This document shows, piece by piece, positions 1 to 64,000 of a stretch of DNA of 64,000 nt. This DNA is from Desulfobulbaceae bacterium. GTDB lineage: Bacteria; Desulfobacterota; Desulfobulbia; Desulfobulbales; Desulfurivibrionaceae. The stretch lies in assembly GCA_004332195.1 (NCBI GenBank), contig SJBG01000002.1:124001-188000 (forward strand). Reading direction: 5' to 3'. Position numbers and translations under genes: made by a program. How positions within the stretch are numbered: the stretch's first letter is position 1; each line of letters starts with the position of its first letter. The notes below the pieces were generated by a model. The model did no database searches. It was not told where the DNA came from and was given only the letters and a program-made list of their open reading frames with translations.

Positions 1-547
1 GATTGAGATCACCATGCGGATGGCCGAGTTGGACAAGGTCAGCCCGGAGATCTTAGTGGATATTGATCGGGTTCTTCAGGACGAACTGTTGTCGATCGAG
101 GGGATGGAAGGTCAGCGGTTGGGAGGGGTGGAGGCGGTGGCTGAGATGCTCAACAATGCCGAGCGATCGGTGGAAGCCGCCATCCTGGAAGGGGTTGAGG
201 AACAACGCGAAGTCCTGGCTGAGGAAATTCGCCGCCTGATGTTCGTCTTTGAAGATTTGCTCAATGTTGAAGATCGCGGAATTCAGATGATCCTAAAGGA
301 GGTCAGTACGGACGACCTCAAGGTGGCTTTGAAAATTGTCTCAGAGGATCTTAAGGACAAAATCTTTCGCAGTATGTCAAGCAGGGCGGTCGAAATGCTC
401 AAAGATGACATGGAAATTATGGGACTGACCCGGATCAGGGACGTTGAGGCAGCCCAGCAGGCGATGATCAAGATCGCCAAACGCTTAGAGCAGGAAGGCA
501 AGATCCAGTTGATGATGGGCGGAGGCGGGGATGATGAATTTGTCTAA
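1..547 (+). CDS. fliG: Flagellar motor switch protein FliG, C-terminal part
   Basis: This is the 3' end of a gene whose start lies before the window; about 181 residues are visible (frame opens at base 2) of a family usually near 330-340 residues. FliG sits in the cytoplasmic C-ring and couples the MotAB stator to rotation. The visible part holds the end of the middle domain and the whole C-terminal torque domain: the charged helix stretch with FVFEDLLNVEDR and the later RAVEMLKDDMEIMG and RIRDVEAAQQAM segments are typical of FliG. Its stop overlaps the start of fliH by 17 bases, which indicates translational coupling in a fliG-fliH-fliI-fliJ operon. Confidence 0.95.
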   Translation, partial: IEITMRMAELDKVSPEILVDIDRVLQDELLSIEGMEGQRLGGVEAVAEMLNNAERSVEAAILEGVEEQREVLAEEIRRLMFVFEDLLNVEDRGIQMILKEVSTDDLKVALKIVSEDLKDKIFRSMSSRAVEMLKDDMEIMGLTRIRDVEAAQQAMIKIAKRLEQEGKIQLMMGGGGDDEFV

Positions 548-1382
548 GGCTGGCCAGGGATCGCTGCGAGCGGCATGGGAGGATGAATTGATCGCGTTGG
601 ATCGGGGTTCGGAACCAAAGATGCCCCGGTCTGATGAATTTATTGGCTTTGCCGATTTTTGGCAGCGATCCCATGATTCCGGGTCGGTCGGGTCTCCGAA
701 CCATGGCGATGAGGGACTGCGGGGCTTTGAGGCCTTGCGTCAAGCGCCCGATGAGCGGGAGTTGGCGCAGCAGGAGGCCACCAGGATTATTGCTGAGGCT
801 AGAGAGGAGGCAATTCGTCTGCAAAACGAGGCCCGGGAAAATGGCCGGATCGAGGGTCAACAGCAAGGTCGGGCCGAGGCCCGTGACGAGTATGCCGATC
901 GCGTTGCCAGCCTGGCAAAGGCTTTGGCCGAGATTCGGGGGCAGAGGCGCGGAATTATGGAACATTATCGAGAGGATATTTGGGAGCTGGTCAAAACCCT
1001 GACCGATCGCCTGGTGTATCATGAGGTTTCGGTTAATCCGGGGGTGATCCGGGACTGCCTGCGCGAGGCCATGGGTTTTGTGGTGCAAAATTCCCAGGTC
1101 AAGGCCTATGTCAATCCCGACGATTTTTCGCATCTTAAAGAGGCGGGGATAATGGACTCCGGTCTTTGGGGTGGCAAAAATCGAATCCAGTTGCTTGAAG
1201 ATGCCGCTGTCGCTCGCGGCGGCTGTCGTTTACAAAGCAGCTTTGGGGAAATTGACGCCACCCTGGAAAATCGTCGGAAAAAACTTTACCACGCGGTGGA
1301 GCTGGCCTTTAAGGCCGCCCTGCGCAAAAACGATAGTGATGATGAGCAACCTCCTGCCGCGGCAACCTCCGCGGGCGACTAG
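531..1382 (+). CDS. fliH: Flagellar assembly protein FliH
   Basis: 283 residues. FliH dimers bind the export ATPase FliI and link it to the C-ring and the export gate. The sequence shows a variable acidic N-terminus, a long Glu/Arg/Gln-rich helical segment around residues 75-150 (repeated EAREEA and ARENGR type heptads, fitting the FliH coiled coil) and a conserved C-terminal domain with a DRLVYHEVSVNPGVIRDC segment. Position between fliG and fliI agrees. Two adjacent ATG codons (531, 534) inside the fliG end could both serve as start. The family is divergent, so the assignment leans partly on synteny. Confidence 0.9.
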   Translation: MMNLSKAGQGSLRAAWEDELIALDRGSEPKMPRSDEFIGFADFWQRSHDSGSVGSPNHGDEGLRGFEALRQAPDERELAQQEATRIIAEAREEAIRLQNEARENGRIEGQQQGRAEARDEYADRVASLAKALAEIRGQRRGIMEHYREDIWELVKTLTDRLVYHEVSVNPGVIRDCLREAMGFVVQNSQVKAYVNPDDFSHLKEAGIMDSGLWGGKNRIQLLEDAAVARGGCRLQSSFGEIDATLENRRKKLYHAVELAFKAALRKNDSDDEQPPAAATSAGD

Positions 1383-1421
1383 GCAGTTTATCGCGATTAG
1401 CTGAGACCCCCCAAGACCCCC

Positions 1422-2738
1422 ATGCCTATTGACTTTTCTCAGATCAACGCCGTCGCTCATCAGGTCCCTCTGGTCACGGTTGGGGGGTGGGTCAGCCAGG
1501 TTATCGGGATGGTCATTGAAAGCGATGGCCCGGGAATCCCGGTGGGCAGTATCTGTGAAGTCGAGGTGTTCCGGGGGCAGGCCAAGGTTTCGGCCGAGGT
1601 GGTTGGTTTTCGTGAAGGCCGGGTGCTTCTGATGCCGCTGGGGGAAATGCGGGGAGTGGAACCGGGTAGCGCCATCCGGCTGGTTGAAGGTCAGGCCCAG
1701 GTCCCCGTTGCCCCGGGTTTGTTGGGGCGGGTCATCGATGGTCTGGGTCGGCCCATGGACGGGGCCGGGCCCTTGCCGACCGAATCATTCTACCCCCTTT
1801 ATGCCGAACCCTTGAACCCCATGATTCGGGAGCGCATCACCGAACCGGTGGATGTCGGAGTCCGGGCGATCAACGGTTTGCTCACCCTGGGTAAGGGCCA
1901 GCGGATTGGCATCATGGCCGGTTCGGGAGTCGGCAAGAGCACCCTGTTGGGGATGATTGCCCGTCATACCTCAGCCGATATCAGCGTGGTCGCGTTAATT
2001 GGCGAACGGGGTCGTGAATTGAAGGACTTTATCGACCGCGACCTTGGTCGTGCCGGCCTGGCTCGTTCGGTGGTGGTGGTGGCCACCTCCGATCAACCGC
2101 CCCTGGTGCGGATGCGCGGGGCTTATCTGGCCATGGCGGTGGCCGAATATTTTCGCGATCTCGGCCGGGATGTGGTTTTGATGATGGATTCGGTCACCCG
2201 TTACGCCATGAGCGGCCGCGAGGTGGGCCTGGCCATTGGTGAGCCTCCCACCACCAGGGGTTATACCCCTTCAGTTTTCGCCCAACTCCCCAAACTGCTG
2301 GAACGAGCCGGTACCTGTCAGGGCAAGGGCAGTATAACCGGGATTTTTACCGTTTTAGTGGAGGGGGATGACATGAATGAGCCCATCGCCGACGCGGTTC
2401 GTTCCATTGTCGATGGTCATATTGTGTTAAGCCGGGACTTGGCCGCCCAGGGGCATTATCCGGCGATTGAAGTCATGGGCAGTGTTAGCCGATGTATGAG
2501 TGAGGTTGCTACGAAGGAACAGATCAAGGCCGCTCAACGTTTTCTCGAAGTCCTGGCCCTTTATCGCCGCTCGGAGGATTTGATTAATATCGGGGCGTAC
2601 GCTAAGGGCAGCAACCCCAAAATCGATAATGCCATGGCGATGATCGACCAGTTAAACGAATATTTGCGGCAACCCGTCGATGAGCGAGTTACCTTCAAAG
2701 ATAGCGTGACTAAGCTCCGGACTCTTTTCAATAAATAG
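1422..2738 (+). CDS. fliI: Flagellum-specific ATP synthase FliI
   Basis: 438 residues, the usual length. FliI is the hexameric F1-beta-like ATPase of the flagellar type III export apparatus, acting in the cytoplasm at the base of the basal body. Visible motifs are the P-loop GSGVGKST at about residues 166-173, the following IGERGRELKDFI segment, a Walker B strand DVVLMMDSVTR, and the GEPPTTRGYTPSVF stretch characteristic of FliI/SctN rather than of the F1 beta subunit. The start at 1422 has no clear Shine-Dalgarno sequence but gives the expected N-terminus. It lies 39 bases after fliH and 14 before fliJ. Confidence 0.97.
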   Translation: MPIDFSQINAVAHQVPLVTVGGWVSQVIGMVIESDGPGIPVGSICEVEVFRGQAKVSAEVVGFREGRVLLMPLGEMRGVEPGSAIRLVEGQAQVPVAPGLLGRVIDGLGRPMDGAGPLPTESFYPLYAEPLNPMIRERITEPVDVGVRAINGLLTLGKGQRIGIMAGSGVGKSTLLGMIARHTSADISVVALIGERGRELKDFIDRDLGRAGLARSVVVVATSDQPPLVRMRGAYLAMAVAEYFRDLGRDVVLMMDSVTRYAMSGREVGLAIGEPPTTRGYTPSVFAQLPKLLERAGTCQGKGSITGIFTVLVEGDDMNEPIADAVRSIVDGHIVLSRDLAAQGHYPAIEVMGSVSRCMSEVATKEQIKAAQRFLEVLALYRRSEDLINIGAYAKGSNPKIDNAMAMIDQLNEYLRQPVDERVTFKDSVTKLRTLFNK

Positions 2739-2752
2739 CCAGGTGAGCGGGC

Positions 2753-3193
2753 ATGGCCTATCATTTTCGTTTTGCCGCGGTGCTTAATTATCGCCGTGAT
2801 CTCGAGGAGTTGTTCCAACAAAAACTGGTTATGGCCCAGGAGCGTTGGGCGAGCCTGCGGGATCGCCTGGTGGAGCTTGAGGATGCCCGACAAGCGGCCG
2901 GAATCGATCTTGAGGAACGTAAGCGCCGGCCGATCTCCGCCCCTCTGTACGCCCTGTTGGTCGAAGGTTTGGCCCACCGGGATCGCGACATTGTTAAACA
3001 GCGCCAAGATCTGGCCACCCAGCACCAGGTGGTGACGGGGAAGCGCCGGGAATTGCTGATCAAGATGCAGGAGCGTCAGGTCATGGAGAAAACCAGGGAA
3101 CGGGATTACGAAAAGTACCTCGCGCAAGAGCGGAACTCTGAACAAAAAGCCATGGATGAACAGACGGTTTTGCGCTTTAAGCACGAGGTTTGA
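2753..3193 (+). CDS. fliJ: Flagellar export chaperone FliJ
   Basis: 146 residues, almost entirely predicted alpha-helical coiled coil and rich in Glu, Arg, Gln and Leu, as expected of FliJ, the stalk-like protein that enters the FliI hexamer and contacts the export gate. The opening residues YHFRFAAVLNYRRDLEE match the usual FliJ N-terminus (F-x-L/V-x-x-V-L-x-x-R). AGGTGA precedes the ATG at a normal distance. The gene follows fliI directly. Sequence conservation in FliJ is low, so position and architecture carry much of the call. Confidence 0.88.
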   Translation: MAYHFRFAAVLNYRRDLEELFQQKLVMAQERWASLRDRLVELEDARQAAGIDLEERKRRPISAPLYALLVEGLAHRDRDIVKQRQDLATQHQVVTGKRRELLIKMQERQVMEKTRERDYEKYLAQERNSEQKAMDEQTVLRFKHEV

Positions 3194-3254
3194 CCCCGAG
3201 CGAGGGTTTAGGTTTGACTCTGATGATTTGCCAAGAGTGAGGAGGTGATCGTTG

Positions 3255-3737
3255 ATGGTAAGGTTCCTGCTGATTATAGTCTTTTTCCTGGCGCCGATCG
3301 AGCTTGCCGGGGCTGGGGTTGAGGCCCAGAACAATCCGGTACGGGCCACTCAGGAAGAACTTGCCCACGGCGCTCGGTTGCGGGACCAAATAACAGAACT
3401 GGAAGTCCGGGAGCAAATAATTGTTCGACGCGAGCAAGAACTCTCCGAGTTTGAGCAAGAGGTCAAGCAAGAGCTGAAACGTCTCTTGGCCTTACAGGAA
3501 GAGATCAAGCTGACCCTGGCCGAGCTTAGCGTCATCGAGGACCAGGCTTATCGTGAGCTTATTCGAATTTATAGCACTATGCGGCCCTCCAAGGTGGCGG
3601 AGTTGCTTAACGAAATGACCGATGATGATGCCTTGAAGATTCTACGGGGGCTCAAAAGCGACTTGGTTGCCAATATCCTGCCCCGTCTGGATCAGGACAA
3701 AGCGGTGCGGCTGAGCCGTAAACTAGGCCTTCTCTAG
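3255..3737 (+). CDS. MotE/MgtE-N-like flagellar periplasmic protein
   Basis: 160 residues from the ATG at 3255, chosen because AGGAGGTGATC ends just upstream; a TTG one codon earlier is also possible. An N-terminal hydrophobic stretch (residues 2-18) looks like a signal peptide or anchor. A Glu/Gln-rich coiled coil of about 70 residues follows, then a C-terminal domain with MRPSKVAELLNEMTDDDAL and a KIL-RGLKSDLVANIL pattern. This matches the MgtE intracellular-N-like domain found in MotE-type chaperones of the stator protein MotC and in uncharacterised proteins placed after fliJ in many flagellar operons. A role in stator or hook-basal-body assembly is inferred from family and position only. 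Confidence 0.75.
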   Translation: MVRFLLIIVFFLAPIELAGAGVEAQNNPVRATQEELAHGARLRDQITELEVREQIIVRREQELSEFEQEVKQELKRLLALQEEIKLTLAELSVIEDQAYRELIRIYSTMRPSKVAELLNEMTDDDALKILRGLKSDLVANILPRLDQDKAVRLSRKLGLL

Positions 3738-3846
3738 GGAAACGTTCGGCAGCACCGCATCTTTCCGCGATCAGGGTTGGCGATATGATACAGCCATAAT
3801 CGCCAACCCTGCTTGCGAAAATCTACGGCGCTGTCGAACGTTTCCC
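3737..3846. repeat. 110 bp imperfect palindrome (hairpin element)
   Basis: The outer arms GGGAAACGTTCG (3737-3748) and CGAACGTTTCCC (3835-3846) are exact reverse complements, and the inner arms AGGGTTGGCGAT (3773-3784) and ATCGCCAACCCT also pair exactly. The stretches between them pair with scattered mismatches and G-T pairs, so almost the whole segment can fold into one long hairpin. It begins at the last base of the stop codon of the MotE-like gene. No T-run follows, so it is not a classical terminator. It may be a MITE-like or REP-like element; no second copy was found in the window. Confidence 0.8.
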
Positions 3847-3944
3847 TGGCTTACTTACTGGCTTACTTAACTGGGTGGCTGGCTGGTTGGCTTTTCCTTT
3901 CTTGATATTCCCCCTTTTTGTCCCTCGTTTTTTATTCCTCGTTC

Positions 3945-3972
3945 CTGACCTCTGACCTCTGACCTCTGACCC
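3945..3972. repeat. Four tandem 7-mers, CTGACCT
   Basis: Four head-to-tail copies of CTGACCT (last copy CTGACCC) lie in the gap between the MotE-like gene and the fliK promoter. The surrounding 3847-4117 stretch is pyrimidine-rich, contains GGCTTACTTACTGGCTTACTT-type short repeats, and shows no convincing gene. Function unknown; slippage-prone intergenic DNA. Confidence 0.75.
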
Positions 3973-4117
3973 GGCAAATTTATCCCCGCACCGGAAAAGT
4001 TTGGTTGCTTAGGTTGCTTGAGATTAGGGTTTCCAGGGGTTGTCGCCGAGCTCGTCTTGGTTTTTTTTATTTATTTGTTACAGGTTGTTAGCTCTGGTTT
4101 TCGGGGGCGGTCGGCAT

Positions 4118-4134
4118 TTGGCACGACTGTTGCT
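4118..4134 (+). promoter_or_regulatory. Sigma-54 promoter for fliK-flgD-flgE
   Basis: TTGGCACGACTGTTGCT matches the sigma-54 (RpoN) consensus YTGGCACGNNNNTTGCW at every position, with GG at 4120-4121 and GC at 4132-4133 in the required spacing. Transcription would start near 4144-4146. Hook and hook-length genes are commonly RpoN-dependent in flagellated proteobacteria. Placed here, the site separates the early export operon (fliG to the MotE-like gene) from a middle-class fliK-flgD-flgE unit, and it rules out translation starts upstream of about 4145 for transcripts from this promoter. Confidence 0.85.
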
Positions 4135-4242
4135 TATGGGCAGAAACAAGAGTTGTTTTTGTTGGGCCAAAGCAACCTCAAACGTAATAATCCCCCGGGG
4201 CTGTTACGTTTAGCGCAATCCAGACCAAGGAGTTGGCAAACC

Positions 4243-6042
4243 GTGGAAGCCCTGATGATTCCCATGACGACAGTGAAAAATCCCGGATTGAGTGCGCGGC
4301 CTTGGGGGGCGCGTTCTGGCGAGGAGTCTTCTTTTGCCGGCCACCTGGATCGCAAACTGGCTGATCGTCACCACCATGAGCGCAACATTTTCGGGGTTCA
4401 CCAGCAGCGCGGTCCTTTGTCGGCCCAAAAAGAAAGTCAGGCGGTCGGGCGGGCAAAAAGCTGGAATACTGAACAGGCGGAAGCCCGCAGCGCCGAACAG
4501 ACCCTGATCGCCCTGGTTGGCGAATATCTCGAGATTATTCGGGGGCAGACTCAAGATCCGGCCAGTGGTCCCGGCACCTGGACCGTGGCCATTGACGACC
4601 CGGCGCAACTGGTTGATCTAGCCGCCAGAGCCGGCATGGGTGAGACCGAGATCGCGGCCTTACTGGAAAAACACGCGGCCAACCAGGGGGTTTTCAGTAT
4701 GACCGATTTTCTGAGTTTCTTCTCGCGTCATCTGCTCAGCCTTGAGCAGGACCAGCCGGTGCTGGTGCCCGAGACCGACCTGCCTTACCTGCAGTTGATT
4801 TTAAGCAAACTGGGGGTAACCGCAGAAGAGCTAAGCCGGATTGGTGAGTTGGCAGTGCGGGGGGATCACACCCTGGATCTGGTCGCGCTGCTCCGGAGTT
4901 TGGCAGAGTTGGACGTGGCCGGCAAAATCAGCCTTAGCGGTTGGGATGCCGAACAGCTGCAGACGGTGCTGAACACCGCTGGGGTTTCCCGCGGTCTGCA
5001 ACGGGAACTGTTGCCGGAGTTGCACGCTCCCTGGAATCAGCCGCAGCGCCCCAACCTGCCGCTGGAGCTGGATATTGCTCGTTTTCGTGAAATCTTGACC
5101 CGTGGGGTGGCGGAAATTCAAAACAGTCGGCCGCAAGTGGAAATCCCGGCCTTTTTGGCAAAGCTCAAGAAAATTTTCGCCAAGACCGGTTTTGCGGAGC
5201 AACGGGCGGGTTGGTCGCCGGCGGTTCAGGCCGCGGTTGATCGGATTTATCGTAAACTGATGGAAAGCATTGATTTGGCTGCGGTTAAAGTGCGCCCGGG
5301 GGTTGACCATGGCGCTACGGAGTTGCTTGAGGAAAAATTTGCCGACGCGGGTAAAGGGGCACTCAGCAATCGAGATGGCGTTAATCGTGGCGGCCGCGCC
5401 GGTGTTGGCGTGGAGCTTGCTTCGTCTGGTGCGGGCAAAGCCGACGAAAATTTTTCCGGTCGCCACTTTCTTGATGAGATGCGGATCAACAGCCAGACCC
5501 AGGGCGGTGAACGCGGGAGTGAATCCTTCGGCGTCGCCGATCGTATTGCCGATAACCTCCGGGTCGAAGCCTTGCGGGAGTTGAATCAAACCTCCCGCGC
5601 AAACCCCCAGTTTGAGCAACAAATTTTTAATCGACTCAACAGCGGGATTATGGCCGGTCTTCAGCGCAACGAATATCGTCTGGTGATGCACCTCTATCCT
5701 CGTGAGCTGGGAGCGGTCAAAGTGGATTTGCAGATTCGTGGTAATAAAGTTGCGATTTCCTTTGCCCTGGAAAGCACCAGGGTTCGAGAAATCCTTGAGA
5801 GAAACATGGATGTGTTGCGCGAAAATCTGGAGCGTCGGGGGTTTGTCTTGGGCGAATTCACGATTTCATTGGGGTCGGACAGAGATCAACCAGGTGAGTC
5901 CCGGCAGCGCTTTAGCCTTGCCTGGACCAACAAACAGAGCGACATGGTCCGTCGCGAGTCGCTGACCGCGGTTGCGGCAAACGACCGGTATCACCGGCCG
6001 GCGATGGCGGACCATTCATCAGGGGTTGACCTTTTTGCCTGA
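4243..6042 (+). CDS. fliK: Flagellar hook-length control protein FliK
   Basis: 599 residues from a GTG at 4243. This start is chosen because AAGGAG lies ten bases upstream and the sigma-54 promoter would start the mRNA near 4145; the open frame itself reaches back to about 4018. FliK is the secreted molecular ruler that stops hook growth and switches export specificity. The N-terminal and middle parts are low in conservation. The C-terminal flagellar hook-length domain (about residues 475-560) is clear: RLVMHLYPRELGAVKVDLQI, then VAISFALESTRVREIL and LRENLERRGF. The last codons contain a 15 bp sequence repeated again upstream of flgD. Confidence 0.9.
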   Translation: MEALMIPMTTVKNPGLSARPWGARSGEESSFAGHLDRKLADRHHHERNIFGVHQQRGPLSAQKESQAVGRAKSWNTEQAEARSAEQTLIALVGEYLEIIRGQTQDPASGPGTWTVAIDDPAQLVDLAARAGMGETEIAALLEKHAANQGVFSMTDFLSFFSRHLLSLEQDQPVLVPETDLPYLQLILSKLGVTAEELSRIGELAVRGDHTLDLVALLRSLAELDVAGKISLSGWDAEQLQTVLNTAGVSRGLQRELLPELHAPWNQPQRPNLPLELDIARFREILTRGVAEIQNSRPQVEIPAFLAKLKKIFAKTGFAEQRAGWSPAVQAAVDRIYRKLMESIDLAAVKVRPGVDHGATELLEEKFADAGKGALSNRDGVNRGGRAGVGVELASSGAGKADENFSGRHFLDEMRINSQTQGGERGSESFGVADRIADNLRVEALRELNQTSRANPQFEQQIFNRLNSGIMAGLQRNEYRLVMHLYPRELGAVKVDLQIRGNKVAISFALESTRVREILERNMDVLRENLERRGFVLGEFTISLGSDRDQPGESRQRFSLAWTNKQSDMVRRESLTAVAANDRYHRPAMADHSSGVDLFA

Positions 6043-6078
6043 GAGATGGGCCGGACTCGGATATTGACCTTTTTGCCT
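6026..6078. repeat. Direct repeat TTGACCTTTTTGCCT, two copies
   Basis: Exact 15 bp copies lie at 6026-6040, where they encode the C-terminal Val-Asp-Leu-Phe-Ala of FliK, and at 6064-6078, between the fliK stop and the flgD ribosome binding site. The arrangement suggests a short tandem duplication with a 23 bp spacer. No role can be read from the sequence. Confidence 0.8.
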
Positions 6079-6095
6079 AGGCGGAGGAAGTAAAC

Positions 6096-6776
6096 ATGAA
6101 TGTAATCAGTGCCGGAGGTGGCTGGGGAGCGCCGATAGTTGAGACCGCAAACCCCTTTGAGTCAGCAGGTGTGGACAGACGTAAACTCGATCGGGATGAT
6201 TTTATGCGTTTGTTTATTACCCAGCTTCAGCACCAGGATCCGATGAAGCCCATGGACAGCTACGAGATGGCCTCTCAACTTGCCCAGTTTTCCTCGATGG
6301 AAGCCACGATGCAGATGAGCGACAACATGGAGAAGTTGCTCGATTACCAGTTATCGCAGAACAACCTGCAACTGCTGACCTTGATTGGCAAGAATATCGA
6401 AACCGCCGGCAATGAAATCGGGGTCGCCGATGGCCAGGTTGCCGCCACCAATTTTGTCCTGGAAGCCGCGGCCCCGTTTTCCATGGTCTACATTTATAAC
6501 TCAGCCGGCCATTTGGTGCGGACCCTGGATTTGGGTTACCGGCCAGTCGGCCAGCACTCCCTGTCCTGGGATGGTTTAGACAATAACGGAACCCAGGTGA
6601 ATGACGGCCTTTACCGCTACAGGGTGGATGCCCTGACGGCGGACGGTTCGCAGGTTGGGGTCGAGCTCCGGTCCTCGGGTAGGGTTACCGGACTGGCGTT
6701 TGATTCCGGCCTGGCCACGATCACCATCAGCGGGCACGTGCAGAAAGCCGTCAGCGAGATCACCCGGGTTCATTGA
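6096..6776 (+). CDS. flgD: Hook assembly scaffolding protein FlgD
   Basis: 226 residues, the normal size. FlgD forms the temporary cap at the tip of the growing hook and guides FlgE polymerisation. The N-terminal export/cap segment is clear (DDFMRLFITQLQHQDPMKPM, then SQLAQFSSMEATMQM, about residues 34-75). After it come a Tudor-like and an Ig-like FlgD domain with YNSAGHLVRTLDLGYR and LSWDGLDNNGTQVNDGLYRY, the latter being the typical FlgD Ig repeat. GGCGGAGGAAG upstream gives a strong ribosome site for the ATG. Co-transcription with fliK and flgE from the sigma-54 promoter is likely. Confidence 0.95.
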   Translation: MNVISAGGGWGAPIVETANPFESAGVDRRKLDRDDFMRLFITQLQHQDPMKPMDSYEMASQLAQFSSMEATMQMSDNMEKLLDYQLSQNNLQLLTLIGKNIETAGNEIGVADGQVAATNFVLEAAAPFSMVYIYNSAGHLVRTLDLGYRPVGQHSLSWDGLDNNGTQVNDGLYRYRVDALTADGSQVGVELRSSGRVTGLAFDSGLATITISGHVQKAVSEITRVH

Positions 6777-6861
6777 TTTTCCGAGCTTTATTTGTAAATA
6801 CAACTTGAAGCGGTTAGCAAGCAGTCCTTTAAATTGAAGCACTTTTAAGGAGGCAATAATC

Positions 6862-9258
6862 ATGAGTTTATCAAGTGCGCTTTTTGCTGGGATAAGTGGT
6901 TTGACCACCATGGGTAACGCGATGAGCGTGCTTGGCGATAACGTCGCCAACGTTAATACCATTGCCTTTAAGTCCAGTCGTTCCACTTTTCAAAATGTGC
7001 TTTCCCAGTCGGTGGCTACCGCCGCGGGTAGTGCGCAGATCGGTCGCGGGGTAACCCTGACCACAGTGGACGGCCTGTTTGTCCAGGGCTCGTTTGAAAG
7101 CACTGCGGTTCCCACCGACATGGCCATTGGTGGCGATGGTTTTTTCATGCTGCGGGCCGCCGACAGCGCTGAGGCCGATATGTACACCCGGGCTGGTGAG
7201 TTCCGTTTCAACAGGCAAGGTTACTTAACCAATCCTTCCGGTCATTTTGTGCAGGGCTGGGGGGTTGACGCGGTCACCGGGCAGACTCAGGGGACGATTG
7301 GCGATATCAACATCGGCCGTTCCACTCCGCCGGTGTCCAGCCGCCAGATTGACATGATTGTCAATCTGGATTCCCGTGTCCCCAGGGAGACTATAGAACA
7401 ACGCCTCTTCGCTGCCTGGAACGGGACCAACGTGGCGGCGGTGAATCCCTCATCACCGATTAATTCCGCCGACTTTGACTACACCACGGCCATCAAGGTT
7501 TTCGATTCTAAAGGAGCGGCTCACGATGTCACTATCTATTTCGATCGTACCGCCCAGGAAAACCAGTGGGAATTTCTAGTGACCGTCGATCCGAAGACCG
7601 ATCTGCGGAAGTTAAGCCCGGCCGAACGGCAGATATACGCCCCCGATGAGCGTTACAATCACGAGCGGCACCCAGGGGCCGGCGCTTTGATGTATGGCGT
7701 GATTGATTTTAACACCGCAGGCGCCATTGTGGCGATCAGCGCCTGGAACGTGCCGCCGGACGGGCAGGTTGATCCGGCGCGAAACACCAATCGGATTACT
7801 CTCGGCAGTACCGATAACTATTACAGCTTCAGGGCCAATTTCACCGGGGCGGACGTCGACCAGGCGATAAAGCTGAATTTTGGGGCTCGCTACAGCGGGG
7901 TCCCCACCAATATCAGTCAGCGGCTAGTCAGTGATAAAGGGGCTTTTGCCGACCGCGATTTGGCCACCCGTGCCAACCGGGAAACCCTGTTTAGCTCAGT
8001 GCACAATTTTAACGGTGAGCCGCTGTTCTCAGCTACCGAAGCCACCACGATAAGCTGGGGCGGTTTTCAAAATGACGGCGCGGCGGTTACGGGTGGTTCG
8101 TTTGTGGTTGGGACAGGCGATGGGCGCAGGCGTTTGCAGGATTTTCTGACTGTCCTTGGCAATTCCTTCAGGGCCACCGCGACCCTGGATCGGATGGGTC
8201 GCATCGTGTTAACCGATAACACCCCGGGCCCTTCCGGGATGTTTGTCAACTCCTTTACGGTAACCCGTGGGGTGCCTCCCCGGACTCTGACTAGTCCTTT
8301 TGGTGACCAGATCAATGTGACCACGACCAAACGGGAAGTCATCTCGCCGGGGCGGGCCACCACTGGCGCCACTGGCACTCCGCCGGTGATCACCGCTGGC
8401 ACCGCCTGGGGAACCGCTAACATCGCCCATGTGTTCGGTAACAACAACTTGCTGGTGCGACATGGTGATACCATCAACTTTTCCGGAATAAGAGGTGACG
8501 GGGCCCTAGTGGCGCCGACAACCTATACCCTTAACCTCAACGCCACTCCACCCCAGACGGTTCAGAGTTTTCTCGACAGCGTTGAGGCGGCTTTCGGAGC
8601 CGATGCCTTTATCGACGGCGCCGGTCGGCTGGTGGTTCGTGATCGGGTTGCCGACACGGTGGGTCGCATCAGCCCGCTGCGTTTTCAAATCGACAGCTAC
8701 GGCCCCCCCGCGACTGGCTCTGGGGCCCAGGTTTTTGGCCCGGCGCTCACTAATTTTGAAACCGTCGCTGGTTCCGCCACGGAGAAGGGGAGCTGGATGG
8801 GTGTCAGGGCGAGCCGCACTTTTGAAACCGAGGCCTTAAGCACCACCCAGTATGCCAACAGTTCCACCACCATTTTTCAGGATCAGAACGGTTTTGCCGC
8901 TGGTTTTCTCCAGTCGGTTTCGGTGGATACATCAGGGATTATCACCGGCCGCTACTCTAATGGCCAGGTGCTGCAGCGGGCTCAGGTGACTTTGGCCAAT
9001 TTCAGCAACCTTCAGGGTCTGCACAAGGTGGGCGGTAATGTTTTCCGGGCCACCACCCACTCCGGGGCACCGGTAACCGGGGTGCCGGGAGCCAACGGCC
9101 TGGGCTCCATTGCCCCCAACGCCCTGGAAATGTCTAATGTCGACCTTGGTACCGAGTTTGTCAAGCTGATTACCACCCAACGGGGTTTCCAAGCTAACTC
9201 CAAGATTATCACCACCACCGACGAGATGCTCAACACACTGATCAATATCAGGCGTTAG
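6862..9258 (+). CDS. flgE: Flagellar hook protein FlgE (large)
   Basis: 798 residues, about twice the length of enterobacterial FlgE. The rod-type N-terminus (SLSSALFAGISGLTTMGNAM, then DNVANVNTIAFKSSR) and C-terminus (NVDLGTEFVKLITTQRGFQA, ending in DEMLNTLINIRR) are typical of hook proteins, which polymerise through these helices. The extra length lies in the surface-exposed middle, which is Thr/Gly/Ala-rich and variable between species. AAGGAGG sits just before the ATG. Large hook proteins of this kind are known in deltaproteobacteria. It is the last gene of the flagellar block; a palindromic element follows directly. Confidence 0.95.
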   Translation: MSLSSALFAGISGLTTMGNAMSVLGDNVANVNTIAFKSSRSTFQNVLSQSVATAAGSAQIGRGVTLTTVDGLFVQGSFESTAVPTDMAIGGDGFFMLRAADSAEADMYTRAGEFRFNRQGYLTNPSGHFVQGWGVDAVTGQTQGTIGDINIGRSTPPVSSRQIDMIVNLDSRVPRETIEQRLFAAWNGTNVAAVNPSSPINSADFDYTTAIKVFDSKGAAHDVTIYFDRTAQENQWEFLVTVDPKTDLRKLSPAERQIYAPDERYNHERHPGAGALMYGVIDFNTAGAIVAISAWNVPPDGQVDPARNTNRITLGSTDNYYSFRANFTGADVDQAIKLNFGARYSGVPTNISQRLVSDKGAFADRDLATRANRETLFSSVHNFNGEPLFSATEATTISWGGFQNDGAAVTGGSFVVGTGDGRRRLQDFLTVLGNSFRATATLDRMGRIVLTDNTPGPSGMFVNSFTVTRGVPPRTLTSPFGDQINVTTTKREVISPGRATTGATGTPPVITAGTAWGTANIAHVFGNNNLLVRHGDTINFSGIRGDGALVAPTTYTLNLNATPPQTVQSFLDSVEAAFGADAFIDGAGRLVVRDRVADTVGRISPLRFQIDSYGPPATGSGAQVFGPALTNFETVAGSATEKGSWMGVRASRTFETEALSTTQYANSSTTIFQDQNGFAAGFLQSVSVDTSGIITGRYSNGQVLQRAQVTLANFSNLQGLHKVGGNVFRATTHSGAPVTGVPGANGLGSIAPNALEMSNVDLGTEFVKLITTQRGFQANSKIITTTDEMLNTLINIRR

Positions 9259-9417
9259 CGTCGTGTCAGGGCTGAAATGACGCATCTCGCTCGCCCTTTT
9301 TCACGCCTGCTGCGTTACGACTTGACTCACATAGCCTGGGCTATGTTCATCAAGCCGCACCTTGCAGGCATAAAAAACGGCGGCGCGATATTACGACATT
9401 TCAGCCTTGACACGACG
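9259..9417. repeat. 159 bp imperfect palindrome (hairpin element)
   Basis: The left arm CGTCGTGTCAGGGCTGAAAT (from 9259) is complementary to the right arm ending at 9417 (ATTTCAGCCTTGACACGACG) with a single mismatch. Inner segments also pair, including ACATAGCC/GGCTATGT at the apex (about 9330-9348) and CGCCTGC/GCAGGC. It begins one base after the flgE stop and ends just before the convergent cooC gene. It may double as a bidirectional transcription barrier, but its length and structure resemble a MITE-like element. It is unrelated in sequence to the palindrome at 3737. Confidence 0.8.
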
Positions 9418-9428
9418 CCAGGTAAAAT

Positions 9429-10193
9429 TCAGGCGCCAGGCAAAATTCGCGCAAAAATTTCATGGGCGGCTTGCAGGGCCGGTTCGCTCCGGTCCAGAGC
9501 CAGGTAGGAGTGGCCCGCCAACTCATGGGCGGCCAGGGTCGCGCTTTGGGGCAGGAAGCCGCCCAGTGCAAGACCGCTGCGGTTGGTGGCTTGCTCAATT
9601 TTGGCCTTAAGCACCGGTTCGAGGTTTGCTGGAGCCCGGTTGACCAGCAGATATTTCTTGTCCGCCCTGACCCCCAAGGGCTCGGTGAGGGCGGCGATTC
9701 TCTCGGCGGTCATGATCCCCCGGGCTGAGGGATCGGAAACCACCAGCAGCAGATCGATTTCCCGCAGGTTCATGCGACTTAAATGTTCCATCCCCGCCTC
9801 GTTATCCACCAAAAGGTATTGATAGTTGTCGGCCAGATGATCCATGGTCATCGCCAGAAACTGATTGGCCGAGCAATAACAGCCCGGGCCGTCCGGCTGG
9901 CCCATGGTCAGCAGATCAAAACCCGATTCCTCGACCAGGGCCTGATGGACTTTCATTTCCATGTACTGATCGCGGGTAATGTAAGGGGGCAGTTCGGCCT
10001 TCATCTCCTTCCTGATCCGGCCGATGGTCAGATCCACCTTAAGGCCCAGCAGCTCGTTGAGATTGGCGTTGGCATCGGCGTCCACCGCCAACACCGGGGT
10101 TTGTTTAGTTGTCAGCAGATAGTTGATCAATAAGGCGGTGACGGTGGTTTTACCGACCCCGCCCTTACCCGCCATAGCGATAATTTTTGGCAT
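9429..10193 (-). CDS. cooC: CooC-type CO dehydrogenase nickel-insertion ATPase
   Basis: 254 residues. The start at 10193 gives the family N-terminus MPKIIAMAGKGGVGKTT; the frame continues open upstream but without homology. CooC (AcsF in acetogens) is a dimeric MinD/Mrp-type ATPase that matures the Ni-Fe-S C-cluster of carbon monoxide dehydrogenase. The deviant Walker A KGGVGKTT is at residues 10-17. The Cys-Tyr-Cys pair at 105-107 fits the CxC motif that binds metal at the CooC dimer interface. A DNEAGMEHLSR segment is typical of the family. It is isolated between flagellar genes and ileS, far from the acs genes in this window. An Mrp-like ATPase of other function is less likely given the CxC motif. 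Confidence 0.88.
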   Translation of the reverse strand: MPKIIAMAGKGGVGKTTVTALLINYLLTTKQTPVLAVDADANANLNELLGLKVDLTIGRIRKEMKAELPPYITRDQYMEMKVHQALVEESGFDLLTMGQPDGPGCYCSANQFLAMTMDHLADNYQYLLVDNEAGMEHLSRMNLREIDLLLVVSDPSARGIMTAERIAALTEPLGVRADKKYLLVNRAPANLEPVLKAKIEQATNRSGLALGGFLPQSATLAAHELAGHSYLALDRSEPALQAAHEIFARILPGA

Positions 10194-10506
10194 GGTCTTG
10201 CTCAGTAAAATTTGGATGGTTGGGGGACGACGGTTAACGCCGCACCCGGTGAAGCTAGATATCATGCTTTGCGGGGAAGCGGTGTTTATCTTGCAAACTG
10301 CGACCAAGCTGGTATTCTATCCAATTTTATTCGGTGCTTCGCTATTATTTTGACTTTTGAACGTTTGCTCAACCCAACTCGTTAAACTCAACTTTTTTTG
10401 AGATAATCAGTTTATCAGTTTATCAGGGCGATTAAATTTAGCAAAATCCGGAGCCTTAAAAGTTTGCCGGCGAGAACTTTAGTTCCCGAAATTCGGAGCT
10501 ATCATT
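10194..10506. other. Intergenic region between cooC and ileS
   Basis: A divergent gap of 313 bp without a convincing gene. It must hold promoters for cooC (minus) and ileS (plus), but none is clear. It contains a repeated CAGTTTAT (about 10408-10424), a small CTCAA/TTGAG hairpin near 10387-10402, and a copy of the dispersed TTAAATTTAGC motif followed by AAAAGTTTGCC (about 10420-10468), shared with gaps at 29.9, 42.5 and 52.9 kb. Confidence 0.6.
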
Positions 10507-13500
10507 ATGGATTACCGTGCCACCCTCAATTTACCTAAGACCGATTTTCCCATGAAGGCCAATCTTGCCCAGCGTGAGCCGGAGATCCTCAAAAAATGGG
10601 AGGAGGAAGATCTTTACGGTAAAATTTGCCGAATTAGCGCTGACCGCTCCCGCTACATCCTGCATGATGGTCCGCCGTACGCCAATGGTCATCTCCATTT
10701 GGGCCATGCCTTAAACAAAATTTTAAAGGACATTATTCTCAAATCAAAACGAATGGCCGGCTTCAACTGTCCTTACGTCCCCGGCTGGGATTGTCATGGC
10801 TTGCCGATTGAACTGAACGTCGATAAGGAGTTGGGGGAGAAAAAGGCCGCGATTGGTAAGCTCGCTTTCCGTGCAGCCTGTCGTCGTTACGCCGACAAAT
10901 GGGTTGCGATCCAGCGCGAAGAATTTAAGCGCCTGGGGGTGCTTGGCGACTGGCAAAATCCCTATCTCACCACCGACTATGCCTACGAGGCGGCCATCGC
11001 CCGGGAATTCAATAATTTTTTGCTCAGGGGCCTGGTCAGCCGCAGCCGCAAACCCGTCCATTGGTGCGCCTCTTGTCGCACCGCCCTGGCCGAAGCTGAG
11101 GTGGAATATGCCGATCATGTCTCTCCCTCAATCTATGTGAAATTTCCCCTGATGCCGACCGCAATGGCGACCCTGCGTGAGCAATATCCGGTGCTGGCGC
11201 CTGAGTGGCCAATGGCGGCGCTAATCTGGACTACCACCCCTTGGACCCTGCCGGCCAACGTGGCGGTGGCCCTGCATCCGGATTCGGTTTATGCCGCCGT
11301 TCAAGGCAACGGAGAGATTCTGATCATGGCCGAAGCGCGGGTGGAGCAGGTGATGGCCGTTTGCGCTTTGACCGGCTACCGGGTTTTGGTTACCTTCCCC
11401 GCCACCGCTCTGCTCGGCCAAACTTGTCGTCATCCCTGGCTGGAGCGTGAATCCCCGATCGTCCCCGCCGACTACGTCACCCTGGAAAGCGGGAGTGGTT
11501 GCGTGCATATCGCTCCCGGTCATGGTCGGGAGGACTACTTCAGTGGGCTTAAACACCAGTTGCCGATACTCTCGCCGGTGGACGATCGCGGCCACTTTAC
11601 CGATGCGGCCGGGCCTTACGCCGGGATGTTCATCTTAAAGGCTAATCGGCAAATCATTGCCGACCTTAAGCAAAACGGCGCTCTATTGGATGAGAAAAAG
11701 CTGACCCACAGTTACCCTCATTGCTGGCGCTGTAAAAAACCGGTAATATTCAGGGCCACCGAGCAGTGGTTTATCGGGATGGATGTTGCCGCAGCTATTC
11801 CCGCCGACCGCCCGGCGGCGCTTGCCGACCCTAACCGCCCGACAGCAGTTGTCAGTTCGGCGCTTGCCGATGATCTTGATCATAACACGCTGAGTACCCT
11901 GCGTTCCAGGGCCTTGGCGGCTATTGCTACCGTGGATTGGGTTCCTCGCTGGGGCCGGGAGCGAATTCATGGCATGGTGGCCGGGCGGCCTGATTGGTGC
12001 CTTTCACGCCAACGGGCCTGGGGGGTGCCGATTACCGCCGTCTGGTGTCGGGATTGCGGTCGAGTGCTCAACGATGCCAGGATAGCCGCCCGCATCAGTG
12101 AGCTGTTCAGGCGGGAAGGGGCCGATGCCTGGTTCAAACGCCAAATTGCCGATTTTATCGGCCCCAACCCTGAACCAAACCCCGACCCCGGCCCCGACCC
12201 CGACCCCGACCCCGGTCCCAATTCCGGCCCTGATGCTGATGACCCTGCTGTCCGTTGTGCCTGTGGCTCCACCGATCTGGTTAAGGAGGAGGATATCCTG
12301 GACGTCTGGTTTGACTCGGGGGTTAGTTTTGCCGCCGTGCTTTCTGAACGTTCGGAATTAACCAGCCCGGCCGATCTCTATCTTGAAGGTAGTGATCAGC
12401 ATCGGGGTTGGTTCCAGAGTTCGCTGCTGGCGGGAGTGGGCACCCGGGGAACGGTCCCTTACCGGACGGTGCTGACCCACGGTTTCGTGGTGGATGGCCG
12501 GGGCAAAAAAATGTCCAAGAGCATCGGCAACGTCATCGCGCCGGAGAAAATTATTAAGCGTCACGGGGCGGAGATTCTGCGGCTCTGGACCGCCTCTGAA
12601 GATTATCGCGACGATATTCGCATTTCCGACTCCATCCTTAAACAGTTGGCCGATGCCTATCGCAAGATACGCAATACCGTACGTTTCCTTTTGGGTAATC
12701 TCCAAGACTTCGACCCCGCCGCTCCGCGCGCGTTGGCCGAGGGCGAAATGGCTGAGCTGGATCGCTGGATTCTCGCACGTTTTGAACAGCTTAAGGAGCG
12801 AACCCTGGCCGGTTACGAAAAGTTTGAGTTTCATCAAGTTTATCATGGTCTCTACAATTTCTGCACGGTGAGCCTGAGCGCCCTGTACCTTGATATCGTC
12901 AAAGACCGGCTCTACACCATGCCCGTCGATCATCCGCAACGTCGGGCCGCCCAGGCGGTTCTTTACGAGATCTGCGATGGTTTATTGCGCCTGATGGCCC
13001 CGATACTTTCCTTTCTGGCCGCCGAGGCTTGGGATTATCTGCCGGCTGATGGCCAACGGGAGTCCTCGGTTTTTCTGGTTTCGTTCCCGCCCGCCAAGCC
13101 GGAACGTTTGGCCGATCAGAAGTTGCTTGCCAGGTGGAAAAAAATTCTCCTGCTCCGTGCCGAGTTGACTAAGGCCCTGGAGATCGCCCGTCGCGACAGG
13201 GTGATCGGCCATTCGCTGGACGCCGAAGTGGTGTTGACAGTTTCCGACCAGTGGGTCGAGTTTATCACCGCCAACCAAGAGACCCTGCAGACGGTGATTA
13301 TCGTTTCCGCCATGCGCATCGTGCCGCCGCCCGGGGCTTCGCCGTCGCCTGGGCTTTCGCTTTCGCCCTCGCCTTTGCAGGAAGAGTTGACCAAGGCTGC
13401 CGCCGTCGGCAAGCAGGCCGACTCTCAGCAGGCAAAAAAAGTTGAGTCTGCCTACGCAAGTGAAGAGGTTGCCGGCCTGCGGGTGCTGGTCCGACCGGCC

Positions 13501-13602
13501 GTCGGCGACAAATGTGAGCGTTGTTGGATGCTTGTTGAAAGTGTGGGCCACAACCCCGAACATCCCAGCATCTGCCACCGTTGCCTTGAGGCAATCAGAT
13601 GA
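10507..13602 (+). CDS. ileS: Isoleucyl-tRNA synthetase with low-complexity insert
   Basis: 1031 residues, class Ia. It charges tRNA-Ile in the cytoplasm. Seen in order: the HIGH-type motif GHLHLGHA in PYANGHLHLGHALNK (about residues 58-70), the editing domain with TTTPWTLPANVAVAL, the WFDSG segment, the KMSKS loop (about 668-672), and a C-terminal zinc finger with CERCW and CHRC. Two unusual stretches are present: a Pro/Asp/Gly run encoded by repeated GACCCC hexamers at 12169-12245, just before a CACG zinc-ligand-like segment, and a Pro/Ser/Leu linker near 13320-13440. Both lie between conserved blocks, and the frame stays open. The lspA start overlaps the stop by four bases. Confidence 0.97.
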   Translation: MDYRATLNLPKTDFPMKANLAQREPEILKKWEEEDLYGKICRISADRSRYILHDGPPYANGHLHLGHALNKILKDIILKSKRMAGFNCPYVPGWDCHGLPIELNVDKELGEKKAAIGKLAFRAACRRYADKWVAIQREEFKRLGVLGDWQNPYLTTDYAYEAAIAREFNNFLLRGLVSRSRKPVHWCASCRTALAEAEVEYADHVSPSIYVKFPLMPTAMATLREQYPVLAPEWPMAALIWTTTPWTLPANVAVALHPDSVYAAVQGNGEILIMAEARVEQVMAVCALTGYRVLVTFPATALLGQTCRHPWLERESPIVPADYVTLESGSGCVHIAPGHGREDYFSGLKHQLPILSPVDDRGHFTDAAGPYAGMFILKANRQIIADLKQNGALLDEKKLTHSYPHCWRCKKPVIFRATEQWFIGMDVAAAIPADRPAALADPNRPTAVVSSALADDLDHNTLSTLRSRALAAIATVDWVPRWGRERIHGMVAGRPDWCLSRQRAWGVPITAVWCRDCGRVLNDARIAARISELFRREGADAWFKRQIADFIGPNPEPNPDPGPDPDPDPGPNSGPDADDPAVRCACGSTDLVKEEDILDVWFDSGVSFAAVLSERSELTSPADLYLEGSDQHRGWFQSSLLAGVGTRGTVPYRTVLTHGFVVDGRGKKMSKSIGNVIAPEKIIKRHGAEILRLWTASEDYRDDIRISDSILKQLADAYRKIRNTVRFLLGNLQDFDPAAPRALAEGEMAELDRWILARFEQLKERTLAGYEKFEFHQVYHGLYNFCTVSLSALYLDIVKDRLYTMPVDHPQRRAAQAVLYEICDGLLRLMAPILSFLAAEAWDYLPADGQRESSVFLVSFPPAKPERLADQKLLARWKKILLLRAELTKALEIARRDRVIGHSLDAEVVLTVSDQWVEFITANQETLQTVIIVSAMRIVPPPGASPSPGLSLSPSPLQEELTKAAAVGKQADSQQAKKVESAYASEEVAGLRVLVRPAVGDKCERCWMLVESVGHNPEHPSICHRCLEAIR

Positions 13603-14087
13603 GCCGCTTAATGAGACAACCATTTTTTATATTCATAACCATTTTGGCTGCCGACCAGATCAGCAAGTACTGGGTGCGGGCTGAGTTAGTGCTTTTTGAG
13701 GTCCGGGAGCTTATCCCCGGGTTGTTTAACCTGGTTTATTTTACTAACACCGGGGCTGCTTTCGGGTTGCTGGCCGGGGACAACACCATCGGGCGGCGTT
13801 TATTTTTTGTCGGGGTAACCCTGCTGGCCCTGCTCTTAATATTCATCCTTTACCGTCAAGTCCGGGACCAAGGCCGCTTGCCGCTCTTAGCCTTGACCCT
13901 GATCGCCGCCGGTGCGGTGGGAAATCTAATCGATCGGGTTATTTTTGGTGCGGTCACCGATTTTCTCGATTTTTACTGGCGGGGCTATCATTGGCCAGCC
14001 TTCAACGTGGCCGATAGCGCCATCACCGTAGGCGTGGTCCTTTTTCTGGTGGCATCTTGGCGGCAAAGGCCGGTGCCCCCGACTTAA
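13599..14087 (+). CDS. lspA: Lipoprotein signal peptidase II (LspA)
   Basis: 162 residues with four hydrophobic membrane segments, the usual size. LspA is the inner-membrane aspartyl protease that removes signal peptides from prolipoproteins. The two catalytic aspartates are visible in GNLIDRV and FNVADSAI, along with the conserved FTNTGAAFG segment. The ATG overlaps the ileS stop (ATGA), and ileS-lspA coupling is a common arrangement in bacteria. Confidence 0.97.
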   Translation: MSRLMRQPFFIFITILAADQISKYWVRAELVLFEVRELIPGLFNLVYFTNTGAAFGLLAGDNTIGRRLFFVGVTLLALLLIFILYRQVRDQGRLPLLALTLIAAGAVGNLIDRVIFGAVTDFLDFYWRGYHWPAFNVADSAITVGVVLFLVASWRQRPVPPT

Positions 14088-14125
14088 TGATCAGCCATCA
14101 AAAGCAGAATGTAACTATGAGCACC

Positions 14126-14196
14126 CCAGCTTGTTCCATTTTGACCTTATCAAATAGCACAAATTATGTTGCGAAGTCCCAAATGAATCAATATGG
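14126..14196. repeat. Hairpin element, distant relative of the 42.5 kb repeat
   Basis: The left arm CCAGCTTGTTCCATTTTGAC and the right arm GTCCCAAATGAATCAATATGG pair imperfectly around an AT-rich apex. The wording (CAGCTT-GTTC-CATTT-G-CCTT) resembles the hairpin at 42490 and the copies at 52.9 and 60.4 kb, so it is probably a diverged member. The rest of the 14088-14293 gap shows no gene; a short palindromic CCCGAACAGTTACGGGA follows. Confidence 0.5.
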
Positions 14197-14293
14197 AGCA
14201 ATCCCGAACAGTTACGGGACATGGTTAGGCCGATTTGACGACCCCGCCTAAATAGTTACAGCGGAATTACTTTAGAGCGCCCAAGAGGTTACC

Positions 14294-15232
14294 GTGAAAA
14301 CAATCGGAAAAACCGCGATTATGTTTCCCGGTCAAGGTTCGCAGTACCTTGGCATGGGACAGGGCTTTCTCTCGACGAGTTCTGCCGCTTGCGATTTGTT
14401 GACAGAGGCCGAAAGCATCAGCGGCTTGCCTTTGGCCCGGCTTTGCTCTAAGGGGCCGGAAGAAGAACTGACCCGTACTCTGCGCCTGCAGCCGGCCCTG
14501 ACCGCGATCAACCTGATCTGTTGGCAGGCCGTAAAGCGGGCCGGTCTCATTAAGGCCGACTTTTTCGTCGGCCACAGTCTGGGGGAGTACGCCGCCCTGG
14601 CCGCCGCCGGGGCGCTGAGTTTTGCCGACACCATTGGTCTGGTCACCCTGCGCGGTCGCCTGATGGAGCGGGAGGCGACGGCCAATCCCGGGGCCATGGC
14701 GGCAGTACTCAAGCTCGATATCGCCGCGGTTGAGGCCGTGCTGAAAACCGCTTCAATCCATGGCCGCCTGACGGTGGCCAATCACAATTCCGCCCGCCAG
14801 GTCGTGATTTCCGGCGACTCCTCCGCCCTTACGGTAGCCGCAAATCTGGTCAGGGAAAAAGGCGGCAAGGCCATCCCCCTGAAAGTAAGCGGGGCCTGGC
14901 ACAGTGCGTTGATTAGCGGGGCAATTCCCGACTTCAGCCGGGCCATGGCTTCAATTCCGGTGAACTCCCCGCAAGTTCCCCTGCTCTTTAACGTTACCGC
15001 TGCTCCGGAAAGTGACCCGGATGAAATCAGGGCTATCATGACCCGCCAGATTGCCACGACCGTACGCTGGTATGCAATAATCGAGCGCTTGCTTGCCGAG
15101 AATGTCCGTTGTTTTATCGAGGTTGGCCCCAAGACAGTTTTAAGTGGTTTGGCCAAGCAAATCATTCCCCCTGACTACGACTGTACCATTCTTCAGGTGG
15201 ATAGCCCGGAAACTCTTGCGACCATTTCCTGA
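14294..15232 (+). CDS. fabD: Malonyl-CoA:ACP transacylase (FabD)
   Basis: 312 residues from a GTG preceded by AAGAGG. FabD loads malonyl groups onto acyl carrier protein for fatty-acid synthesis. The N-terminal FPGQGSQYLGMG, the nucleophile elbow GHSLGEYAAL and the catalytic histidine segment SGAWHSALI are all present, as is the C-terminal EVGPKTVLSGL. No other fab genes are adjacent, which is less common than a fab cluster, so a role in another malonyl-dependent pathway cannot be excluded. Confidence 0.95.
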   Translation: MKTIGKTAIMFPGQGSQYLGMGQGFLSTSSAACDLLTEAESISGLPLARLCSKGPEEELTRTLRLQPALTAINLICWQAVKRAGLIKADFFVGHSLGEYAALAAAGALSFADTIGLVTLRGRLMEREATANPGAMAAVLKLDIAAVEAVLKTASIHGRLTVANHNSARQVVISGDSSALTVAANLVREKGGKAIPLKVSGAWHSALISGAIPDFSRAMASIPVNSPQVPLLFNVTAAPESDPDEIRAIMTRQIATTVRWYAIIERLLAENVRCFIEVGPKTVLSGLAKQIIPPDYDCTILQVDSPETLATIS

Positions 15233-15395
15233 AAAAGCCGCGGTTGCTTGACGTTGGGCAATTCATTCCGGCAATTGGGCAATTGGATTGAAACCTGATA
15301 TAATTTACCAAGTTTACTCAAGGTGGCCTCAAGTAATTCGGTTGCCTCCCGCGGCGCGGGGCGTAGATTGAAACATTGATGACGACAAGGTAAAA

Positions 15396-16229
15396 ATGAT
15401 GACGACAAGGCAAAAAAAACCTGGTTTTATCGGTTTTATCGGGGGCGGCCAAATGGCTGCGGCCCTGATTAAAGGAGTGCTGGCCGCAGGTCTTTATCAG
15501 GCCGAGCAGATCATGGCGCTGGATCCCAGCAAGCAGCGGCGGGAACTGTTGACCAAGTGTCACGGGATTCGGTGTTTTACGGATGGCCGCGCACTTTGGG
15601 AACAATGTTCTCTACTTATTTTGGCGATCAAGCCTCAGATCATGGAGCTGGTTTTGACTCAGCACCAAGAGCACATTGATGAGCAAAAACACCTGCTGAT
15701 TTCTATGGCCGCCGGGATTTCCCTAGCCTTTATTGAAAATACTCTGGCGCCTAAGCGAGTTAAAGTTGTACGGGTGATGCCCAATACCCCGGCCCTGGTT
15801 TTGGCGGCGGCATCGGCCCTCAGCCCCGGGGCGTACGCCGGGGATCAGGAGCTGCGGCTGGCGGCGGATATTTTTGCGGCGGTAGGTCGAACCGTGGTGT
15901 TGCCGGAATCGGCCCTGGATGCCGTTACCGGTTTGAGTGGCAGTGGTCCGGCCTATGTCTTTACTTTTCTTGAGGCCCTCATTGATGGCGGCATCAAGGT
16001 TGGCTTGAGTCGAGAGGTAGCCGGCATGCTCGCCCGTCAGACGATTTTGGGCGCCATGCGGCTGGTTGAGGAAAGCGATCAAAGTCCTGCCGAATTGCGG
16101 GCGATGGTAACCTCGCCTGGCGGCACCACTATTTCCGGGTTGCATACCTTAGAGCGCGGCGCTTTCCGCTCCCTGGTCATGGACGCGGTGGAGGCGGCTA
16201 CCCGACGTTCTGCCGAATTGGGTCGATAA
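15396..16229 (+). CDS. proC: Pyrroline-5-carboxylate reductase (ProC)
   Basis: 277 residues. It makes proline by NAD(P)H reduction of 1-pyrroline-5-carboxylate. The N-terminal Rossmann motif GFIGGGQMAAALIKG, the VVRVMPNTPALV segment and the C-terminal GLSGSGPAYVF and TSPGGTTISGL motifs are clear. A 16-17 base duplication just upstream (ATGATGACGACAAGG, at about 15378 and 15396) makes the exact start uncertain by a codon or two. The stop overlaps the nadK start by one base. Confidence 0.96.
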   Translation: MMTTRQKKPGFIGFIGGGQMAAALIKGVLAAGLYQAEQIMALDPSKQRRELLTKCHGIRCFTDGRALWEQCSLLILAIKPQIMELVLTQHQEHIDEQKHLLISMAAGISLAFIENTLAPKRVKVVRVMPNTPALVLAAASALSPGAYAGDQELRLAADIFAAVGRTVVLPESALDAVTGLSGSGPAYVFTFLEALIDGGIKVGLSREVAGMLARQTILGAMRLVEESDQSPAELRAMVTSPGGTTISGLHTLERGAFRSLVMDAVEAATRRSAELGR

Positions 16230-17137
16230 TGAAAGTTGGCAAAGTGGATAAGCTTGGCATTATCATCAAGCGTGAATCCCCTGAACCCTTGCGAATTGGT
16301 CGGGAAATGGCCGAATGGTTCTCCGCCAGGGGCATTATGGTGAGCTTGGATCGCATCGAGGAAGATCAGGACTTACTGATTGTTCTCGGTGGAGATGGCA
16401 CCCTGCTACATGTGGCGGCTGAGGCCTGCCGTCACGAAATTCCGGTACTGGGGATCAATCTCGGGGGCCTGGGTTTTCTTACTGGGGTGGCCGCCGACGA
16501 TCGTCAGGCCATCATGGCGAAAATTGTTGCCGACGAACTGCCCGTGGAAGAACGGATGATGCTTCAGGTTCGCCTCTGGCCCAACAAGCTGGTTGCCGGA
16601 CTGGTCAATGAAGAGTCGGGCAACAAGCCTTGGGTTAACGCACTCAATGAGGTGGTAATCAACAAAGGGACGATAGATCGCATGACTGAAATGGCAGCTT
16701 GGGTCAACGGCGAGTATCTGACCACTTATCGGGCCGACGGCTTGGTCATTGCCACTTCAACCGGCTCCACCGCCTATAATCTCTCAGCCGGCGGACCCGT
16801 CGTCCATCCTCGTCTTAATGCCATTGTGGTTACACCGATCTGCCCCTTTATGCTGACGAGTCGGCCGGTATTACTAGATGCCGACAGTCGGGTTGTCGTG
16901 CGGATTAGCCCGGCCAGTAGCGGGGAGATAATGACCGACCAGCTTAAAGTCATTGTTGATGGCCGTCATTACGCGGCCTTGCGGGAAGGGGATGTTTTGG
17001 AAGTGATGGTCTCAGCTAAAAAACTGCGCCTGATCCCTTCCCCCTGGAAGGGGTACTTTGAGATTCTTCGCAGTAAACTGAATTGGGGTGGCGGTCATCA
17101 ACAGCAACCGCCACCGACCCTGAGCATCTCTTGCTGA
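16229..17137 (+). CDS. nadK: NAD kinase (NadK)
   Basis: 302 residues. It phosphorylates NAD to NADP using ATP or polyphosphate. The GGDGTLLHVA motif with the catalytic aspartate, the NEVVINKG segment and the TSTGSTAYNLSAGGP glycine-rich motif are present. The C-terminal tail after residue 290 (Gly/Gln/Pro-rich) is unconserved. TAATG overlap with proC indicates coupling; NADP supply next to an NADPH-using reductase is reasonable but not evidence of shared function. Confidence 0.96.
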   Translation: MKVGKVDKLGIIIKRESPEPLRIGREMAEWFSARGIMVSLDRIEEDQDLLIVLGGDGTLLHVAAEACRHEIPVLGINLGGLGFLTGVAADDRQAIMAKIVADELPVEERMMLQVRLWPNKLVAGLVNEESGNKPWVNALNEVVINKGTIDRMTEMAAWVNGEYLTTYRADGLVIATSTGSTAYNLSAGGPVVHPRLNAIVVTPICPFMLTSRPVLLDADSRVVVRISPASSGEIMTDQLKVIVDGRHYAALREGDVLEVMVSAKKLRLIPSPWKGYFEILRSKLNWGGGHQQQPPPTLSISC

Positions 17138-17280
17138 CCATTTTCAGCAACGATCTACCCCGACGCCGGTGACCCCCGAGCAAAAACGGCTTAACCTGTT
17201 GTAATACTTGATATTTTCATGTTGTTGTTTACGCAAGCTGCGCAGGATCAAGCCGCTCGGTGGTCAAGTGAAAGCGGGTG

Positions 17281-17670
17281 CTACTTATCTTCCATGGCTT
17301 GATCCAGGTCTTTCTTTTCCTGGGCCATGGCTTGTTTACCGGCCTCAATGGCGTCGTTTAAGGTTTTCCTCTTTTCCTCGAGATAGTCCTTCCCTTGGCT
17401 GGCCAGTTTGCTGCCCTTTTCGATTAGTTCCTTGCCCTGTTTAACCAGGGCTTTGCCGTGACCAACCGCGGTGCTGGCCTGCTCCTTCATGCCTTCCGGC
17501 AGGCAATTACACCTTTCCCGCAATTCTTCGCCATATTCAGCCAACATTTCCCTGGTTTCTCGACCTGATCTCGGGGCTACCAGCAGGGCGATGACTGCTC
17601 CGGTGACCGCCCCGGCCAAAAAAGAAAAAACGGTAAGACCAGTATAGTGACTGCCTTGATGATGACTCAT
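17281..17670 (-). CDS. YtxH-domain membrane protein
   Basis: 129 residues from the ATG at 17670, chosen for the AGGAGG eight bases upstream. An N-terminal hydrophobic segment (FSFLAGAVTGAVIALLVAP, about residues 13-32) is followed by the typical YtxH junction RSGRETREML, then a soluble Lys/Glu/Gln-rich helix with repeated 11-residue-like periodicity. YtxH proteins are small membrane-anchored proteins of unclear, sometimes stress-linked function. It lies 20 bases after a DUF948 gene, a common pairing. Confidence 0.85.
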   Translation of the reverse strand: MSHHQGSHYTGLTVFSFLAGAVTGAVIALLVAPRSGRETREMLAEYGEELRERCNCLPEGMKEQASTAVGHGKALVKQGKELIEKGSKLASQGKDYLEEKRKTLNDAIEAGKQAMAQEKKDLDQAMEDK

Positions 17671-17690
17671 AATTGAACCTCCTTGTTTTT

Positions 17691-18080
17691 TTATCCTCGC
17701 TTGTTTCTCCAAAATACTCGACCGAACGTGCGCAGCCCGGCGTTGAGCCCACCAACGCTGCTGATAATCGGCCGTACCGATTCCTTAAGGGCATGGGAAG
17801 TTAGAAGTAAGGTTTCGCCGGCCTGACGCACCGTGCGAATCGCCGTATCTGTTTCTTCCAGTTTGGCACTGCAGGTGGCGGCCAGAATTTCAACCTCAGC
17901 AGCGCCAGCCGTGATTTTTCTGCTCATCGGCACTAATTCCTGTTCCAGGCGATCAATGGCCTTTGCCGCTTCTTTGTAGGCCCGTTTGACTTGAAGCAGG
18001 GTGGGAACCAGGACTGCAGTCAATATAACCACGGCAGCAGAGGTAAAAAGCAAAAAAATATCCAGTGAGGTCACCACCAT
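17691..18080 (-). CDS. DUF948-type membrane protein
   Basis: 129 residues with an N-terminal membrane segment (LLFTSAAVVILTAVLVPTLL) and a long amphipathic helix containing ITAGAAEVEILAAT, as in DUF948 proteins. The ATG at 18080 has CCGGAGG directly upstream. Function is unknown; the family often accompanies YtxH proteins, as here, and the two probably form a membrane-surface coiled-coil pair (inference). Confidence 0.8.
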   Translation of the reverse strand: MVVTSLDIFLLFTSAAVVILTAVLVPTLLQVKRAYKEAAKAIDRLEQELVPMSRKITAGAAEVEILAATCSAKLEETDTAIRTVRQAGETLLLTSHALKESVRPIISSVGGLNAGLRTFGRVFWRNKRG

Positions 18081-18244
18081 ATCCTCCGGTTAGTTGGGGT
18101 TGAACGTAGAAAGTCGCGGTCCCCGTTTACGCTCATCGTCTCCATTTGCGGATCCCATTTACGGGCAAACCCGCACGCCTCCGTATTATATCACATGCAT
18201 CTCGTGCTTAAAAGAAAAACTTCAGTTTTTTCGTTTTGCCATGG

Positions 18245-19630
18245 TTACCTTTTATGCAAGCCGAACTTTTTCATCTTGTACTGTAACAGGCTCTTGGTTA
18301 TGCCGAGGCTTTCAGCCGCCTTGGTCTGCACATTATCAGCCTTTTCCAGGGCCTTTGCCACCATTTTTTTCTCGATGGTATCGAGTACTGTCGGCAAGGG
18401 GATTTCGGCGGGGATTACTTGTTCTAGTTCCAGACTCTCACCCCAGTCGGAGCTGTCGTGCGAGCTGGCGCTGTCAGGCTGAATATCATCCGGAGTGATA
18501 ACCTCGTCGTTACAGAGTACGGCGGCCCGTTCAATGGTGTTTTCCAGTTCACGAATATTGCCGTCCCAAGGCAGAGTGCCGAGCAAACGCAGGGTTTCCG
18601 GCAAAATTTGCAGCCTGGGTCGTTTTAGATCTTGGGCGCACTTGTTGACAAAGTGAGTGGCCAATCTCGGAATATCGTCCTGTCTTTCGCGAAGTGGCGG
18701 TAGATGGAGATGAACGACGTTGAGCCGGTAGTAAAGATCCTCGCGGAATGTTCCCCGCTCAACCTCCTCTTTAAGATCTTTGCTGGTGGCGGCGATTATC
18801 CGAACATCCACCTTCATGGTTCGATTGCCCCCCCTCCGCTCAAAGGATCGTTCCTGGATGGCGCGCGACAGTTTGGCCTGCAGGCTCATGGGCATTTCCC
18901 CCACTTCATCAAGAAAAATGGTGCCATGCTCGGCCAATTCAAAACGACCCTTGCGTAGGGCCATGGCCCCGGTGAAGACCCCTTTTTCATGGCCGAAAAG
19001 TTCGGATTCCAGCAGATTTTCCGGCAACCCCGCACAGTTGAGGGCCATGAAGGCGGCTTGGCTGCGAGGGCTGTGACTGTGGACGGCTCGGGCTACCAAC
19101 TCTTTGCCGGTCCCGGGTTCGCCGGTGATCAAAATCGAGGTCGGAGTGGGAGCGACTTTCTCGATCAAGTTGTAGATTTTCTGCATCTTGCGGTTTTTAC
19201 CTACCATGCCGGCATATAAGGAGCGCTCACTCAACTCGGCTCGCAAGCGATTGTTTTCCCGGATAATTGCGTAATGCTCCACGGCTTTTTGAGCGCTGAC
19301 CAGCAGTTCGTCGTTGTTGAAGGGTTTGACCAGATAGTTGAAGGCTCCGGCCTGCATGGCCGCCACCGCCTTATCCACCTCGCCAAAGGCGGTGATCATG
19401 ATCACCGGCAGATCGGGGTTGGTGGCTTTAACGTTCTGCAACAGCCCCAGGCCATCCATGACGGGCATTCGCATGTCGGTGATGATCAGATCCAGATCGC
19501 TTTGTTTGACGATTTCCAAGGCTTCTTCGCTATTGCCGGCGACGTAGGCCTCATAGCCCTCGTCGCGCAATAATTCAGAGAGGATAATCAGATAATTAGG
19601 TTCGTCATCGACGATCAATACGGTCTTCAT
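18245..19630 (-). CDS. Sigma-54-dependent response regulator (NtrC/AtoC type)
   Basis: 461 residues in three parts. The receiver domain (1-120) has Asp8-Asp9, the phosphoacceptor Asp52 in IITDMRMP and Lys102. The AAA+ domain has Walker A GEPGTGKE at 170-177, a GVFTGA loop at 217-222, and FLDEVGEMP. The C-terminal Fis-type helix-turn-helix has AAESLGITKSLLQYKMKK. Such proteins bind upstream activator sites and open promoters with RpoN. The sigma-54-contact loop is normally GAFTGA; here the second residue is Val. No histidine kinase gene is adjacent, so the signal is unknown. It overlaps the PHP gene by four bases. Confidence 0.93.
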   Translation of the reverse strand: MKTVLIVDDEPNYLIILSELLRDEGYEAYVAGNSEEALEIVKQSDLDLIITDMRMPVMDGLGLLQNVKATNPDLPVIMITAFGEVDKAVAAMQAGAFNYLVKPFNNDELLVSAQKAVEHYAIIRENNRLRAELSERSLYAGMVGKNRKMQKIYNLIEKVAPTPTSILITGEPGTGKELVARAVHSHSPRSQAAFMALNCAGLPENLLESELFGHEKGVFTGAMALRKGRFELAEHGTIFLDEVGEMPMSLQAKLSRAIQERSFERRGGNRTMKVDVRIIAATSKDLKEEVERGTFREDLYYRLNVVHLHLPPLRERQDDIPRLATHFVNKCAQDLKRPRLQILPETLRLLGTLPWDGNIRELENTIERAAVLCNDEVITPDDIQPDSASSHDSSDWGESLELEQVIPAEIPLPTVLDTIEKKMVAKALEKADNVQTKAAESLGITKSLLQYKMKKFGLHKR

Positions 19631-20484
19631 CGCGCCGGTCTCCCGTTTTCAAGATAGTCGACCAATTCCTGGTAGCAAGAGTATGGCACCCTGATACTGC
19701 GACAACTCCCGCCCAGGGGAATACCGTTGTCTGAGTTATCATGAAAATCGGTGCCACCGGTGGCAATCATCCGGTGTTCTGCCGCCAGTTGGAGCAAGCA
19801 TTGGCGCTGTTTACGGCTGTGGGTCGGGTAATGGACTTCCAAGCCGATCAGACCGACTCGACGCAACTCCGGCAGCAAAGTGGCCAGAGCGTTTAAGCTG
19901 GCGTCCATCAACGCTGGGTGGGCCAAAACCGGAGCCCCTCCGGCGGCGGTGATCAGGCGGATGGCATCAATGGCATGAATCCACCGGCCCTCAACATAAG
20001 CAGGCGCTCCTTGGCGGAGCAAGCGGTTAAAGGCCTCATGGGAATCGCGGACCATCCCCCGGCGGATCAAAGCCCGGGCAAGATGGGGGCGGCCTATCTG
20101 GCTGTTTTCCTGAGTTTCGAGATCATCGTAGCTAAGATCGATTCCTAGTTCATTGAGTTTATCAAGAATATCAAGATTGCGCTGGTGGCGAGCCCGCTGG
20201 AGTTCGCTCAGGGTATCATTAAGGCGTCGGTCGGTGTGGTCCAGGCCGTATCCCAGAATATGCAGCGATTCCCGGTCATACCAAGCACTGATTTCAATGC
20301 CGCCGATGACCCGGATTGATTTATTGGCGGCATGGGCAAGAAAATGCGGCACTCCGGCCACAGTGTCATGGTCGGTCAGGGCCAGGGCCGCCAATCCCCG
20401 GCGCTCAGCCAGGTCGATAAGCATGGCCGGGTCAAGAGACCCGTCGGAAAAGGTCGAGTGGGCATGTAAATCAATCAGTTTCAT
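19627..20484 (-). CDS. PHP-domain phosphoesterase (YciV/RNase AM type)
   Basis: 285 residues. The metal-binding signature is clear: DLHAHSTFSDGS at the N-terminus, ALTDHDTVAG, GIEISAW, and a C-terminal TGGTDFHDN. Proteins of this type act as 3',5'-nucleotide phosphatases or 5'-3' exoribonucleases on short RNAs (RNase AM/TrpH in E. coli). Length and motif spacing fit this branch rather than histidinol phosphatase or the DNA polymerase PHP domain. The substrate here is inferred. Confidence 0.88.
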   Translation of the reverse strand: MKLIDLHAHSTFSDGSLDPAMLIDLAERRGLAALALTDHDTVAGVPHFLAHAANKSIRVIGGIEISAWYDRESLHILGYGLDHTDRRLNDTLSELQRARHQRNLDILDKLNELGIDLSYDDLETQENSQIGRPHLARALIRRGMVRDSHEAFNRLLRQGAPAYVEGRWIHAIDAIRLITAAGGAPVLAHPALMDASLNALATLLPELRRVGLIGLEVHYPTHSRKQRQCLLQLAAEHRMIATGGTDFHDNSDNGIPLGGSCRSIRVPYSCYQELVDYLENGRPAR

Positions 20485-20650
20485 GGGTTGAGCGTAATCA
20501 GTTCGTCAAGGCTATTAAATTGATCAAAATTTTTACGTTTTTTGTCTTGTCGTTGCCGCAATATTTTGTGATATTGCTTTAACCTCGCTTTTGAGTGACT
20601 ATAACATATCGTTGGTCAAAGTTAACCATGGAAAGAGGAACTCATTAGTT

Positions 20651-21733
20651 ATGGCCCAAATTGATGCTTTTTTCAAACTGATGCACGAACAGGGAGCTTC
20701 CGATCTCCACATGGTTGCCGGTCAGCAGCCGATTTTGCGCGTGCGCGGCGACATGGAGAAAGTCAAGTACCAGGTTTTGGCCGACGATCCCCTCAAGTCT
20801 ATGCTCTATGAGGTTGTTTCCGAAGAAAAAATCAAGAGCTTTGAGGAGACCGGGGATGTCGATTTTGCCTATGAAATCCCCGGTCTGGCTCGATATCGTG
20901 GCAACCTCTTTATGCAAAAATACGGGGTGGGTGCTGTTTTTCGGGAAATTCCCGCCAATATTCTCTCTTGTGAGCAGTTGGGTTTGCCGGAGGTGATGAA
21001 ACGGCTGGCCTTGTTGCCCAAGGGGATGGTGTTGGTTACCGGTCCCACCGGTAGCGGCAAATCGACTACTTTGGCGGCGCTTGTTGATCAGGCAAACCGA
21101 ACCCGTAAGGATCATATCCTGACTATTGAGGATCCCATCGAATTCGTCCATCAGAGCCGAAACTGTGTCGTTAATCACCGGGAGGTGGGGCTGCATACTA
21201 AAAGCTTCGCCGCCGCCCTGCGCGGCGCTCTGCGTGAAGATCCCGATATCATCATGGTGGGTGAAATGCGCGATCTTGAAACTATCACTCTGGCCATGGA
21301 GGCGGCGATGACCGGGCATTTAGTCTTCGGCACCCTGCATACCTTAAATGCCAATAAAACCGTAGACCGAATCATTGAGATTTTCCCCGCCAGCCAGCAA
21401 GCCCAGGTTCGCTCTACTCTGGCCGACGCCCTTAAAGCCGTGATTTCTCAGACTCTATTTAAACGAATCGACCAGAAGGGGCGCGCCGCGGCGCTGGAAA
21501 TCATGATTTGCACGCCGGCGGTGCGCAACCTGATCCGTGAGGGTAAAACCTACCAGATTCCGTCGGTTATGCAGACCGGCAAGAAGTTTGGAATGCAGAC
21601 CCTGGATGACGCCATCATGGATTTGCTCAACAAGGGCCAGATTTCCGGAGAAGACGCTTACCTTAACGGGATTAACAAGAGTAAGTTTGTCTCTTATCTG
21701 AAAAATCCACCAGTCGATTTCACTGAAATTTAA
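20651..21733 (+). CDS. pilT: Type IV pilus retraction ATPase PilT
   Basis: 360 residues from the ATG at 20651, which gives the standard PilT N-terminus MAQIDAFFKLMHEQGASDLH; AAAGAGGAA lies upstream. PilT is the cytoplasmic hexameric ATPase that depolymerises type IV pili for twitching motility. Seen: Walker A GPTGSGKST at 131-139, the Asp box and Walker B (DPDIIMVGEMRD), and the C-terminal AVRNLIREGK, corresponding to the AIRNLIRE retraction motif. No other pil genes are in the window. Confidence 0.95.
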   Translation: MAQIDAFFKLMHEQGASDLHMVAGQQPILRVRGDMEKVKYQVLADDPLKSMLYEVVSEEKIKSFEETGDVDFAYEIPGLARYRGNLFMQKYGVGAVFREIPANILSCEQLGLPEVMKRLALLPKGMVLVTGPTGSGKSTTLAALVDQANRTRKDHILTIEDPIEFVHQSRNCVVNHREVGLHTKSFAAALRGALREDPDIIMVGEMRDLETITLAMEAAMTGHLVFGTLHTLNANKTVDRIIEIFPASQQAQVRSTLADALKAVISQTLFKRIDQKGRAAALEIMICTPAVRNLIREGKTYQIPSVMQTGKKFGMQTLDDAIMDLLNKGQISGEDAYLNGINKSKFVSYLKNPPVDFTEI

Positions 21734-21778
21734 GGTTATATTCAAGATTCCCAAGTGTCCGTTTTCGTGAAGAATGAA

Positions 21779-21952
21779 GGCCACCTTGAAAAATTAGCTA
21801 TTTTGTTCGAGTTTACGGCACGTAAAAAAAATGGTTGACCGATGCCGGTCAACAAGGAAACTTATTACCGCAGGCATATAGTTGATATTCCGAGGATAAT
21901 TTTTTGAGCATAACGCAGAAATCGGGCGAAAGAGCAATTTTTCAAGGTGGCC
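21779..21952. mobile_element. MITE-like hairpin element, copy 1 (with 32 bp insertion)
   Basis: Full-length copy of a family whose ends are GGCCACCTTGAAAAATT and AATTTTTCAAGGTGGCC; the interior also pairs imperfectly, so the whole unit can fold as one hairpin. TGAA flanks both sides and would be a 4 bp target-site duplication. This copy alone carries about 32 extra bases near 21833-21864, including a perfect palindrome GTTGACCG/CGGTCAAC. It lies in the 327 bp gap between pilT and the carboxynorspermidine synthase gene, where no gene was found. Confidence 0.85.
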
Positions 21953-22060
21953 TGAAGTGATTTCCCGGCGCCTGCTCGTTCCCGGACTGGTATTGCTCGT
22001 TCCTGGGTGAGTATGCCCTGATCTTGCAAGAGTATTGAGGATGTCGAGGAGGTTGAGATC

Positions 22061-23257
22061 GTGGCAAAAGTTTTGATTATCGGGGCGGGCGGAGTGGGCA
22101 GTGTGGTCGCTCATAAATGTGCCCAGGTGCCCGAGGTTTTTAGTGAAATTGCGTTGGCCAGTCGAACCCTAAGCAAATGCGAGGCGATTGGCGCCGCGGT
22201 AAAAAGCCGCACCGGGCAGGACCTGGAAGTGGCCCAAGTGGATGCCGATCGGGTAACCGAACTGGTAGCCCTGATCAACCGGGTCAAGCCGGCCCTGGTG
22301 CTCAACCTGGCCCTGCCGTATCAGGATCTGAGCATCATGGATGCCTGTCTGGCGTGCGGGGTTGATTATCTTGATACCGCCAACTATGAGCCACCGGATG
22401 AGGCCCGTTTCAGTTATAGCTGGCAGTGGCCATATCATGAACGTTTCAGGCAAAAAGGGTTGATGGCCCTGCTGGGTAGCGGCTTTGATCCGGGGGTGAC
22501 CAACGTTTTTTGCGCTTATGCCGCCAAACATTATTTTGACGAAATTCACTACATCGACATCCTTGATGCCAATGCCGGCGATCATGGTCACCCCTTTGCC
22601 ACCAACTTCAATCCGGAGATCAATATTCGGGAGGTGAGCGCCAAGGGACGCTATTGGGAAAACGGTCAATGGCGGGAAACCGAGCCCCTGGCGGAAAAAT
22701 GGACCTTCGATTTTCCGATAATCGGCCCTAAAAACGCCTATCTTATGTATCACGAGGAATTGGAGTCATTGGTGCTAAACATCAAAGGCTTAAAGCGTAT
22801 TCGTTTTTGGATGACCTTTTCCGACAACTATCTCAAGCATCTGGAAGTGTTGCAAAATACCGGAATGACCAGTATTGAGCCGGTTATCTACCAGGGCCGG
22901 GAAATCATTCCCCTGCAGTTCCTCAAGGCCCTGCTTCCCGATCCCGCCTCGTTGGGGCCCCGGACCAGGGGTAAGACTTGCATCGGCAACATCATTGAGG
23001 GGATTAAAGACGGCAAGCCGCGCAAGATCTACATTTACAACATTTGCGACCACGAGGAGTGCTACGCCGAGGTAGGTTCCCAGGCCATTTCCTACACCAC
23101 CGGAACACCGGCCATGATCGGCGGGATGCTGATCTTGAGCGGCGCCTGGAAAAAGGCCGGGGTTTTCAATATGGAGCAGCTTGATCCTGATCCCTTTATG
23201 GAAAAACTCAACATCCATGGTTTGCCGTGGCAGGTTAAAGAACTTCAGACAACCTGA
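22061..23257 (+). CDS. Carboxynorspermidine synthase (saccharopine dehydrogenase family)
   Basis: 398 residues from a GTG preceded by GAGGAGG. The Rossmann start VLIIGAGGVGSVVAHKCA and segments such as VDYLDTANYEPPD and LLGSGFDPGVTNVFCAYAA are typical of carboxynorspermidine dehydrogenase (CANSDH), which reductively condenses aspartate semialdehyde with diaminopropane or putrescine using NADPH. The gene that follows encodes the matching decarboxylase, so the pair should make norspermidine or spermidine by the alternative polyamine route. The polyamine made cannot be read from sequence. Confidence 0.9.
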   Translation: MAKVLIIGAGGVGSVVAHKCAQVPEVFSEIALASRTLSKCEAIGAAVKSRTGQDLEVAQVDADRVTELVALINRVKPALVLNLALPYQDLSIMDACLACGVDYLDTANYEPPDEARFSYSWQWPYHERFRQKGLMALLGSGFDPGVTNVFCAYAAKHYFDEIHYIDILDANAGDHGHPFATNFNPEINIREVSAKGRYWENGQWRETEPLAEKWTFDFPIIGPKNAYLMYHEELESLVLNIKGLKRIRFWMTFSDNYLKHLEVLQNTGMTSIEPVIYQGREIIPLQFLKALLPDPASLGPRTRGKTCIGNIIEGIKDGKPRKIYIYNICDHEECYAEVGSQAISYTTGTPAMIGGMLILSGAWKKAGVFNMEQLDPDPFMEKLNIHGLPWQVKELQTT

Positions 23258-23468
23258 GCGGCTGAAATCAAGCCGACCCAGAGTGGGGACCTCGTGGTCA
23301 TCGACGAGGCGTACAAATTACGAAATTCCTACCGGCAAAGCAACCTCAATGGGCCAAAATATCCGTTGGGCACCGGTCATTCTTCGATCACCGGATTCAA
23401 CGGTCACGCTGAACTCCTTCATCGTTGCTAATACCCGTTTGCCCGAAGTCGGATGGTGGGACGGCGGG

Positions 23469-24674
<1,206 letters not shown>

Positions 24675-24950
24675 CGGCTACTGAGTCGGCGGTTTACCAA
24701 AAATCTTTGGCCCTGATCTTCGATCTTCTGAAACAAGTTGTTGTGGTGAAGTCTTCGTGCAAGGCGGCGATCGTATTGATCCCACGGAGCAGGAATGTTT
24801 ACGCGTTAGCAATAAGCAGGAACGTTTACGTTGATTTTTGGGGCGAAACAAATTATTTCGGGTGGGTTTGTCAAAGTAATGTATGGTACCGGCGCCTGTT
24901 GCGCCTTTATCAAACCTGCTTGAATTTGCCTCTAAACGGGAGACCGGCCC

Positions 24951-25784
24951 ATGTGGGATTATACGGATAAGGTACGTGATCATTTTATGAATCCCCGCAA
25001 TGTTGGTGAGATTCCCGATGCCGACGGAATCGGTGAGGTCGGCTCCCTGGCCTGCGGGGACGCCCTTAAACTTTTTTTGAAATTGGGACCGGATAAACGC
25101 ATCACTGATGCCAAATTCAAAACCTTCGGCTGCGCCAGCGCTATCGCCTCTTCCTCGGCCCTTACCGAGATGGTTAAAGGCTTGACCCTGGATGAGGCGG
25201 CCCAAATCAGCAACGAGGATCTTGCTGATTATTTGGGCGGTCTGCCCAAGGAAAAGATGCACTGTTCGGTGATGGGTCGCGAGGCCCTGGAGGCGGCCAT
25301 TGCCAATTACCGCAATGTTCCCATCCCCATGGCCCAGGGGGAAGTGGTCTGCGAATGCTTCGGGGTAACCGATCTGGAAGTTCGTCGGGCCATTTTAGAG
25401 AGCAAGCTTAAAAGTGTAGAGGAAATCACCAACTTCACCAAGGCCGGCGGTGGTTGTGGCCGCTGCCATGAACGCCTGGAGGAAATCCTGAGAGAAGAAC
25501 GTCTGGAGCCTAAAACGGCAACGCTCCCCGAGCAGAAACGACCGCTTACCAATATCCAGAAAATCAAAATGATTGAAGAGCTGTTTGAACGGGAAATTCG
25601 CCCGGCTCTGCGCAAGGATGGCGGTGATATCGAGCTGGTTGATCTCGACGGGGATTTTGTCACCGTTGCCCTGCGTGGGGCTTGCGGCACCTGTAAAAAG
25701 TCTAAAATCACCCTTAAGGAATATGTGGAAAAGAAGTTGCGCGAACAGGTGCTAGGTAACCTGATCGTCGAGGAGGCCCGTTAA
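24951..25784 (+). CDS. nifU: NifU, full-length Fe-S cluster scaffold
   Basis: 277 residues, a complete three-domain NifU. The N-terminal IscU-like domain has cysteines in LACGDAL, TFGCASA and MHCSVMG. The central [2Fe-2S] domain has CECFGV and GGGCGRC. The C-terminal Nfu domain has RGACGTCKKS. It assembles clusters from sulfur delivered by NifS. Anaerobes often use NifU/NifS for general Fe-S assembly, and no nif genes are seen here, so a housekeeping role feeding the Fe-S-rich acs/hdr proteins downstream is likely. The 276 bp gap upstream contains a direct repeat AGGAA(T/C)GTTTACG (about 24791 and 24819). Confidence 0.95.
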   Translation: MWDYTDKVRDHFMNPRNVGEIPDADGIGEVGSLACGDALKLFLKLGPDKRITDAKFKTFGCASAIASSSALTEMVKGLTLDEAAQISNEDLADYLGGLPKEKMHCSVMGREALEAAIANYRNVPIPMAQGEVVCECFGVTDLEVRRAILESKLKSVEEITNFTKAGGGCGRCHERLEEILREERLEPKTATLPEQKRPLTNIQKIKMIEELFEREIRPALRKDGGDIELVDLDGDFVTVALRGACGTCKKSKITLKEYVEKKLREQVLGNLIVEEAR

Positions 25785-25785
25785 A

Positions 25786-26985
25786 ATGGCTGAGACCAGG
25801 CCTGTAGTTTACATGGACAACAATGCCACCACCAGGGTTGCCCCGGAAGTGTTGGCGGCGATGTTGCCCTATTTCAGCGAACTGTACGGCAATCCTTCCT
25901 CAATGCATGGCTTTGGCGGTCAGGTGGGCCGTCTGCTGGCCTTGGCCCGGGAGCAGGTGGCAAACCTGATCGGGGCGACCAGCGATGAGTTGATCTTTAC
26001 CAGTTGCGGCACCGAAAGCGATTCCACCGCGATTTTGGCCGCCCTTCAGGCCTTTCCCGCCAAACGCCATATCGTCACCACCCGGGTTGAACATCCGGCG
26101 GTGAAAAATCTTTGTGAACATCTTGGGCAACTCACCGGCCATCGACATCGGGTCACTCAGTTGCCGGTGGATCGTGAGGGCCTGCTCGATCTTGAACAGT
26201 ACGAGGCGGCCTTAAGCGACGACACCGCAGTGGTTAGTGTGATGTGGGCCAACAACGAAACCGGGGTGATTTTTCCGGTGGAAAAAATGGCCAGAATAGC
26301 TAAAAATCGAGGCATTCTCTTTCATACTGACGCGGTTCAGGCTGCGGGAAAAATCCCCATCAATCTGGCCGAATCAGCCATTGATTTCCTCTCCCTTTCC
26401 GGCCATAAGATGCACGCCCCCAAGGGCGTCGGCGTTTTGTACGTCCGCAAGGGCAGCCCCTTTGTTCCGCTGGTTGTCGGGGGCCACCAGGAGTCGGGCC
26501 GTCGCGGCGGCACCGAAAATGTAAGCTCCATCATCGGCCTGGGCCGGGCCTGCGAACTGGCCGAAGAGCGGATGGCTGAGGAAAACGGCCGGATCCGGCA
26601 ACTGCGGGACAAACTTGAAGATGGCCTGCTGAATAAAATCCCCAACTCCATGCGTAATGGCCACCGGGCGCAGCGTCTACCCAACACCACCAGTATCAGC
26701 TTTGCCTATGTGGAGGGGGAGGCGATTCTGCTTCATCTTGACTTGTTTGGCATTTGCGCCTCGTCGGGGTCGGCCTGCACTTCCGGGTCGCTTGAGCCCT
26801 CCCACGTGTTGCGGGCGATGGGGGTGCCATTCACCGCCGCGCACGGTTCGGTGCGTCTTAGTCTTAGCGTCTACAATACCGAGAGTGAAGTAGATTTTGT
26901 GATTGAAAAAATGCCGGGCATCATCGCTAAATTGCGAGATATATCACCTTTCTGGCAGTCTATCCCCCAGGAGAGCGAGGTTTGA
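25786..26985 (+). CDS. nifS: Cysteine desulfurase NifS
   Basis: 399 residues. This PLP enzyme converts cysteine to alanine and donates persulfide sulfur to NifU. The start YMDNNATTRVAPEV, the PLP lysine in SLSGHKMHAPKG and the catalytic cysteine in SSGSACTSGS are visible. It begins one base after the nifU stop, and thyX follows three bases after its own stop, so these genes are probably one transcript. In a selenocysteine user it could also mobilise selenium, but nothing in the sequence shows that. Confidence 0.95.
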   Translation: MAETRPVVYMDNNATTRVAPEVLAAMLPYFSELYGNPSSMHGFGGQVGRLLALAREQVANLIGATSDELIFTSCGTESDSTAILAALQAFPAKRHIVTTRVEHPAVKNLCEHLGQLTGHRHRVTQLPVDREGLLDLEQYEAALSDDTAVVSVMWANNETGVIFPVEKMARIAKNRGILFHTDAVQAAGKIPINLAESAIDFLSLSGHKMHAPKGVGVLYVRKGSPFVPLVVGGHQESGRRGGTENVSSIIGLGRACELAEERMAEENGRIRQLRDKLEDGLLNKIPNSMRNGHRAQRLPNTTSISFAYVEGEAILLHLDLFGICASSGSACTSGSLEPSHVLRAMGVPFTAAHGSVRLSLSVYNTESEVDFVIEKMPGIIAKLRDISPFWQSIPQESEV

Positions 26986-26988
26986 GGA

Positions 26989-27957
26989 ATGCGGATCGTG
27001 CCGGCTTCGGCCACCATTCTTGACGAACTTGACCGCCAGAGCATGGCCCAGAGGATCGAACTCTGTGGCCGACTTTGCTACAAGAGCGAAGATAAAATTT
27101 CTGCTACCTCCACGGAATCTTTTATCCGTCGAGTAATTGGGCATGGTCATAACTCGGTGCTGGAAATGGCGGCCCTGACGCTGCGGGTTCATTGCGAAAC
27201 CGAGGCAATCATCGACCAGTTTCTGGCCTCCCATCTCAAGTATTTGCAAATCGACCGACCGGAAAAAAAAGTCAAGATTCTGTTGATCAGTGGCACGGTG
27301 CGGGCTTTCCGTGAAATGTATCAATCCTGGAGCAATGTCAAGCTGGTCAAGGCCATCATCGCGATGTTGGTCGTCCGGCATCCCTTGTTGTTTCTTGACC
27401 TTGGCGGCAAGCGTGGCTTTCTGCCCCAAACCGGGGTGGAGGTGGAAAAGCTGAGTCTGGCCAACGTCGATGCGCTGCCCACCGCGTTATTGATCAAACA
27501 TCGACACCTGGCGGTTCGTTTCATCACCAATCGGGCGGTGACCCACGAGTTGGTGCGTCACCGTCCCTGTTCTTTTCTGCAAGAAAGCCAGCGCTACTGC
27601 CGTTACTCCCAAAACAAGTTTGGCAATGAAGTGACCTTTATCCGGCCGCTGTTTTTCACCGAGCATAGCGATGAATATTGTCTCTGGCAGCAGGCCATGC
27701 TGGAGGCCGAGAAGACATACTTGCAGTTATTGAGAACATCTTCCCCCCAAGCGGCCCGTACAGTTTTGCCCAACTCCTGCAAGACCGAAATCATCGTTTA
27801 CACTAATCTCCTGGCGTGGTTGCACATCTTTCGAATGCGAACCACTCAGGCGGCAGAGCCCTCAATGCGCGAAGTTATGATTCCGCTGCTCCACGCCATG
27901 CAATCACGATTCCCCGCGATTTTCAGTGGGTTACAGGGAGAGTTGGGAGACAACTAA
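26989..27957 (+). CDS. thyX: Flavin-dependent thymidylate synthase ThyX
   Basis: 322 residues, longer than the usual 220-260. ThyX makes dTMP from dUMP using methylene-THF, FAD and NAD(P)H. The signature RHRxxSxxxxSxR is present as RHRPCSFLQESQR (about residues 190-202), and HNSVLEMAALTLRV matches the N-terminal conserved block. About 60 extra residues lie between these blocks (LVVRHPLLFLDLGGKRGF region). Its place before fhs and folD groups genes that use or make folate C1 units. Confidence 0.93.
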   Translation: MRIVPASATILDELDRQSMAQRIELCGRLCYKSEDKISATSTESFIRRVIGHGHNSVLEMAALTLRVHCETEAIIDQFLASHLKYLQIDRPEKKVKILLISGTVRAFREMYQSWSNVKLVKAIIAMLVVRHPLLFLDLGGKRGFLPQTGVEVEKLSLANVDALPTALLIKHRHLAVRFITNRAVTHELVRHRPCSFLQESQRYCRYSQNKFGNEVTFIRPLFFTEHSDEYCLWQQAMLEAEKTYLQLLRTSSPQAARTVLPNSCKTEIIVYTNLLAWLHIFRMRTTQAAEPSMREVMIPLLHAMQSRFPAIFSGLQGELGDN

Positions 27958-28000
27958 AGCAAAGTCTCTACACATTATTAAATTTTAAAAGAGGAATACC

Positions 28001-29764
28001 ATGGCCCTTGATCCAACCAAACACGCGGACTGGGAAATCGCCGAAGAGGCGGAAAGCCGCATGAAAACCGTTTATGAACTGGGCGAAAAGCTGGGCCTGG
28101 AGAAAGAGGAATTGCTGCCCCATGGCCACTATGTGGCCAAGCTCGACTATCGCAAAATTCTTGATCGGCTCAAGGACAAGCCCGACGGCAAATATATTGA
28201 TGTCACCGCCATCACGCCCACTCCGTTAGGCGAAGGCAAATCAACCTGTGTCATGGGTCTGGTTCAGGGGTTGGGTAAGCGGAACAAATCGGCGATCGGC
28301 GCCATCCGTCAACCATCCGGCGGCCCGACCATGAATATCAAGGGTTCGGCAGCCGGCGGCGGTTTAGCCCAGTGTCTCCCGCTGACCCCTTTCTCTTTAG
28401 GTCTCACCGGCGATATCAACGCCATCATGAACGCTCATAATCTCGGGATGGTGGCCCTGACCTCGCGGATGCAGCATGAGACCAACTACACCGACGAACA
28501 GTTGGCCAAGCGGGACTTAAAGCGACTGGACATTCACCCCAACAAGGTGGAGTTCGGCTGGATCATCGATTTTTGCGCGCAAGCCTTGCGCAATATCACC
28601 GTCGGGCTGGGCGGCAAAATGGATGGGTTGACCATGCAAAGTCATTTTGCCATTGCGGTAAGCTCCGAGATTATGGCGATTCTCTCGGTAGCTCGCGACT
28701 TAAAAGATATGCGTGAGCGCATCGGTAAAATCGTAGTGGCGTACGACCGGCAGGATCGGCCCATCACCACCACCGATCTCGATGTGGCCGGGGCCATGAC
28801 CGCCTGGATGGTGGAGGCCCTTAATCCCAACCTGCTGCAAACCATAGAAGGTCAACCGGTGGTGGTCCACGCCGGGCCTTTTGCCAATATCGCCATTGGT
28901 CAGAGCTCGGTTATCGCTGATCGGGTCGCCCTTAAGCTGGCCGACTACAACGTCACCGAGAGCGGTTTCGGGGCCGATATCGGCTTTGAAAAATTCTGGA
29001 ATCTCAAGTGTCGTTATTCCAACTTAAAACCCCACTGTGCGGTGGTGGTGGCCACGATCCGGGCGCTCAAATGCCACGGCGGCGCCCCGCTGCCGGTCCC
29101 GGGTCGGCCGATGCCGGCCGAATACGGTAAAGAAAACGTTGGCTGGGTGGAAGAGGGTACCCAAAACCTGCTCCATCACATCGAGACGGTCAAAAAAGCC
29201 GGGATCAACCCGGTGGTCTGTATCAACGCCTTTTACAGCGACACCGACAACGAGATCAAAGCTGTGCGCCGGCTCTGTGAATCGGCTGGGGCCCGGGTGG
29301 CGGTCTCCAGACATTGGCAGTACGGTGGCGATGGCGCCCTGGAGTTTGCCGACGCGGTGGTGGATGCCTGTGAGGAAGAAAATGATTTTCGCTTCCTCTA
29401 TGACCTTGACACTCCCCTTTCCCGGCGGATTGAACTGATCGCCACCGAAGTTTACGGCGCCGACGGAGTCAGCTACTCCCCTGCAGCCCAAGCCAAACTG
29501 CAACGAATGGAGGCCGACCCGGAAATAAAAGAGATGGGAACCTGTATGGTTAAGAGCCATCTTTCCCTCTCTCACGATCCGTCACTCAAGGGTGTGCCCA
29601 AAGGTTGGACCCTGCCGGTGCGGGACATTCTCTCCTACAAGGGCGCTGGTTTCGTGGTTCCGGTGGCCGGGGCCATCAGCCTGATGCCTGGCACGGCCTC
29701 CGATCCCGCTTATCGTCGAATCGACGTCGATGTTGCAACCGGCCGGGTCAAAGGCGTGTTCTAG
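28001..29764 (+). CDS. fhs: Formate-tetrahydrofolate ligase (Fhs)
   Basis: 587 residues, about 30 longer than typical. It activates formate to 10-formyl-THF with ATP, the entry step of the methyl branch of the Wood-Ljungdahl pathway. The nucleotide-binding [10 protein letters not shown], the [19 protein letters not shown] segment, and LTGDINAI are highly conserved. AAGAGGAA lies before the ATG. It sits between thyX and folD; no formate dehydrogenase is in the window, so the formate source is unknown. Confidence 0.97.
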
Positions 29765-29856
29765 TCTTAGTGCGTTTTTTTTTGGGGCTGTAACATATCG
29801 AAAAAACGGCGAGGCCGTTAACTCTAGAAAACTTAAGACTAATCAAAATTGTAATA

Positions 29857-29912
29857 GATCAGTTTACCAGGGCTATTAAATTTAGCGAAATTCAGAGGTG
29901 AGCTTTTACTCA
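29857..29912. repeat. Dispersed TTAAATTTAGCGAAATT motif upstream of folD
   Basis: AGGGCTATTAAATTTAGCGA followed by AATTCAGAG occurs just upstream of folD and, nearly identical, at 42460 (before a TPR gene), 52888 (before birA) and, diverged, 10422 (before ileS). Where it is followed by paired arms, the whole forms a hairpin element; here only the leading part plus AGCTTTTACTC is present. A small AACGGC/GCCGTT hairpin (29805-29819) lies in the same fhs-folD gap. Confidence 0.6.
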
Positions 29913-29935
29913 AAACCAGAAGGGAAAATTGGATC

Positions 29936-30823
29936 ATGGGCGCCAAAATTATCAGCGGAACCGAGGTCGCCAGAGCCATCCGGGCGGAGTTGAAACAGGA
30001 AGTCGCCGAGCTTCAAGCAAAGCACGGGGTGACGCCGGGTCTGGTTACCATTTTAGTGGGTGATGATCCCGCCTCCCAGTCCTATGTTGCCGCCAAGAAT
30101 AAAACCGCCAAAGAGCTGGGAGTTTACTCCGAACAGATTACTCTGCCCGTCGACACTTCTGAAGCTGAATTGCTTCAGTTGGTAGAAAAGTGTAACCGGA
30201 ATGCCAAAATCAACGGCATTTTGGTTCAACTCCCCCTACCCAAGCACATCAATGAGGCCAAGGTGCTTTATGCTATCGATCCCAACAAGGACGTGGATGG
30301 TTTTCACCCAGTCAATGTGGGCAAGATGGTCTTGGGCCAACAGTGTTTTTTGCCCTGCACCCCCCACGGAATTCTCGAACTGCTCAAGCGCAGCGGGATC
30401 AACACCACCGGGGCTGAGGTGGTGATCGTCGGCCGCAGCAACATCGTCGGCAAGCCCATCGCCAATTTGATGTTGCAAAAACGGGAGGCGGGCAACGCCA
30501 CCATCACCTTATGTCACACCCGAACCAGGGATCTTGCCGCCCATACCCGGCGGGCCGATATCATCATCGCCGCCGCCGGGACGCCTAATATGCTTAGCGC
30601 CGAGATGGTCAAGGACGGAGTGGTAGTTATTGATGTTGGAGTCAACCGTATAGGGACGAGCGCTTCGGGTAAGGCGATTTTAGCCGGTGATGTCGATTTT
30701 ACGGCGGTCAAGGAAAAGGCCTCCTGGATCACCCCGGTGCCTGGCGGGGTGGGGCCGATGACCATCACCATGCTGATGAAAAATACCGTTTGGGCGGCGG
30801 CTCGGGCCGCCGGAATTAGCTGA
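29936..30823 (+). CDS. folD: Bifunctional methylene-THF dehydrogenase/cyclohydrolase (FolD)
   Basis: 295 residues. It converts 10-formyl-THF via methenyl-THF to methylene-THF (or the reverse). Visible are VGDDPASQSYVAAKNK with the catalytic lysine, VQLPLPKHI, DVDGFHPVNVGKM, VIVGRSNIVGKP in the NAD(P) site, and TPVPGGVGPMT. It takes the product of Fhs and feeds the MetF domain encoded 22 bases downstream, in line with the order of the pathway. Confidence 0.97.
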   Translation: MGAKIISGTEVARAIRAELKQEVAELQAKHGVTPGLVTILVGDDPASQSYVAAKNKTAKELGVYSEQITLPVDTSEAELLQLVEKCNRNAKINGILVQLPLPKHINEAKVLYAIDPNKDVDGFHPVNVGKMVLGQQCFLPCTPHGILELLKRSGINTTGAEVVIVGRSNIVGKPIANLMLQKREAGNATITLCHTRTRDLAAHTRRADIIIAAAGTPNMLSAEMVKDGVVVIDVGVNRIGTSASGKAILAGDVDFTAVKEKASWITPVPGGVGPMTITMLMKNTVWAAARAAGIS

Positions 30824-30845
30824 AAAACAGCAATAAAGGAACGAC

Positions 30846-33782
30846 ATGGAAACAGTAACAAAATCCGTAACAAAATCTGCCAGTCGCCTGGAAAAAGTAC
30901 TCCGCTCCGGGGACTTTGCCGTCACCGGCGAGTTGGTGCCACCCAAGAGCGCCAACCCCGAGGTGGTGCGGGAAAAGGCGCGATTGCTCAGGGGGCTGGT
31001 CGATGCGGTCAATATTACTGATTGCCAAACCGCCATTGTCCGAATGTCCAGCATTGGGGCCGGGTTGTTGACCCAAGCCGAAGGGGTGGAGCCGATCATT
31101 CAGTTGACCTGCCGGGATCGTAACCGTATCGCTATGCAGAGCGATATCCTGGGGGCCGCCGCCTTCGGGTTGAAAAACCTGCTCTGCCTCACCGGCGATC
31201 ACCAAAAATTTGGCAATCATCCGGGGGCCAAGGGCGTTTTCGATATGGACTCCATCCAGCTATTAGGGGTGATGAAAAACCTGCGGGATGAGAAAAAGTT
31301 TCAGTGTGGGGAAGTGATCAAGGATCATGAGCCCCGTTTTTTTTTGGGTTGTGCCGCCAATCCCTTTGCCGGGCCAAACGAGCCTGCCCGAGCCGCCCGT
31401 CTGGCCAAAAAGGTCGCCAGCGGGGCCGATTTTGTCCAAACCCAGATCATTTATAACGTGGAGCGTTTCGCCAAATTCATGGCGGCGGTCCGTGAGTTGG
31501 GCCTGGACCAGCAAGTCTTTATCCTGGCCGGGGTGACCCCTCCCCGCTCCCTGGGGATGGCCCGCTACATGAAAAACTTTGTCCCCGGTCTCGATGTTAC
31601 TGATGAGGTCCTCAAAAGAATGAGTGGAGCCAAAGACAAAGAGGAAGAGGGGATCAAGATTTGTGTTGAGATCATCAACCAGTGCCGTGAAATCAAGGGG
31701 GTGGCCGGCGTTCATATTATGGCTATTGAGTGGGAAGCGGCGGTGGCGGAAATTGTCAAGCGCGCCGGCTTGGCCGACCGGCCTGGGTTGGAACCTGATT
31801 TAGAGGCGGAAAAAGTTCCGATTCCGGCCCCGATAATTGAACGACTTACGGTTGGACAGCCTGCGGCGGTGGACAAGCCTGTTACCGCGACCCTTGAGGT
31901 TGCAAAGACCATCGATTTTCAATCTGCGGCTGAGGCTGCTGAAACTGCTGAGACCACCGAGGCTGCGCAATTTGCTCAAGCCGGCGAGGCCGCGGCCGCT
32001 GAGTTGGCCGCCGCTCGCCGGGAAGCAGCAAAAATCATTGCCGCCGCTCGGGCCGAAGCGGCGGCGATTGGTGTCCAAGCTGCGGTGCCGGTACCGGCTT
32101 CGGTACCGGCTTCGGTTCCGGCTCAGGCCCCGACCGTGGCGGTGGCCGAGATTACCGACAGCGCTCAGATTCATGCTCAATCAGCGGCGGATGCGGCGGA
32201 TGCGGGAGAAGACGAAATGAACGAAAGAGAACGTCAAATGGCTTTGAATTCGGTGCGTCGTGGACTTGCGGCCCTCAAGAAGACCTTTGGTTTGTCGGAT
32301 GATCAGTTCGACGCCATGGCTCAATTTGCCGGAGCTGAGGCGATCCTCAAACGTGAACCGCTCATCGGGACCGGGACCTCTGTAGCGGTTATCCCGACCC
32401 AACCTGAAGCCTTGACGGTTCCCGTCTCCGCCGAGCCAACTCCTGCCGCGGCCAGCCCAGATCCCGTGGTCTCAAAGGCCGCGAAGGCCCAAACGCCCGG
32501 GGAAGCTCAAAAGGCCGCCGAAATTAAGGCCCAGGAGGAAGCCAAGGCCCAGGAGGAAACTAAGGCTCAGATGGAAGTCCAGGCTCAAGCGGAAGCCAAA
32601 GCCGCGGCAGCGGTCAGAAAAAAAGCGGCGGCCCAGGCCCCGGCCGCCAAAGAAAGCAAAAAACTAGCCGATGCCCAAGATCAGGCCCCGGCTGCGACCA
32701 AGGTGGCTGAGAAGACCGCCAAAGTTGTCGAAGTCCCGGCTCAACCGGAGGTCAAAACAACAACATCCGTCGCTCCGGTCGCCGTTCTTGCGGGGGGTGA
32801 GCTGGCCGGTGAAAAGATCTCACTTGCCAAACGGGCCAGCAAAATTTCCACCACCGATTACATCCAAAACTATTCCGGGGCCATTTGTGAGGTAAGCTTG
32901 GGTAACGCTCCTGATGGTGTCACCGTTGGCGGAATCAACGCTCTGCCTTTTCATCTCTTTGAAGGTGAAATGAAGCACCAGCCCCTGATCGCCATGGATG
33001 TTTTGGATGTATTGCCCGAGGAGTGGCCCACCTCACTGAGTCGCCATTTTGCCGAAGTGATGAATAATGCCGTAACTTGGGCTCAAAAGTGCGTGCAAGA
33101 TTACCAGGCTGAGGCTATCTGCCTCTCGCTGGTCAGCACCGACCCCAACGGGCTGAACCGCTCGGCTGCTGACGCGGCCAAGATCGCCGCCGCAGTGGTC
33201 AAGGCCATCGAGGTACCGATCATTATCTGGGGTTGCGGCAACAACGAAAAAGATACCGAAACCTTGCGGGAAATCACCGCCATCATCGGTGATCGGAAGG
33301 TCTGCCTGGCCCCGCTGGAGGACAAGAACTACCGTTCTCTGGGCGCCACCGCCATGGCCTTTCAGCATCCTATGGTGGCCTCTTCTCCCATCGATGTTAA
33401 TTTGGCCAAGCAGCTTAATATTCTGCTGGAAAATCTTGGGGTGCCCTTAAACACCATCTTGATTGATCCTTCCGTTGGCGCTCTTGGCTACGGGATTGAG
33501 TATACCTATTCGGTAATGGAGCGAATTCGCCTGGCCGCCCTGACCCAGGAAGATGTCAAGCTCCAGGTGCCATTTATCTGCAACTTGGGCCGGGAGGTTT
33601 GGAAAACCAAGGAATGCCGTTTGCCCAGCGATGAAATGTTGGGCGATCAGGAAACCCGCGGGGTGCTGATGGAAGCCATTACCGCCACCTGCATGTTGAT
33701 GGCTGGCGGTGAGGTCTTGATTATGCGTCACCCTCGGGCTATTGCCCTGACCAAAACTTTGATTAAGGGCCTGATGGCCTGA
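30846..33782 (+). CDS. Fused methylene-THF reductase and corrinoid protein small subunit (MetF-AcsD)
   Basis: One uninterrupted frame of 978 residues. Residues 1 to about 310 are a MetF-type reductase (GELVPPKSANPE, LLCLTGDH, AGVTPPRSLGMARYM). Residues 311-455 and about 515-650 are Ala/Glu/Gln/Lys-rich linkers. A small helical segment (RGLAALKKTFGLSDDQFDAM) lies between them. Residues from about 652 to 978 are AcsD/CdhD, the small subunit of the corrinoid iron-sulfur protein (VGGINALPFHLFEGEM, IDPSVGALGYGIEYTYSVME). The domains make methyl-THF and carry the methyl group to acetyl-CoA synthase. An in-frame ATG at 32217 (Met458) preceded by GGGAG could allow separate translation of the AcsD half. 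The fusion is unusual in my knowledge of the families. Confidence 0.9.
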   Translation: METVTKSVTKSASRLEKVLRSGDFAVTGELVPPKSANPEVVREKARLLRGLVDAVNITDCQTAIVRMSSIGAGLLTQAEGVEPIIQLTCRDRNRIAMQSDILGAAAFGLKNLLCLTGDHQKFGNHPGAKGVFDMDSIQLLGVMKNLRDEKKFQCGEVIKDHEPRFFLGCAANPFAGPNEPARAARLAKKVASGADFVQTQIIYNVERFAKFMAAVRELGLDQQVFILAGVTPPRSLGMARYMKNFVPGLDVTDEVLKRMSGAKDKEEEGIKICVEIINQCREIKGVAGVHIMAIEWEAAVAEIVKRAGLADRPGLEPDLEAEKVPIPAPIIERLTVGQPAAVDKPVTATLEVAKTIDFQSAAEAAETAETTEAAQFAQAGEAAAAELAAARREAAKIIAAARAEAAAIGVQAAVPVPASVPASVPAQAPTVAVAEITDSAQIHAQSAADAADAGEDEMNERERQMALNSVRRGLAALKKTFGLSDDQFDAMAQFAGAEAILKREPLIGTGTSVAVIPTQPEALTVPVSAEPTPAAASPDPVVSKAAKAQTPGEAQKAAEIKAQEEAKAQEETKAQMEVQAQAEAKAAAAVRKKAAAQAPAAKESKKLADAQDQAPAATKVAEKTAKVVEVPAQPEVKTTTSVAPVAVLAGGELAGEKISLAKRASKISTTDYIQNYSGAICEVSLGNAPDGVTVGGINALPFHLFEGEMKHQPLIAMDVLDVLPEEWPTSLSRHFAEVMNNAVTWAQKCVQDYQAEAICLSLVSTDPNGLNRSAADAAKIAAAVVKAIEVPIIIWGCGNNEKDTETLREITAIIGDRKVCLAPLEDKNYRSLGATAMAFQHPMVASSPIDVNLAKQLNILLENLGVPLNTILIDPSVGALGYGIEYTYSVMERIRLAALTQEDVKLQVPFICNLGREVWKTKECRLPSDEMLGDQETRGVLMEAITATCMLMAGGEVLIMRHPRAIALTKTLIKGLMA

Positions 33783-33789
33783 TCCTGCT

Positions 33790-33807
33790 CCCAGACTTAA
33801 GTCTGGG
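33790..33807. promoter_or_regulatory. Perfect 18 bp palindrome before acsB
   Basis: CCCAGACTTAAGTCTGGG is a perfect inverted repeat seven bases after the stop of the MetF-AcsD gene and 90 bases before acsB. It is followed by two TGAATCCGG direct repeats. Without a T-run it is not a clear terminator; an operator, an mRNA processing hairpin or a stability element would fit equally well. Confidence 0.55.
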
Positions 33808-33897
33808 CTTGAATCCGGGTATGGGCCTGCACCTGAATCCGGCGGAATTAGCGGCAAATTAACGCGAAGTAACGGTTTAAATAACAGGGAGAAAGTT

Positions 33898-36102
33898 ATG
33901 TCCAAGATTATTTGTTCCGCCGCGATCCGGGGGGCCTTCAAGATTATTGATATGGCCGAGGAGAGTTTTGCGGCGGCTTTGAAAAAATACGGCCCGGAAC
34001 ATGAAGTGGCTTTTCCCAATACCGCCTACTACCTGCCCATCATCTACAGCATGTTGGGCGTCAAAGTGGAAAGACTCGGCGATATGACGGAGATTTTTCA
34101 GGAGTGCCGCGCCCTGCTGCCGGCGCATGTCACCGAAAATCTCTGGTTGCCTTATCTCGCTCCGGCTCTCGATGCCGGCATGGCTACCTATTTTGCCGAG
34201 GAAATGTTTGAGGCCATCCGTTACTTAAACGAGCCCGATCATTACACCAAGACCGAAGATCCGCTCGCCAACAACATCTGGCTGGGGGCTGCCGATGACG
34301 TGATTTTTCGTAAGCGCGGGGTCGAGTTCGTTGATGGCACCGCCCCGGGTTTTGCCGCCATCTTGGGCGCGCCCGCCGACCCGGCAATGGCCAGCAAAAT
34401 CGCGTTAGAGCTTCAGGAAAAGAACCTTTACATCTTTATGCACGATCACGCCAACTCAATTCGGATGCCGGAGCAATTAATCAAGCAGGGGGTGCAAATT
34501 GGTTGGAACACCCGCCTGGTGCCCTTTGGGACGAGTTACACCTCCGTGGTGTTTTCCATTGGCTTTGCCTGTCGGGTGGCCCTGGCCTTCGGCGGGATCA
34601 AGCCCGGCGATTATAAGGGTAACCTGCTTTACAACAAGGATCGGACCTTTGCCTTTGTTATGGCCTTTGGCGAGGTCAGCGACGAGTGGTATGCCAACGC
34701 CGCCGGCGCCATCAACTGGGGCTTTCCCACTATTTCCGACTACAATATTCCGCAGATTTTGCCCACCGGAATCTGCACCTACGAGCATGTGGTCAGCCAA
34801 GTGCCGCACGCGGAATTTGTCCAAAAAGCCATCGAGGTGCGAGGGCTGAAGGTCAGCATCAGCAAAATTGATATCCCGATGTCCTTTGGTCCGGCCTTTG
34901 AAGGCGAACGGATTCGTAAGGATGATCTCTTTATGGAGTGTGGCGGTGGCCGAACCTCGGGGGTGGAAGTTTTGATCTCTAAGGAAATGGAAGAAATCGA
35001 GGACGGCAAGATTACCGTTGAAGGCCCGGATATCAAGGATATCAGTCATGGTCAAAATCTTCCCTTAGCTGTCCTGGTGGAAGTGGCCGGCCGTCAGATG
35101 CAGTCCGATTACGAGCCCATCTTAGAGCGCCAATTCCATCACTTGATCAACTACGTCCAGGGCCTGATGCACATGGGCCAGCGCGATATCATGTGGCTGC
35201 GGATCGGCAAGGCCGCCGTCGAGAAGGGCTTTTCTCTGGCCCATATCGGCAAGGTACTGCACGGCAAGTTGCACCAGGAATTTGGAGCTATCGTCGATAA
35301 AATTCAGGTCAAGATCTACACCACCCAGGAAAAGGTCGAGGAAATTCTGGAGTTGGCTAGAAATGTTTACGCCGAACGTGACGAGCGCCTGGGTTCAATG
35401 ACCGACGAAACCGAAGATATCTTTTACTCCTGTACGCTTTGCCAGTCGTTTGCCCCCAGCCATGTCTGCATCATTACCCCGGAGCGCATCGGCATGTGCG
35501 GGGCCTACAACTGGCTGGACGGCAAGGCTTCTTATCAGATCAACCCCACTGGTCCCAATCAGCCCATCGCCAAAGGTGAATCTTTAGATGCCACCCTAGG
35601 TATTTTCCAGGGAATCAACGAGTTTATCGGCCAGGCCTCCCGGGGCGTGGTCACCGAGTTGGCCTGTTATTCCCTGATGAACAGCCCGATGACCGCCTGT
35701 GGTTGCTTTGAGGCCATTGCCGCGATGTTGCCCCAGTGTAACGGGATCATGGTGGTCAATCGCGAGCATGCGGGAATGACCCCGTCCGGGATGAAGTTCA
35801 CCACCCTGGCCGGGATGGCCGGGGGCGGGGCCCAGACCCCGGGGTTTATGGGAGTTTCCAAGCATTATCTGAGCAGTCCCAAGCTTTTTCTGGCCGAGGG
35901 GGGGCTGGCGCGTTTGGTCTGGTTGCCCAAAATGCTCAAAGAAGAGTTAAAGGACAAGTTGATCAAGTGTAGTCAGGCGGTAGGTATGCCGGATTTTTAC
36001 GATAAAATTGCCACCGAGGAACAGGGAACCACCGAGGAAGAAATATTAGGGTTTCTTAAGAAGGTTGGGCATCCGTCCTTAGAAATGGAAGCTGTCGTTT
36101 AA
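33898..36102 (+). CDS. acsB: Acetyl-CoA synthase (AcsB) of the CODH/ACS complex
   Basis: 734 residues, the bacterial AcsB length. It joins the methyl group from the corrinoid protein, CO from CODH and CoA to acetyl-CoA (or the reverse) at the Ni-Ni-[4Fe-4S] A-cluster. The six A-cluster cysteines are in place: CTLC, then Cys after eight residues (SHVC), Cys after nine more (GMCG), and the later Cys-Gly-Cys in TACGCFE. AGGGAG precedes the ATG. The CODH subunit that should supply CO is not encoded in the window; cooC at 9.4 kb indicates that one exists in the genome. Confidence 0.97.
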   Translation: MSKIICSAAIRGAFKIIDMAEESFAAALKKYGPEHEVAFPNTAYYLPIIYSMLGVKVERLGDMTEIFQECRALLPAHVTENLWLPYLAPALDAGMATYFAEEMFEAIRYLNEPDHYTKTEDPLANNIWLGAADDVIFRKRGVEFVDGTAPGFAAILGAPADPAMASKIALELQEKNLYIFMHDHANSIRMPEQLIKQGVQIGWNTRLVPFGTSYTSVVFSIGFACRVALAFGGIKPGDYKGNLLYNKDRTFAFVMAFGEVSDEWYANAAGAINWGFPTISDYNIPQILPTGICTYEHVVSQVPHAEFVQKAIEVRGLKVSISKIDIPMSFGPAFEGERIRKDDLFMECGGGRTSGVEVLISKEMEEIEDGKITVEGPDIKDISHGQNLPLAVLVEVAGRQMQSDYEPILERQFHHLINYVQGLMHMGQRDIMWLRIGKAAVEKGFSLAHIGKVLHGKLHQEFGAIVDKIQVKIYTTQEKVEEILELARNVYAERDERLGSMTDETEDIFYSCTLCQSFAPSHVCIITPERIGMCGAYNWLDGKASYQINPTGPNQPIAKGESLDATLGIFQGINEFIGQASRGVVTELACYSLMNSPMTACGCFEAIAAMLPQCNGIMVVNREHAGMTPSGMKFTTLAGMAGGGAQTPGFMGVSKHYLSSPKLFLAEGGLARLVWLPKMLKEELKDKLIKCSQAVGMPDFYDKIATEEQGTTEEEILGFLKKVGHPSLEMEAVV

Positions 36103-36130
36103 GCTGAAGGAACTTAAGAGGAACGGATTA

Positions 36131-37483
36131 ATGGCTTTAACGGGAATTCAAATTTTTAAGATGCTCCCCAAGACGAACTGCGGGGAATGCGGCATTCCCA
36201 CCTGCCTGGCCTTTGCCATGAAGGTGGCGGCTGCTCAGACCGAAATCGGTGAATGTCCTTATGTCAGCGATGAGGTCAAGGAACAAATTGAGGAAGCTTC
36301 GGCCCCACCGATTCGTACCGTCAAAATTGGCGGTGGCGAACATATTTTTGCCACCGGCGGCGAAACCTGCTTGTTTCGCCATGAAAAACGCTTTGAACAT
36401 GAGACCGGCATTGCCGTCCTGGTGGACACCGCCATGACCGATGAGGCCGTAAGTGGTCGCCTTGCGCGCTTTAATTCCCTGCGCTATGAGCGGGTGGGGG
36501 TGCTGCTGAAGGCCGATCTGGTGACGGTCAAGGATGCTCAGGGCGATGTCGGTTCTTTTATGGCATTGGTCAAACGAGTCCTTACCCAATGCGCTGATGC
36601 CAAGTTGATCTTAATCAGCGACCATGTCGATACTCTGACCGCGGCGGTCCAGGAGTGTGGCGTGCGTAAACCCCTGATTTACGGGGCAACCTTAGATAAC
36701 GCCGCCGCTTTCGCTAAAATCGGCCAGGCGAGTGGTTGTGCGGTGGGAGTTAAGGGCAGCAGTGTCGATGATGCTGTGAGCATCAGCGAAAAATTGCTGG
36801 CCGCCGGACTCAAGGATCTGGTTATCGATACCGGGGCCCGGACCGTTAGAGCCGTCTTCGAGGACAATGTTCTGGCCCGGCGGGCGGCGGTGAAAGCCAA
36901 ATTCAAACCTTTAGGTTTTCCCACCATCACCTTCCCCTGCGAGATCAGCGATGATTTCTTGCTTGAGACCATGGTGGCCTCGGTGTTGATTGCCAAGTAC
37001 GCCGGGATCGTGGTTCTCTCCGACCTTCAGGGCGAGACCCTTTTCCCTTTGCTGCTGGAGCGGCTCAATATTTTCACCGATCCTCGGCGGCCGATGGTGG
37101 TCCAGGAGGATATTTATCCGGTTAACGGCCCCGACGATAATTCTCCGGTGCTGCTCACCTGCAACTTCTCATTAACCTACTTCATTGTTTCCGGCGAAAT
37201 TGAGGGCAGCAAGATCCCCAGTTGGCTGCTGATTAAGGACACTGAAGGCTTGAGCGTGCTTACCGCCTGGGCCGCCGGCAAGTTCGGGGCCGACATGATC
37301 GCCAAATTTATGAAAAAATCGGGTATTTTAACCAAGGTAAAACATCGGGATTTGATTATTCCCGGATATCTGGCCTCGCTGAAGGGCGAGCTCGAGGAAG
37401 AGTTGCCCGAGTGGCGAATCACCATCGGCCCCAGAGAGGCAGGCCACCTGCCGGCCTTCCTCAAAAGGTGGCAGGCTTCGTAA
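36131..37483 (+). CDS. acsC: Corrinoid iron-sulfur protein large subunit (AcsC)
   Basis: 450 residues. It carries the cobamide and a [4Fe-4S] cluster and shuttles methyl groups from methyl-THF to AcsB. The N-terminal cluster motif is visible as [19 protein letters not shown] with a fourth cysteine in GECPYV. A TIM-barrel domain and a C-terminal cobalamin-binding domain follow ([20 protein letters not shown]). It directly follows acsB; its partner AcsD is encoded as the C-terminal half of the fused gene upstream of acsB, so the two subunits come from non-adjacent genes. Confidence 0.96.
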
Positions 37484-37511
37484 GGCTGGAACTTATAAGA
37501 GGAAACTCAAG

Positions 37512-40500
37512 ATGACCAAGGCAATGGAAAAAAAGGAGGGCGCGGTGCTTGTGGTTGGCGGCGGCGTGGCCGGAGTGCAGGCCGCGATGGATCTGACCGG
37601 GCTGGGCTACTACGTTTACCTGGTGGAAAAAGCTCCGACCGTCGGCGGGGCTATGGCCATGTTGGACAAGACCTTTCCCACCAATGACTGTTCACTCTGA
37701 ATACTTGCGCCTATTTTGGTCGAGGCCGGTCGGTCTCCCAACATCGAGCTTCTGAGTAACACCGATTTCCTTGCCCTCGACGGCAAGCCGGGGGCATTTA
37801 CGGCCAGGGTGCGGGTGCGCCCTCGTTATATTATCCCTGAAAAATGCACGGCTTGCGGGATGTGTGCCCAGTACTGTCCCCGGCACCTGGTGGATGGTTA
37901 CAACGAGGGCCTGGCCCTGACCCGGCCGATTCATATTGATTATCCCCAGGCAGTGCCGGCCAGTTATTTTATTGATCCTAAGGCATGTATGTACCTCAAA
38001 AACGGGACCTGCATGATTTGCCTTTCGGTCTGTCAGACCAGGGCTATCAATTTTGACCAGCAAGCTGAGGAACGTGAACTGCACGTCGGGGCGGTGGTTA
38101 TGGCTCCCGGTTTTGGTCGGATCCCCGATTCGGCACTTGAAAAATACAGTTACGGCGCGCACCCCGATGTGGTCACCAGCCTGGAGTTTGAACGGATGCT
38201 CTGTGCCTCCGGGCCCTTTGAGGGAAAACTGTTGCGGCTTTCCGATCGCCGGCACCCCAAAAGTCTCGCCTTTATTCAGTGCGTGGGCTCTCGGGATCTT
38301 GGTTGCGATAACGGGTACTGCTCATCGGTCTGCTGCATGTACGCGATCAAAGAGGCGCTGGTGGCCAAGGAGCATGAACCGGAGCTCGATATCACCATCT
38401 ATTACATTGATATGCGGACCCAAGGCAAAGGCTTTGATGCCGCCCGAATCCGAGCGGAGGATAAGGGCATCAAGTTTGTCCGGGCCCGGGTTGCCGAGGT
38501 CATGCCCTGGGGGCAACAGCTCAAACTGGCCTACTCAACCCTGGATGGCGGCCATTTTTTTAAGGCCTACGATATGGTGGTTCTGGCGGTGGGTCTTGAT
38601 GCCCCTGCCGATGCGGCCAAGCTGGCCCAGTCGGCGGGATTTGCGCTTAACCATTATGATTTTTGTCAGACCACAACCTTCAGCCCGCTGCAAAGCAGTC
38701 GGGCAGGGGTGGTGGTGGCCGGGGCCTTCCAGGGGCCCAAGGATATTCCGGAAAGTGTGACTCAATCAAGTGCGGTGGCCGGCCTGGTCTCGGCCTTGAC
38801 CAAGCAGGAACGAGGCAAGGGCTACGTAATCAAGACCTATCCTCAAGAGCAGCAGGTGAGCGATGATGAGGAGGTCCGAATCGGGGTTTTCGTTTGCCAC
38901 TGCGGGGTCAACATCGCCGGAGTCGTGGATGTGCCCAGTGTTGATCAGTATGTGGAGGGTATGGAGGGGGTGGTTTTCCACGCTCAAAGTTTATATAGCT
39001 GCTCCCAGGATGCCCAGGAGGTCTTGAAACAGAAGATCAAGGAGCACAGACTCAATCGGGTGGTCATTGCCGCCTGCTCCCCCCGAACCCATGAGCCGCT
39101 CTTTCAGGAAACCCTCAAGGATGCCGGCCTAAATCGTTGTCTTTTCGAGATGGTTAACATTCGCGACCAATGTTCCTGGGTGCATGCCAACGAGCCGCAA
39201 GCGGCCACTTTCAAGGCCAAAGACCTGGTGCGGATGGGGATTGCCAAAGCGCGTCATATCAAGCCGCTGCCCGAACAGACGGTATCGGTGATCGACAAGG
39301 CTTTGGTGATCGGCGGCGGAATTGCCGGATTGACCGCAGCTCTCAGTCTGGCTGATCAGGGTTTTCTCACCTCTCTGGTGGAGAAGCAACCGCACCTCGG
39401 TGGTCATTTGCATGACGCCCGTTACACCTTGCGGGGCGATGATACCGCTAAAATCCTTAAAAATTTGATTAACCAGGTGCGAAAACACCAGAATATCGAA
39501 GTTTACTTGAGCAGTGAACTGGGGCAGATCACCGGTTATGTCGGAAATTTTTCCTCGCAGATCAAGGGAAAAAAAACTGATGATCAGACGACCATCGTTG
39601 AGCACGGGGTGATTGTGATTGCCACCGGCGGGCGGGAGCATCGCCCGCCCAGGGTGTTGGATGCGCCGATTAAGTATTCCGATCGGGTCTTGACCCAGAA
39701 CGATCTGGAACGTCGCCTGGCTGGTCGAGCCAGGAACCGGGCGCCGGGTTTGGTGGTGATGATTCAATGCGCTGGCAGTCGGGGGGATGATTTGAGTTAT
39801 TGCAGCAAGCAGTGCTGCAACGAAGCGGTGAAAAACGCGCTGAAAATTAAAGAGATAAACCCGGCGGCTCAGGTGGTGGTTCTTTATCGCGATCTTCGCA
39901 CCTACGGTTACGCCGAGGATGCTTATCGTGAGGCCCGAGAAAAAGGGGTGCTCTTCATTCCTTACAGCCTTGACCCCAAACCCAAGCTCAATGCCGAAGG
40001 CAAAGCCCCCGAGGTTGCCTTTTACGATCCAATTCTCCGCGAGGAGGTGACCTTGGCCCCGGATCTGCTGGTCTTAAGCACCGGGATCGTCCCGGAGGAC
40101 ACTGAGGAGTTGAGCAAGCTGCTCAAGGTCCCGATTACCTCCGACAAGTTTTTCCTTGAAGCCCATGTTAAACTGCGGCCGGTGGAGTTGCCGGTTGCCG
40201 GAGTTTATGTATGTGGCCTGGCGCATTCACCGCAACCGGTGGAGGAGATCATCGTCCAGGCCCAAGCGGCGGCAGCCAAGGCGGCGATCCCGATGGTCAA
40301 GGGTCATGTCTTGGTGGAGCCAACGGTCTCCACCGTTGATCAGCCCAGTTGCATCGGCTGCGGGATTTGCGAGGCACTCTGCCCTTATCAGGCCATCCGT
40401 ATGATTAAGGATGAAAAAAACAAGCGCAAGGCGGAGACCATTACCGCATCCTGCAAGGGCTGTGGCATCTGTGCCTCCCACTGCCCGGTGTTCGCTATTT

Positions 40501-40562
40501 CCATGGGCGGCTTTACCGATGAACAGATCAAAGCCCAAATCAAGGCTTTTGGCGCAAGCTGA
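37512..40562 (+). CDS. hdrA: Selenocysteine-containing HdrA-type electron-bifurcating flavoprotein
   Basis: 1016 residues when the in-frame UGA at 37698-37700 is read as selenocysteine 63. The reading continues in the same frame: [10 protein letters not shown], Sec, [17 protein letters not shown], where HdrA proteins have a conserved cysteine at the Sec position. A SECIS-like hairpin follows. Order seen: FAD motif [10 protein letters not shown], a [4Fe-4S] site [12 protein letters not shown] (from Cys112), [18 protein letters not shown], a [12 protein letters not shown] segment near residue 460, a second FAD motif [10 protein letters not shown] near 600, and two C-terminal ferredoxin clusters ([24 protein letters not shown]). 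The second half lacks the redox Cys/Sec loop. HdrA bifurcates electrons with MvhD and other partners. AAGAGGAA precedes the ATG. Confidence 0.93.
37716..37741 (+). promoter_or_regulatory. SECIS-like hairpin of hdrA
   Basis: Beginning 15 bases after the UGA: lower stem TTGG (37716-37719) with CCAA (37738-37741), a two-base bulge TC, upper stem GAGGCC (37722-37727) with GGTCTC (37732-37737, one G-T pair), and a four-base loop GGTC containing the GU that SelB recognises in bacterial SECIS elements. The loop starts 28 bases after the UGA, within the usual range. It lies inside the coding frame, as expected in bacteria. Confidence 0.85.
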
Positions 40563-40720
40563 AAAGCCCTCTGACGTTACTTTCGCCTGGGCATAATCCA
40601 GTTGAGGGGTGAGGGTGTGGGTTCTGAGTGCTGAACTTTGAGTTTTGGGTTTTGCTGAAATTCCCCGGGGTGAGGGGTTTTGCAAGAGGCTTGAATTCCA
40701 AATTATAAGGAGTGGTTTTT

Positions 40721-41341
40721 ATGACGAGTGAAGAGTTTAACCCACGCATCTTGGGGTTTCTCTGCAACTGGTGCTGCTACGCGGCGGCCGACGGGGCCGG
40801 GGCCTCGCGCTACCAGTATCCGCCCAATCTGCGGACTATCCGCATCATGTGCACTGGCAGGCTTGACCCGGCCTTTGTCTTCCGGGCTTTTGTCGAAGGG
40901 GCCGACGGTATTTTCACCGGTGGCTGACAACTTGGCGAGTGTCATTACCAGGTTGGTAATTACGATGCCATGGGTGCCAGTTTTTTAATTAAAAAAATCT
41001 TGGTCGAGATCGGTTTGCAACCGGAGCGTTTTGGTCTGCAATGGGCTTCCGCCGCTGAGGCTCCTTATTTTGTTCGCTTGATCACTGAGTTTACCACTGA
41101 GATGAAGGAGCTCGGCCCTATCGGGATCAGCGAAGGTCTAAGCCCGGAGGAATTGCAAAAACGCCTGCAGGCAGCGCTGAAGTTGGTGGAGGGTCGCAAA
41201 TTACGGATGAGTTTCGGCAACGCCACCAAAGCAATGCGCAAGGATGGGATTTTCACCAAGGAACATATCGACGAAGTTTTCGCCGCCAAAATGGAAAAAT
41301 CCATCTCCACCAGCGACCTTGTCCCATCACCAGCCTCGTGA
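40721..41341 (+). CDS. mvhD: Selenocysteine-containing MvhD-type electron-transfer protein
   Basis: 206 residues with the in-frame UGA at 40925-40927 read as selenocysteine 69. The sequence around it is GIFTGG, Sec, QLGECHYQVGNYDAM; MvhD/FlpD proteins have GG-Cys-H-x-G-D-Cys-H-Y at this place. Other conserved parts are GFLCNWCCYAAADGAG and RIMCTGRLDPAFV. MvhD is the small [2Fe-2S] subunit that passes electrons from a hydrogenase or other donor into HdrA. It follows hdrA by 158 bases with its own AAGGAG. Without Sec the product would be a 68-residue stub. The C-terminus after about residue 185 is variable. Confidence 0.93.
40941..40963 (+). promoter_or_regulatory. SECIS-like hairpin of mvhD
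   Basis: Stem ATTACC (40944-40949) with GGTAAT (40955-40960) closes a five-base loop AGGTT containing GU. A C/T mismatch and a further GT/AC pair extend it to 40941-40963. The loop begins 23 bases after the UGA, inside the normal spacing for bacterial SECIS. It differs in sequence from the hdrA hairpin but has the same layout. Confidence 0.82.
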
Positions 41342-41420
41342 TTGCTCGTGATCCAAGGCCTTAAAGACGGCTTGCGCCGTGCGCCGAACCAGTCGCCTCT
41401 GTTTGGCGCTTTTGGCTAGA

Positions 41421-41480
41421 GGCTACCTTGGAGAATTAGCTATTTTGTTTAAGTTTACGGCATGCGAAAAAAATTACCGC
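41421..41480. mobile_element. MITE-like element, left-end fragment
   Basis: GGCTACCTTGGAGAATTAGC and the following TATTTTGTTTAAGTTTACGG match the left 55-60 bases of the repeat family seen complete at 21779, 43282, 48039, 60635 and 62808, with several substitutions. The sequence diverges after AAATTACCGCAAG and the right half is absent. It is an old, truncated copy between mvhD and nadC. Confidence 0.75.
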
Positions 41481-41525
41481 AAGTTCGTCACGGATCATGC
41501 TGTTTGGGATCACCCAATCCTTTCT

Positions 41526-42407
41526 CTAAAGGCTGATATCAAAACGATTGATCATTTCCATGCTGATGTCTTTGGCTGGGGCTGAGTGGGTGAGGGCGCC
41601 GATGGAGATGCGATCCACCCCGCAGGCCGCGATTTCCCGGACATTTTTCAAGTTAACCCCGCCCGAGGCCTCCAGCGTCGCCCGGCTTTTGACCAGGGTT
41701 ACCGCCCGGCGCATCAACTCCGGGCTCATGTTGTCCAGCATAATGACTCCGACTCTGGCGGCCAGAGCTTCCTCTACCTGGGCCAGGGTTTCGCATTCGA
41801 CCTCAATATCCATCACCTGTTTGTGGTATGCGCGAACTTTTTGCACGGCTGTGGTAATTGAACCGGCCGCGGCGATATGATTGTCTTTGATCAGTATCCC
41901 GTTACTGAGGTTAAAACGGTGATTGACCCCGCCACCGAGTCGCACCGCGTATTTTTCCAGGACCCGCAGACCAGGGGTGGTTTTGCGGGTATCCATAATT
42001 TGCGCCGGCCAGCCGCTGACCGCCGCAACGAACTCGGCGGTCAGGGTGGCAATGCCGGCCAGCCGCTGGCAGAGATTCAGAGCCAGGCGCTCTGCGGCCA
42101 ATAAATCACGGGTGGGCCCCTTAAGGCGAAGGAATATCTCGCCGGCTGTGACTCGTCGGCCATCGGGTAGGGCTTGACACTCAATTGCCGGGTTGACCAT
42201 CTGAAAAACCAGGGGCGCCAGATATTCCGCCCCGGCCTGGATCATGTTCTCCCTGGCGATAAAGACCGCCATTCCCTGTAGTTTCGGAGAAAAAATCGCT
42301 TCCCCGGTGATATCACCCCGACCCAGATCTTCCTCTAGAAAGTACCGCAGGGCTCGGCGCAAGTCGGGATCTTTGAACAAATCGTAGCCTTGGTTGTCTT
42401 TTCCCAT
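41526..42407 (-). CDS. nadC: Nicotinate-nucleotide pyrophosphorylase (NadC)
   Basis: 293 residues from the ATG at 42407, which gives a normal N-terminus (MGKDNQGYDLFKDPDL). It converts quinolinate and PRPP to nicotinate mononucleotide in de novo NAD synthesis. The FLEEDLGRGDITGEAIF start, the RKTTPGLRVLEKYAVRLGGG segment, ILIKDNHI, and the C-terminal EASGGVNLKNVREIA and GVDRISIGALTHS motifs are all typical. It is convergent with mvhD and has no other nad genes nearby. Confidence 0.96.
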   Translation of the reverse strand: MGKDNQGYDLFKDPDLRRALRYFLEEDLGRGDITGEAIFSPKLQGMAVFIARENMIQAGAEYLAPLVFQMVNPAIECQALPDGRRVTAGEIFLRLKGPTRDLLAAERLALNLCQRLAGIATLTAEFVAAVSGWPAQIMDTRKTTPGLRVLEKYAVRLGGGVNHRFNLSNGILIKDNHIAAAGSITTAVQKVRAYHKQVMDIEVECETLAQVEEALAARVGVIMLDNMSPELMRRAVTLVKSRATLEASGGVNLKNVREIAACGVDRISIGALTHSAPAKDISMEMINRFDISL

Positions 42408-42457
42408 TATACTGACTAATCCTGTGAATTCCCGGTTAAACCGGTGGCAATAGATCA

Positions 42458-42601
42458 CTAGGGCTATTAAATTTAGCGAAACTCAGAGCGGTAAAAGTTT
42501 ACCAGTGCCTCAGCTTTGTTCATTTGGGCCTTTAAAGCATAGCGTGCTACGTGAGAAGGTCAAAATGGGCGAAGATGGGGTGCTGGCAAACTTTTACAAC
42601 C
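42458..42601. repeat. Hairpin repeat family B, best copy
   Basis: A leader GGGCTATTAAATTTAGCGAA is followed by a 112 bp imperfect palindrome (42490-42601). The arms GGTAAAAGTTTACCAGTGCC and GGTGCTGGCAAACTTTTACAACC pair, and pairing continues inward to an apex near TAGCGTGCTA. A reverse-orientation relative lies at 52881-52970, partial ones at about 10420, 29857 and 60411, and a diverged one at 14126. It fills the divergent gap between nadC and the TPR gene. Confidence 0.75.
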
Positions 42602-42643
42602 GGCAACTATAATGGGGTCAACGATAAGAACAAGGAGAAAAAA

Positions 42644-43243
42644 ATGTTGGAACCGAAAAAACCCGCCGTAAAGACGGTCAGACGAGACCAGGCATTCTTC
42701 CTCGCTTTCGCCTGCCTGGTGATGGGCTTTTTAGTTGGGATAGTTTTCAGTATCTATAAAATGCCGGGGGCCACCTGGGGTGACAAAATTGCGGCGCAAC
42801 ACCAGGTGATGAGCCCGGGACAGCTCAGAGTCCTGGAAAGCCTGGAACAAAAGGTGGCGACCGATCCGGATAACGTTCAGGCCTGGACCCAACTTGGCCA
42901 CCTTTATTTTGACGCCAATCGATTTCATTCGGCCATCGCCGCCTATACCCGCTCGCTGGAGTTGGCGCCCAACAACCCCGACGTGCTTGCCGACCTGGGA
43001 GTGATGTATCGCCGCATCGGGGAACCCTTAAGAGCCGTCGCGCTTTTTGAGCAGGCCATCGCCCTTAACCCCCTTCACGAAACGGCCCGCTTCAACCAGG
43101 GAACCGTGTTGCTCCACGACCTAAACGATCAAGCGGGGGCCTTGAGGGTTTGGCAAGAACTGGTAGATATCAACCCCTTGACCTTCGCTCCCAACGGTTA
43201 CCTGGTTAGTCGCATGATTGAGGATCTGAGACAAGAACAATAG
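42644..43243 (+). CDS. Membrane-anchored TPR protein
   Basis: 199 residues from the ATG at 42644, which has AAGGAG just upstream. One N-terminal membrane segment (residues about 19-42, AFFLAFACLVMGFLVGIVFS) is followed by three tetratricopeptide repeats (AWTQLGHLYFDANRFHSAIA, VLADLGVMYRRIGEPLRAVA and a third beginning ARFNQGTVLLH). The TPR face would lie in the periplasm if the anchor is a typical N-in signal anchor. TPR proteins bind partners; which ones cannot be told here. Some c-type cytochrome assembly proteins (CcmI/NrfG-like) have this shape, but no ccm genes are adjacent. Confidence 0.85.
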   Translation: MLEPKKPAVKTVRRDQAFFLAFACLVMGFLVGIVFSIYKMPGATWGDKIAAQHQVMSPGQLRVLESLEQKVATDPDNVQAWTQLGHLYFDANRFHSAIAAYTRSLELAPNNPDVLADLGVMYRRIGEPLRAVALFEQAIALNPLHETARFNQGTVLLHDLNDQAGALRVWQELVDINPLTFAPNGYLVSRMIEDLRQEQ

Positions 43244-43281
43244 CGGCGGCTAAAAAACAAGTGGTAATTTTGTAAAATTAA

Positions 43282-43420
43282 GGTCACCTTGAAAAATTGC
43301 TATTTTGTTCGAGTTTACGGCACGTAAAAAAATTACCGCAGGCATATGGTTGATATTCCGAGGATAATTTTTTGAGCATAACGCAGAAATCGGGCGAAAG
43401 AGCAATTTTTCAAGGTGGCC
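43282..43420. mobile_element. MITE-like hairpin element, copy 2
   Basis: 139 bp. The ends are GGTCACCTTGAAAAATTGCT and AGCAATTTTTCAAGGTGGCC, a 20 bp inverted repeat with one mismatch. Inward pairing continues (for example AAAAAATTACC against the GGATAATTTTTT side), so the whole element is an imperfect palindrome. TTAA lies on both sides as an apparent 4 bp target duplication. It sits between the convergent TPR and AsmA-like genes. Confidence 0.88.
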
Positions 43421-43442
43421 TTAATTGAACCTCGGTTATCCG

Positions 43443-44228
43443 TTATGGGGTGGAAGGCAAAACCGGACTAATGATGTTAAAGGGCAGCCCCAAGACACTC
43501 TCAACTAGGTTAAGCAAACCTTGCCCCACTGCGCCTGGGTCTAAAACGGTGAGATCGGGGTTGCGAATATCGCCCCTGAGCCCTACCGGAATGGTGATGA
43601 TGGTTGCGTTTTCGCCGCCAACAATGCGGCCGATAAAGGGAACTCTACCCACAATGGCGTCAAGGGTTTTAAAGGGCGCCACCAAAACCACCATATCCGC
43701 CTGGTAGCTACCCAAATCCAGCTCACCACGAACGATCAGGTTGAGTCCTTCCCCCCGAACCACCGCCCTTTCGATGATCAGCAGGTTGTCTTTAATTGCC
43801 GCTTCAAACTCCAGTTGATGGTAAGCAAACCCTTGTTCATCAAGACCGCTGATCCTGCCGGTGAAAATATCGGCCAGGTTGACTAAGCTAAAAATCCGGG
43901 CAATCAGACCCAAACGATAAATGCGACCACCACCCGGCGAGGTTATCTTGACCCTCCCTGCCTGCCAGAACGTAAAATCACCTTGCAATTCGGCGCTCAG
44001 TAGACAATCGCCGCTGATGATGTCTTGATCGATCCCAAGACAGGATAAAATTTTCTCAAAACGAGGCGTTTGCTGATAAGCAGGCCCAATCCTCAGCAAA
44101 CTGCCCTCCAGTTCCTGGCTGAAACCTAAGGTTCCGTTAATTTCCAGGTAACATAACACCGCCGAGTGAATATCGGCGATCACCCCCCCCGTCCGGGGCA
44201 AAGAAAGACGGCCGGTTACCGCTTGCAA
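43443..44228 (-). pseudogene. AsmA/YhdP-like protein, C-terminal part (frameshifted)
   Basis: A frame of about 261 residues whose only start candidates (a TTG at 44228) lie in the middle of the preceding gene's end. Its sequence continues the AsmA-like fold: GDCLLSAELQGDFTFW, SLVNLADIFTGRIS, GRVPFIGRIVGGENATIITI and a C-terminal VLGLPFNII are typical of the C-terminal AsmA-like domain of YhdP-type proteins. It is out of frame with the 1101-residue upstream part, and the two overlap by 13 bases. The simplest reading is one gene of about 1360 codons with a frameshift, real or from sequencing, in the repeat tract at 44229-44400. Confidence 0.75.
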
Positions 44229-47200
44229 AATCGGACCCGCGCCTGTTTTTGTGCCTGTTTCTGATATTGTTTCCGCACCCGTTTCTGATACTGTTTCCGC
44301 GACCTGCCCCGCATTTGTGTAGTATCTTGCTTCGTGTCCCGCCCTGTGGTATTCCGCCCTACATCATCCTGGTCTGTAGTATCCTGACCCGTATCCCGCC
44401 CGGCAGCACCCTGTCTTGAACCTAAATGGTGAGCCGCTTTCGCCGTGACCTGTCTTGATCTGGCATCAAACTCCGTCAAATGGAAATTTATGCCTCCCGA
44501 CAACAGTTGACCGGTCTGCTGTTGCGAGCCGGCAACAAATTGCGGTTGTCGAGCCTTTAGCTCTTCCCACCAGGCCAGCAAAGTCCGGCGGCGCAAAAAG
44601 GAGGAGAAGAGTTCAAGCTCCAGATTGAAACCGGCTTTGGTGGGCTTGATCGTCCCGCTCAGTTCAAGTTGTTCCTGGGCGTTAAGGTTAAGGTTGAGAG
44701 CTGGTAATTGCCAGATATCTTCCTGCCCGACCAGATTCAGGGTGTTGATGGTGATAAAATGCTGACGATCATCATTATCGGGAAACCAGCGCCAATCTTC
44801 CAACAGCAGATGGCCGGAAAAAATCGGGACCAGGGGTTGTTCCTTGTGGGGCGCTGGTTCGGGCAATAAAAAACGGCCGTCACCACGCAAATCCCCCAGT
44901 TGCAGATGAATATTGGTTATATTAAAAAATCGCTCGATGGCGCTGGAACGCAATTCTCCGCGAAAATGGCCGCTGACCGGGGAAAAAGCAGGATCGGCGA
45001 GGGCTGCCTCCGGGGTTTTGAGCCGGGCCGGCCAACCTCGGTGTCCGCTAACCAGAGTCATGCTCAACTCGGCAATCCGCTCGACTGTTCGCTCGACGGT
45101 CTGCCGGCTTTCAACAACTTTCGCCGTAAGATCAAGGGTCTGTCCTCTGCGACCAATGACGGCGAATTCCAGCGTCAGCTCTGTTTGACCAGCCCCACGG
45201 CGCAAAGTTTCGTCCTGTTCAAACTGACCAGCATTGACGTACAGGCCTCCGGCCAGCTCAAATGATTGATCGTCCCACTGGAAAATCAAGGGCGCCAGCC
45301 CCATTGGGGCTTGGGGCACCAGGCTAGCCGGCAGCCAGTCTCGCTCCCGCAGCCAGGACTCACCTGCCCCCGTCAACTGGCCGGTCAAACCCACAGTTCC
45401 CTGCCAGTTGCCCAGTTGCTGATGTTCCAGGTTGCCGTCCAAGGTAAAAGCGCTGCCGACCAGTTCTCCCACTAGTCCCTGCAATTTAACACGCTTTTCA
45501 CTTATTTTAAGGCGACCACTGGGGCTAAAAACCGTGGTCGCCAGCAGTGGTGAAAACCAGTTGAGCCGGCGCACATCCACGGTCGCCGCGTAGCGCCAAT
45601 GCTCCGGGGCAAAAAGTTCGCCGGCGACCTGCCCTTGATTAATGGCCAGTTCCCCATCAATTGTCGTCAGAACCGACCCTAGAAATTCATCCAGGGCGGG
45701 ATAGCTGCTCAGATGCTGAAAAAGAACAGCGCTGTCTAAGTCCACTGCCACTTGTTCCAGGACAAAGGGGGCTTGTGGGCTCAATTCAATCCGACCAGCG
45801 GCCTGGTGGAGGCGCAGCGGTCCCGCTGTTACCTTTAGCTCACTCCACCTGACTTCCCTTTGATTGATCAGTCCGCTGCCCCGTTCCACCAGCAAGGGCC
45901 AAGGCAGACGATCATAAACGAATTTACCGTCAATTTGGTTAAGCGTAATCTCCACGGCATAATCCCGCCAACTATCGCCAATCACCAGATGTCCGGCGGC
46001 CTGTCCTTCCGCCTGGGAAAAACGAGCCAACTCTTCTTGAAAACTCTGGTGTTTGACTAGACCGGGCAGCACCTCCAGCAAGTCGCCAAAATCGACGTCC
46101 ATTGCCAGGTCAAGTTTTAGAACCGGATTAGCTTTGAGCAGCCCGACGCTGAAAGTGCCGTGAGATGCCCGGCTGCGTCCCAGAACGGCCGTGGCCTGAC
46201 GCAACCCTAAGACGCCGTTTTCAATCAGCAGTGAACCCGTAACCTCGGGCAAGTAGAGATCGAACATCGGCACCATTATTTCCGCCCGCTCGACTTCCAC
46301 CTCGACAACCATTTTTTTAGTTACGGTGGCGGCGTCCAACCACTCACTTGCCGACCCGGTAAAACGAAAAGCCGCTTGCGAGGCCTGGCCGCTGAGCACA
46401 ATATCTCCGATTTTTCTAGCCGTTTTGTCGGTGCCCAGCAAGCTCAACATGGCCGCCCGAATTTCGTTGACGGCCAAGTCGCGGCCATCAAGATCAACCT
46501 CCCAGTGAGGCTCATCGGTTGCCGTCGTCCGGCCAGATCGGGCGATCATGCCGCTGAGTCGGACCCCCGGCTCTTTGATTTCGAGATCCCGAACCTGCAA
46601 CTGCCAATCATCATGACGCCGGATCAACTTCAGATCAATCAGGCCACCGTCAAATTTAACTGTGTTAACCGTCCCGACAGTGGAAGCAGGTGAATCGGCG
46701 GTGAAAGCGGATGCATCGGCAGTTTTTGCCGGAGCCAGGAGAAAACTGGACAGCGCGCCAGCCAAGGTAGCGTCGATAAGCTCTCGGCCGACCCCATTCA
46801 CCGTCAGGTGCAGATTGGTCGTGCCTGGCAGGGGGGTTATCCGGCCAAACACCGGGGCTGAGACCAGTTCATACAGCCGCAACCCGTCGCCGATGGCCTG
46901 AAAGTGATAATCTCCAGCCAGATGGAGATTCCCACGCAAGCTTAAGCGATCGCCAAAGGAAGGGAGAACGCTTAAGTCCAGCTTAAGGCCGGTTGGACTT
47001 AGTTTGATTGCCGCGTCAAGGCCGTGAAAGCGCACGCCGGCAAATTGAATGCCATTGGGTCTAACCGTATCGTTAATTTCAATGGTTCCGCCGGTTATTT
47101 CAATGGCCCCCGTGAAGGCACGGGGAAAGATGGGCGGCGGCAAGGCAGGATCGTAACAGACGGACAGCTTGTCAAGGTCAATGAGCAGCCTCGGTTCCTT

Positions 47201-47521
47201 GAGCAGCACCCGGCCTGGTTCAAAGCTAAGGCGCAATAGCGTCCGCCAGCCGGGAAAAACATGAATCTCCGGCAAAACAGAAGCAAAACATGGCCGGGTA
47301 AATTCGGCTCCTCGCACCAGCAGATGGGGGGTCGGCAGCCAGGTGAACTCGACGCTGGTCAGACTAATCTCGCCGCCTAAGTGATAACTCAAGCGATTGG
47401 CGAGATTCTCCAGCACCCGGTCGGATTTAAACGCCTGGGGAACCAACAGGGCCAGCAGGGCCAGCAGGGCCAGCAGCGCCGCCAAAAGCGGTAATAGCAG
47501 AAATTTCCTTAGAGGTCGCAT
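44216..47521 (-). pseudogene. AsmA/YhdP-like envelope protein, N-terminal part (frameshifted)
   Basis: 1101 residues. The N-terminal membrane anchor is built on a nine-base repeat giving LLALLALLALLVP (47451-47485). Long beta-rich stretches follow with repeated SLTSVEFTWLPTPHLLVRG-type and LRGNLHLAGD-type units, as in large AsmA-like proteins that span the periplasm and are linked to lipid transport to the outer membrane. The last about 60 residues are an odd Thr/Asp/Gln then Lys/Gln/Arg-rich tail from a minisatellite, ending at 44216. In the neighbouring frame the same DNA reads Glu/Thr/Ser/Gly and joins the C-terminal domain, so the tail is probably a frameshift product. Confidence 0.78.
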
Positions 47522-47716
47522 CTTATCTATAATCTATATTAGGGGAACAATCTTTTCGACCCTTCTCCTGAAAGGTTTGTCCTAAGCCATTACACCGCTT
47601 ATTCCTAAATGATGCGATTTGCTGTTCTTTTATTTCTCCCATTTCTTCTATTCTTTTCTTTAAGAAACTCGAGTATAATCAAAAATTGGCGAAAAACACA
47701 GGCAAAAGGAAACAAA

Positions 47717-47989
47717 ATGGAAGTAGCCCGCAAACGCGAACCGGAAAAACGCCGCCAACCGCGGCAGAACATTACCCTGATCAAATGCCCTCATTGCGGC
47801 AATGACACCGATTTTGTGGAGGTGGCCGACAATGTGATTCTGACCACCAATTATCGCCAGAATCAGGACGGCAGCTTTACCCAGGAAAGTGATGATTCAC
47901 AGATAATGGGGGAAATCAGGCTGTATTGCAGCGAATGCAACGCCGATCTCTCCAACTTTCATCCCCGTTTTGTGGAAATGCTTTTTTAG
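47717..47989 (+). CDS. Small double zinc-ribbon protein, function unknown
   Basis: 90 residues from the ATG at 47717, which has AAGGAA upstream; the frame is open further back but that part is hydrophobic and non-conserved. A basic N-terminus (residues 3-18) precedes CPHC and, about 50 residues later, CSEC, which together can bind one zinc. Small zinc-ribbon proteins of this kind are common in Desulfobacterota genomes without known function; nucleic-acid or protein binding is possible. The sequence itself does not decide. Confidence 0.7.
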   Translation: MEVARKREPEKRRQPRQNITLIKCPHCGNDTDFVEVADNVILTTNYRQNQDGSFTQESDDSQIMGEIRLYCSECNADLSNFHPRFVEMLF

Positions 47990-48038
47990 CTTCAGGAGTC
48001 CTCAACGGGGGCGCTTGCTTTGGCCCGGAATGAAAGAT

Positions 48039-48179
48039 GGCTATCTTGAAAAATTAGCTATTTTGTTCGAGTTTACGGCACGTAAAAAAAATTACCGCAG
48101 GCATATAGTTGATATTCCGAGGATAATTTTTTGAGCATAACGCAGAAATCGGGCGAAAGAGCAATTTTTCAAGGTGGCC
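48039..48179. mobile_element. MITE-like hairpin element, copy 3
   Basis: 141 bp. It starts GGCTATCTTGAAAAATTAGC and ends GCAATTTTTCAAGGTGGCC. The flanks AGAT and AAAT match at three of four positions. It lies directly upstream of the FAD oxidoreductase gene, four bases before its GTG, and all five full copies in the window have the same orientation. Confidence 0.85.
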
Positions 48180-48183
48180 AAAT

Positions 48184-49863
48184 GTGCTTAATCAGGCCAC
48201 CATGACCCCACCCTCCGCCCCATGGCAAAGCTCCAGTCCGACTAGTAATGATCCAGTCCGTACCGGGCCGCGCCAAGCCATCATCATCGGAGCCGGCCCG
48301 GCCGGCCTGACCGCCGCCCTGGAGCTGTTACGTCGAACCGACGTGGTACCCCTGATCCTGGAGGCCTCACCCCATATCGGCGGAATTTCCCGCACCGAGA
48401 TTTACAAGGGCAATCGCATCGATATCGGTGGCCATCGTTTCTTTTCCCGTTCCCAACGGGTCATGGATTGGTGGCAAGAAATTATGCCCATTCAGGGGGT
48501 CCCAACCCGGGACGATCTAGCTTGGGGGCGAGATCTGACCGATTTGTTGGTTGCCGGCGGTCCCGACCCGGAACAAACTGATCGGGTAATGCTGTATCGT
48601 TCCCGACTTTCCCGAATCTTACATCATCGTCGTCTGCTTGATTATCCCCTGAGCGTGGGTCTGCCCCTGATCCAGGCCTTGGGCTTCAGGCGTCTGGTAT
48701 TGTTGGTGATCAGCTACCTGCGGGCCTACCTCTTTCCCATCCCCGAGGAAAAAAATCTGGAAGATTTTTTCATCAATCGTTTTGGTCGCCGCTTATATGC
48801 GACTTTTTTTAGGGATTATACCGAAAAGGTCTGGGGCGTGTCCTGTCAACAAATTCCGGCCCAGTGGGGCGCTCAGCGCATCAAAGGGCTTTCCATGGCC
48901 GGAGCGATGAAAAATGCCCTGCGTTCCCTGATATCAGAAAAACAAGCCCGTAATCAGGCATTGGCGGAAACCAGCTTGATTGCTCGTTTTCTCTACCCTA
49001 AGCTGGGTCCCGGCCAGCTATGGGAAGAAGTGGCCCGTCAAATCAAAGCTCGAGGGGGAACCATCCTGACCGAACACCAGGTGGTGGGTCTCAGCAACTC
49101 TGAGGAGCGTATCAATGCGGTGCGAGTTCGGGCGGCACGAACCCGGGACCGTAAAAGAGAGAGGGAGTTTTCTCTAAACGCCGATTTCTTTTTTTCCACC
49201 ATGGCAGTCCGCGACCTGATCACCGCCATGGAGCAAGTTCCAGCCGGCATCCGTCAACTGGCTTCCGGTCTGCTTTACCGGGACTTTCTCACCGTCGGAT
49301 TGTTGCTCAAAAAAATGACCGGCGACCTTATTCCCACCCAGTTAAGGCAGGCGAAAGCCCGGTTTAATGGCCTGTTGCCAGATAACTGGATTTACATCCA
49401 GGAAAATGATGTCCGCCTAGGCAGGTTGCAGATTTTCAATAACTGGAGCCCGTTTATGGTGCAGGATCCAGCCACGATCTGGGTTGGCCTGGAGTATTTC
49501 TGTAACGAAAACGACGATCTTTGGAACATGGATGACCAGGCCCTGCGCCGCCTGGGCATCGCCGAGCTGGCATCTCTGGGCCTGATCGCCCCGGACGACG
49601 TCCTGGACGGGGTGGTGATTCGTCAACCCAAAGCCTATCCCGCTTATTTCGGCAGCCACCATCGTTTCGCCGAAATCCGGAACTACACTGATAGTCTGGA
49701 AAATCTTTTTCTCATTGGTCGCAACGGTATGCATCGCTACAACAACATGGATCACTCGATGCTGAGCGCCATGGCCGCGGTATCGGCGGTAGCCGGTGGC
49801 GACCACGCTAAAGACGCAATCTGGGCGACAAATAGCGATGACGATTACCACGAGGGGAGCTGA
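48184..49863 (+). CDS. NAD(P)/FAD-dependent oxidoreductase, UDP-galactopyranose mutase-like
   Basis: 559 residues from a GTG at 48184; an ATG at 48202 is equally possible. The N-terminal FAD motif [16 protein letters not shown] and the second flavin segment [10 protein letters not shown] place it in the amine-oxidase/UDP-galactopyranose-mutase-like flavoprotein group. The C-terminal [17 protein letters not shown] is a typical flavin-contact end. Relatives of this type are found in polysaccharide and glycolipid gene sets. The gene that follows, 32 bases on, is a membrane glycosyltransferase, so a role in surface sugar modification is likely, but the substrate is unknown. Confidence 0.82.
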
Positions 49864-49895
49864 AATATGATATTTACTACGGGGGAAGCTGAAAC

Positions 49896-51794
49896 TTGAA
49901 CTATGCGCTAACCCTCCGGCGTCATCCGACCCCGTGGCACCTGTTGATCGCCGCCCTCTCCCTGAGCTTCCCCATTCTGCTTTACCGGGCCCGCCATCTG
50001 GATGACAACAGTCTCACCAGTTGGCAATGGGTTTTTATCGGCGCCGACCCTTGGCAACTCTGGCTGGCGCTGCTTGTGCTGAGTCCGTTTTTCTGGCTGC
50101 TGGCCATAACTCCCAACCGACGACTGGGTGGGGATAAGCGGCCGGGATTGGCCACCGAACTTACCCTTGCCCCCCCGCGCCAGCCCGGACCCAAAATCGG
50201 CGTTGGGCCATTAACCCGATTCCTTAAGCACCTTAGCTCCCGCACCTGGGCCAGCCCGCACCGGCATCGACTGGGCCCGCCATTGGCGGCCTTTCTGGCC
50301 TGTCTGCTCTTTCTTGACACCCCGGAAGTAATTGTCGATGCCGCCCGTTACTTCGTCCAAGCCAAAAGCTTGAGCGAGTACGGGCTGCCCTTTTTTTTTC
50401 GCCAATGGGGCATCGAGATCTTCGCCTGGACCGACCTGCCGTTGATCCCCATGCTCTATGGCCTGCTTTTCAGTTTGTTTGGCGAAAGTCGGTTGGCCGT
50501 CCAATTACTCAATGCCCTGTTCCTGGCCCTGAGCACCATGCTGATTGCTCAACTGGGTCGAGATTTGTGGGATGAGGAGACCGGGCAGGCGGCAGCCTGG
50601 CTGTTACTTGGTATTCCTTACATTTACAGTCAAACCCCCCTGATAATGGTTGACATTGGCACCATGTTTTTCCTCACCCTGGCTCTGGCCGGTTTCCACC
50701 GGGCCCTGACCAGAGGCGGCGGCTATATCGCCCTGACGGCCCTGGCCGTGGTCGCCGTTTTGTTGAGCAAGTATTCAGCCTGGTTGTTGCTAAGTGGCTT
50801 GTTGCCAATTTTTTGCTACTCCCTGGGGGCGGATCGGCGAACTTGGCAAATCCGGCAAACCTGGCGTCAGGTTATAGCCAGGGCTGCCCTGGCCTTGCTC
50901 CCCGCCCTGATCGTTTCGTCCTGGCTGTTTTGGGAGTACCGTACGGTGATGGCTGAACAGATCACGCTGTTGCTGGAGTTCCAACGCCCCGCCCTGATCA
51001 CCGGCTTTCGCGAGAGCCTGGTTTCCACCTTTTTCTTCCAGATTCATCCACTAGTGACCGCAGCGCTACTATATTCACTATATCGGGCCATTAAGCGCCG
51101 AGATCTCCGCTATCTGCTGGTGGCTTGGCTGGTCGTGCTGTTGCTGGTCATTTTGGGAATTGAGCGCATTCGTTATTCCGTGCCGATTTTTCCCTTGTTG
51201 GCTTTGCTGGCTGGCTACGGCCTGCGGGACCTGGTTGACTCCGGACTGCGTCGCCACCTGTTGCTGGTTATCGTCGGATCATCCCTGCTCTTGGCCAAGG
51301 GAGCTTTTCTTCCTTTTCTTCAGGGGTTCGCTGAGCGTAATATTCAGGAGGCCGGACACCTGCTTGACACCCTTGGAGCAAAACAGGCAACGATCGTGGT
51401 GGCAGCCGAAGCCGAAGAGGTGCTTGACCCCAGAATTATCATTCCCATGCTTGATCTCTTTACCTCGACCAAACTACTTGCTCAACCTGAGCTGAAGGAG
51501 CCTGAACCGCCGCCCTGGGCAGCAAAATCCCCGTTGCGCTTTAGCTGGGAAATGCCGTTGCCGCCGTTTTACTTCACCACTGATCTGGATCAACCCCAGC
51601 CAGAAATCCTGGTCCTGATTAAAGGCAGTCCAGCCGCCGTATTGCCCCCTGAACTAAGCTTTAAATTGCAAAATTTTCATAAATTAAAACATTTCACAAC
51701 GAGCAACAGCATTTTTCAACACGACCCCCGGGTGATGATTTACATTTTGGTCGCAGAAGCCCCCGGCCCTAATCTTGGTCTTGCAGATAAATAA
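49896..51794 (+). CDS. ArnT/PMT-like membrane glycosyltransferase (GT39 type)
   Basis: 632 residues from a TTG preceded by GGGGGAAG. At least ten hydrophobic segments are visible, and the first large loop contains DTPEVIVDAARYFVQAKSL, in the place where GT-C enzymes carry catalytic acidic residues, and GIEIFAWTDLPLIPMLYGLL. The architecture (N-terminal multipass region, C-terminal periplasmic domain) fits dolichyl- or undecaprenyl-phosphate-sugar dependent transferases. It probably works with the flavoprotein encoded upstream. Its last 26 bases overlap the end of birA on the other strand. Confidence 0.8.
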   Translation: MNYALTLRRHPTPWHLLIAALSLSFPILLYRARHLDDNSLTSWQWVFIGADPWQLWLALLVLSPFFWLLAITPNRRLGGDKRPGLATELTLAPPRQPGPKIGVGPLTRFLKHLSSRTWASPHRHRLGPPLAAFLACLLFLDTPEVIVDAARYFVQAKSLSEYGLPFFFRQWGIEIFAWTDLPLIPMLYGLLFSLFGESRLAVQLLNALFLALSTMLIAQLGRDLWDEETGQAAAWLLLGIPYIYSQTPLIMVDIGTMFFLTLALAGFHRALTRGGGYIALTALAVVAVLLSKYSAWLLLSGLLPIFCYSLGADRRTWQIRQTWRQVIARAALALLPALIVSSWLFWEYRTVMAEQITLLLEFQRPALITGFRESLVSTFFFQIHPLVTAALLYSLYRAIKRRDLRYLLVAWLVVLLLVILGIERIRYSVPIFPLLALLAGYGLRDLVDSGLRRHLLLVIVGSSLLLAKGAFLPFLQGFAERNIQEAGHLLDTLGAKQATIVVAAEAEEVLDPRIIIPMLDLFTSTKLLAQPELKEPEPPPWAAKSPLRFSWEMPLPPFYFTTDLDQPQPEILVLIKGSPAAVLPPELSFKLQNFHKLKHFTTSNSIFQHDPRVMIYILVAEAPGPNLGLADK

Positions 51795-52845
51795 TTTCCC
51801 CGGCGTATTCGGTTGTGCGGATTGAGCTGTGCAACTGGCGCAAGACCAGGCCGCCATAGTGATCGATATCGTCTACCACCGCTTCGTACTGGGGGGAGCG
51901 CTGGACATCGAAACCGAACAGCACCCGGCGACCGATGGTGTCGCTGAGGTCGCGCCAGGCACGAAGCAGGGGGTGATAAGCCGGGGGTTCGCCGCTGTCG
52001 CCTTCCTCGGCCAATTGCCGGTCCTCCACGTAATGAAGCAGGCCGATATTCCAGCGCAACTTGGTTAACAGACGGGCCGTCAGCTCGTTAAGATCCGTAC
52101 TTCGGCCAAGAACATCTTTCATCGCTAACGCCAGATCGGCCAGCTCCGGAGGAAACCGGTCGTTGTTGACGTTGATGCCGATCCCAATCAGGACATACTC
52201 CTCCCGTCCGGTTGCGCCCCCGACCGACCCCCCGGTTGAACTTGCGACTGCGCTCCCGACTGCAATCCCAGTCCCCCCCTCGGCTGTGCCCCCAGGCGGA
52301 CCCCAAACTGAACCCCAAGCGGTTTCAGTCAGCACCCCGGCTATTTTACGACTATCGACCAGGACATCGTTGACCCACTTGACTTTGGCGTCAATGCCGA
52401 ATGAGCGCAGGGTTTCGGCGCAAGCCACTCCCGCGGCCAAGGGATAAAAGCGACCATGCTGGGGCAGCAGGGTGTTGACCAGCACCAAGGTCAACCAGAG
52501 GCCGCCGGTCGGGGCATGCCAGTCGCGGGCAAAGCGGCCCCGACCGGCGGCCAATTCCCGGGCGATCAGGACCTTGCCGCTGGGGAACGAGCGACCGGCG
52601 GCCTCTTCGGCTCGAATCAACTGCCGGGCGTGGTCCATGCAACGGTTGTGCCGCGGAAAAATTTCAATCTCGTTGCCAACCACCGCCCCATAGGCGAGAA
52701 TTTCCGCCACCGCTTCAGCGGAAAAATCTCGCAAGCGCCGGCTCGCCTCAGCATCGGCTGTCCGCTGCAGCAACGGGCGCAAGATCGCGCTCCCACCCCC
52801 ATCACTCCCGCTACCCCAACCACTTTCCCCCATCACTTCCCTCAT
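51769..52845 (-). CDS. birA: Biotin-protein ligase (BirA), without repressor domain
   Basis: 358 residues from the ATG at 52845, which has GAGGA five bases upstream; the frame is open further back into a repeat. It attaches biotin to the carrier protein. Visible are the biotinyl-adenylate loop LAAGRGRFARDWHAPTGGLW, KWVNDVLVDSRKIAGVLTE and IGIGINVNND. No N-terminal helix-turn-helix is seen. A Gly/Ser/Thr/Ala-rich insert of about 40 residues (TAWGSVWGPPGGTAEGGTG onward, 52190-52320) splits the catalytic domain between conserved strands. It closes the minus-strand carboxylase cluster, so its substrate is probably the carrier encoded next to it. Confidence 0.9.
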   Translation of the reverse strand: MREVMGESGWGSGSDGGGSAILRPLLQRTADAEASRRLRDFSAEAVAEILAYGAVVGNEIEIFPRHNRCMDHARQLIRAEEAAGRSFPSGKVLIARELAAGRGRFARDWHAPTGGLWLTLVLVNTLLPQHGRFYPLAAGVACAETLRSFGIDAKVKWVNDVLVDSRKIAGVLTETAWGSVWGPPGGTAEGGTGIAVGSAVASSTGGSVGGATGREEYVLIGIGINVNNDRFPPELADLALAMKDVLGRSTDLNELTARLLTKLRWNIGLLHYVEDRQLAEEGDSGEPPAYHPLLRAWRDLSDTIGRRVLFGFDVQRSPQYEAVVDDIDHYGGLVLRQLHSSIRTTEYAGEIIYLQDQD

Positions 52846-52880
52846 TATTTCCTCATCACTCCTCCATAAGTAACCGCCCG

Positions 52881-52970
52881 CCAGAGCTGTTAAATTTAGC
52901 GAAATTACGTAGCACACTATGCTTTAAAGCCCCAAATGAACCAAGCTGAGGCGCTGGTGATCTTTTACTC
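52881..52970. repeat. Hairpin repeat family B, reverse-orientation copy
   Basis: Read on the minus strand it runs GTAAAAGATCACCAGCGCCT, then CAGCTTGGTTCATTTGG, then GCATAGTGTGCTACG, then the TTTCGCTAAATTTAA motif, paralleling the 42490 copy with its leader moved to the other side. Its outer end overlaps the stop codon of the carrier-protein gene (52965-52967). Confidence 0.7.
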
Positions 52971-53615
52971 CCAATCGGCTTTGACCCGAGTGATGATTCG
53001 TTCAATTAGATGAAGCCTCTCCTGGGGGCAGATCCCCAGGAGAGGCTCCCCCTGCTCAACACTGAGGCCGGGCTTGAAGTAGACAGAATGGATGATCCCC
53101 GGCTCGCCATCATAATAGACAGGGGTGTCGCGTTTCATTAAAGACATGGTCAGAACTTCATCACCCGGCTTGATGGCCACCACCTGTTGACCTTGTTTGT
53201 CAATCCTGCTCTGCAAATCCGCCGCAAAAAAATACCTGGCCTTCTCCGGGGCCTTATAGGTGGTCAGAACCTGCCGCAGAATATGCTCGATTATTTCCTT
53301 CTTTTTGAGGGGGTACTTAATGGTAAGAACATGCTCGCCAGCCTCGACAAAGCTCCCTTCGAGGTCGGCGTGAACCAGATCCACCCGGCCGTTGGTGAGC
53401 GCGGTAATTCGCTTGAGATTACGCTCACGCTCCAACTCGTAGAGCAGTGTTCCGGGGATATGATTAAATTTACCCGAAACTCCCTGCACCATCTCCCCTT
53501 TGCGGACCTTGCAGCGAATCCGACCGGTGTGGGTGGTGTGCACCGCCAGGTAATCAAAAGGATCGGCCCGGTAGCGGTTCAATATGGTATCAAAATCAAT
53601 ATCTTGTTCAAGCAT
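52965..53615 (-). CDS. Biotin/lipoyl-carrier-like subunit of the carboxylase, atypical attachment motif
   Basis: 216 residues. The C-terminal 75 residues fit a biotinyl-lipoyl barrel: VVAIKPGDEVLTMSLMKRD, then GEPGIIHSVYFKPGLSVEQG and EPLLGI. The usual AMKM loop reads LMKR here, so the lysine is kept but both flanking positions differ. An N-terminal barrel-like segment (YLAVHTTHTGRIRCKVRKGE) and a middle NGRVDLVHADLEGSFVEAGE stretch look like two more degenerate sandwich domains. It lies 19 bases after the carboxyltransferase gene and before birA, which supports a carrier role. Whether it is biotinylated is not certain. Confidence 0.72.
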   Translation of the reverse strand: MLEQDIDFDTILNRYRADPFDYLAVHTTHTGRIRCKVRKGEMVQGVSGKFNHIPGTLLYELERERNLKRITALTNGRVDLVHADLEGSFVEAGEHVLTIKYPLKKKEIIEHILRQVLTTYKAPEKARYFFAADLQSRIDKQGQQVVAIKPGDEVLTMSLMKRDTPVYYDGEPGIIHSVYFKPGLSVEQGEPLLGICPQERLHLIERIITRVKADWE

Positions 53616-53633
53616 AACCGTACCCTTGATCCG

Positions 53634-55898
53634 TCAACGATAATACAGATTATTGCCGCCCATGGTCATCAGCGACTTGTAGAGATTGCGGCGAAAATCG
53701 CGGCGGTCCCAAATTCCCTGGATATAACCGCGTTTTAAAGCGCTGCGGGCGCTGTGATAGTCGGGCGGCACATCCTCGCCAGTGGTATCCCTGATCACCC
53801 GGGGACCGGCAAAGCCGATTCGGCTGGAGCGAATGGCAAACTGATAGGGCGAACAACCCAAGAAACTGGCCACCGGGCCAGCGTAGGAGTTATTGTCATA
53901 AACCACAAGATACAAGCCCCCGGCGTCAATATATTCCCGGACCGCCATGGTGCACTTGGGCATCTGAATTACCCCCAGCGTACCCTCGTGAATGCGAATG
54001 CCGCCAGTGGTGTGGACATAGGACAAAAGCGGTCGCTTTTTAAGGCGGGCCAACTCACAGGCCCGGACAAATTTTTCGCCCTCGGCCGCCCCCACCGTCC
54101 CGTTACGAAAATCACTGTAAAGCATGGCCACCACGATATCCATCCCCAACACCCGGGCATCGAAGGTGATCATTGCACAAGGCCGACCTGTCTTCTGGCG
54201 GGCGGTCTCCAGCTTTTTAGTAAAACCGGGAAACTTCAATGGATTAATCGAAGCCAGGTCGGCATTGAACTCCCCGATCGAATCAGGATCGAAAAGATGC
54301 CGCATATACCACTGATATTCCAGAGGAAAATGATGACCGCAAGTTTCACAGACTCCACAAAATTCACCGTAAAGATCCGGCACCCAGAGATCCTTGCAAT
54401 CATATTTGTCGACGTTGGGACAGCTCACCGTGCGATCTTCATTGGCCAGCGGTGAGGTGTAGGTGTCCCCGTATTCGATTTGATCCTCGCCGCCGTTGCC
54501 CCGTCCGATGATGCTTCGGGGCGCCCGGGAACCGGGTTTGCTGACGATAAAATCGTAGACGGCGACAAAAGGGGAGGTGACTTGCTTGATCAGTACCGAG
54601 CCTTCGCCGGAGACATCGTGGATCACCTTCTTTACTTGTTTATGGCGACGTCTAAGGATGTCGTAACGAATGGTATAGTAAAAATCGGCCAGGATCCGGT
54701 TGGCTCGTCGGTAAAAGAGAGCGCCGGTGGGCAGATGTTCTTTATAGCCCTTAAGCGCCATTTCCCGATACTTGCGGGAGCGCAACTGGAGCAAGCGCCT
54801 GATTTCATCATCAGCCAGATCCCAGGAAACATCAATCTGCGGGGTTTCAGCTCCTCCCCGGTGCACCCCGTGGGCCTTTTCCACCTTGAGCTCGTAGGCC
54901 CGAAAGGCCCGGAGGCTTTTGGTTTTGAGCACCACCTCATCGGTGGCCCGGATCATTTCGGCCTTGATCTGGCTGAAAAACGAGAAATCGTTGCGTCGCC
55001 CCCCCAACCGTGGTTCCGGGATGATCCGATCAATGGTCCCCAAGCGCAGATTCTCTTCGGCGGTGATCGCCAGCCGTTCGGCACAGTTTTCCAGCAGATC
55101 CTTGGGTACTTTGGTCCCCTCCCTGACTTTACCCTCGATGGCGGCGGCCCCCTCCGGCGAGATTACCGAATAGTAGCCGTGGGAAAACATCAGGCGCAGA
55201 TCCCCCATCCCCACCGCTTCGGCCCCGCCGGAACCGCCCTCGGAGGTTACGGCAACCAGGGGTACCCGCAATTTGGTCATAACATAAAGGTTGCGGGCGA
55301 TCTGTTGGGCCGCGCCTGGATATTCTTCAGTCGGGAAGGCGCCGGGAGTAAAGACATAAAAGTGGATCGGAATTCCCTCGGTTTCCGCCACCAGCATGTA
55401 GCGCAGAGCCTTTTCGTTGCCCCAGGGTTTGGTGCTGCCGCCGTTGCGGTATTCCTCGCCTTGGCCTTTTTCATGGCCGACGACCATGACCTGCTGGATA
55501 ACGATCTTGTTTTTGACCAGTCGGGAGATGCTGGCGCGGGCCGCCACCAGGGCCGGATCGATATTGGCATCTTCCACCCCACCCAACTCGGTATATTCCT
55601 CATAAACATTCTCTAAAATATCCTTCAGGGAAAACCGCAGGGGGCTGCGCACAATGCGGACCCGCTCAAGCGGGCTCAAACCTTCCTCGCAACGGGCCTC
55701 GAGAAAGGCCAGCGATTCCTCTAGAGCGCCGATTTTTTCGGTCAGATTTTCCTGGCTGAGTTCGTAAAAGGCAGCTCGCATATCTTGCAGTTGCTGGGTC
55801 AGGGTGGCAAGATTACCCCATTTTGGGTCTTCTTTGATCCAGCCAAGATAAACCAGGCGCTCTTCGATCTGGAGCAGACGTTTGCGTAAATCTTCCAT
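53634..55898 (-). CDS. Fused acetyl/acyl-CoA carboxylase carboxyltransferase (AccA-AccD order)
   Basis: 754 residues in one frame. Residues 1 to about 340 resemble the AccA alpha chain (helical N-terminus, KIVIQQVMVVGHEKGQG, TSEGGSGGAEAVGMGDLRLM, YSVISPEGAAAI). From about 490 on it resembles the AccD beta chain, with a zinc ribbon (CPNVDKYDC then CGVCETCG) and crotonase-fold strands (SYVHTTGGIRIHEGTLGVIQ). This is alpha-then-beta order, unlike the beta-first order of common fused acyl-CoA carboxyltransferases. It should transfer CO2 from carboxybiotin to acetyl-CoA or another acyl-CoA; substrate not readable. It lies 17 bases after accC. Confidence 0.88.
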   Translation of the reverse strand: MEDLRKRLLQIEERLVYLGWIKEDPKWGNLATLTQQLQDMRAAFYELSQENLTEKIGALEESLAFLEARCEEGLSPLERVRIVRSPLRFSLKDILENVYEEYTELGGVEDANIDPALVAARASISRLVKNKIVIQQVMVVGHEKGQGEEYRNGGSTKPWGNEKALRYMLVAETEGIPIHFYVFTPGAFPTEEYPGAAQQIARNLYVMTKLRVPLVAVTSEGGSGGAEAVGMGDLRLMFSHGYYSVISPEGAAAIEGKVREGTKVPKDLLENCAERLAITAEENLRLGTIDRIIPEPRLGGRRNDFSFFSQIKAEMIRATDEVVLKTKSLRAFRAYELKVEKAHGVHRGGAETPQIDVSWDLADDEIRRLLQLRSRKYREMALKGYKEHLPTGALFYRRANRILADFYYTIRYDILRRRHKQVKKVIHDVSGEGSVLIKQVTSPFVAVYDFIVSKPGSRAPRSIIGRGNGGEDQIEYGDTYTSPLANEDRTVSCPNVDKYDCKDLWVPDLYGEFCGVCETCGHHFPLEYQWYMRHLFDPDSIGEFNADLASINPLKFPGFTKKLETARQKTGRPCAMITFDARVLGMDIVVAMLYSDFRNGTVGAAEGEKFVRACELARLKKRPLLSYVHTTGGIRIHEGTLGVIQMPKCTMAVREYIDAGGLYLVVYDNNSYAGPVASFLGCSPYQFAIRSSRIGFAGPRVIRDTTGEDVPPDYHSARSALKRGYIQGIWDRRDFRRNLYKSLMTMGGNNLYYR

Positions 55899-55915
55899 CA
55901 GGTTAAACCATCCTT

Positions 55916-57322
55916 TTAGAAGGTCAAAAGGCGATCAAGGTTATCCGCCAGATATTGAAGGTTGGTGGTAATGGCGGCTCCGGCTGAATTGCGGCCTTCA
56001 ATCACCATCTCTAAGATGAATTGCCGGGCCCGTTGCTTGGCCTCGGCCATGGAGTCGCCCCAGACCAGGACCAGGGCCAGATTGGGATCGTAATCACTGG
56101 GAATTGCGTAGGGCCGATCAAGGGAGACATGGGTGTAAACCGCCGACCATTGATGAGTCGGGTAAGAGAAACGGGAAATAGTGCCGATCCAGGGAGCAAA
56201 GCCCCGGGTGACATCCTCGGCGACAATCCGTAGTTCAATGCTGGCCCCATCGAATTTGATATCGTGCTGGGAGTAGCCCAGCTTGTCCCCCAAGCCTAGT
56301 CTGATTTGTTCGCGGATTAGATTGGGATGTTGGTTTTTAAGGTAGCTGATGCGGGCGGAGACGTCGTTTTCCACCTGAATTCGGGTATTGACCTCCAGCA
56401 GATAAGGCTGTCCCTGGCGGCTGACAATCCACTCCCAGGTGCCGATGTTATCGTAACGAACATGAGCGGCCAGTTTCAGCGAATATGCAACAATCTGTTC
56501 CTGGACGGCGGGAGCATCAAACTCGTAGGGAAAACAGGAGTTGTCAAAACCAGGGGCGGCCTCCAGGCGTTTCTGACGGCCAGAGCTTTGAATGGTACAG
56601 TTGCGGGTGCCGAAATGGACCCGTTCTTCGTGGCGACTGCCGAGCAACTGCACTTCCAGGTGGTTGTAATCCCGCAGGCATTGCTCAATCAACACCCCGG
56701 CATGGCCAAACTGGCGCTTGGCGTAATTCTGGACCTGGCGATAAACCCGACGAAACTGCTGAATTTCCTTAACCTCTTCAATCCCCAAACCACCGCCACC
56801 GGCTGCCGCCTTGACCAGCACCGAAGGTTGCTGAATATTACGATCGGCCTGATCCTCCAGCAACCGGCGGGCAATTTCCTCGGCATCAATTTCGTTGTAG
56901 ATGGGGCCGTCGGTCCCGGGGATGATCGGAATCTCTAGCTGATTGGCCACCTTTCTGGTGTTGATCTTGTCGCCCAGACTCTTAATCACTTCCCATTTGG
57001 GTCCGATAAAGATCAGGGGGTGGTCCCGAATCGTCACTCGGCGGGCAAAACGGAAGTCTTCGGAAAAAAAGCCATAACCAGGATGAATGGCCGTGCATTT
57101 GGTGTGGTCAGCCACCGCCAGAATATCGTTAGGGTCGGTATAACTGGCCACCCGCCAGGCCCGGCGTCTATGGCTCCGGGGGTCGAGGTTGCGCCGGACA
57201 TGCTCGGATTGCTCATCAGCGGCGGTATATATCACCACGAAATCCAGGCCCAGATCCTCGCAGGCCTGCATAATCCGCAGAGCAATCTCGCCCCGGTTGG
57301 CGATCAGTATCTTGTCTTTCAA
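55916..57322 (-). CDS. accC: Biotin carboxylase subunit, divergent
   Basis: 468 residues, ATP-grasp enzyme that carboxylates biotin with bicarbonate and ATP. The N-terminus KDKILIANRGEIALRIMQAC, the glycine loop VKAAAGGGGLGI, and LLEVNTRIQVEN are seen. Compared with E. coli AccC the RRHQK segment reads SGRQK, keeping the Gln-Lys, and the EHP after QVE reads END. These changes suggest a distinct branch. It is first in a minus-strand operon accC-carboxyltransferase-carrier-birA, all separated by fewer than 20 bases until birA. Confidence 0.9.
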   Translation of the reverse strand: MKDKILIANRGEIALRIMQACEDLGLDFVVIYTAADEQSEHVRRNLDPRSHRRRAWRVASYTDPNDILAVADHTKCTAIHPGYGFFSEDFRFARRVTIRDHPLIFIGPKWEVIKSLGDKINTRKVANQLEIPIIPGTDGPIYNEIDAEEIARRLLEDQADRNIQQPSVLVKAAAGGGGLGIEEVKEIQQFRRVYRQVQNYAKRQFGHAGVLIEQCLRDYNHLEVQLLGSRHEERVHFGTRNCTIQSSGRQKRLEAAPGFDNSCFPYEFDAPAVQEQIVAYSLKLAAHVRYDNIGTWEWIVSRQGQPYLLEVNTRIQVENDVSARISYLKNQHPNLIREQIRLGLGDKLGYSQHDIKFDGASIELRIVAEDVTRGFAPWIGTISRFSYPTHQWSAVYTHVSLDRPYAIPSDYDPNLALVLVWGDSMAEAKQRARQFILEMVIEGRNSAGAAITTNLQYLADNLDRLLTF

Positions 57323-57593
57323 AATTCACCTCTTAACGTGGAAGCGGAAGGCGGAAGGGGTCGCTTCTACAGATTCCGGCTTGACATGTTCCCACAACTG
57401 CCGTCACCCTTACCCTATTTCCCCACGAATGAAAAGGGGAAATCAGCCGCCCACCAACCGTCCCGGTTATGGGATCGGGCGCCGAAATATAGGTGTTGAC
57501 GGATCCTTCGGTCGCCACTATTATCCAACCAGCGACCTTCACAGTTTTGATCTTCAACTTATGCTAATGATGCAGGAGGTTTTTGTCACCGTC

Positions 57594-58481
57594 ATGGGTT
57601 CATCACCAGAGCCTTCGCCCGCTGGGTCCGCGCCCGTCGAGCCTGGATCGTCGCCCAAGGCGGCGGAATCACCGTTTCGTCGCCTTCTCAACCGGCTGGG
57701 GATTACCAGCCCTCCTGGCACCGCCGAGGATATCGAACAGGAAATCCAAGAAATTATTGACGAAGGCGAAGAGCAGGGCCTGATCACCCCCGAAGAGGGG
57801 GAGATGATTTCCAGCGTCATGGAACTGAAAGATACCCTGGTGTACGAAATTATGACTCCGCGCACCGAGATGGTGCTGGTCCAAGCCGCCACCCCGTTGC
57901 CGGAGTTGATCCGGATCATCATCGAGCGGGGGTTCAGTCGGATCCCGGTCTACCAGGATAATCCCGACCAAATTGTCGGCATTCTCCACGTCAAAGATAT
58001 TTTACCCCACTGCCTGGTCGGCGACCCCCAGCTCACCGCCGGGGCCTTGGCCAGGCCAGCCGAATTCGTTCCGGAAAATCGCAAGATTATTGAGTTGCTT
58101 AAATATTTTCAGGAACAAAAAATGCACTTGGCCGTGGTCAGCGATGAGTTTGGCGGGGTGCGGGGGTTGATTACCTTGGAGGATATCGTTGAGGAAATTG
58201 TCGGCGACATCAGCGACGAGCACGACCGCAAAACGCGCCGCTGGAAGGAGGTCAACTCCCACACGGTGCTGGCCGATGCCAAGGTGGATATCGAAGATGT
58301 GGAAGAGTTTTTTGCCGTTGATCTACCCAAAGGGCCTTATGAGTCGGTGGGCGGCCTGATCATCCACCGCTTGGATCTGGTCCCGTCGCCGGGCGTCGCC
58401 CTGAGCATCAATTCGCTGATCTTTGAGGTGATCGCGGCCGACAAACGTCGAATAATTACGGTCAAAATTCAAAAAAAATAA
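57594..58481 (+). CDS. CorC/HlyC-type CBS-domain protein
   Basis: 295 residues from the ATG at 57594, with AGGAGG about 14 bases upstream; three ATGs at 57561-57570 are alternatives. A Pro/Ser/Ala-rich N-terminus leads into TAEDIEQEIQEIIDEGEEQG and LITPEEGEMISSVMELKDT, then two CBS domains (YEIMTPRTEMV, SRIPVYQDNPDQIVGILHVKD, AVVSDEFGGVRGLITLEDIV) and a C-terminal CorC_HlyC domain (VGGLIIHRLDLVPSPG). Such proteins are linked to Mg/Co efflux. Without a membrane domain it is the soluble type, often next to lnt as here (7 bases). Confidence 0.93.
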   Translation: MGSSPEPSPAGSAPVEPGSSPKAAESPFRRLLNRLGITSPPGTAEDIEQEIQEIIDEGEEQGLITPEEGEMISSVMELKDTLVYEIMTPRTEMVLVQAATPLPELIRIIIERGFSRIPVYQDNPDQIVGILHVKDILPHCLVGDPQLTAGALARPAEFVPENRKIIELLKYFQEQKMHLAVVSDEFGGVRGLITLEDIVEEIVGDISDEHDRKTRRWKEVNSHTVLADAKVDIEDVEEFFAVDLPKGPYESVGGLIIHRLDLVPSPGVALSINSLIFEVIAADKRRIITVKIQKK

Positions 58482-58488
58482 CGTAACC

Positions 58489-60405
58489 ATGCGGCTATTA
58501 CCGACAAAACCTTTTTTTCTTTTGCCCGGGATTTTCGCCCTTGGCAGCGGGTTGCTGCTATACTTCTCCTCGCCCGGGACCGTCGGTCAGGGATGGTCGG
58601 CCTGGATCGCCCTGATTCCGCTGTTGCTGGCGGTTCGGGGGCTTGCGTGGCCGGCTGCCGCCTTGCTGGGCTTGCTGGCGGGCATTGCCTATTACCTGCC
58701 GCTGCTTCACTGGATCACCATCGCTCTTGGTCAATACGGTGGCCTGCATCCCTTGGTGGCGGCAACCGCCCTGGCGCTGCTGGCTCTCTACATGAGCCTT
58801 TATCTCGCCGTTTTTATGGTTTTGCTCGTCACCCTGACCTCCTGGGGTCGGGCCTCTGATGATTCCGATCATCCGTCGATAACCGGCTCCGGCTCCGGCC
58901 TGGTGGGTCGCAACCGGAAACTCCGGGGGACGACGGTGCGGGGCCGAGCAAAAACCTCGTTTGATCCCGGCATCCTATGGGCCGCGCCGGTAATCTGGGT
59001 TGCTCTGGATTTTATCCGGTCCTGGCTCTTCACCGGTTTCCCCTGGCAGGATCTTGGCTATAGTCAATATCAGATTCCGGCGCTGCTTCAGGTGGCCGAC
59101 CTGACTGGTCATCATGGCGTCACCTTCGTCCTGGTCCTGACCAACGCTCTGCTGGCTCTGCTGTTCAGTCGCTTTTGGCCGAAAACGTGGCGGAGCCACC
59201 CCCCGACCTCGATCCCCCGAGCCTCTTTAGCCCCGAGCGCCACCATCCAAGCTTCAGCCTTGACGACTCCCAGGGCCTCCGGGTCTCCCCTGGCAATCCC
59301 CCCAAGCTCTGATGGCCGCCAAGGCAAATCAGGGTCGGTTGAAAACTACGCGGTCTCGCGCCTTAGCGGAGCTGAGTGGGGCTCGGTTTTAGCGGCGTTG
59401 CTCCTGGTCTTTGCCTTTTTTATATATGGTCACTTACGCTTGCTCCAGATCAGCGACCTGGCGGCTCGGAGTCCCACTGTTGAGGTTGCGGTGATTCAGG
59501 GCAATATTCCGCAAGAGGAAAAATGGGAGCCTAAGAAGCGGGCTGCCACCGTGGAGCGCTACATTAAACTGAGCGCTATGGCCGCGACCTCCGGGCCAAA
59601 TCGACCAGATCTTATCGTCTGGCCGGAAACCGCCCTGCCTTTTTATCCCCTTGAGCACCCTCTTTTTCATCAAGTCGTCGATTTCGCTCTCGGTCACGAC
59701 CTCTGTTTACTGGTTGGCGCCCCCCATCGAGAAAGGGAGCCTGACGGGACTTTTCGCTACTATAACAGCGCCTTGCTCATTAGCCCGGAGCTACCGGGTG
59801 ATCGACCAACCACGACCGCCTTGGCCTCGGTTTATCGCCACCTGGAGGGCATGTACCACAAACGACACCTGGTGCCCTTCGGCGAATATGTTCCCCTGCG
59901 CTGGCTGTTGCCTTTTTTGGCCCCGGTGGTCGAGACCATGGGAGATTTTACCCCCGGTTCCGCGCCGGTCATCCTCAACTGCCGGCAATGGCGACTGGGA
60001 ACCATAATTTGTTTTGAGGCCATCTTCCCCCGTCTGGCTCGACAAATGACGGAGGCCGGGGCTGACCTGCTGGTCAATATTACCAACGATGCCTGGTTTG
60101 GGCGGAGCAACGCATCCCAGCAGCATCTCTCGATGACGGTCCTGCGGGCGGTGGAAAATCGTCGATCCTTAGCGCGGGCCGCCAACACCGGAATCAGCGC
60201 CTTTGTCGGCCCCGACGGTAGGATCCACCAGGCCACGGAGCTGTTTATTCCCGAGCAGCGCCGGGCTGCGCTGCCTCTGTTGCTCGGGACCGACGATCAG
60301 GGCTACCGTAGTATTTTTAGCGCCGGTGGCTATCTCTTCGGCCACTTTTGCCTGCTGCTGATGATGGCTGGTCTTATCCGGCGCTTTTATCTGAAAGTCT
60401 CGTAA
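58489..60405 (+). CDS. lnt: Apolipoprotein N-acyltransferase (Lnt) with low-complexity insert
   Basis: 638 residues against about 500-540 in relatives. It adds the third acyl chain to lipoproteins in the inner membrane, downstream of LspA. Membrane helices fill the N-terminus; the periplasmic nitrilase domain has the glutamate in VWPETALPFYP, a lysine in GMYHKRHLVPFGEYVP and the cysteine nucleophile in GTIICFEAIFPRL, then NITNDAWFG. Two inserts are unusual: a Gly/Ser/Arg-rich one (58855-58970) and a Ser/Pro/Thr/Ala-rich one (59185-59370), both in loops between helices. Confidence 0.95.
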   Translation: MRLLPTKPFFLLPGIFALGSGLLLYFSSPGTVGQGWSAWIALIPLLLAVRGLAWPAAALLGLLAGIAYYLPLLHWITIALGQYGGLHPLVAATALALLALYMSLYLAVFMVLLVTLTSWGRASDDSDHPSITGSGSGLVGRNRKLRGTTVRGRAKTSFDPGILWAAPVIWVALDFIRSWLFTGFPWQDLGYSQYQIPALLQVADLTGHHGVTFVLVLTNALLALLFSRFWPKTWRSHPPTSIPRASLAPSATIQASALTTPRASGSPLAIPPSSDGRQGKSGSVENYAVSRLSGAEWGSVLAALLLVFAFFIYGHLRLLQISDLAARSPTVEVAVIQGNIPQEEKWEPKKRAATVERYIKLSAMAATSGPNRPDLIVWPETALPFYPLEHPLFHQVVDFALGHDLCLLVGAPHREREPDGTFRYYNSALLISPELPGDRPTTTALASVYRHLEGMYHKRHLVPFGEYVPLRWLLPFLAPVVETMGDFTPGSAPVILNCRQWRLGTIICFEAIFPRLARQMTEAGADLLVNITNDAWFGRSNASQQHLSMTVLRAVENRRSLARAANTGISAFVGPDGRIHQATELFIPEQRRAALPLLLGTDDQGYRSIFSAGGYLFGHFCLLLMMAGLIRRFYLKVS

Positions 60406-60410
60406 CTGTT

Positions 60411-60462
60411 CAGGGGCATCCCATCTTGGCTCATTTGGGCCTTCTCGCATGGCACAAGTATC
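60411..60462. repeat. Partial hairpin repeat family B
   Basis: CATCCCATCTTGGCTCATTT, then GGGCCTTCTCGCATGGCAC, resembles one arm of the element at 42490-42601 (reverse complement reading CACCCCATCTTCGCCCATTT then TGACCTTCTCACGTAGCAC). Only one arm is recognisable. It begins a few bases after the lnt stop. Confidence 0.5.
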
Positions 60463-60634
60463 CTTCAGAGTCCCAGCGGAGAATTGGCGTGACCGGATAG
60501 TTTGAGCCGGTTTTTCTTGACCTCTGATTTTCGGGTGTGTTAGACAGCAGGGAGGGAGCTTAATTACGGTAAGCAAATAAAGTTTGTATTAACCAGCAAT
60601 CAGCTTAAGATATTTTTCTTATTTGCTTTCTTTA
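60463..60634. other. Intergenic stretch between lnt and acs
   Basis: No gene seen. An inverted repeat AAGCAAATAA (about 60571) and TTATTTGCTT (about 60620) with a loop of nearly 40 bases lies here. Together with the flanking repeat fragment and the MITE-like copy it makes a 426 bp gap that should hold the acs promoter, which is not obvious. Confidence 0.5.
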
Positions 60635-60774
60635 GGCTACCTTGAAAATTAGCTATTTTGTTCGAGTTTACGGCACGTAAAAAAAATTACCGCAGGCATA
60701 TGGTTGATATTCCGAGGATAATTTTTTGAGCATAACGCAGAAATCGGGCGAAAGAGCAATTTTTCAAGGTGGCC
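60635..60774. mobile_element. MITE-like hairpin element, copy 4
   Basis: 140 bp, from GGCTACCTTGAAAATTAGCT to AGCAATTTTTCAAGGTGGCC, same orientation as the others. One A is missing from the left A-run. The flanks are TTTA and TTAA, a near match. It lies 57 bases upstream of the acs start. Confidence 0.86.
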
Positions 60775-60831
60775 TTAAGTTGATCGCTAACCGCTTTTTT
60801 AAACCAAGCGCTACTACGGGAGAAAACAACG

Positions 60832-62826
60832 ATGAGCGAACAAGACGATAGAATTGAAAGCAGCCTGCGGGAAAACCGCCTTTTTGCCCCTGGGGCTTCG
60901 CCGGCTGATACGGTTTCCGCTCGCGATATGGCTGAGTACCAAGCCATCTATCAACGCTCGATGGCGGACCCCGAGGGCTTCTGGGCTGAACGAGCCGACG
61001 CTTTGTTGCAATGGGATAAAAAGTGGGACCGGGTGCTTGACGCGGATATGCACAAGCCGGAAATCAAGTGGTTTGACGGGGGCAAGCTCAATGTTGCGGT
61101 CAACTGTCTGGACCGCCATCTGACTGATGGTCGCCGTAACAAAGCCGCCATTATCTGGCAGGGTGAACCGGATGAGGATGTCCGGGTTTACACTTATCAG
61201 ATGTTGCACACCGAGGTTTGTCGCTTTGCCAATGTGCTCAAGAAAATGGGGGTCAAAAAAGGCGACCGGGTTGCCGTCTACCTGCCGATGATCCCCGAGC
61301 TGGCTATTGCCCTGCTGGCCTGTACCCGGATCGGCGCCATCCACAGCGTGACTTTCTCCGGCTTTTCCGCCAAAAGCCTGAAAAGTCGGATTCAGGATTG
61401 CGAGGCCAAGGTTTTGATCACCGCTGATGCGGTTTTGCGCGCCGGCAAGACCATCCCTTTAAAGTCTAGCGTCGACCAAGCTCTGGCCGAATGTCCCAGT
61501 GTTAAAAATTGTGTGGTCGTCAAAAGGGCCGGCAATGAGGTGGCAATGCAGGAGGGGCGCGACAGCTGGTGGAGTCGGGAAATCAACGACCCGGGAATCG
61601 GGGTGGAATGCCCCCCTGAAAGCATGGACGCCGAGGATACGATGTTTATTCTCTACACCTCTGGTTCCACCGGCAAGCCCAAGGGGGTGGTGCACTCCAT
61701 CGGCGGTTATCTCACCCAGGTCGCTCAAACCTGTCAATGGGTTTTCGATCTGAAGGACAATGACGTTTACTGGTGTACCGCCGATATCGGCTGGATCACC
61801 GGGCACAGCTATATCCTGTACGGCCCTCTGACCCTGGGCGCCACCTCGTTGATGTTTGAAGGAGTGCCCAGTTGGCCGCGGCCTGACCGTTTCTGGCAAA
61901 TTTGCGAAAAATTCCGGGTCAACATTTTTTACACCGCTCCCACAGTCATTCGGGCCTTGATGCGGGAAGGGGTGCAGTGGACGCAAAAGCACGATCTTTC
62001 CTCACTGCGGCTGCTGGCCTCGGTGGGTGAGCCGATTAACCCGGAAGCCTGGATGTGGTATCACGAACATATCGGCAAGGGCCAACTGCCGATCGTCGAT
62101 ACCTGGTGGCAAACCGAAACCGGCGGGGTGATGATTTCAGCCATGCCTTACGCCACTCCCCTCAAGCCCGGTTCGGCCACCTTGCCGCTGCCCGGCATCG
62201 ATGCCGCGGTTTTCCGGGCCGACGGCACCGAGGCCGCGCCCAACGAGGGGGGACACCTGGTTATCCGCCGACCCTGGCCGGGGATGTTGCGCGGGGTTTT
62301 CGGGAACCCGGAGCGCTATAAGAAGTGCTTTTCCCGTTTTGCCGGCGTTTACGATTCGGAAGACTCGACCCGCCGGGACGAAGACGGATATTTCTGGCTT
62401 ATGGGTCGACTGGATGATGCAATCAACGTTTCCGGTCATCGCCTGGGCACCGCCGAAATTGAATCGGCCCTGGTGGCTCATCCCGACGTAGCCGAGGCGG
62501 CGGTAGTCGGCGCCCCTCACGAGATCAAGGGGCAGACCATTTACGCCTTCGTCTCGCTGCAAGTCGGCGTTGCCGCCAGCGCCGAACTGCGAGCCGCCCT
62601 GCGGGCTCAAGTTCGTAAAGAGATCGGGACCATCGCCACCCCTGAATTCATCCAGTTTGCCGACGGTCTGCCCAAAACCAGAAGTGGTAAAATTATGCGG
62701 CGGATTCTACGTAAAATAGTCACCGGACAAACCGAAGAGGCCGATTTCGGCGATATTTCAACCTTGGCCGATCCTTCCGTGGTCCAGACCCTGGTCGACG
62801 AAAGCAAGGCTATCTTGAAAAATTAG
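60832..62826 (+). CDS. acs: Acetyl-CoA synthetase (AMP-forming)
   Basis: 664 residues. It activates acetate to acetyl-CoA through acetyl-AMP. Core motifs are YTSGSTGKPKG, DTWWQTETGG, GRLDDAINVSGHRLGTAEIE and the C-terminal PKTRSGKIMRR with the lysine that acetyltransferases modify. It begins after GGGAG. The last residues (AILKN and the TAG stop) are encoded by a MITE-like element that starts at 62808. Removing the element and one GCAA copy gives DESKEFVK then TAA at 62965-62967, so the present C-terminus is the product of an insertion. The change lies beyond conserved motifs and should not abolish activity. Confidence 0.97.
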   Translation: MSEQDDRIESSLRENRLFAPGASPADTVSARDMAEYQAIYQRSMADPEGFWAERADALLQWDKKWDRVLDADMHKPEIKWFDGGKLNVAVNCLDRHLTDGRRNKAAIIWQGEPDEDVRVYTYQMLHTEVCRFANVLKKMGVKKGDRVAVYLPMIPELAIALLACTRIGAIHSVTFSGFSAKSLKSRIQDCEAKVLITADAVLRAGKTIPLKSSVDQALAECPSVKNCVVVKRAGNEVAMQEGRDSWWSREINDPGIGVECPPESMDAEDTMFILYTSGSTGKPKGVVHSIGGYLTQVAQTCQWVFDLKDNDVYWCTADIGWITGHSYILYGPLTLGATSLMFEGVPSWPRPDRFWQICEKFRVNIFYTAPTVIRALMREGVQWTQKHDLSSLRLLASVGEPINPEAWMWYHEHIGKGQLPIVDTWWQTETGGVMISAMPYATPLKPGSATLPLPGIDAAVFRADGTEAAPNEGGHLVIRRPWPGMLRGVFGNPERYKKCFSRFAGVYDSEDSTRRDEDGYFWLMGRLDDAINVSGHRLGTAEIESALVAHPDVAEAAVVGAPHEIKGQTIYAFVSLQVGVAASAELRAALRAQVRKEIGTIATPEFIQFADGLPKTRSGKIMRRILRKIVTGQTEEADFGDISTLADPSVVQTLVDESKAILKN

Positions 62827-62947
62827 CTATTTTGTTCGAGTTTACGGCACGTAAAAAAAATACCGCAGGCATATGGTTGATATTCCGAGGATAATTTTTT
62901 GAGCATAACGCAGAAATCGGGCGAAAGAGCAATTTTTTAAGGTGGCC
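62808..62947. mobile_element. MITE-like hairpin element, copy 5, inserted in the acs 3' end
   Basis: 140 bp, from GGCTATCTTGAAAAATTAGC to GCAATTTTTTAAGGTGGCC. GCAA occurs on both sides (62804-62807 and 62948-62951), an exact 4 bp target duplication. The left 19 bases overlap the coding region of acs and supply its stop codon. Confidence 0.9.
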
Positions 62948-63088
62948 GCAAGGAGTTTGTAAAGTAATCGGCGCTTCAGGTTGTGGCGCTTGGATTGTTG
63001 TTCTTAGTGTTGTTGAGTTTTTGCGATGCTTATGGTATCATTGGCGGGTTAGTAAGTTTTCCCAATCAAACCCTAAAGGGGAAGGATT

Positions 63089-64000
63089 ATGATGATCCGT
63101 TTTGCCGCCATTATTATCGCTTTGACTGCCCTGGTTACTTTTTCAGGCCCTCCGGCGGTGGCCGCCACCCAGCCGCCACCGCCCACCATCGCCGTGCTTC
63201 CCTTTGCGCTTATCGGTCCCCAGGAAAGGGCGTACTTGATTGAGGGAGTGCGCGTCATGCTCAGCAGCCGCCTGGGTGCGGGGCCGGGACCGCGGGCGGT
63301 TCTGCGGGATCGTGGCCTGGTGGCTGCTGAGCTGGCTCTTGGTCGGCCCTCCACGTCGGCGGAGTTTCTGGCCCTGGGTAAGAGGCTGGAGGTGGATCAT
63401 CTGGTCAGCGGGGTTTTGACCTCGGTTGGCGGGGCGCTCAGCCTTGATCTGCAAGTTTTCAACATCGCGGAGGGCGGCGCTGCCCGTGATTTCTTTGCCA
63501 GCGCCGCCACTGAAGATGAAGTAATTACGGTGGTCAACGAACTTGCCGGCGAGATCAGGGCAGCGATTCTCGACCCTGCTCGCGCCGCGGCCGAGCCGCG
63601 GCCGGTCATCACCCCCCAGCCCCCGCATCAGCCCCTCCATCAGCCCCCTCTCGAGGCCCTCACCCGCCAACCAGCATATATATCCCCCCACCCCATGCGG
63701 CAATTCCACGCTGGTTGGGGCCCTGGCGCTTCACCCCTGATTCGACCCGCCGATATCCATCGCCTCCGGGGTTACACCAAAAGTCACGATATTCTCCTCG
63801 GTCTGCATGCCATGGATGTCGCTGACATTACCGGCGACGGCCAGCAGGAGTTTATTCTGGCCGGGTCTAACCAGGTGGAAGTTTACCGTCGGGAACTTGG
63901 TCGCTTTATCCGGATCGCCCGGATCGACACCTTGAATCGCTATCCGATTCACTTTGTTTCAACCGCCGATTTTAACGGCAATGGCCGGGCCGAGATCTAT
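63089..64000 (+). CDS. Secreted FG-GAP/VCBS-type protein, N-terminal part
   Basis: At least 304 residues; the frame stays open to the window end. GGGGAAGG lies before the ATG at 63089. A signal peptide is clear (FAAIIIALTALVTFSGPPAVAA). Next is a domain resembling the N-terminal part of TolB/CsgG-like proteins (IAVLPFALIGPQERAYLIEG, with VDHLVSGVLTSVGG later), then a Pro/His/Gln-rich linker, and then repeats with calcium-binding-like D-x-T-G-D-G-x-x-E motifs (MDVADITGDGQQEF, STADFNGNGRAEIY), typical of FG-GAP beta-propellers. A periplasmic or surface role is likely; partner and ligand unknown. Confidence 0.82.
   Translation, partial: MMIRFAAIIIALTALVTFSGPPAVAATQPPPPTIAVLPFALIGPQERAYLIEGVRVMLSSRLGAGPGPRAVLRDRGLVAAELALGRPSTSAEFLALGKRLEVDHLVSGVLTSVGGALSLDLQVFNIAEGGAARDFFASAATEDEVITVVNELAGEIRAAILDPARAAAEPRPVITPQPPHQPLHQPPLEALTRQPAYISPHPMRQFHAGWGPGASPLIRPADIHRLRGYTKSHDILLGLHAMDVADITGDGQQEFILAGSNQVEVYRRELGRFIRIARIDTLNRYPIHFVSTADFNGNGRAEIY

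Follow-up and report, generated by a model that had tools for sequence, protein, structure and literature searches.

The enzymes of the Wood-Ljungdahl pathway may act independently of one another or within a physical assembly, a matter that is not known to be settled. In this pathway MetF (methylene-THF reductase) makes methyl-THF, AcsE, which stands between MetF and the corrinoid iron-sulfur protein (CFeSP), moves the methyl group onto the corrinoid of the AcsC-AcsD pair, and AcsB makes acetyl-CoA. The window analysed here, a stretch of 64,000 nucleotides from a Desulfobulbaceae bacterium, carries a gene in which metF and acsD share one reading frame, and the question raised by this locus is whether the gene makes one tethered protein or two products. 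The fusion joins the maker of methyl-THF with a later methyl carrier in sulfur disproportionators, cable bacteria, and hot-spring autotrophs, and it offers a natural, widely conserved test system for the question of free enzymes versus assembly. The gene and its parts are as follows.

30846..33782, + strand: metF-acsD fusion gene, 978 aa, 103.7 kDa, with an SD-like (Shine-Dalgarno-like) AAAGGA just 5' of the ATG
30870..31784, + strand: MetF domain, residues 9-313, matched by PF02219 and, in Foldseek, by Thermus MTHFR
31785..32216, + strand: linker A, residues 314-457, predicted in the long product only
31959..32078, + strand: Ala-rich helix within linker A, residues 372-411 (AlphaFold)
32204..32209, + strand: putative internal Shine-Dalgarno site GGGAGA, 7 nt 5' of an internal ATG and including the GGA codon of Gly454
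32217..32354, + strand: helical island, residues 458-503, a two-helix hairpin
32217..33782, + strand: inferred second product, island-AcsD, 521 aa, 55.4 kDa, predicted from the internal ATG at codon 458
32355..32822, + strand: linker B, residues 504-659, holding an Ala/Glu/Lys helix at 553-593 (composition, AlphaFold)
32823..33779, + strand: AcsD domain (CFeSP small subunit), residues 660-978, matched by PF03599, the NCBIfam AcsD models, and 2h9a_B/4djd_D

The initial annotation had described 978 codons in a single open frame, comprising a MetF domain at the N-terminus, a complete AcsD domain at the C-terminus, and a linker of ~340 residues with a small helical island, and all of these features were recovered. 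The frame begins with the ATG at 30846, ends with the stop codon at 33780-33782, and contains no internal stop. The PF02219 MTHFR profile matches residues 14-308 over its full length with 131 bits, above the cut-off, and Foldseek returned 8eac, 1v93, and 1b5t as structural matches of the domain. Residues E29, D118, and Q198/Q200, which we take to be the catalytic Glu, Asp, and Gln residues from the residue roles in E. coli MetF, are invariant in an alignment of 53 fusions, and E29 is aligned to Glu18 of Thermus MTHFR. By fold, profile, and catalytic residues the domain is an MTHFR, and it is predicted to reduce methylene-THF.

The PF03599 CdhD profile matches residues 682-923 with 139 bits, and residues 674-977 align with residues 9-308 of the 310-residue solved CFeSP small subunit 2h9a_B. 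The AcsD part is a complete barrel domain, with acsB and acsC adjacent, and it is predicted to bind AcsC and the corrinoid. Solved bacterial AcsD subunits (2h9a_B, 4djd_D, and 9fzy_E) show 38-42% identity and a TM-score to the target of 0.88-0.94; they adjoin AcsB/AcsC likewise, however, they consist of about 310-323 residues without MetF or a long N-terminal extension. The suggestion that AcsD is a redox module was not upheld, as in CFeSP the Fe-S cluster is carried by AcsC and the corrinoid sits between AcsC and AcsD.

The linker spans about residues 314-659 and is rich in Ala, Glu, Val, Pro, Lys, and Gln, with Ala at 95 of 343 residues. The AlphaFold model, built with 53 homologues, features two confident barrels and a linker with pLDDT <50 over much of its length. 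The island is predicted as a hairpin of residues 460-480 and 485-501 with a pLDDT of ~75-79, and residues 372-411 and 553-593 form the further predicted helices.

Intact MetF-AcsD fusions were found in ~85 distinct homologues from Desulfobulbales and related classes (a list of 87 fusions holds a few genomes fetched twice). The same architecture open in so many genes is neither chance nor a sequencing error, and an assembly or frameshift error in the window is thereby ruled out. Six draft loci (L045, L064, L075, L086, L091, and L098) feature a broken fusion, with the breaks at scattered places. The fusion is present in the same genus, the same family, and nearly all sampled families of the order, including cable bacteria; AcsD is absent from one of these sampled families, f11. 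In a phylum sample of 198 genomes AcsD was found in 131; 16 have the two domains within a single frame, and 1 has a split version. The very long AcsD frames of G220 and G115 were excluded as fusions since they overlap the adjacent AcsB frame, and where other families have AcsD frames of 500-550 residues, the extra length is a C-terminal tail of AcsD and no MetF fusion.

As the initial annotation had supposed, the fusion is lineage-specific and belongs to one clade of the phylum. In the AcsD tree all fused rows fall in this clade with an SH-aLRT of 100, and the sole unfused row inside it is G147. The AcsD and MetF trees require two changes each, one fusion and a split in G147, which rules out independent repeated fusion; the trees of both domains fit a single fusion event followed by one later split. 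The metF and acsD genes of L107 and L109 (Desulfobacterales) are adjacent and separate, which shows a possible route to the fusion from neighbours.

The initial annotation knew of no description of the architecture, however, Melton et al. 2016 already listed a "mthfr/acsD ... fusion" in Desulfurivibrio alkaliphilus AHT2, of the same genus, and compared the AHT2 gene order with that of delta proteobacterium MLMS-1 (PMC5016858). The AHT2 fusion shares genus, domain order, and gene cluster with the window; in that report it stands in the abbreviation list only, and the linker, island, internal start, distribution, and function are not discussed (PMC5016858). MTHFR and AcsD are in one frame in Desulfurivibrio at L003/L162 as well as in the window, and the MetF part of the G002/L162 homologue is 83% identical to that of the window. 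A Desulfobulbus vent epibiont carries the fusion in its genome too (L088); the later paper describing that genome lists metF and does not mention the fusion (PMC7117923). No functional study of the fusion was found in the literature searched. What seems new here is a probable second ribosome start within the linker of a known fusion.

The putative start is codon 458, an ATG (32217-32219) right at the head of the island and preceded by GGGAGA. A codon test was done on 60 homologous genes having the GE..M motif. The codon of the SD Gly is GGA in 60/60 genes, whereas among the other Gly codons of these genes GGA accounts for only 14%; the runner-up GGA bias among 47 conserved Gly columns is 37%. 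The codon preceding the SD Gly always ends in a purine, compared with 34% of Ala codons elsewhere. The mean predicted pairing with the 16S tail is -7.43 kcal/mol, and synonymously recoded sequences reach -5.40 kcal/mol (z -7.9, taken over replicate means); the significance comes from pooling related genes, the median per-gene p being only ~0.14. Because the homologues are related, pooled statistics overstate independence, and this is addressed by same-gene controls that use other Gly and Met columns and positions. Among 16 conserved Met columns the internal SD is the strongest, and it is as strong as that of the gene's own start (-6.9).

Of 832 positions along the gene, codons 455-459 show the lowest GC3 deviation (z about -4), resembling a true start, and GC3 nears zero at several codons between -10 and +6 of the internal ATG. 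Other conserved Met residues with SD-like upstream sequence (134 and 960) show no GC3 dip. Few stretches of the gene have RNA as weakly structured as that near codon 458, where the local folding z is +2.0. No internal promoter was found just upstream of the codon 458 start. A second GC3 low, at codons 517-533 (about 32394-32444, in linker B), features no obvious start site and counts against the reading of codon 458 as a start. The protein sequence does not call for the GGA, GC3, and RNA features, which are marks of a translation start; the SD and the start codon at 458 are under nucleotide-level selection.

It is unlikely that the gene makes one product only, a 978-residue protein that tethers MetF to CFeSP while the internal SD-ATG is idle. 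In favour of a single product, the frame is open everywhere, some fused families are without the internal site, and the SD-like motif doubles as code for a conserved peptide, AGExEM. A constraint on this peptide, however, leaves unexplained the use of GGA without exception and the purine-only third bases before Gly, as well as the GC3 collapse and the exchange of ATG for GTG with the start kept. The single-chain fusion of the initial annotation is accordingly real as a fused frame, but the conserved in-frame start at codon 458 suggests that the long chain is probably not its sole product.

Several families inform on how widely the site is kept. Deeper families retain the internal start as ATG (L095 and L148) or GTG (L085, L179, and L180), with an SD of -9.3 to -11.9 and low GC3. 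At L143/L145 the SD is strong and GC3 shows no clear drop, and L066-type families, Thermosulfurimonas, L104/L146/L147, and L125/L128 gave no internal site at the island. The internal start, as read from these sequences, is common but not universal, since several families are without it. EEAKxM sites that precede the island in deeper families were not supported as starts, as they have an SD of ~-11.8 yet no GC3 signal; this case shows that strong SD-like sequence can arise in a Glu-rich coiled coil without initiation.

The unfused row of the trees, G147, is a complete genome in which a single in-frame TAA after MetF (L141:7401-7403, minus strand) parts MetF from AcsD. The TAA is followed immediately by GGGGGAAAG and an ATG, an SD and start codon at the head of an island-like N-terminal helical segment of AcsD. 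G147 thus reads as a natural two-gene version, a reversal of the fusion, with AcsD predicted to be made separately. This gene start at the head of AcsD speaks against a further explanation, in which the SD-like site in the linker causes no initiation and either slows ribosomes so that MetF folds before AcsD or promotes frameshifting. An SD-like site by a domain boundary could in general pause ribosomes, however, pausing does not account for the constant distance at which a start codon, be it ATG or GTG, is retained, or for low GC3 that runs past the ATG as in true starts. Programmed frameshifting was rejected, no slippery heptamer being seen by eye after the site in the window sequence. Of all the explanations weighed here, this one is given the least credence.

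Selection on the linker bears on whether the long form is made. Linker A (about residues 313-457) contains 0 stops in 7232 codons summed over 87 genes, and its median dN/dS in close pairs is ~0.29 versus 0.03-0.05 in MetF, the island (~0.05), and AcsD. Linker A is under protein-level selection, and as it would be read only in the long form, its lack of stops and its dN/dS argue for a long form that is both produced and of use to the cell. The linker is long and variable (88-449 residues, median 260, in the list of 87) and predicted to be disordered over much of its length, which would suit a protease that cuts the fused chain into MetF and AcsD, the fusion merely securing a 1:1 ratio. Against cleavage, no conserved cleavage motif was noticed, and linker A and the island are under purifying selection; it is a quite improbable explanation, ranked only slightly ahead of pausing.

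The gene therefore reads best as a source of two proteins: it probably yields MetF-AcsD (104 kDa) and free island-AcsD (55 kDa), following a single ancestral fusion that kept the internal start. In the proposed mechanism metF and acsD would have been joined once, in the ancestor of Desulfobulbales and related classes, with the ribosome start heading the AcsD part retained. Initiation at codon 1 would give MetF-linker-island-linker-AcsD, initiation at codon 458 would give island-AcsD alone, and the ratio of long to short form would be set by the two ribosome sites. Either form of AcsD would pair with AcsC to form CFeSP, so that some CFeSP would hold the methylene-THF reductase on a long, flexible tether, the rest being free of it. 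The MetF domain would make methyl-THF with electrons supplied via separately encoded MetV and Hdr/MvhD-type proteins, the separately encoded AcsE would transfer the methyl group to the CFeSP corrinoid, and CFeSP would pass it to AcsB. We infer that both products occur in cells, that they co-assemble with AcsC, and that the gain comes from proximity or a set stoichiometry. Methyl channelling of the kind raised in the initial annotation may occur, local methyl supply or enzyme assembly is plausible, and the benefit of the fusion may be the simpler one of coordinated amounts. If the internal start is real, standard annotation misses a protein throughout the order, and experiments on the fusion that rely on protein size or on knockouts are liable to misreading.

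Internal in-frame starts that give a short form are known from cheA. The cas8/cas11 system features the same arrangement (PMC11899642). In these systems, as proposed here, an SD and start codon within a longer frame give the C-terminal domain alone; unlike in cas8/cas11 and cheA, the start in the window belongs to the linker of a fused metabolic protein, where it would part two pathway enzymes.

The fusion lies in a Wood-Ljungdahl cluster, between FolD and AcsB, with the following neighbours.

28001..29764, + strand: formate-THF ligase (fhs), PF01268
29936..30823, + strand: FolD, PF00763/PF02882
33898..36102, + strand: AcsB, acetyl-CoA synthase, NF040764 with 1072 bits
36131..37483, + strand: AcsC, CFeSP large subunit, NF003195 with 576 bits, intact
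37512..40562, + strand: HdrA, with an in-frame TGA at 37698-37700, likely selenocysteine
40721..41341, + strand: MvhD/FlpD, with an in-frame TGA at 40925-40927, likely selenocysteine

The TGA codons of HdrA and MvhD each stand at a canonical Cys position and are common to relatives, and a SelB gene above the curated cut-off is present in the genome. AcsE is a separate gene of 297 aa on another contig (G000:C18), identified by its sequence together with a Pterin_bind match, the weaker of two. A third contig carries MetV, a DUF5981 protein (G000:C16:63572, 118 bits), with MvhD-like and HdrC-like genes next to it. The genome, which also contains a second MetF-like gene (663 codons, only 30% identical), therefore encodes a predicted MetV partner, as expected for the MetVF type. 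The MetVF-type reductases of acetogens (Moorella, Sporomusa, and Clostridium ljungdahlii) likewise feature a short MetF with MetV and Hdr/MvhD genes, however, acetogen MetF is a separate gene, whereas in the window MetF is fused to AcsD and MetV is on another contig. A purified MetVF preparation from Sporomusa ovata contained AcsC and AcsD (PMC9430772), a hint that MetVF and CFeSP can associate.

Relatives (L035 and L162) carry a CODH gene between FolD and MetF-AcsD; the window cluster has lost it from that place (30823-30846). The genome has one apparent CODH, at another place on this contig (G000:C12:39634-41319); it is divergent, with 55.6% identity to that of the relatives. The genome is 1.66 Mb and rated 100% complete; the two best-completed genomes among the other sampled members of the genus measure 2.8 and 3.1 Mb.

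A parallel arrangement was found in 7 genomes of family f67, where AcsD is fused C-terminally to CODH through a linker in frames of 1108-1150 codons (L232-L238, in G264, G259, G265, G263, G262, G261, and G149). The linker is similarly Ala/Pro-rich and features a helical island right after an in-frame ATG, with an SD that ranges from weak to strong. A further AcsD-CODH fusion, in G079 (L239, family f37), has no clear island start. From these sequences it appears that other enzymes of the Wood-Ljungdahl pathway have been attached to AcsD repeatedly. A broader reading is possible but rather doubtful: tethered and free forms of the CFeSP subunit, in a ratio set via the conserved internal ribosome site, would mix into a MetF-CFeSP assembly that hands over the methyl group locally, and AcsD would have been joined to a pathway neighbour via a start-bearing linker at least two times separately (MetF-AcsD and AcsD-CODH). 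Additionally, two deep-branching MetF-AcsD fusions (L104 and L147) show, by eye, TPR-like repeats that are apparently inserted in the linker.
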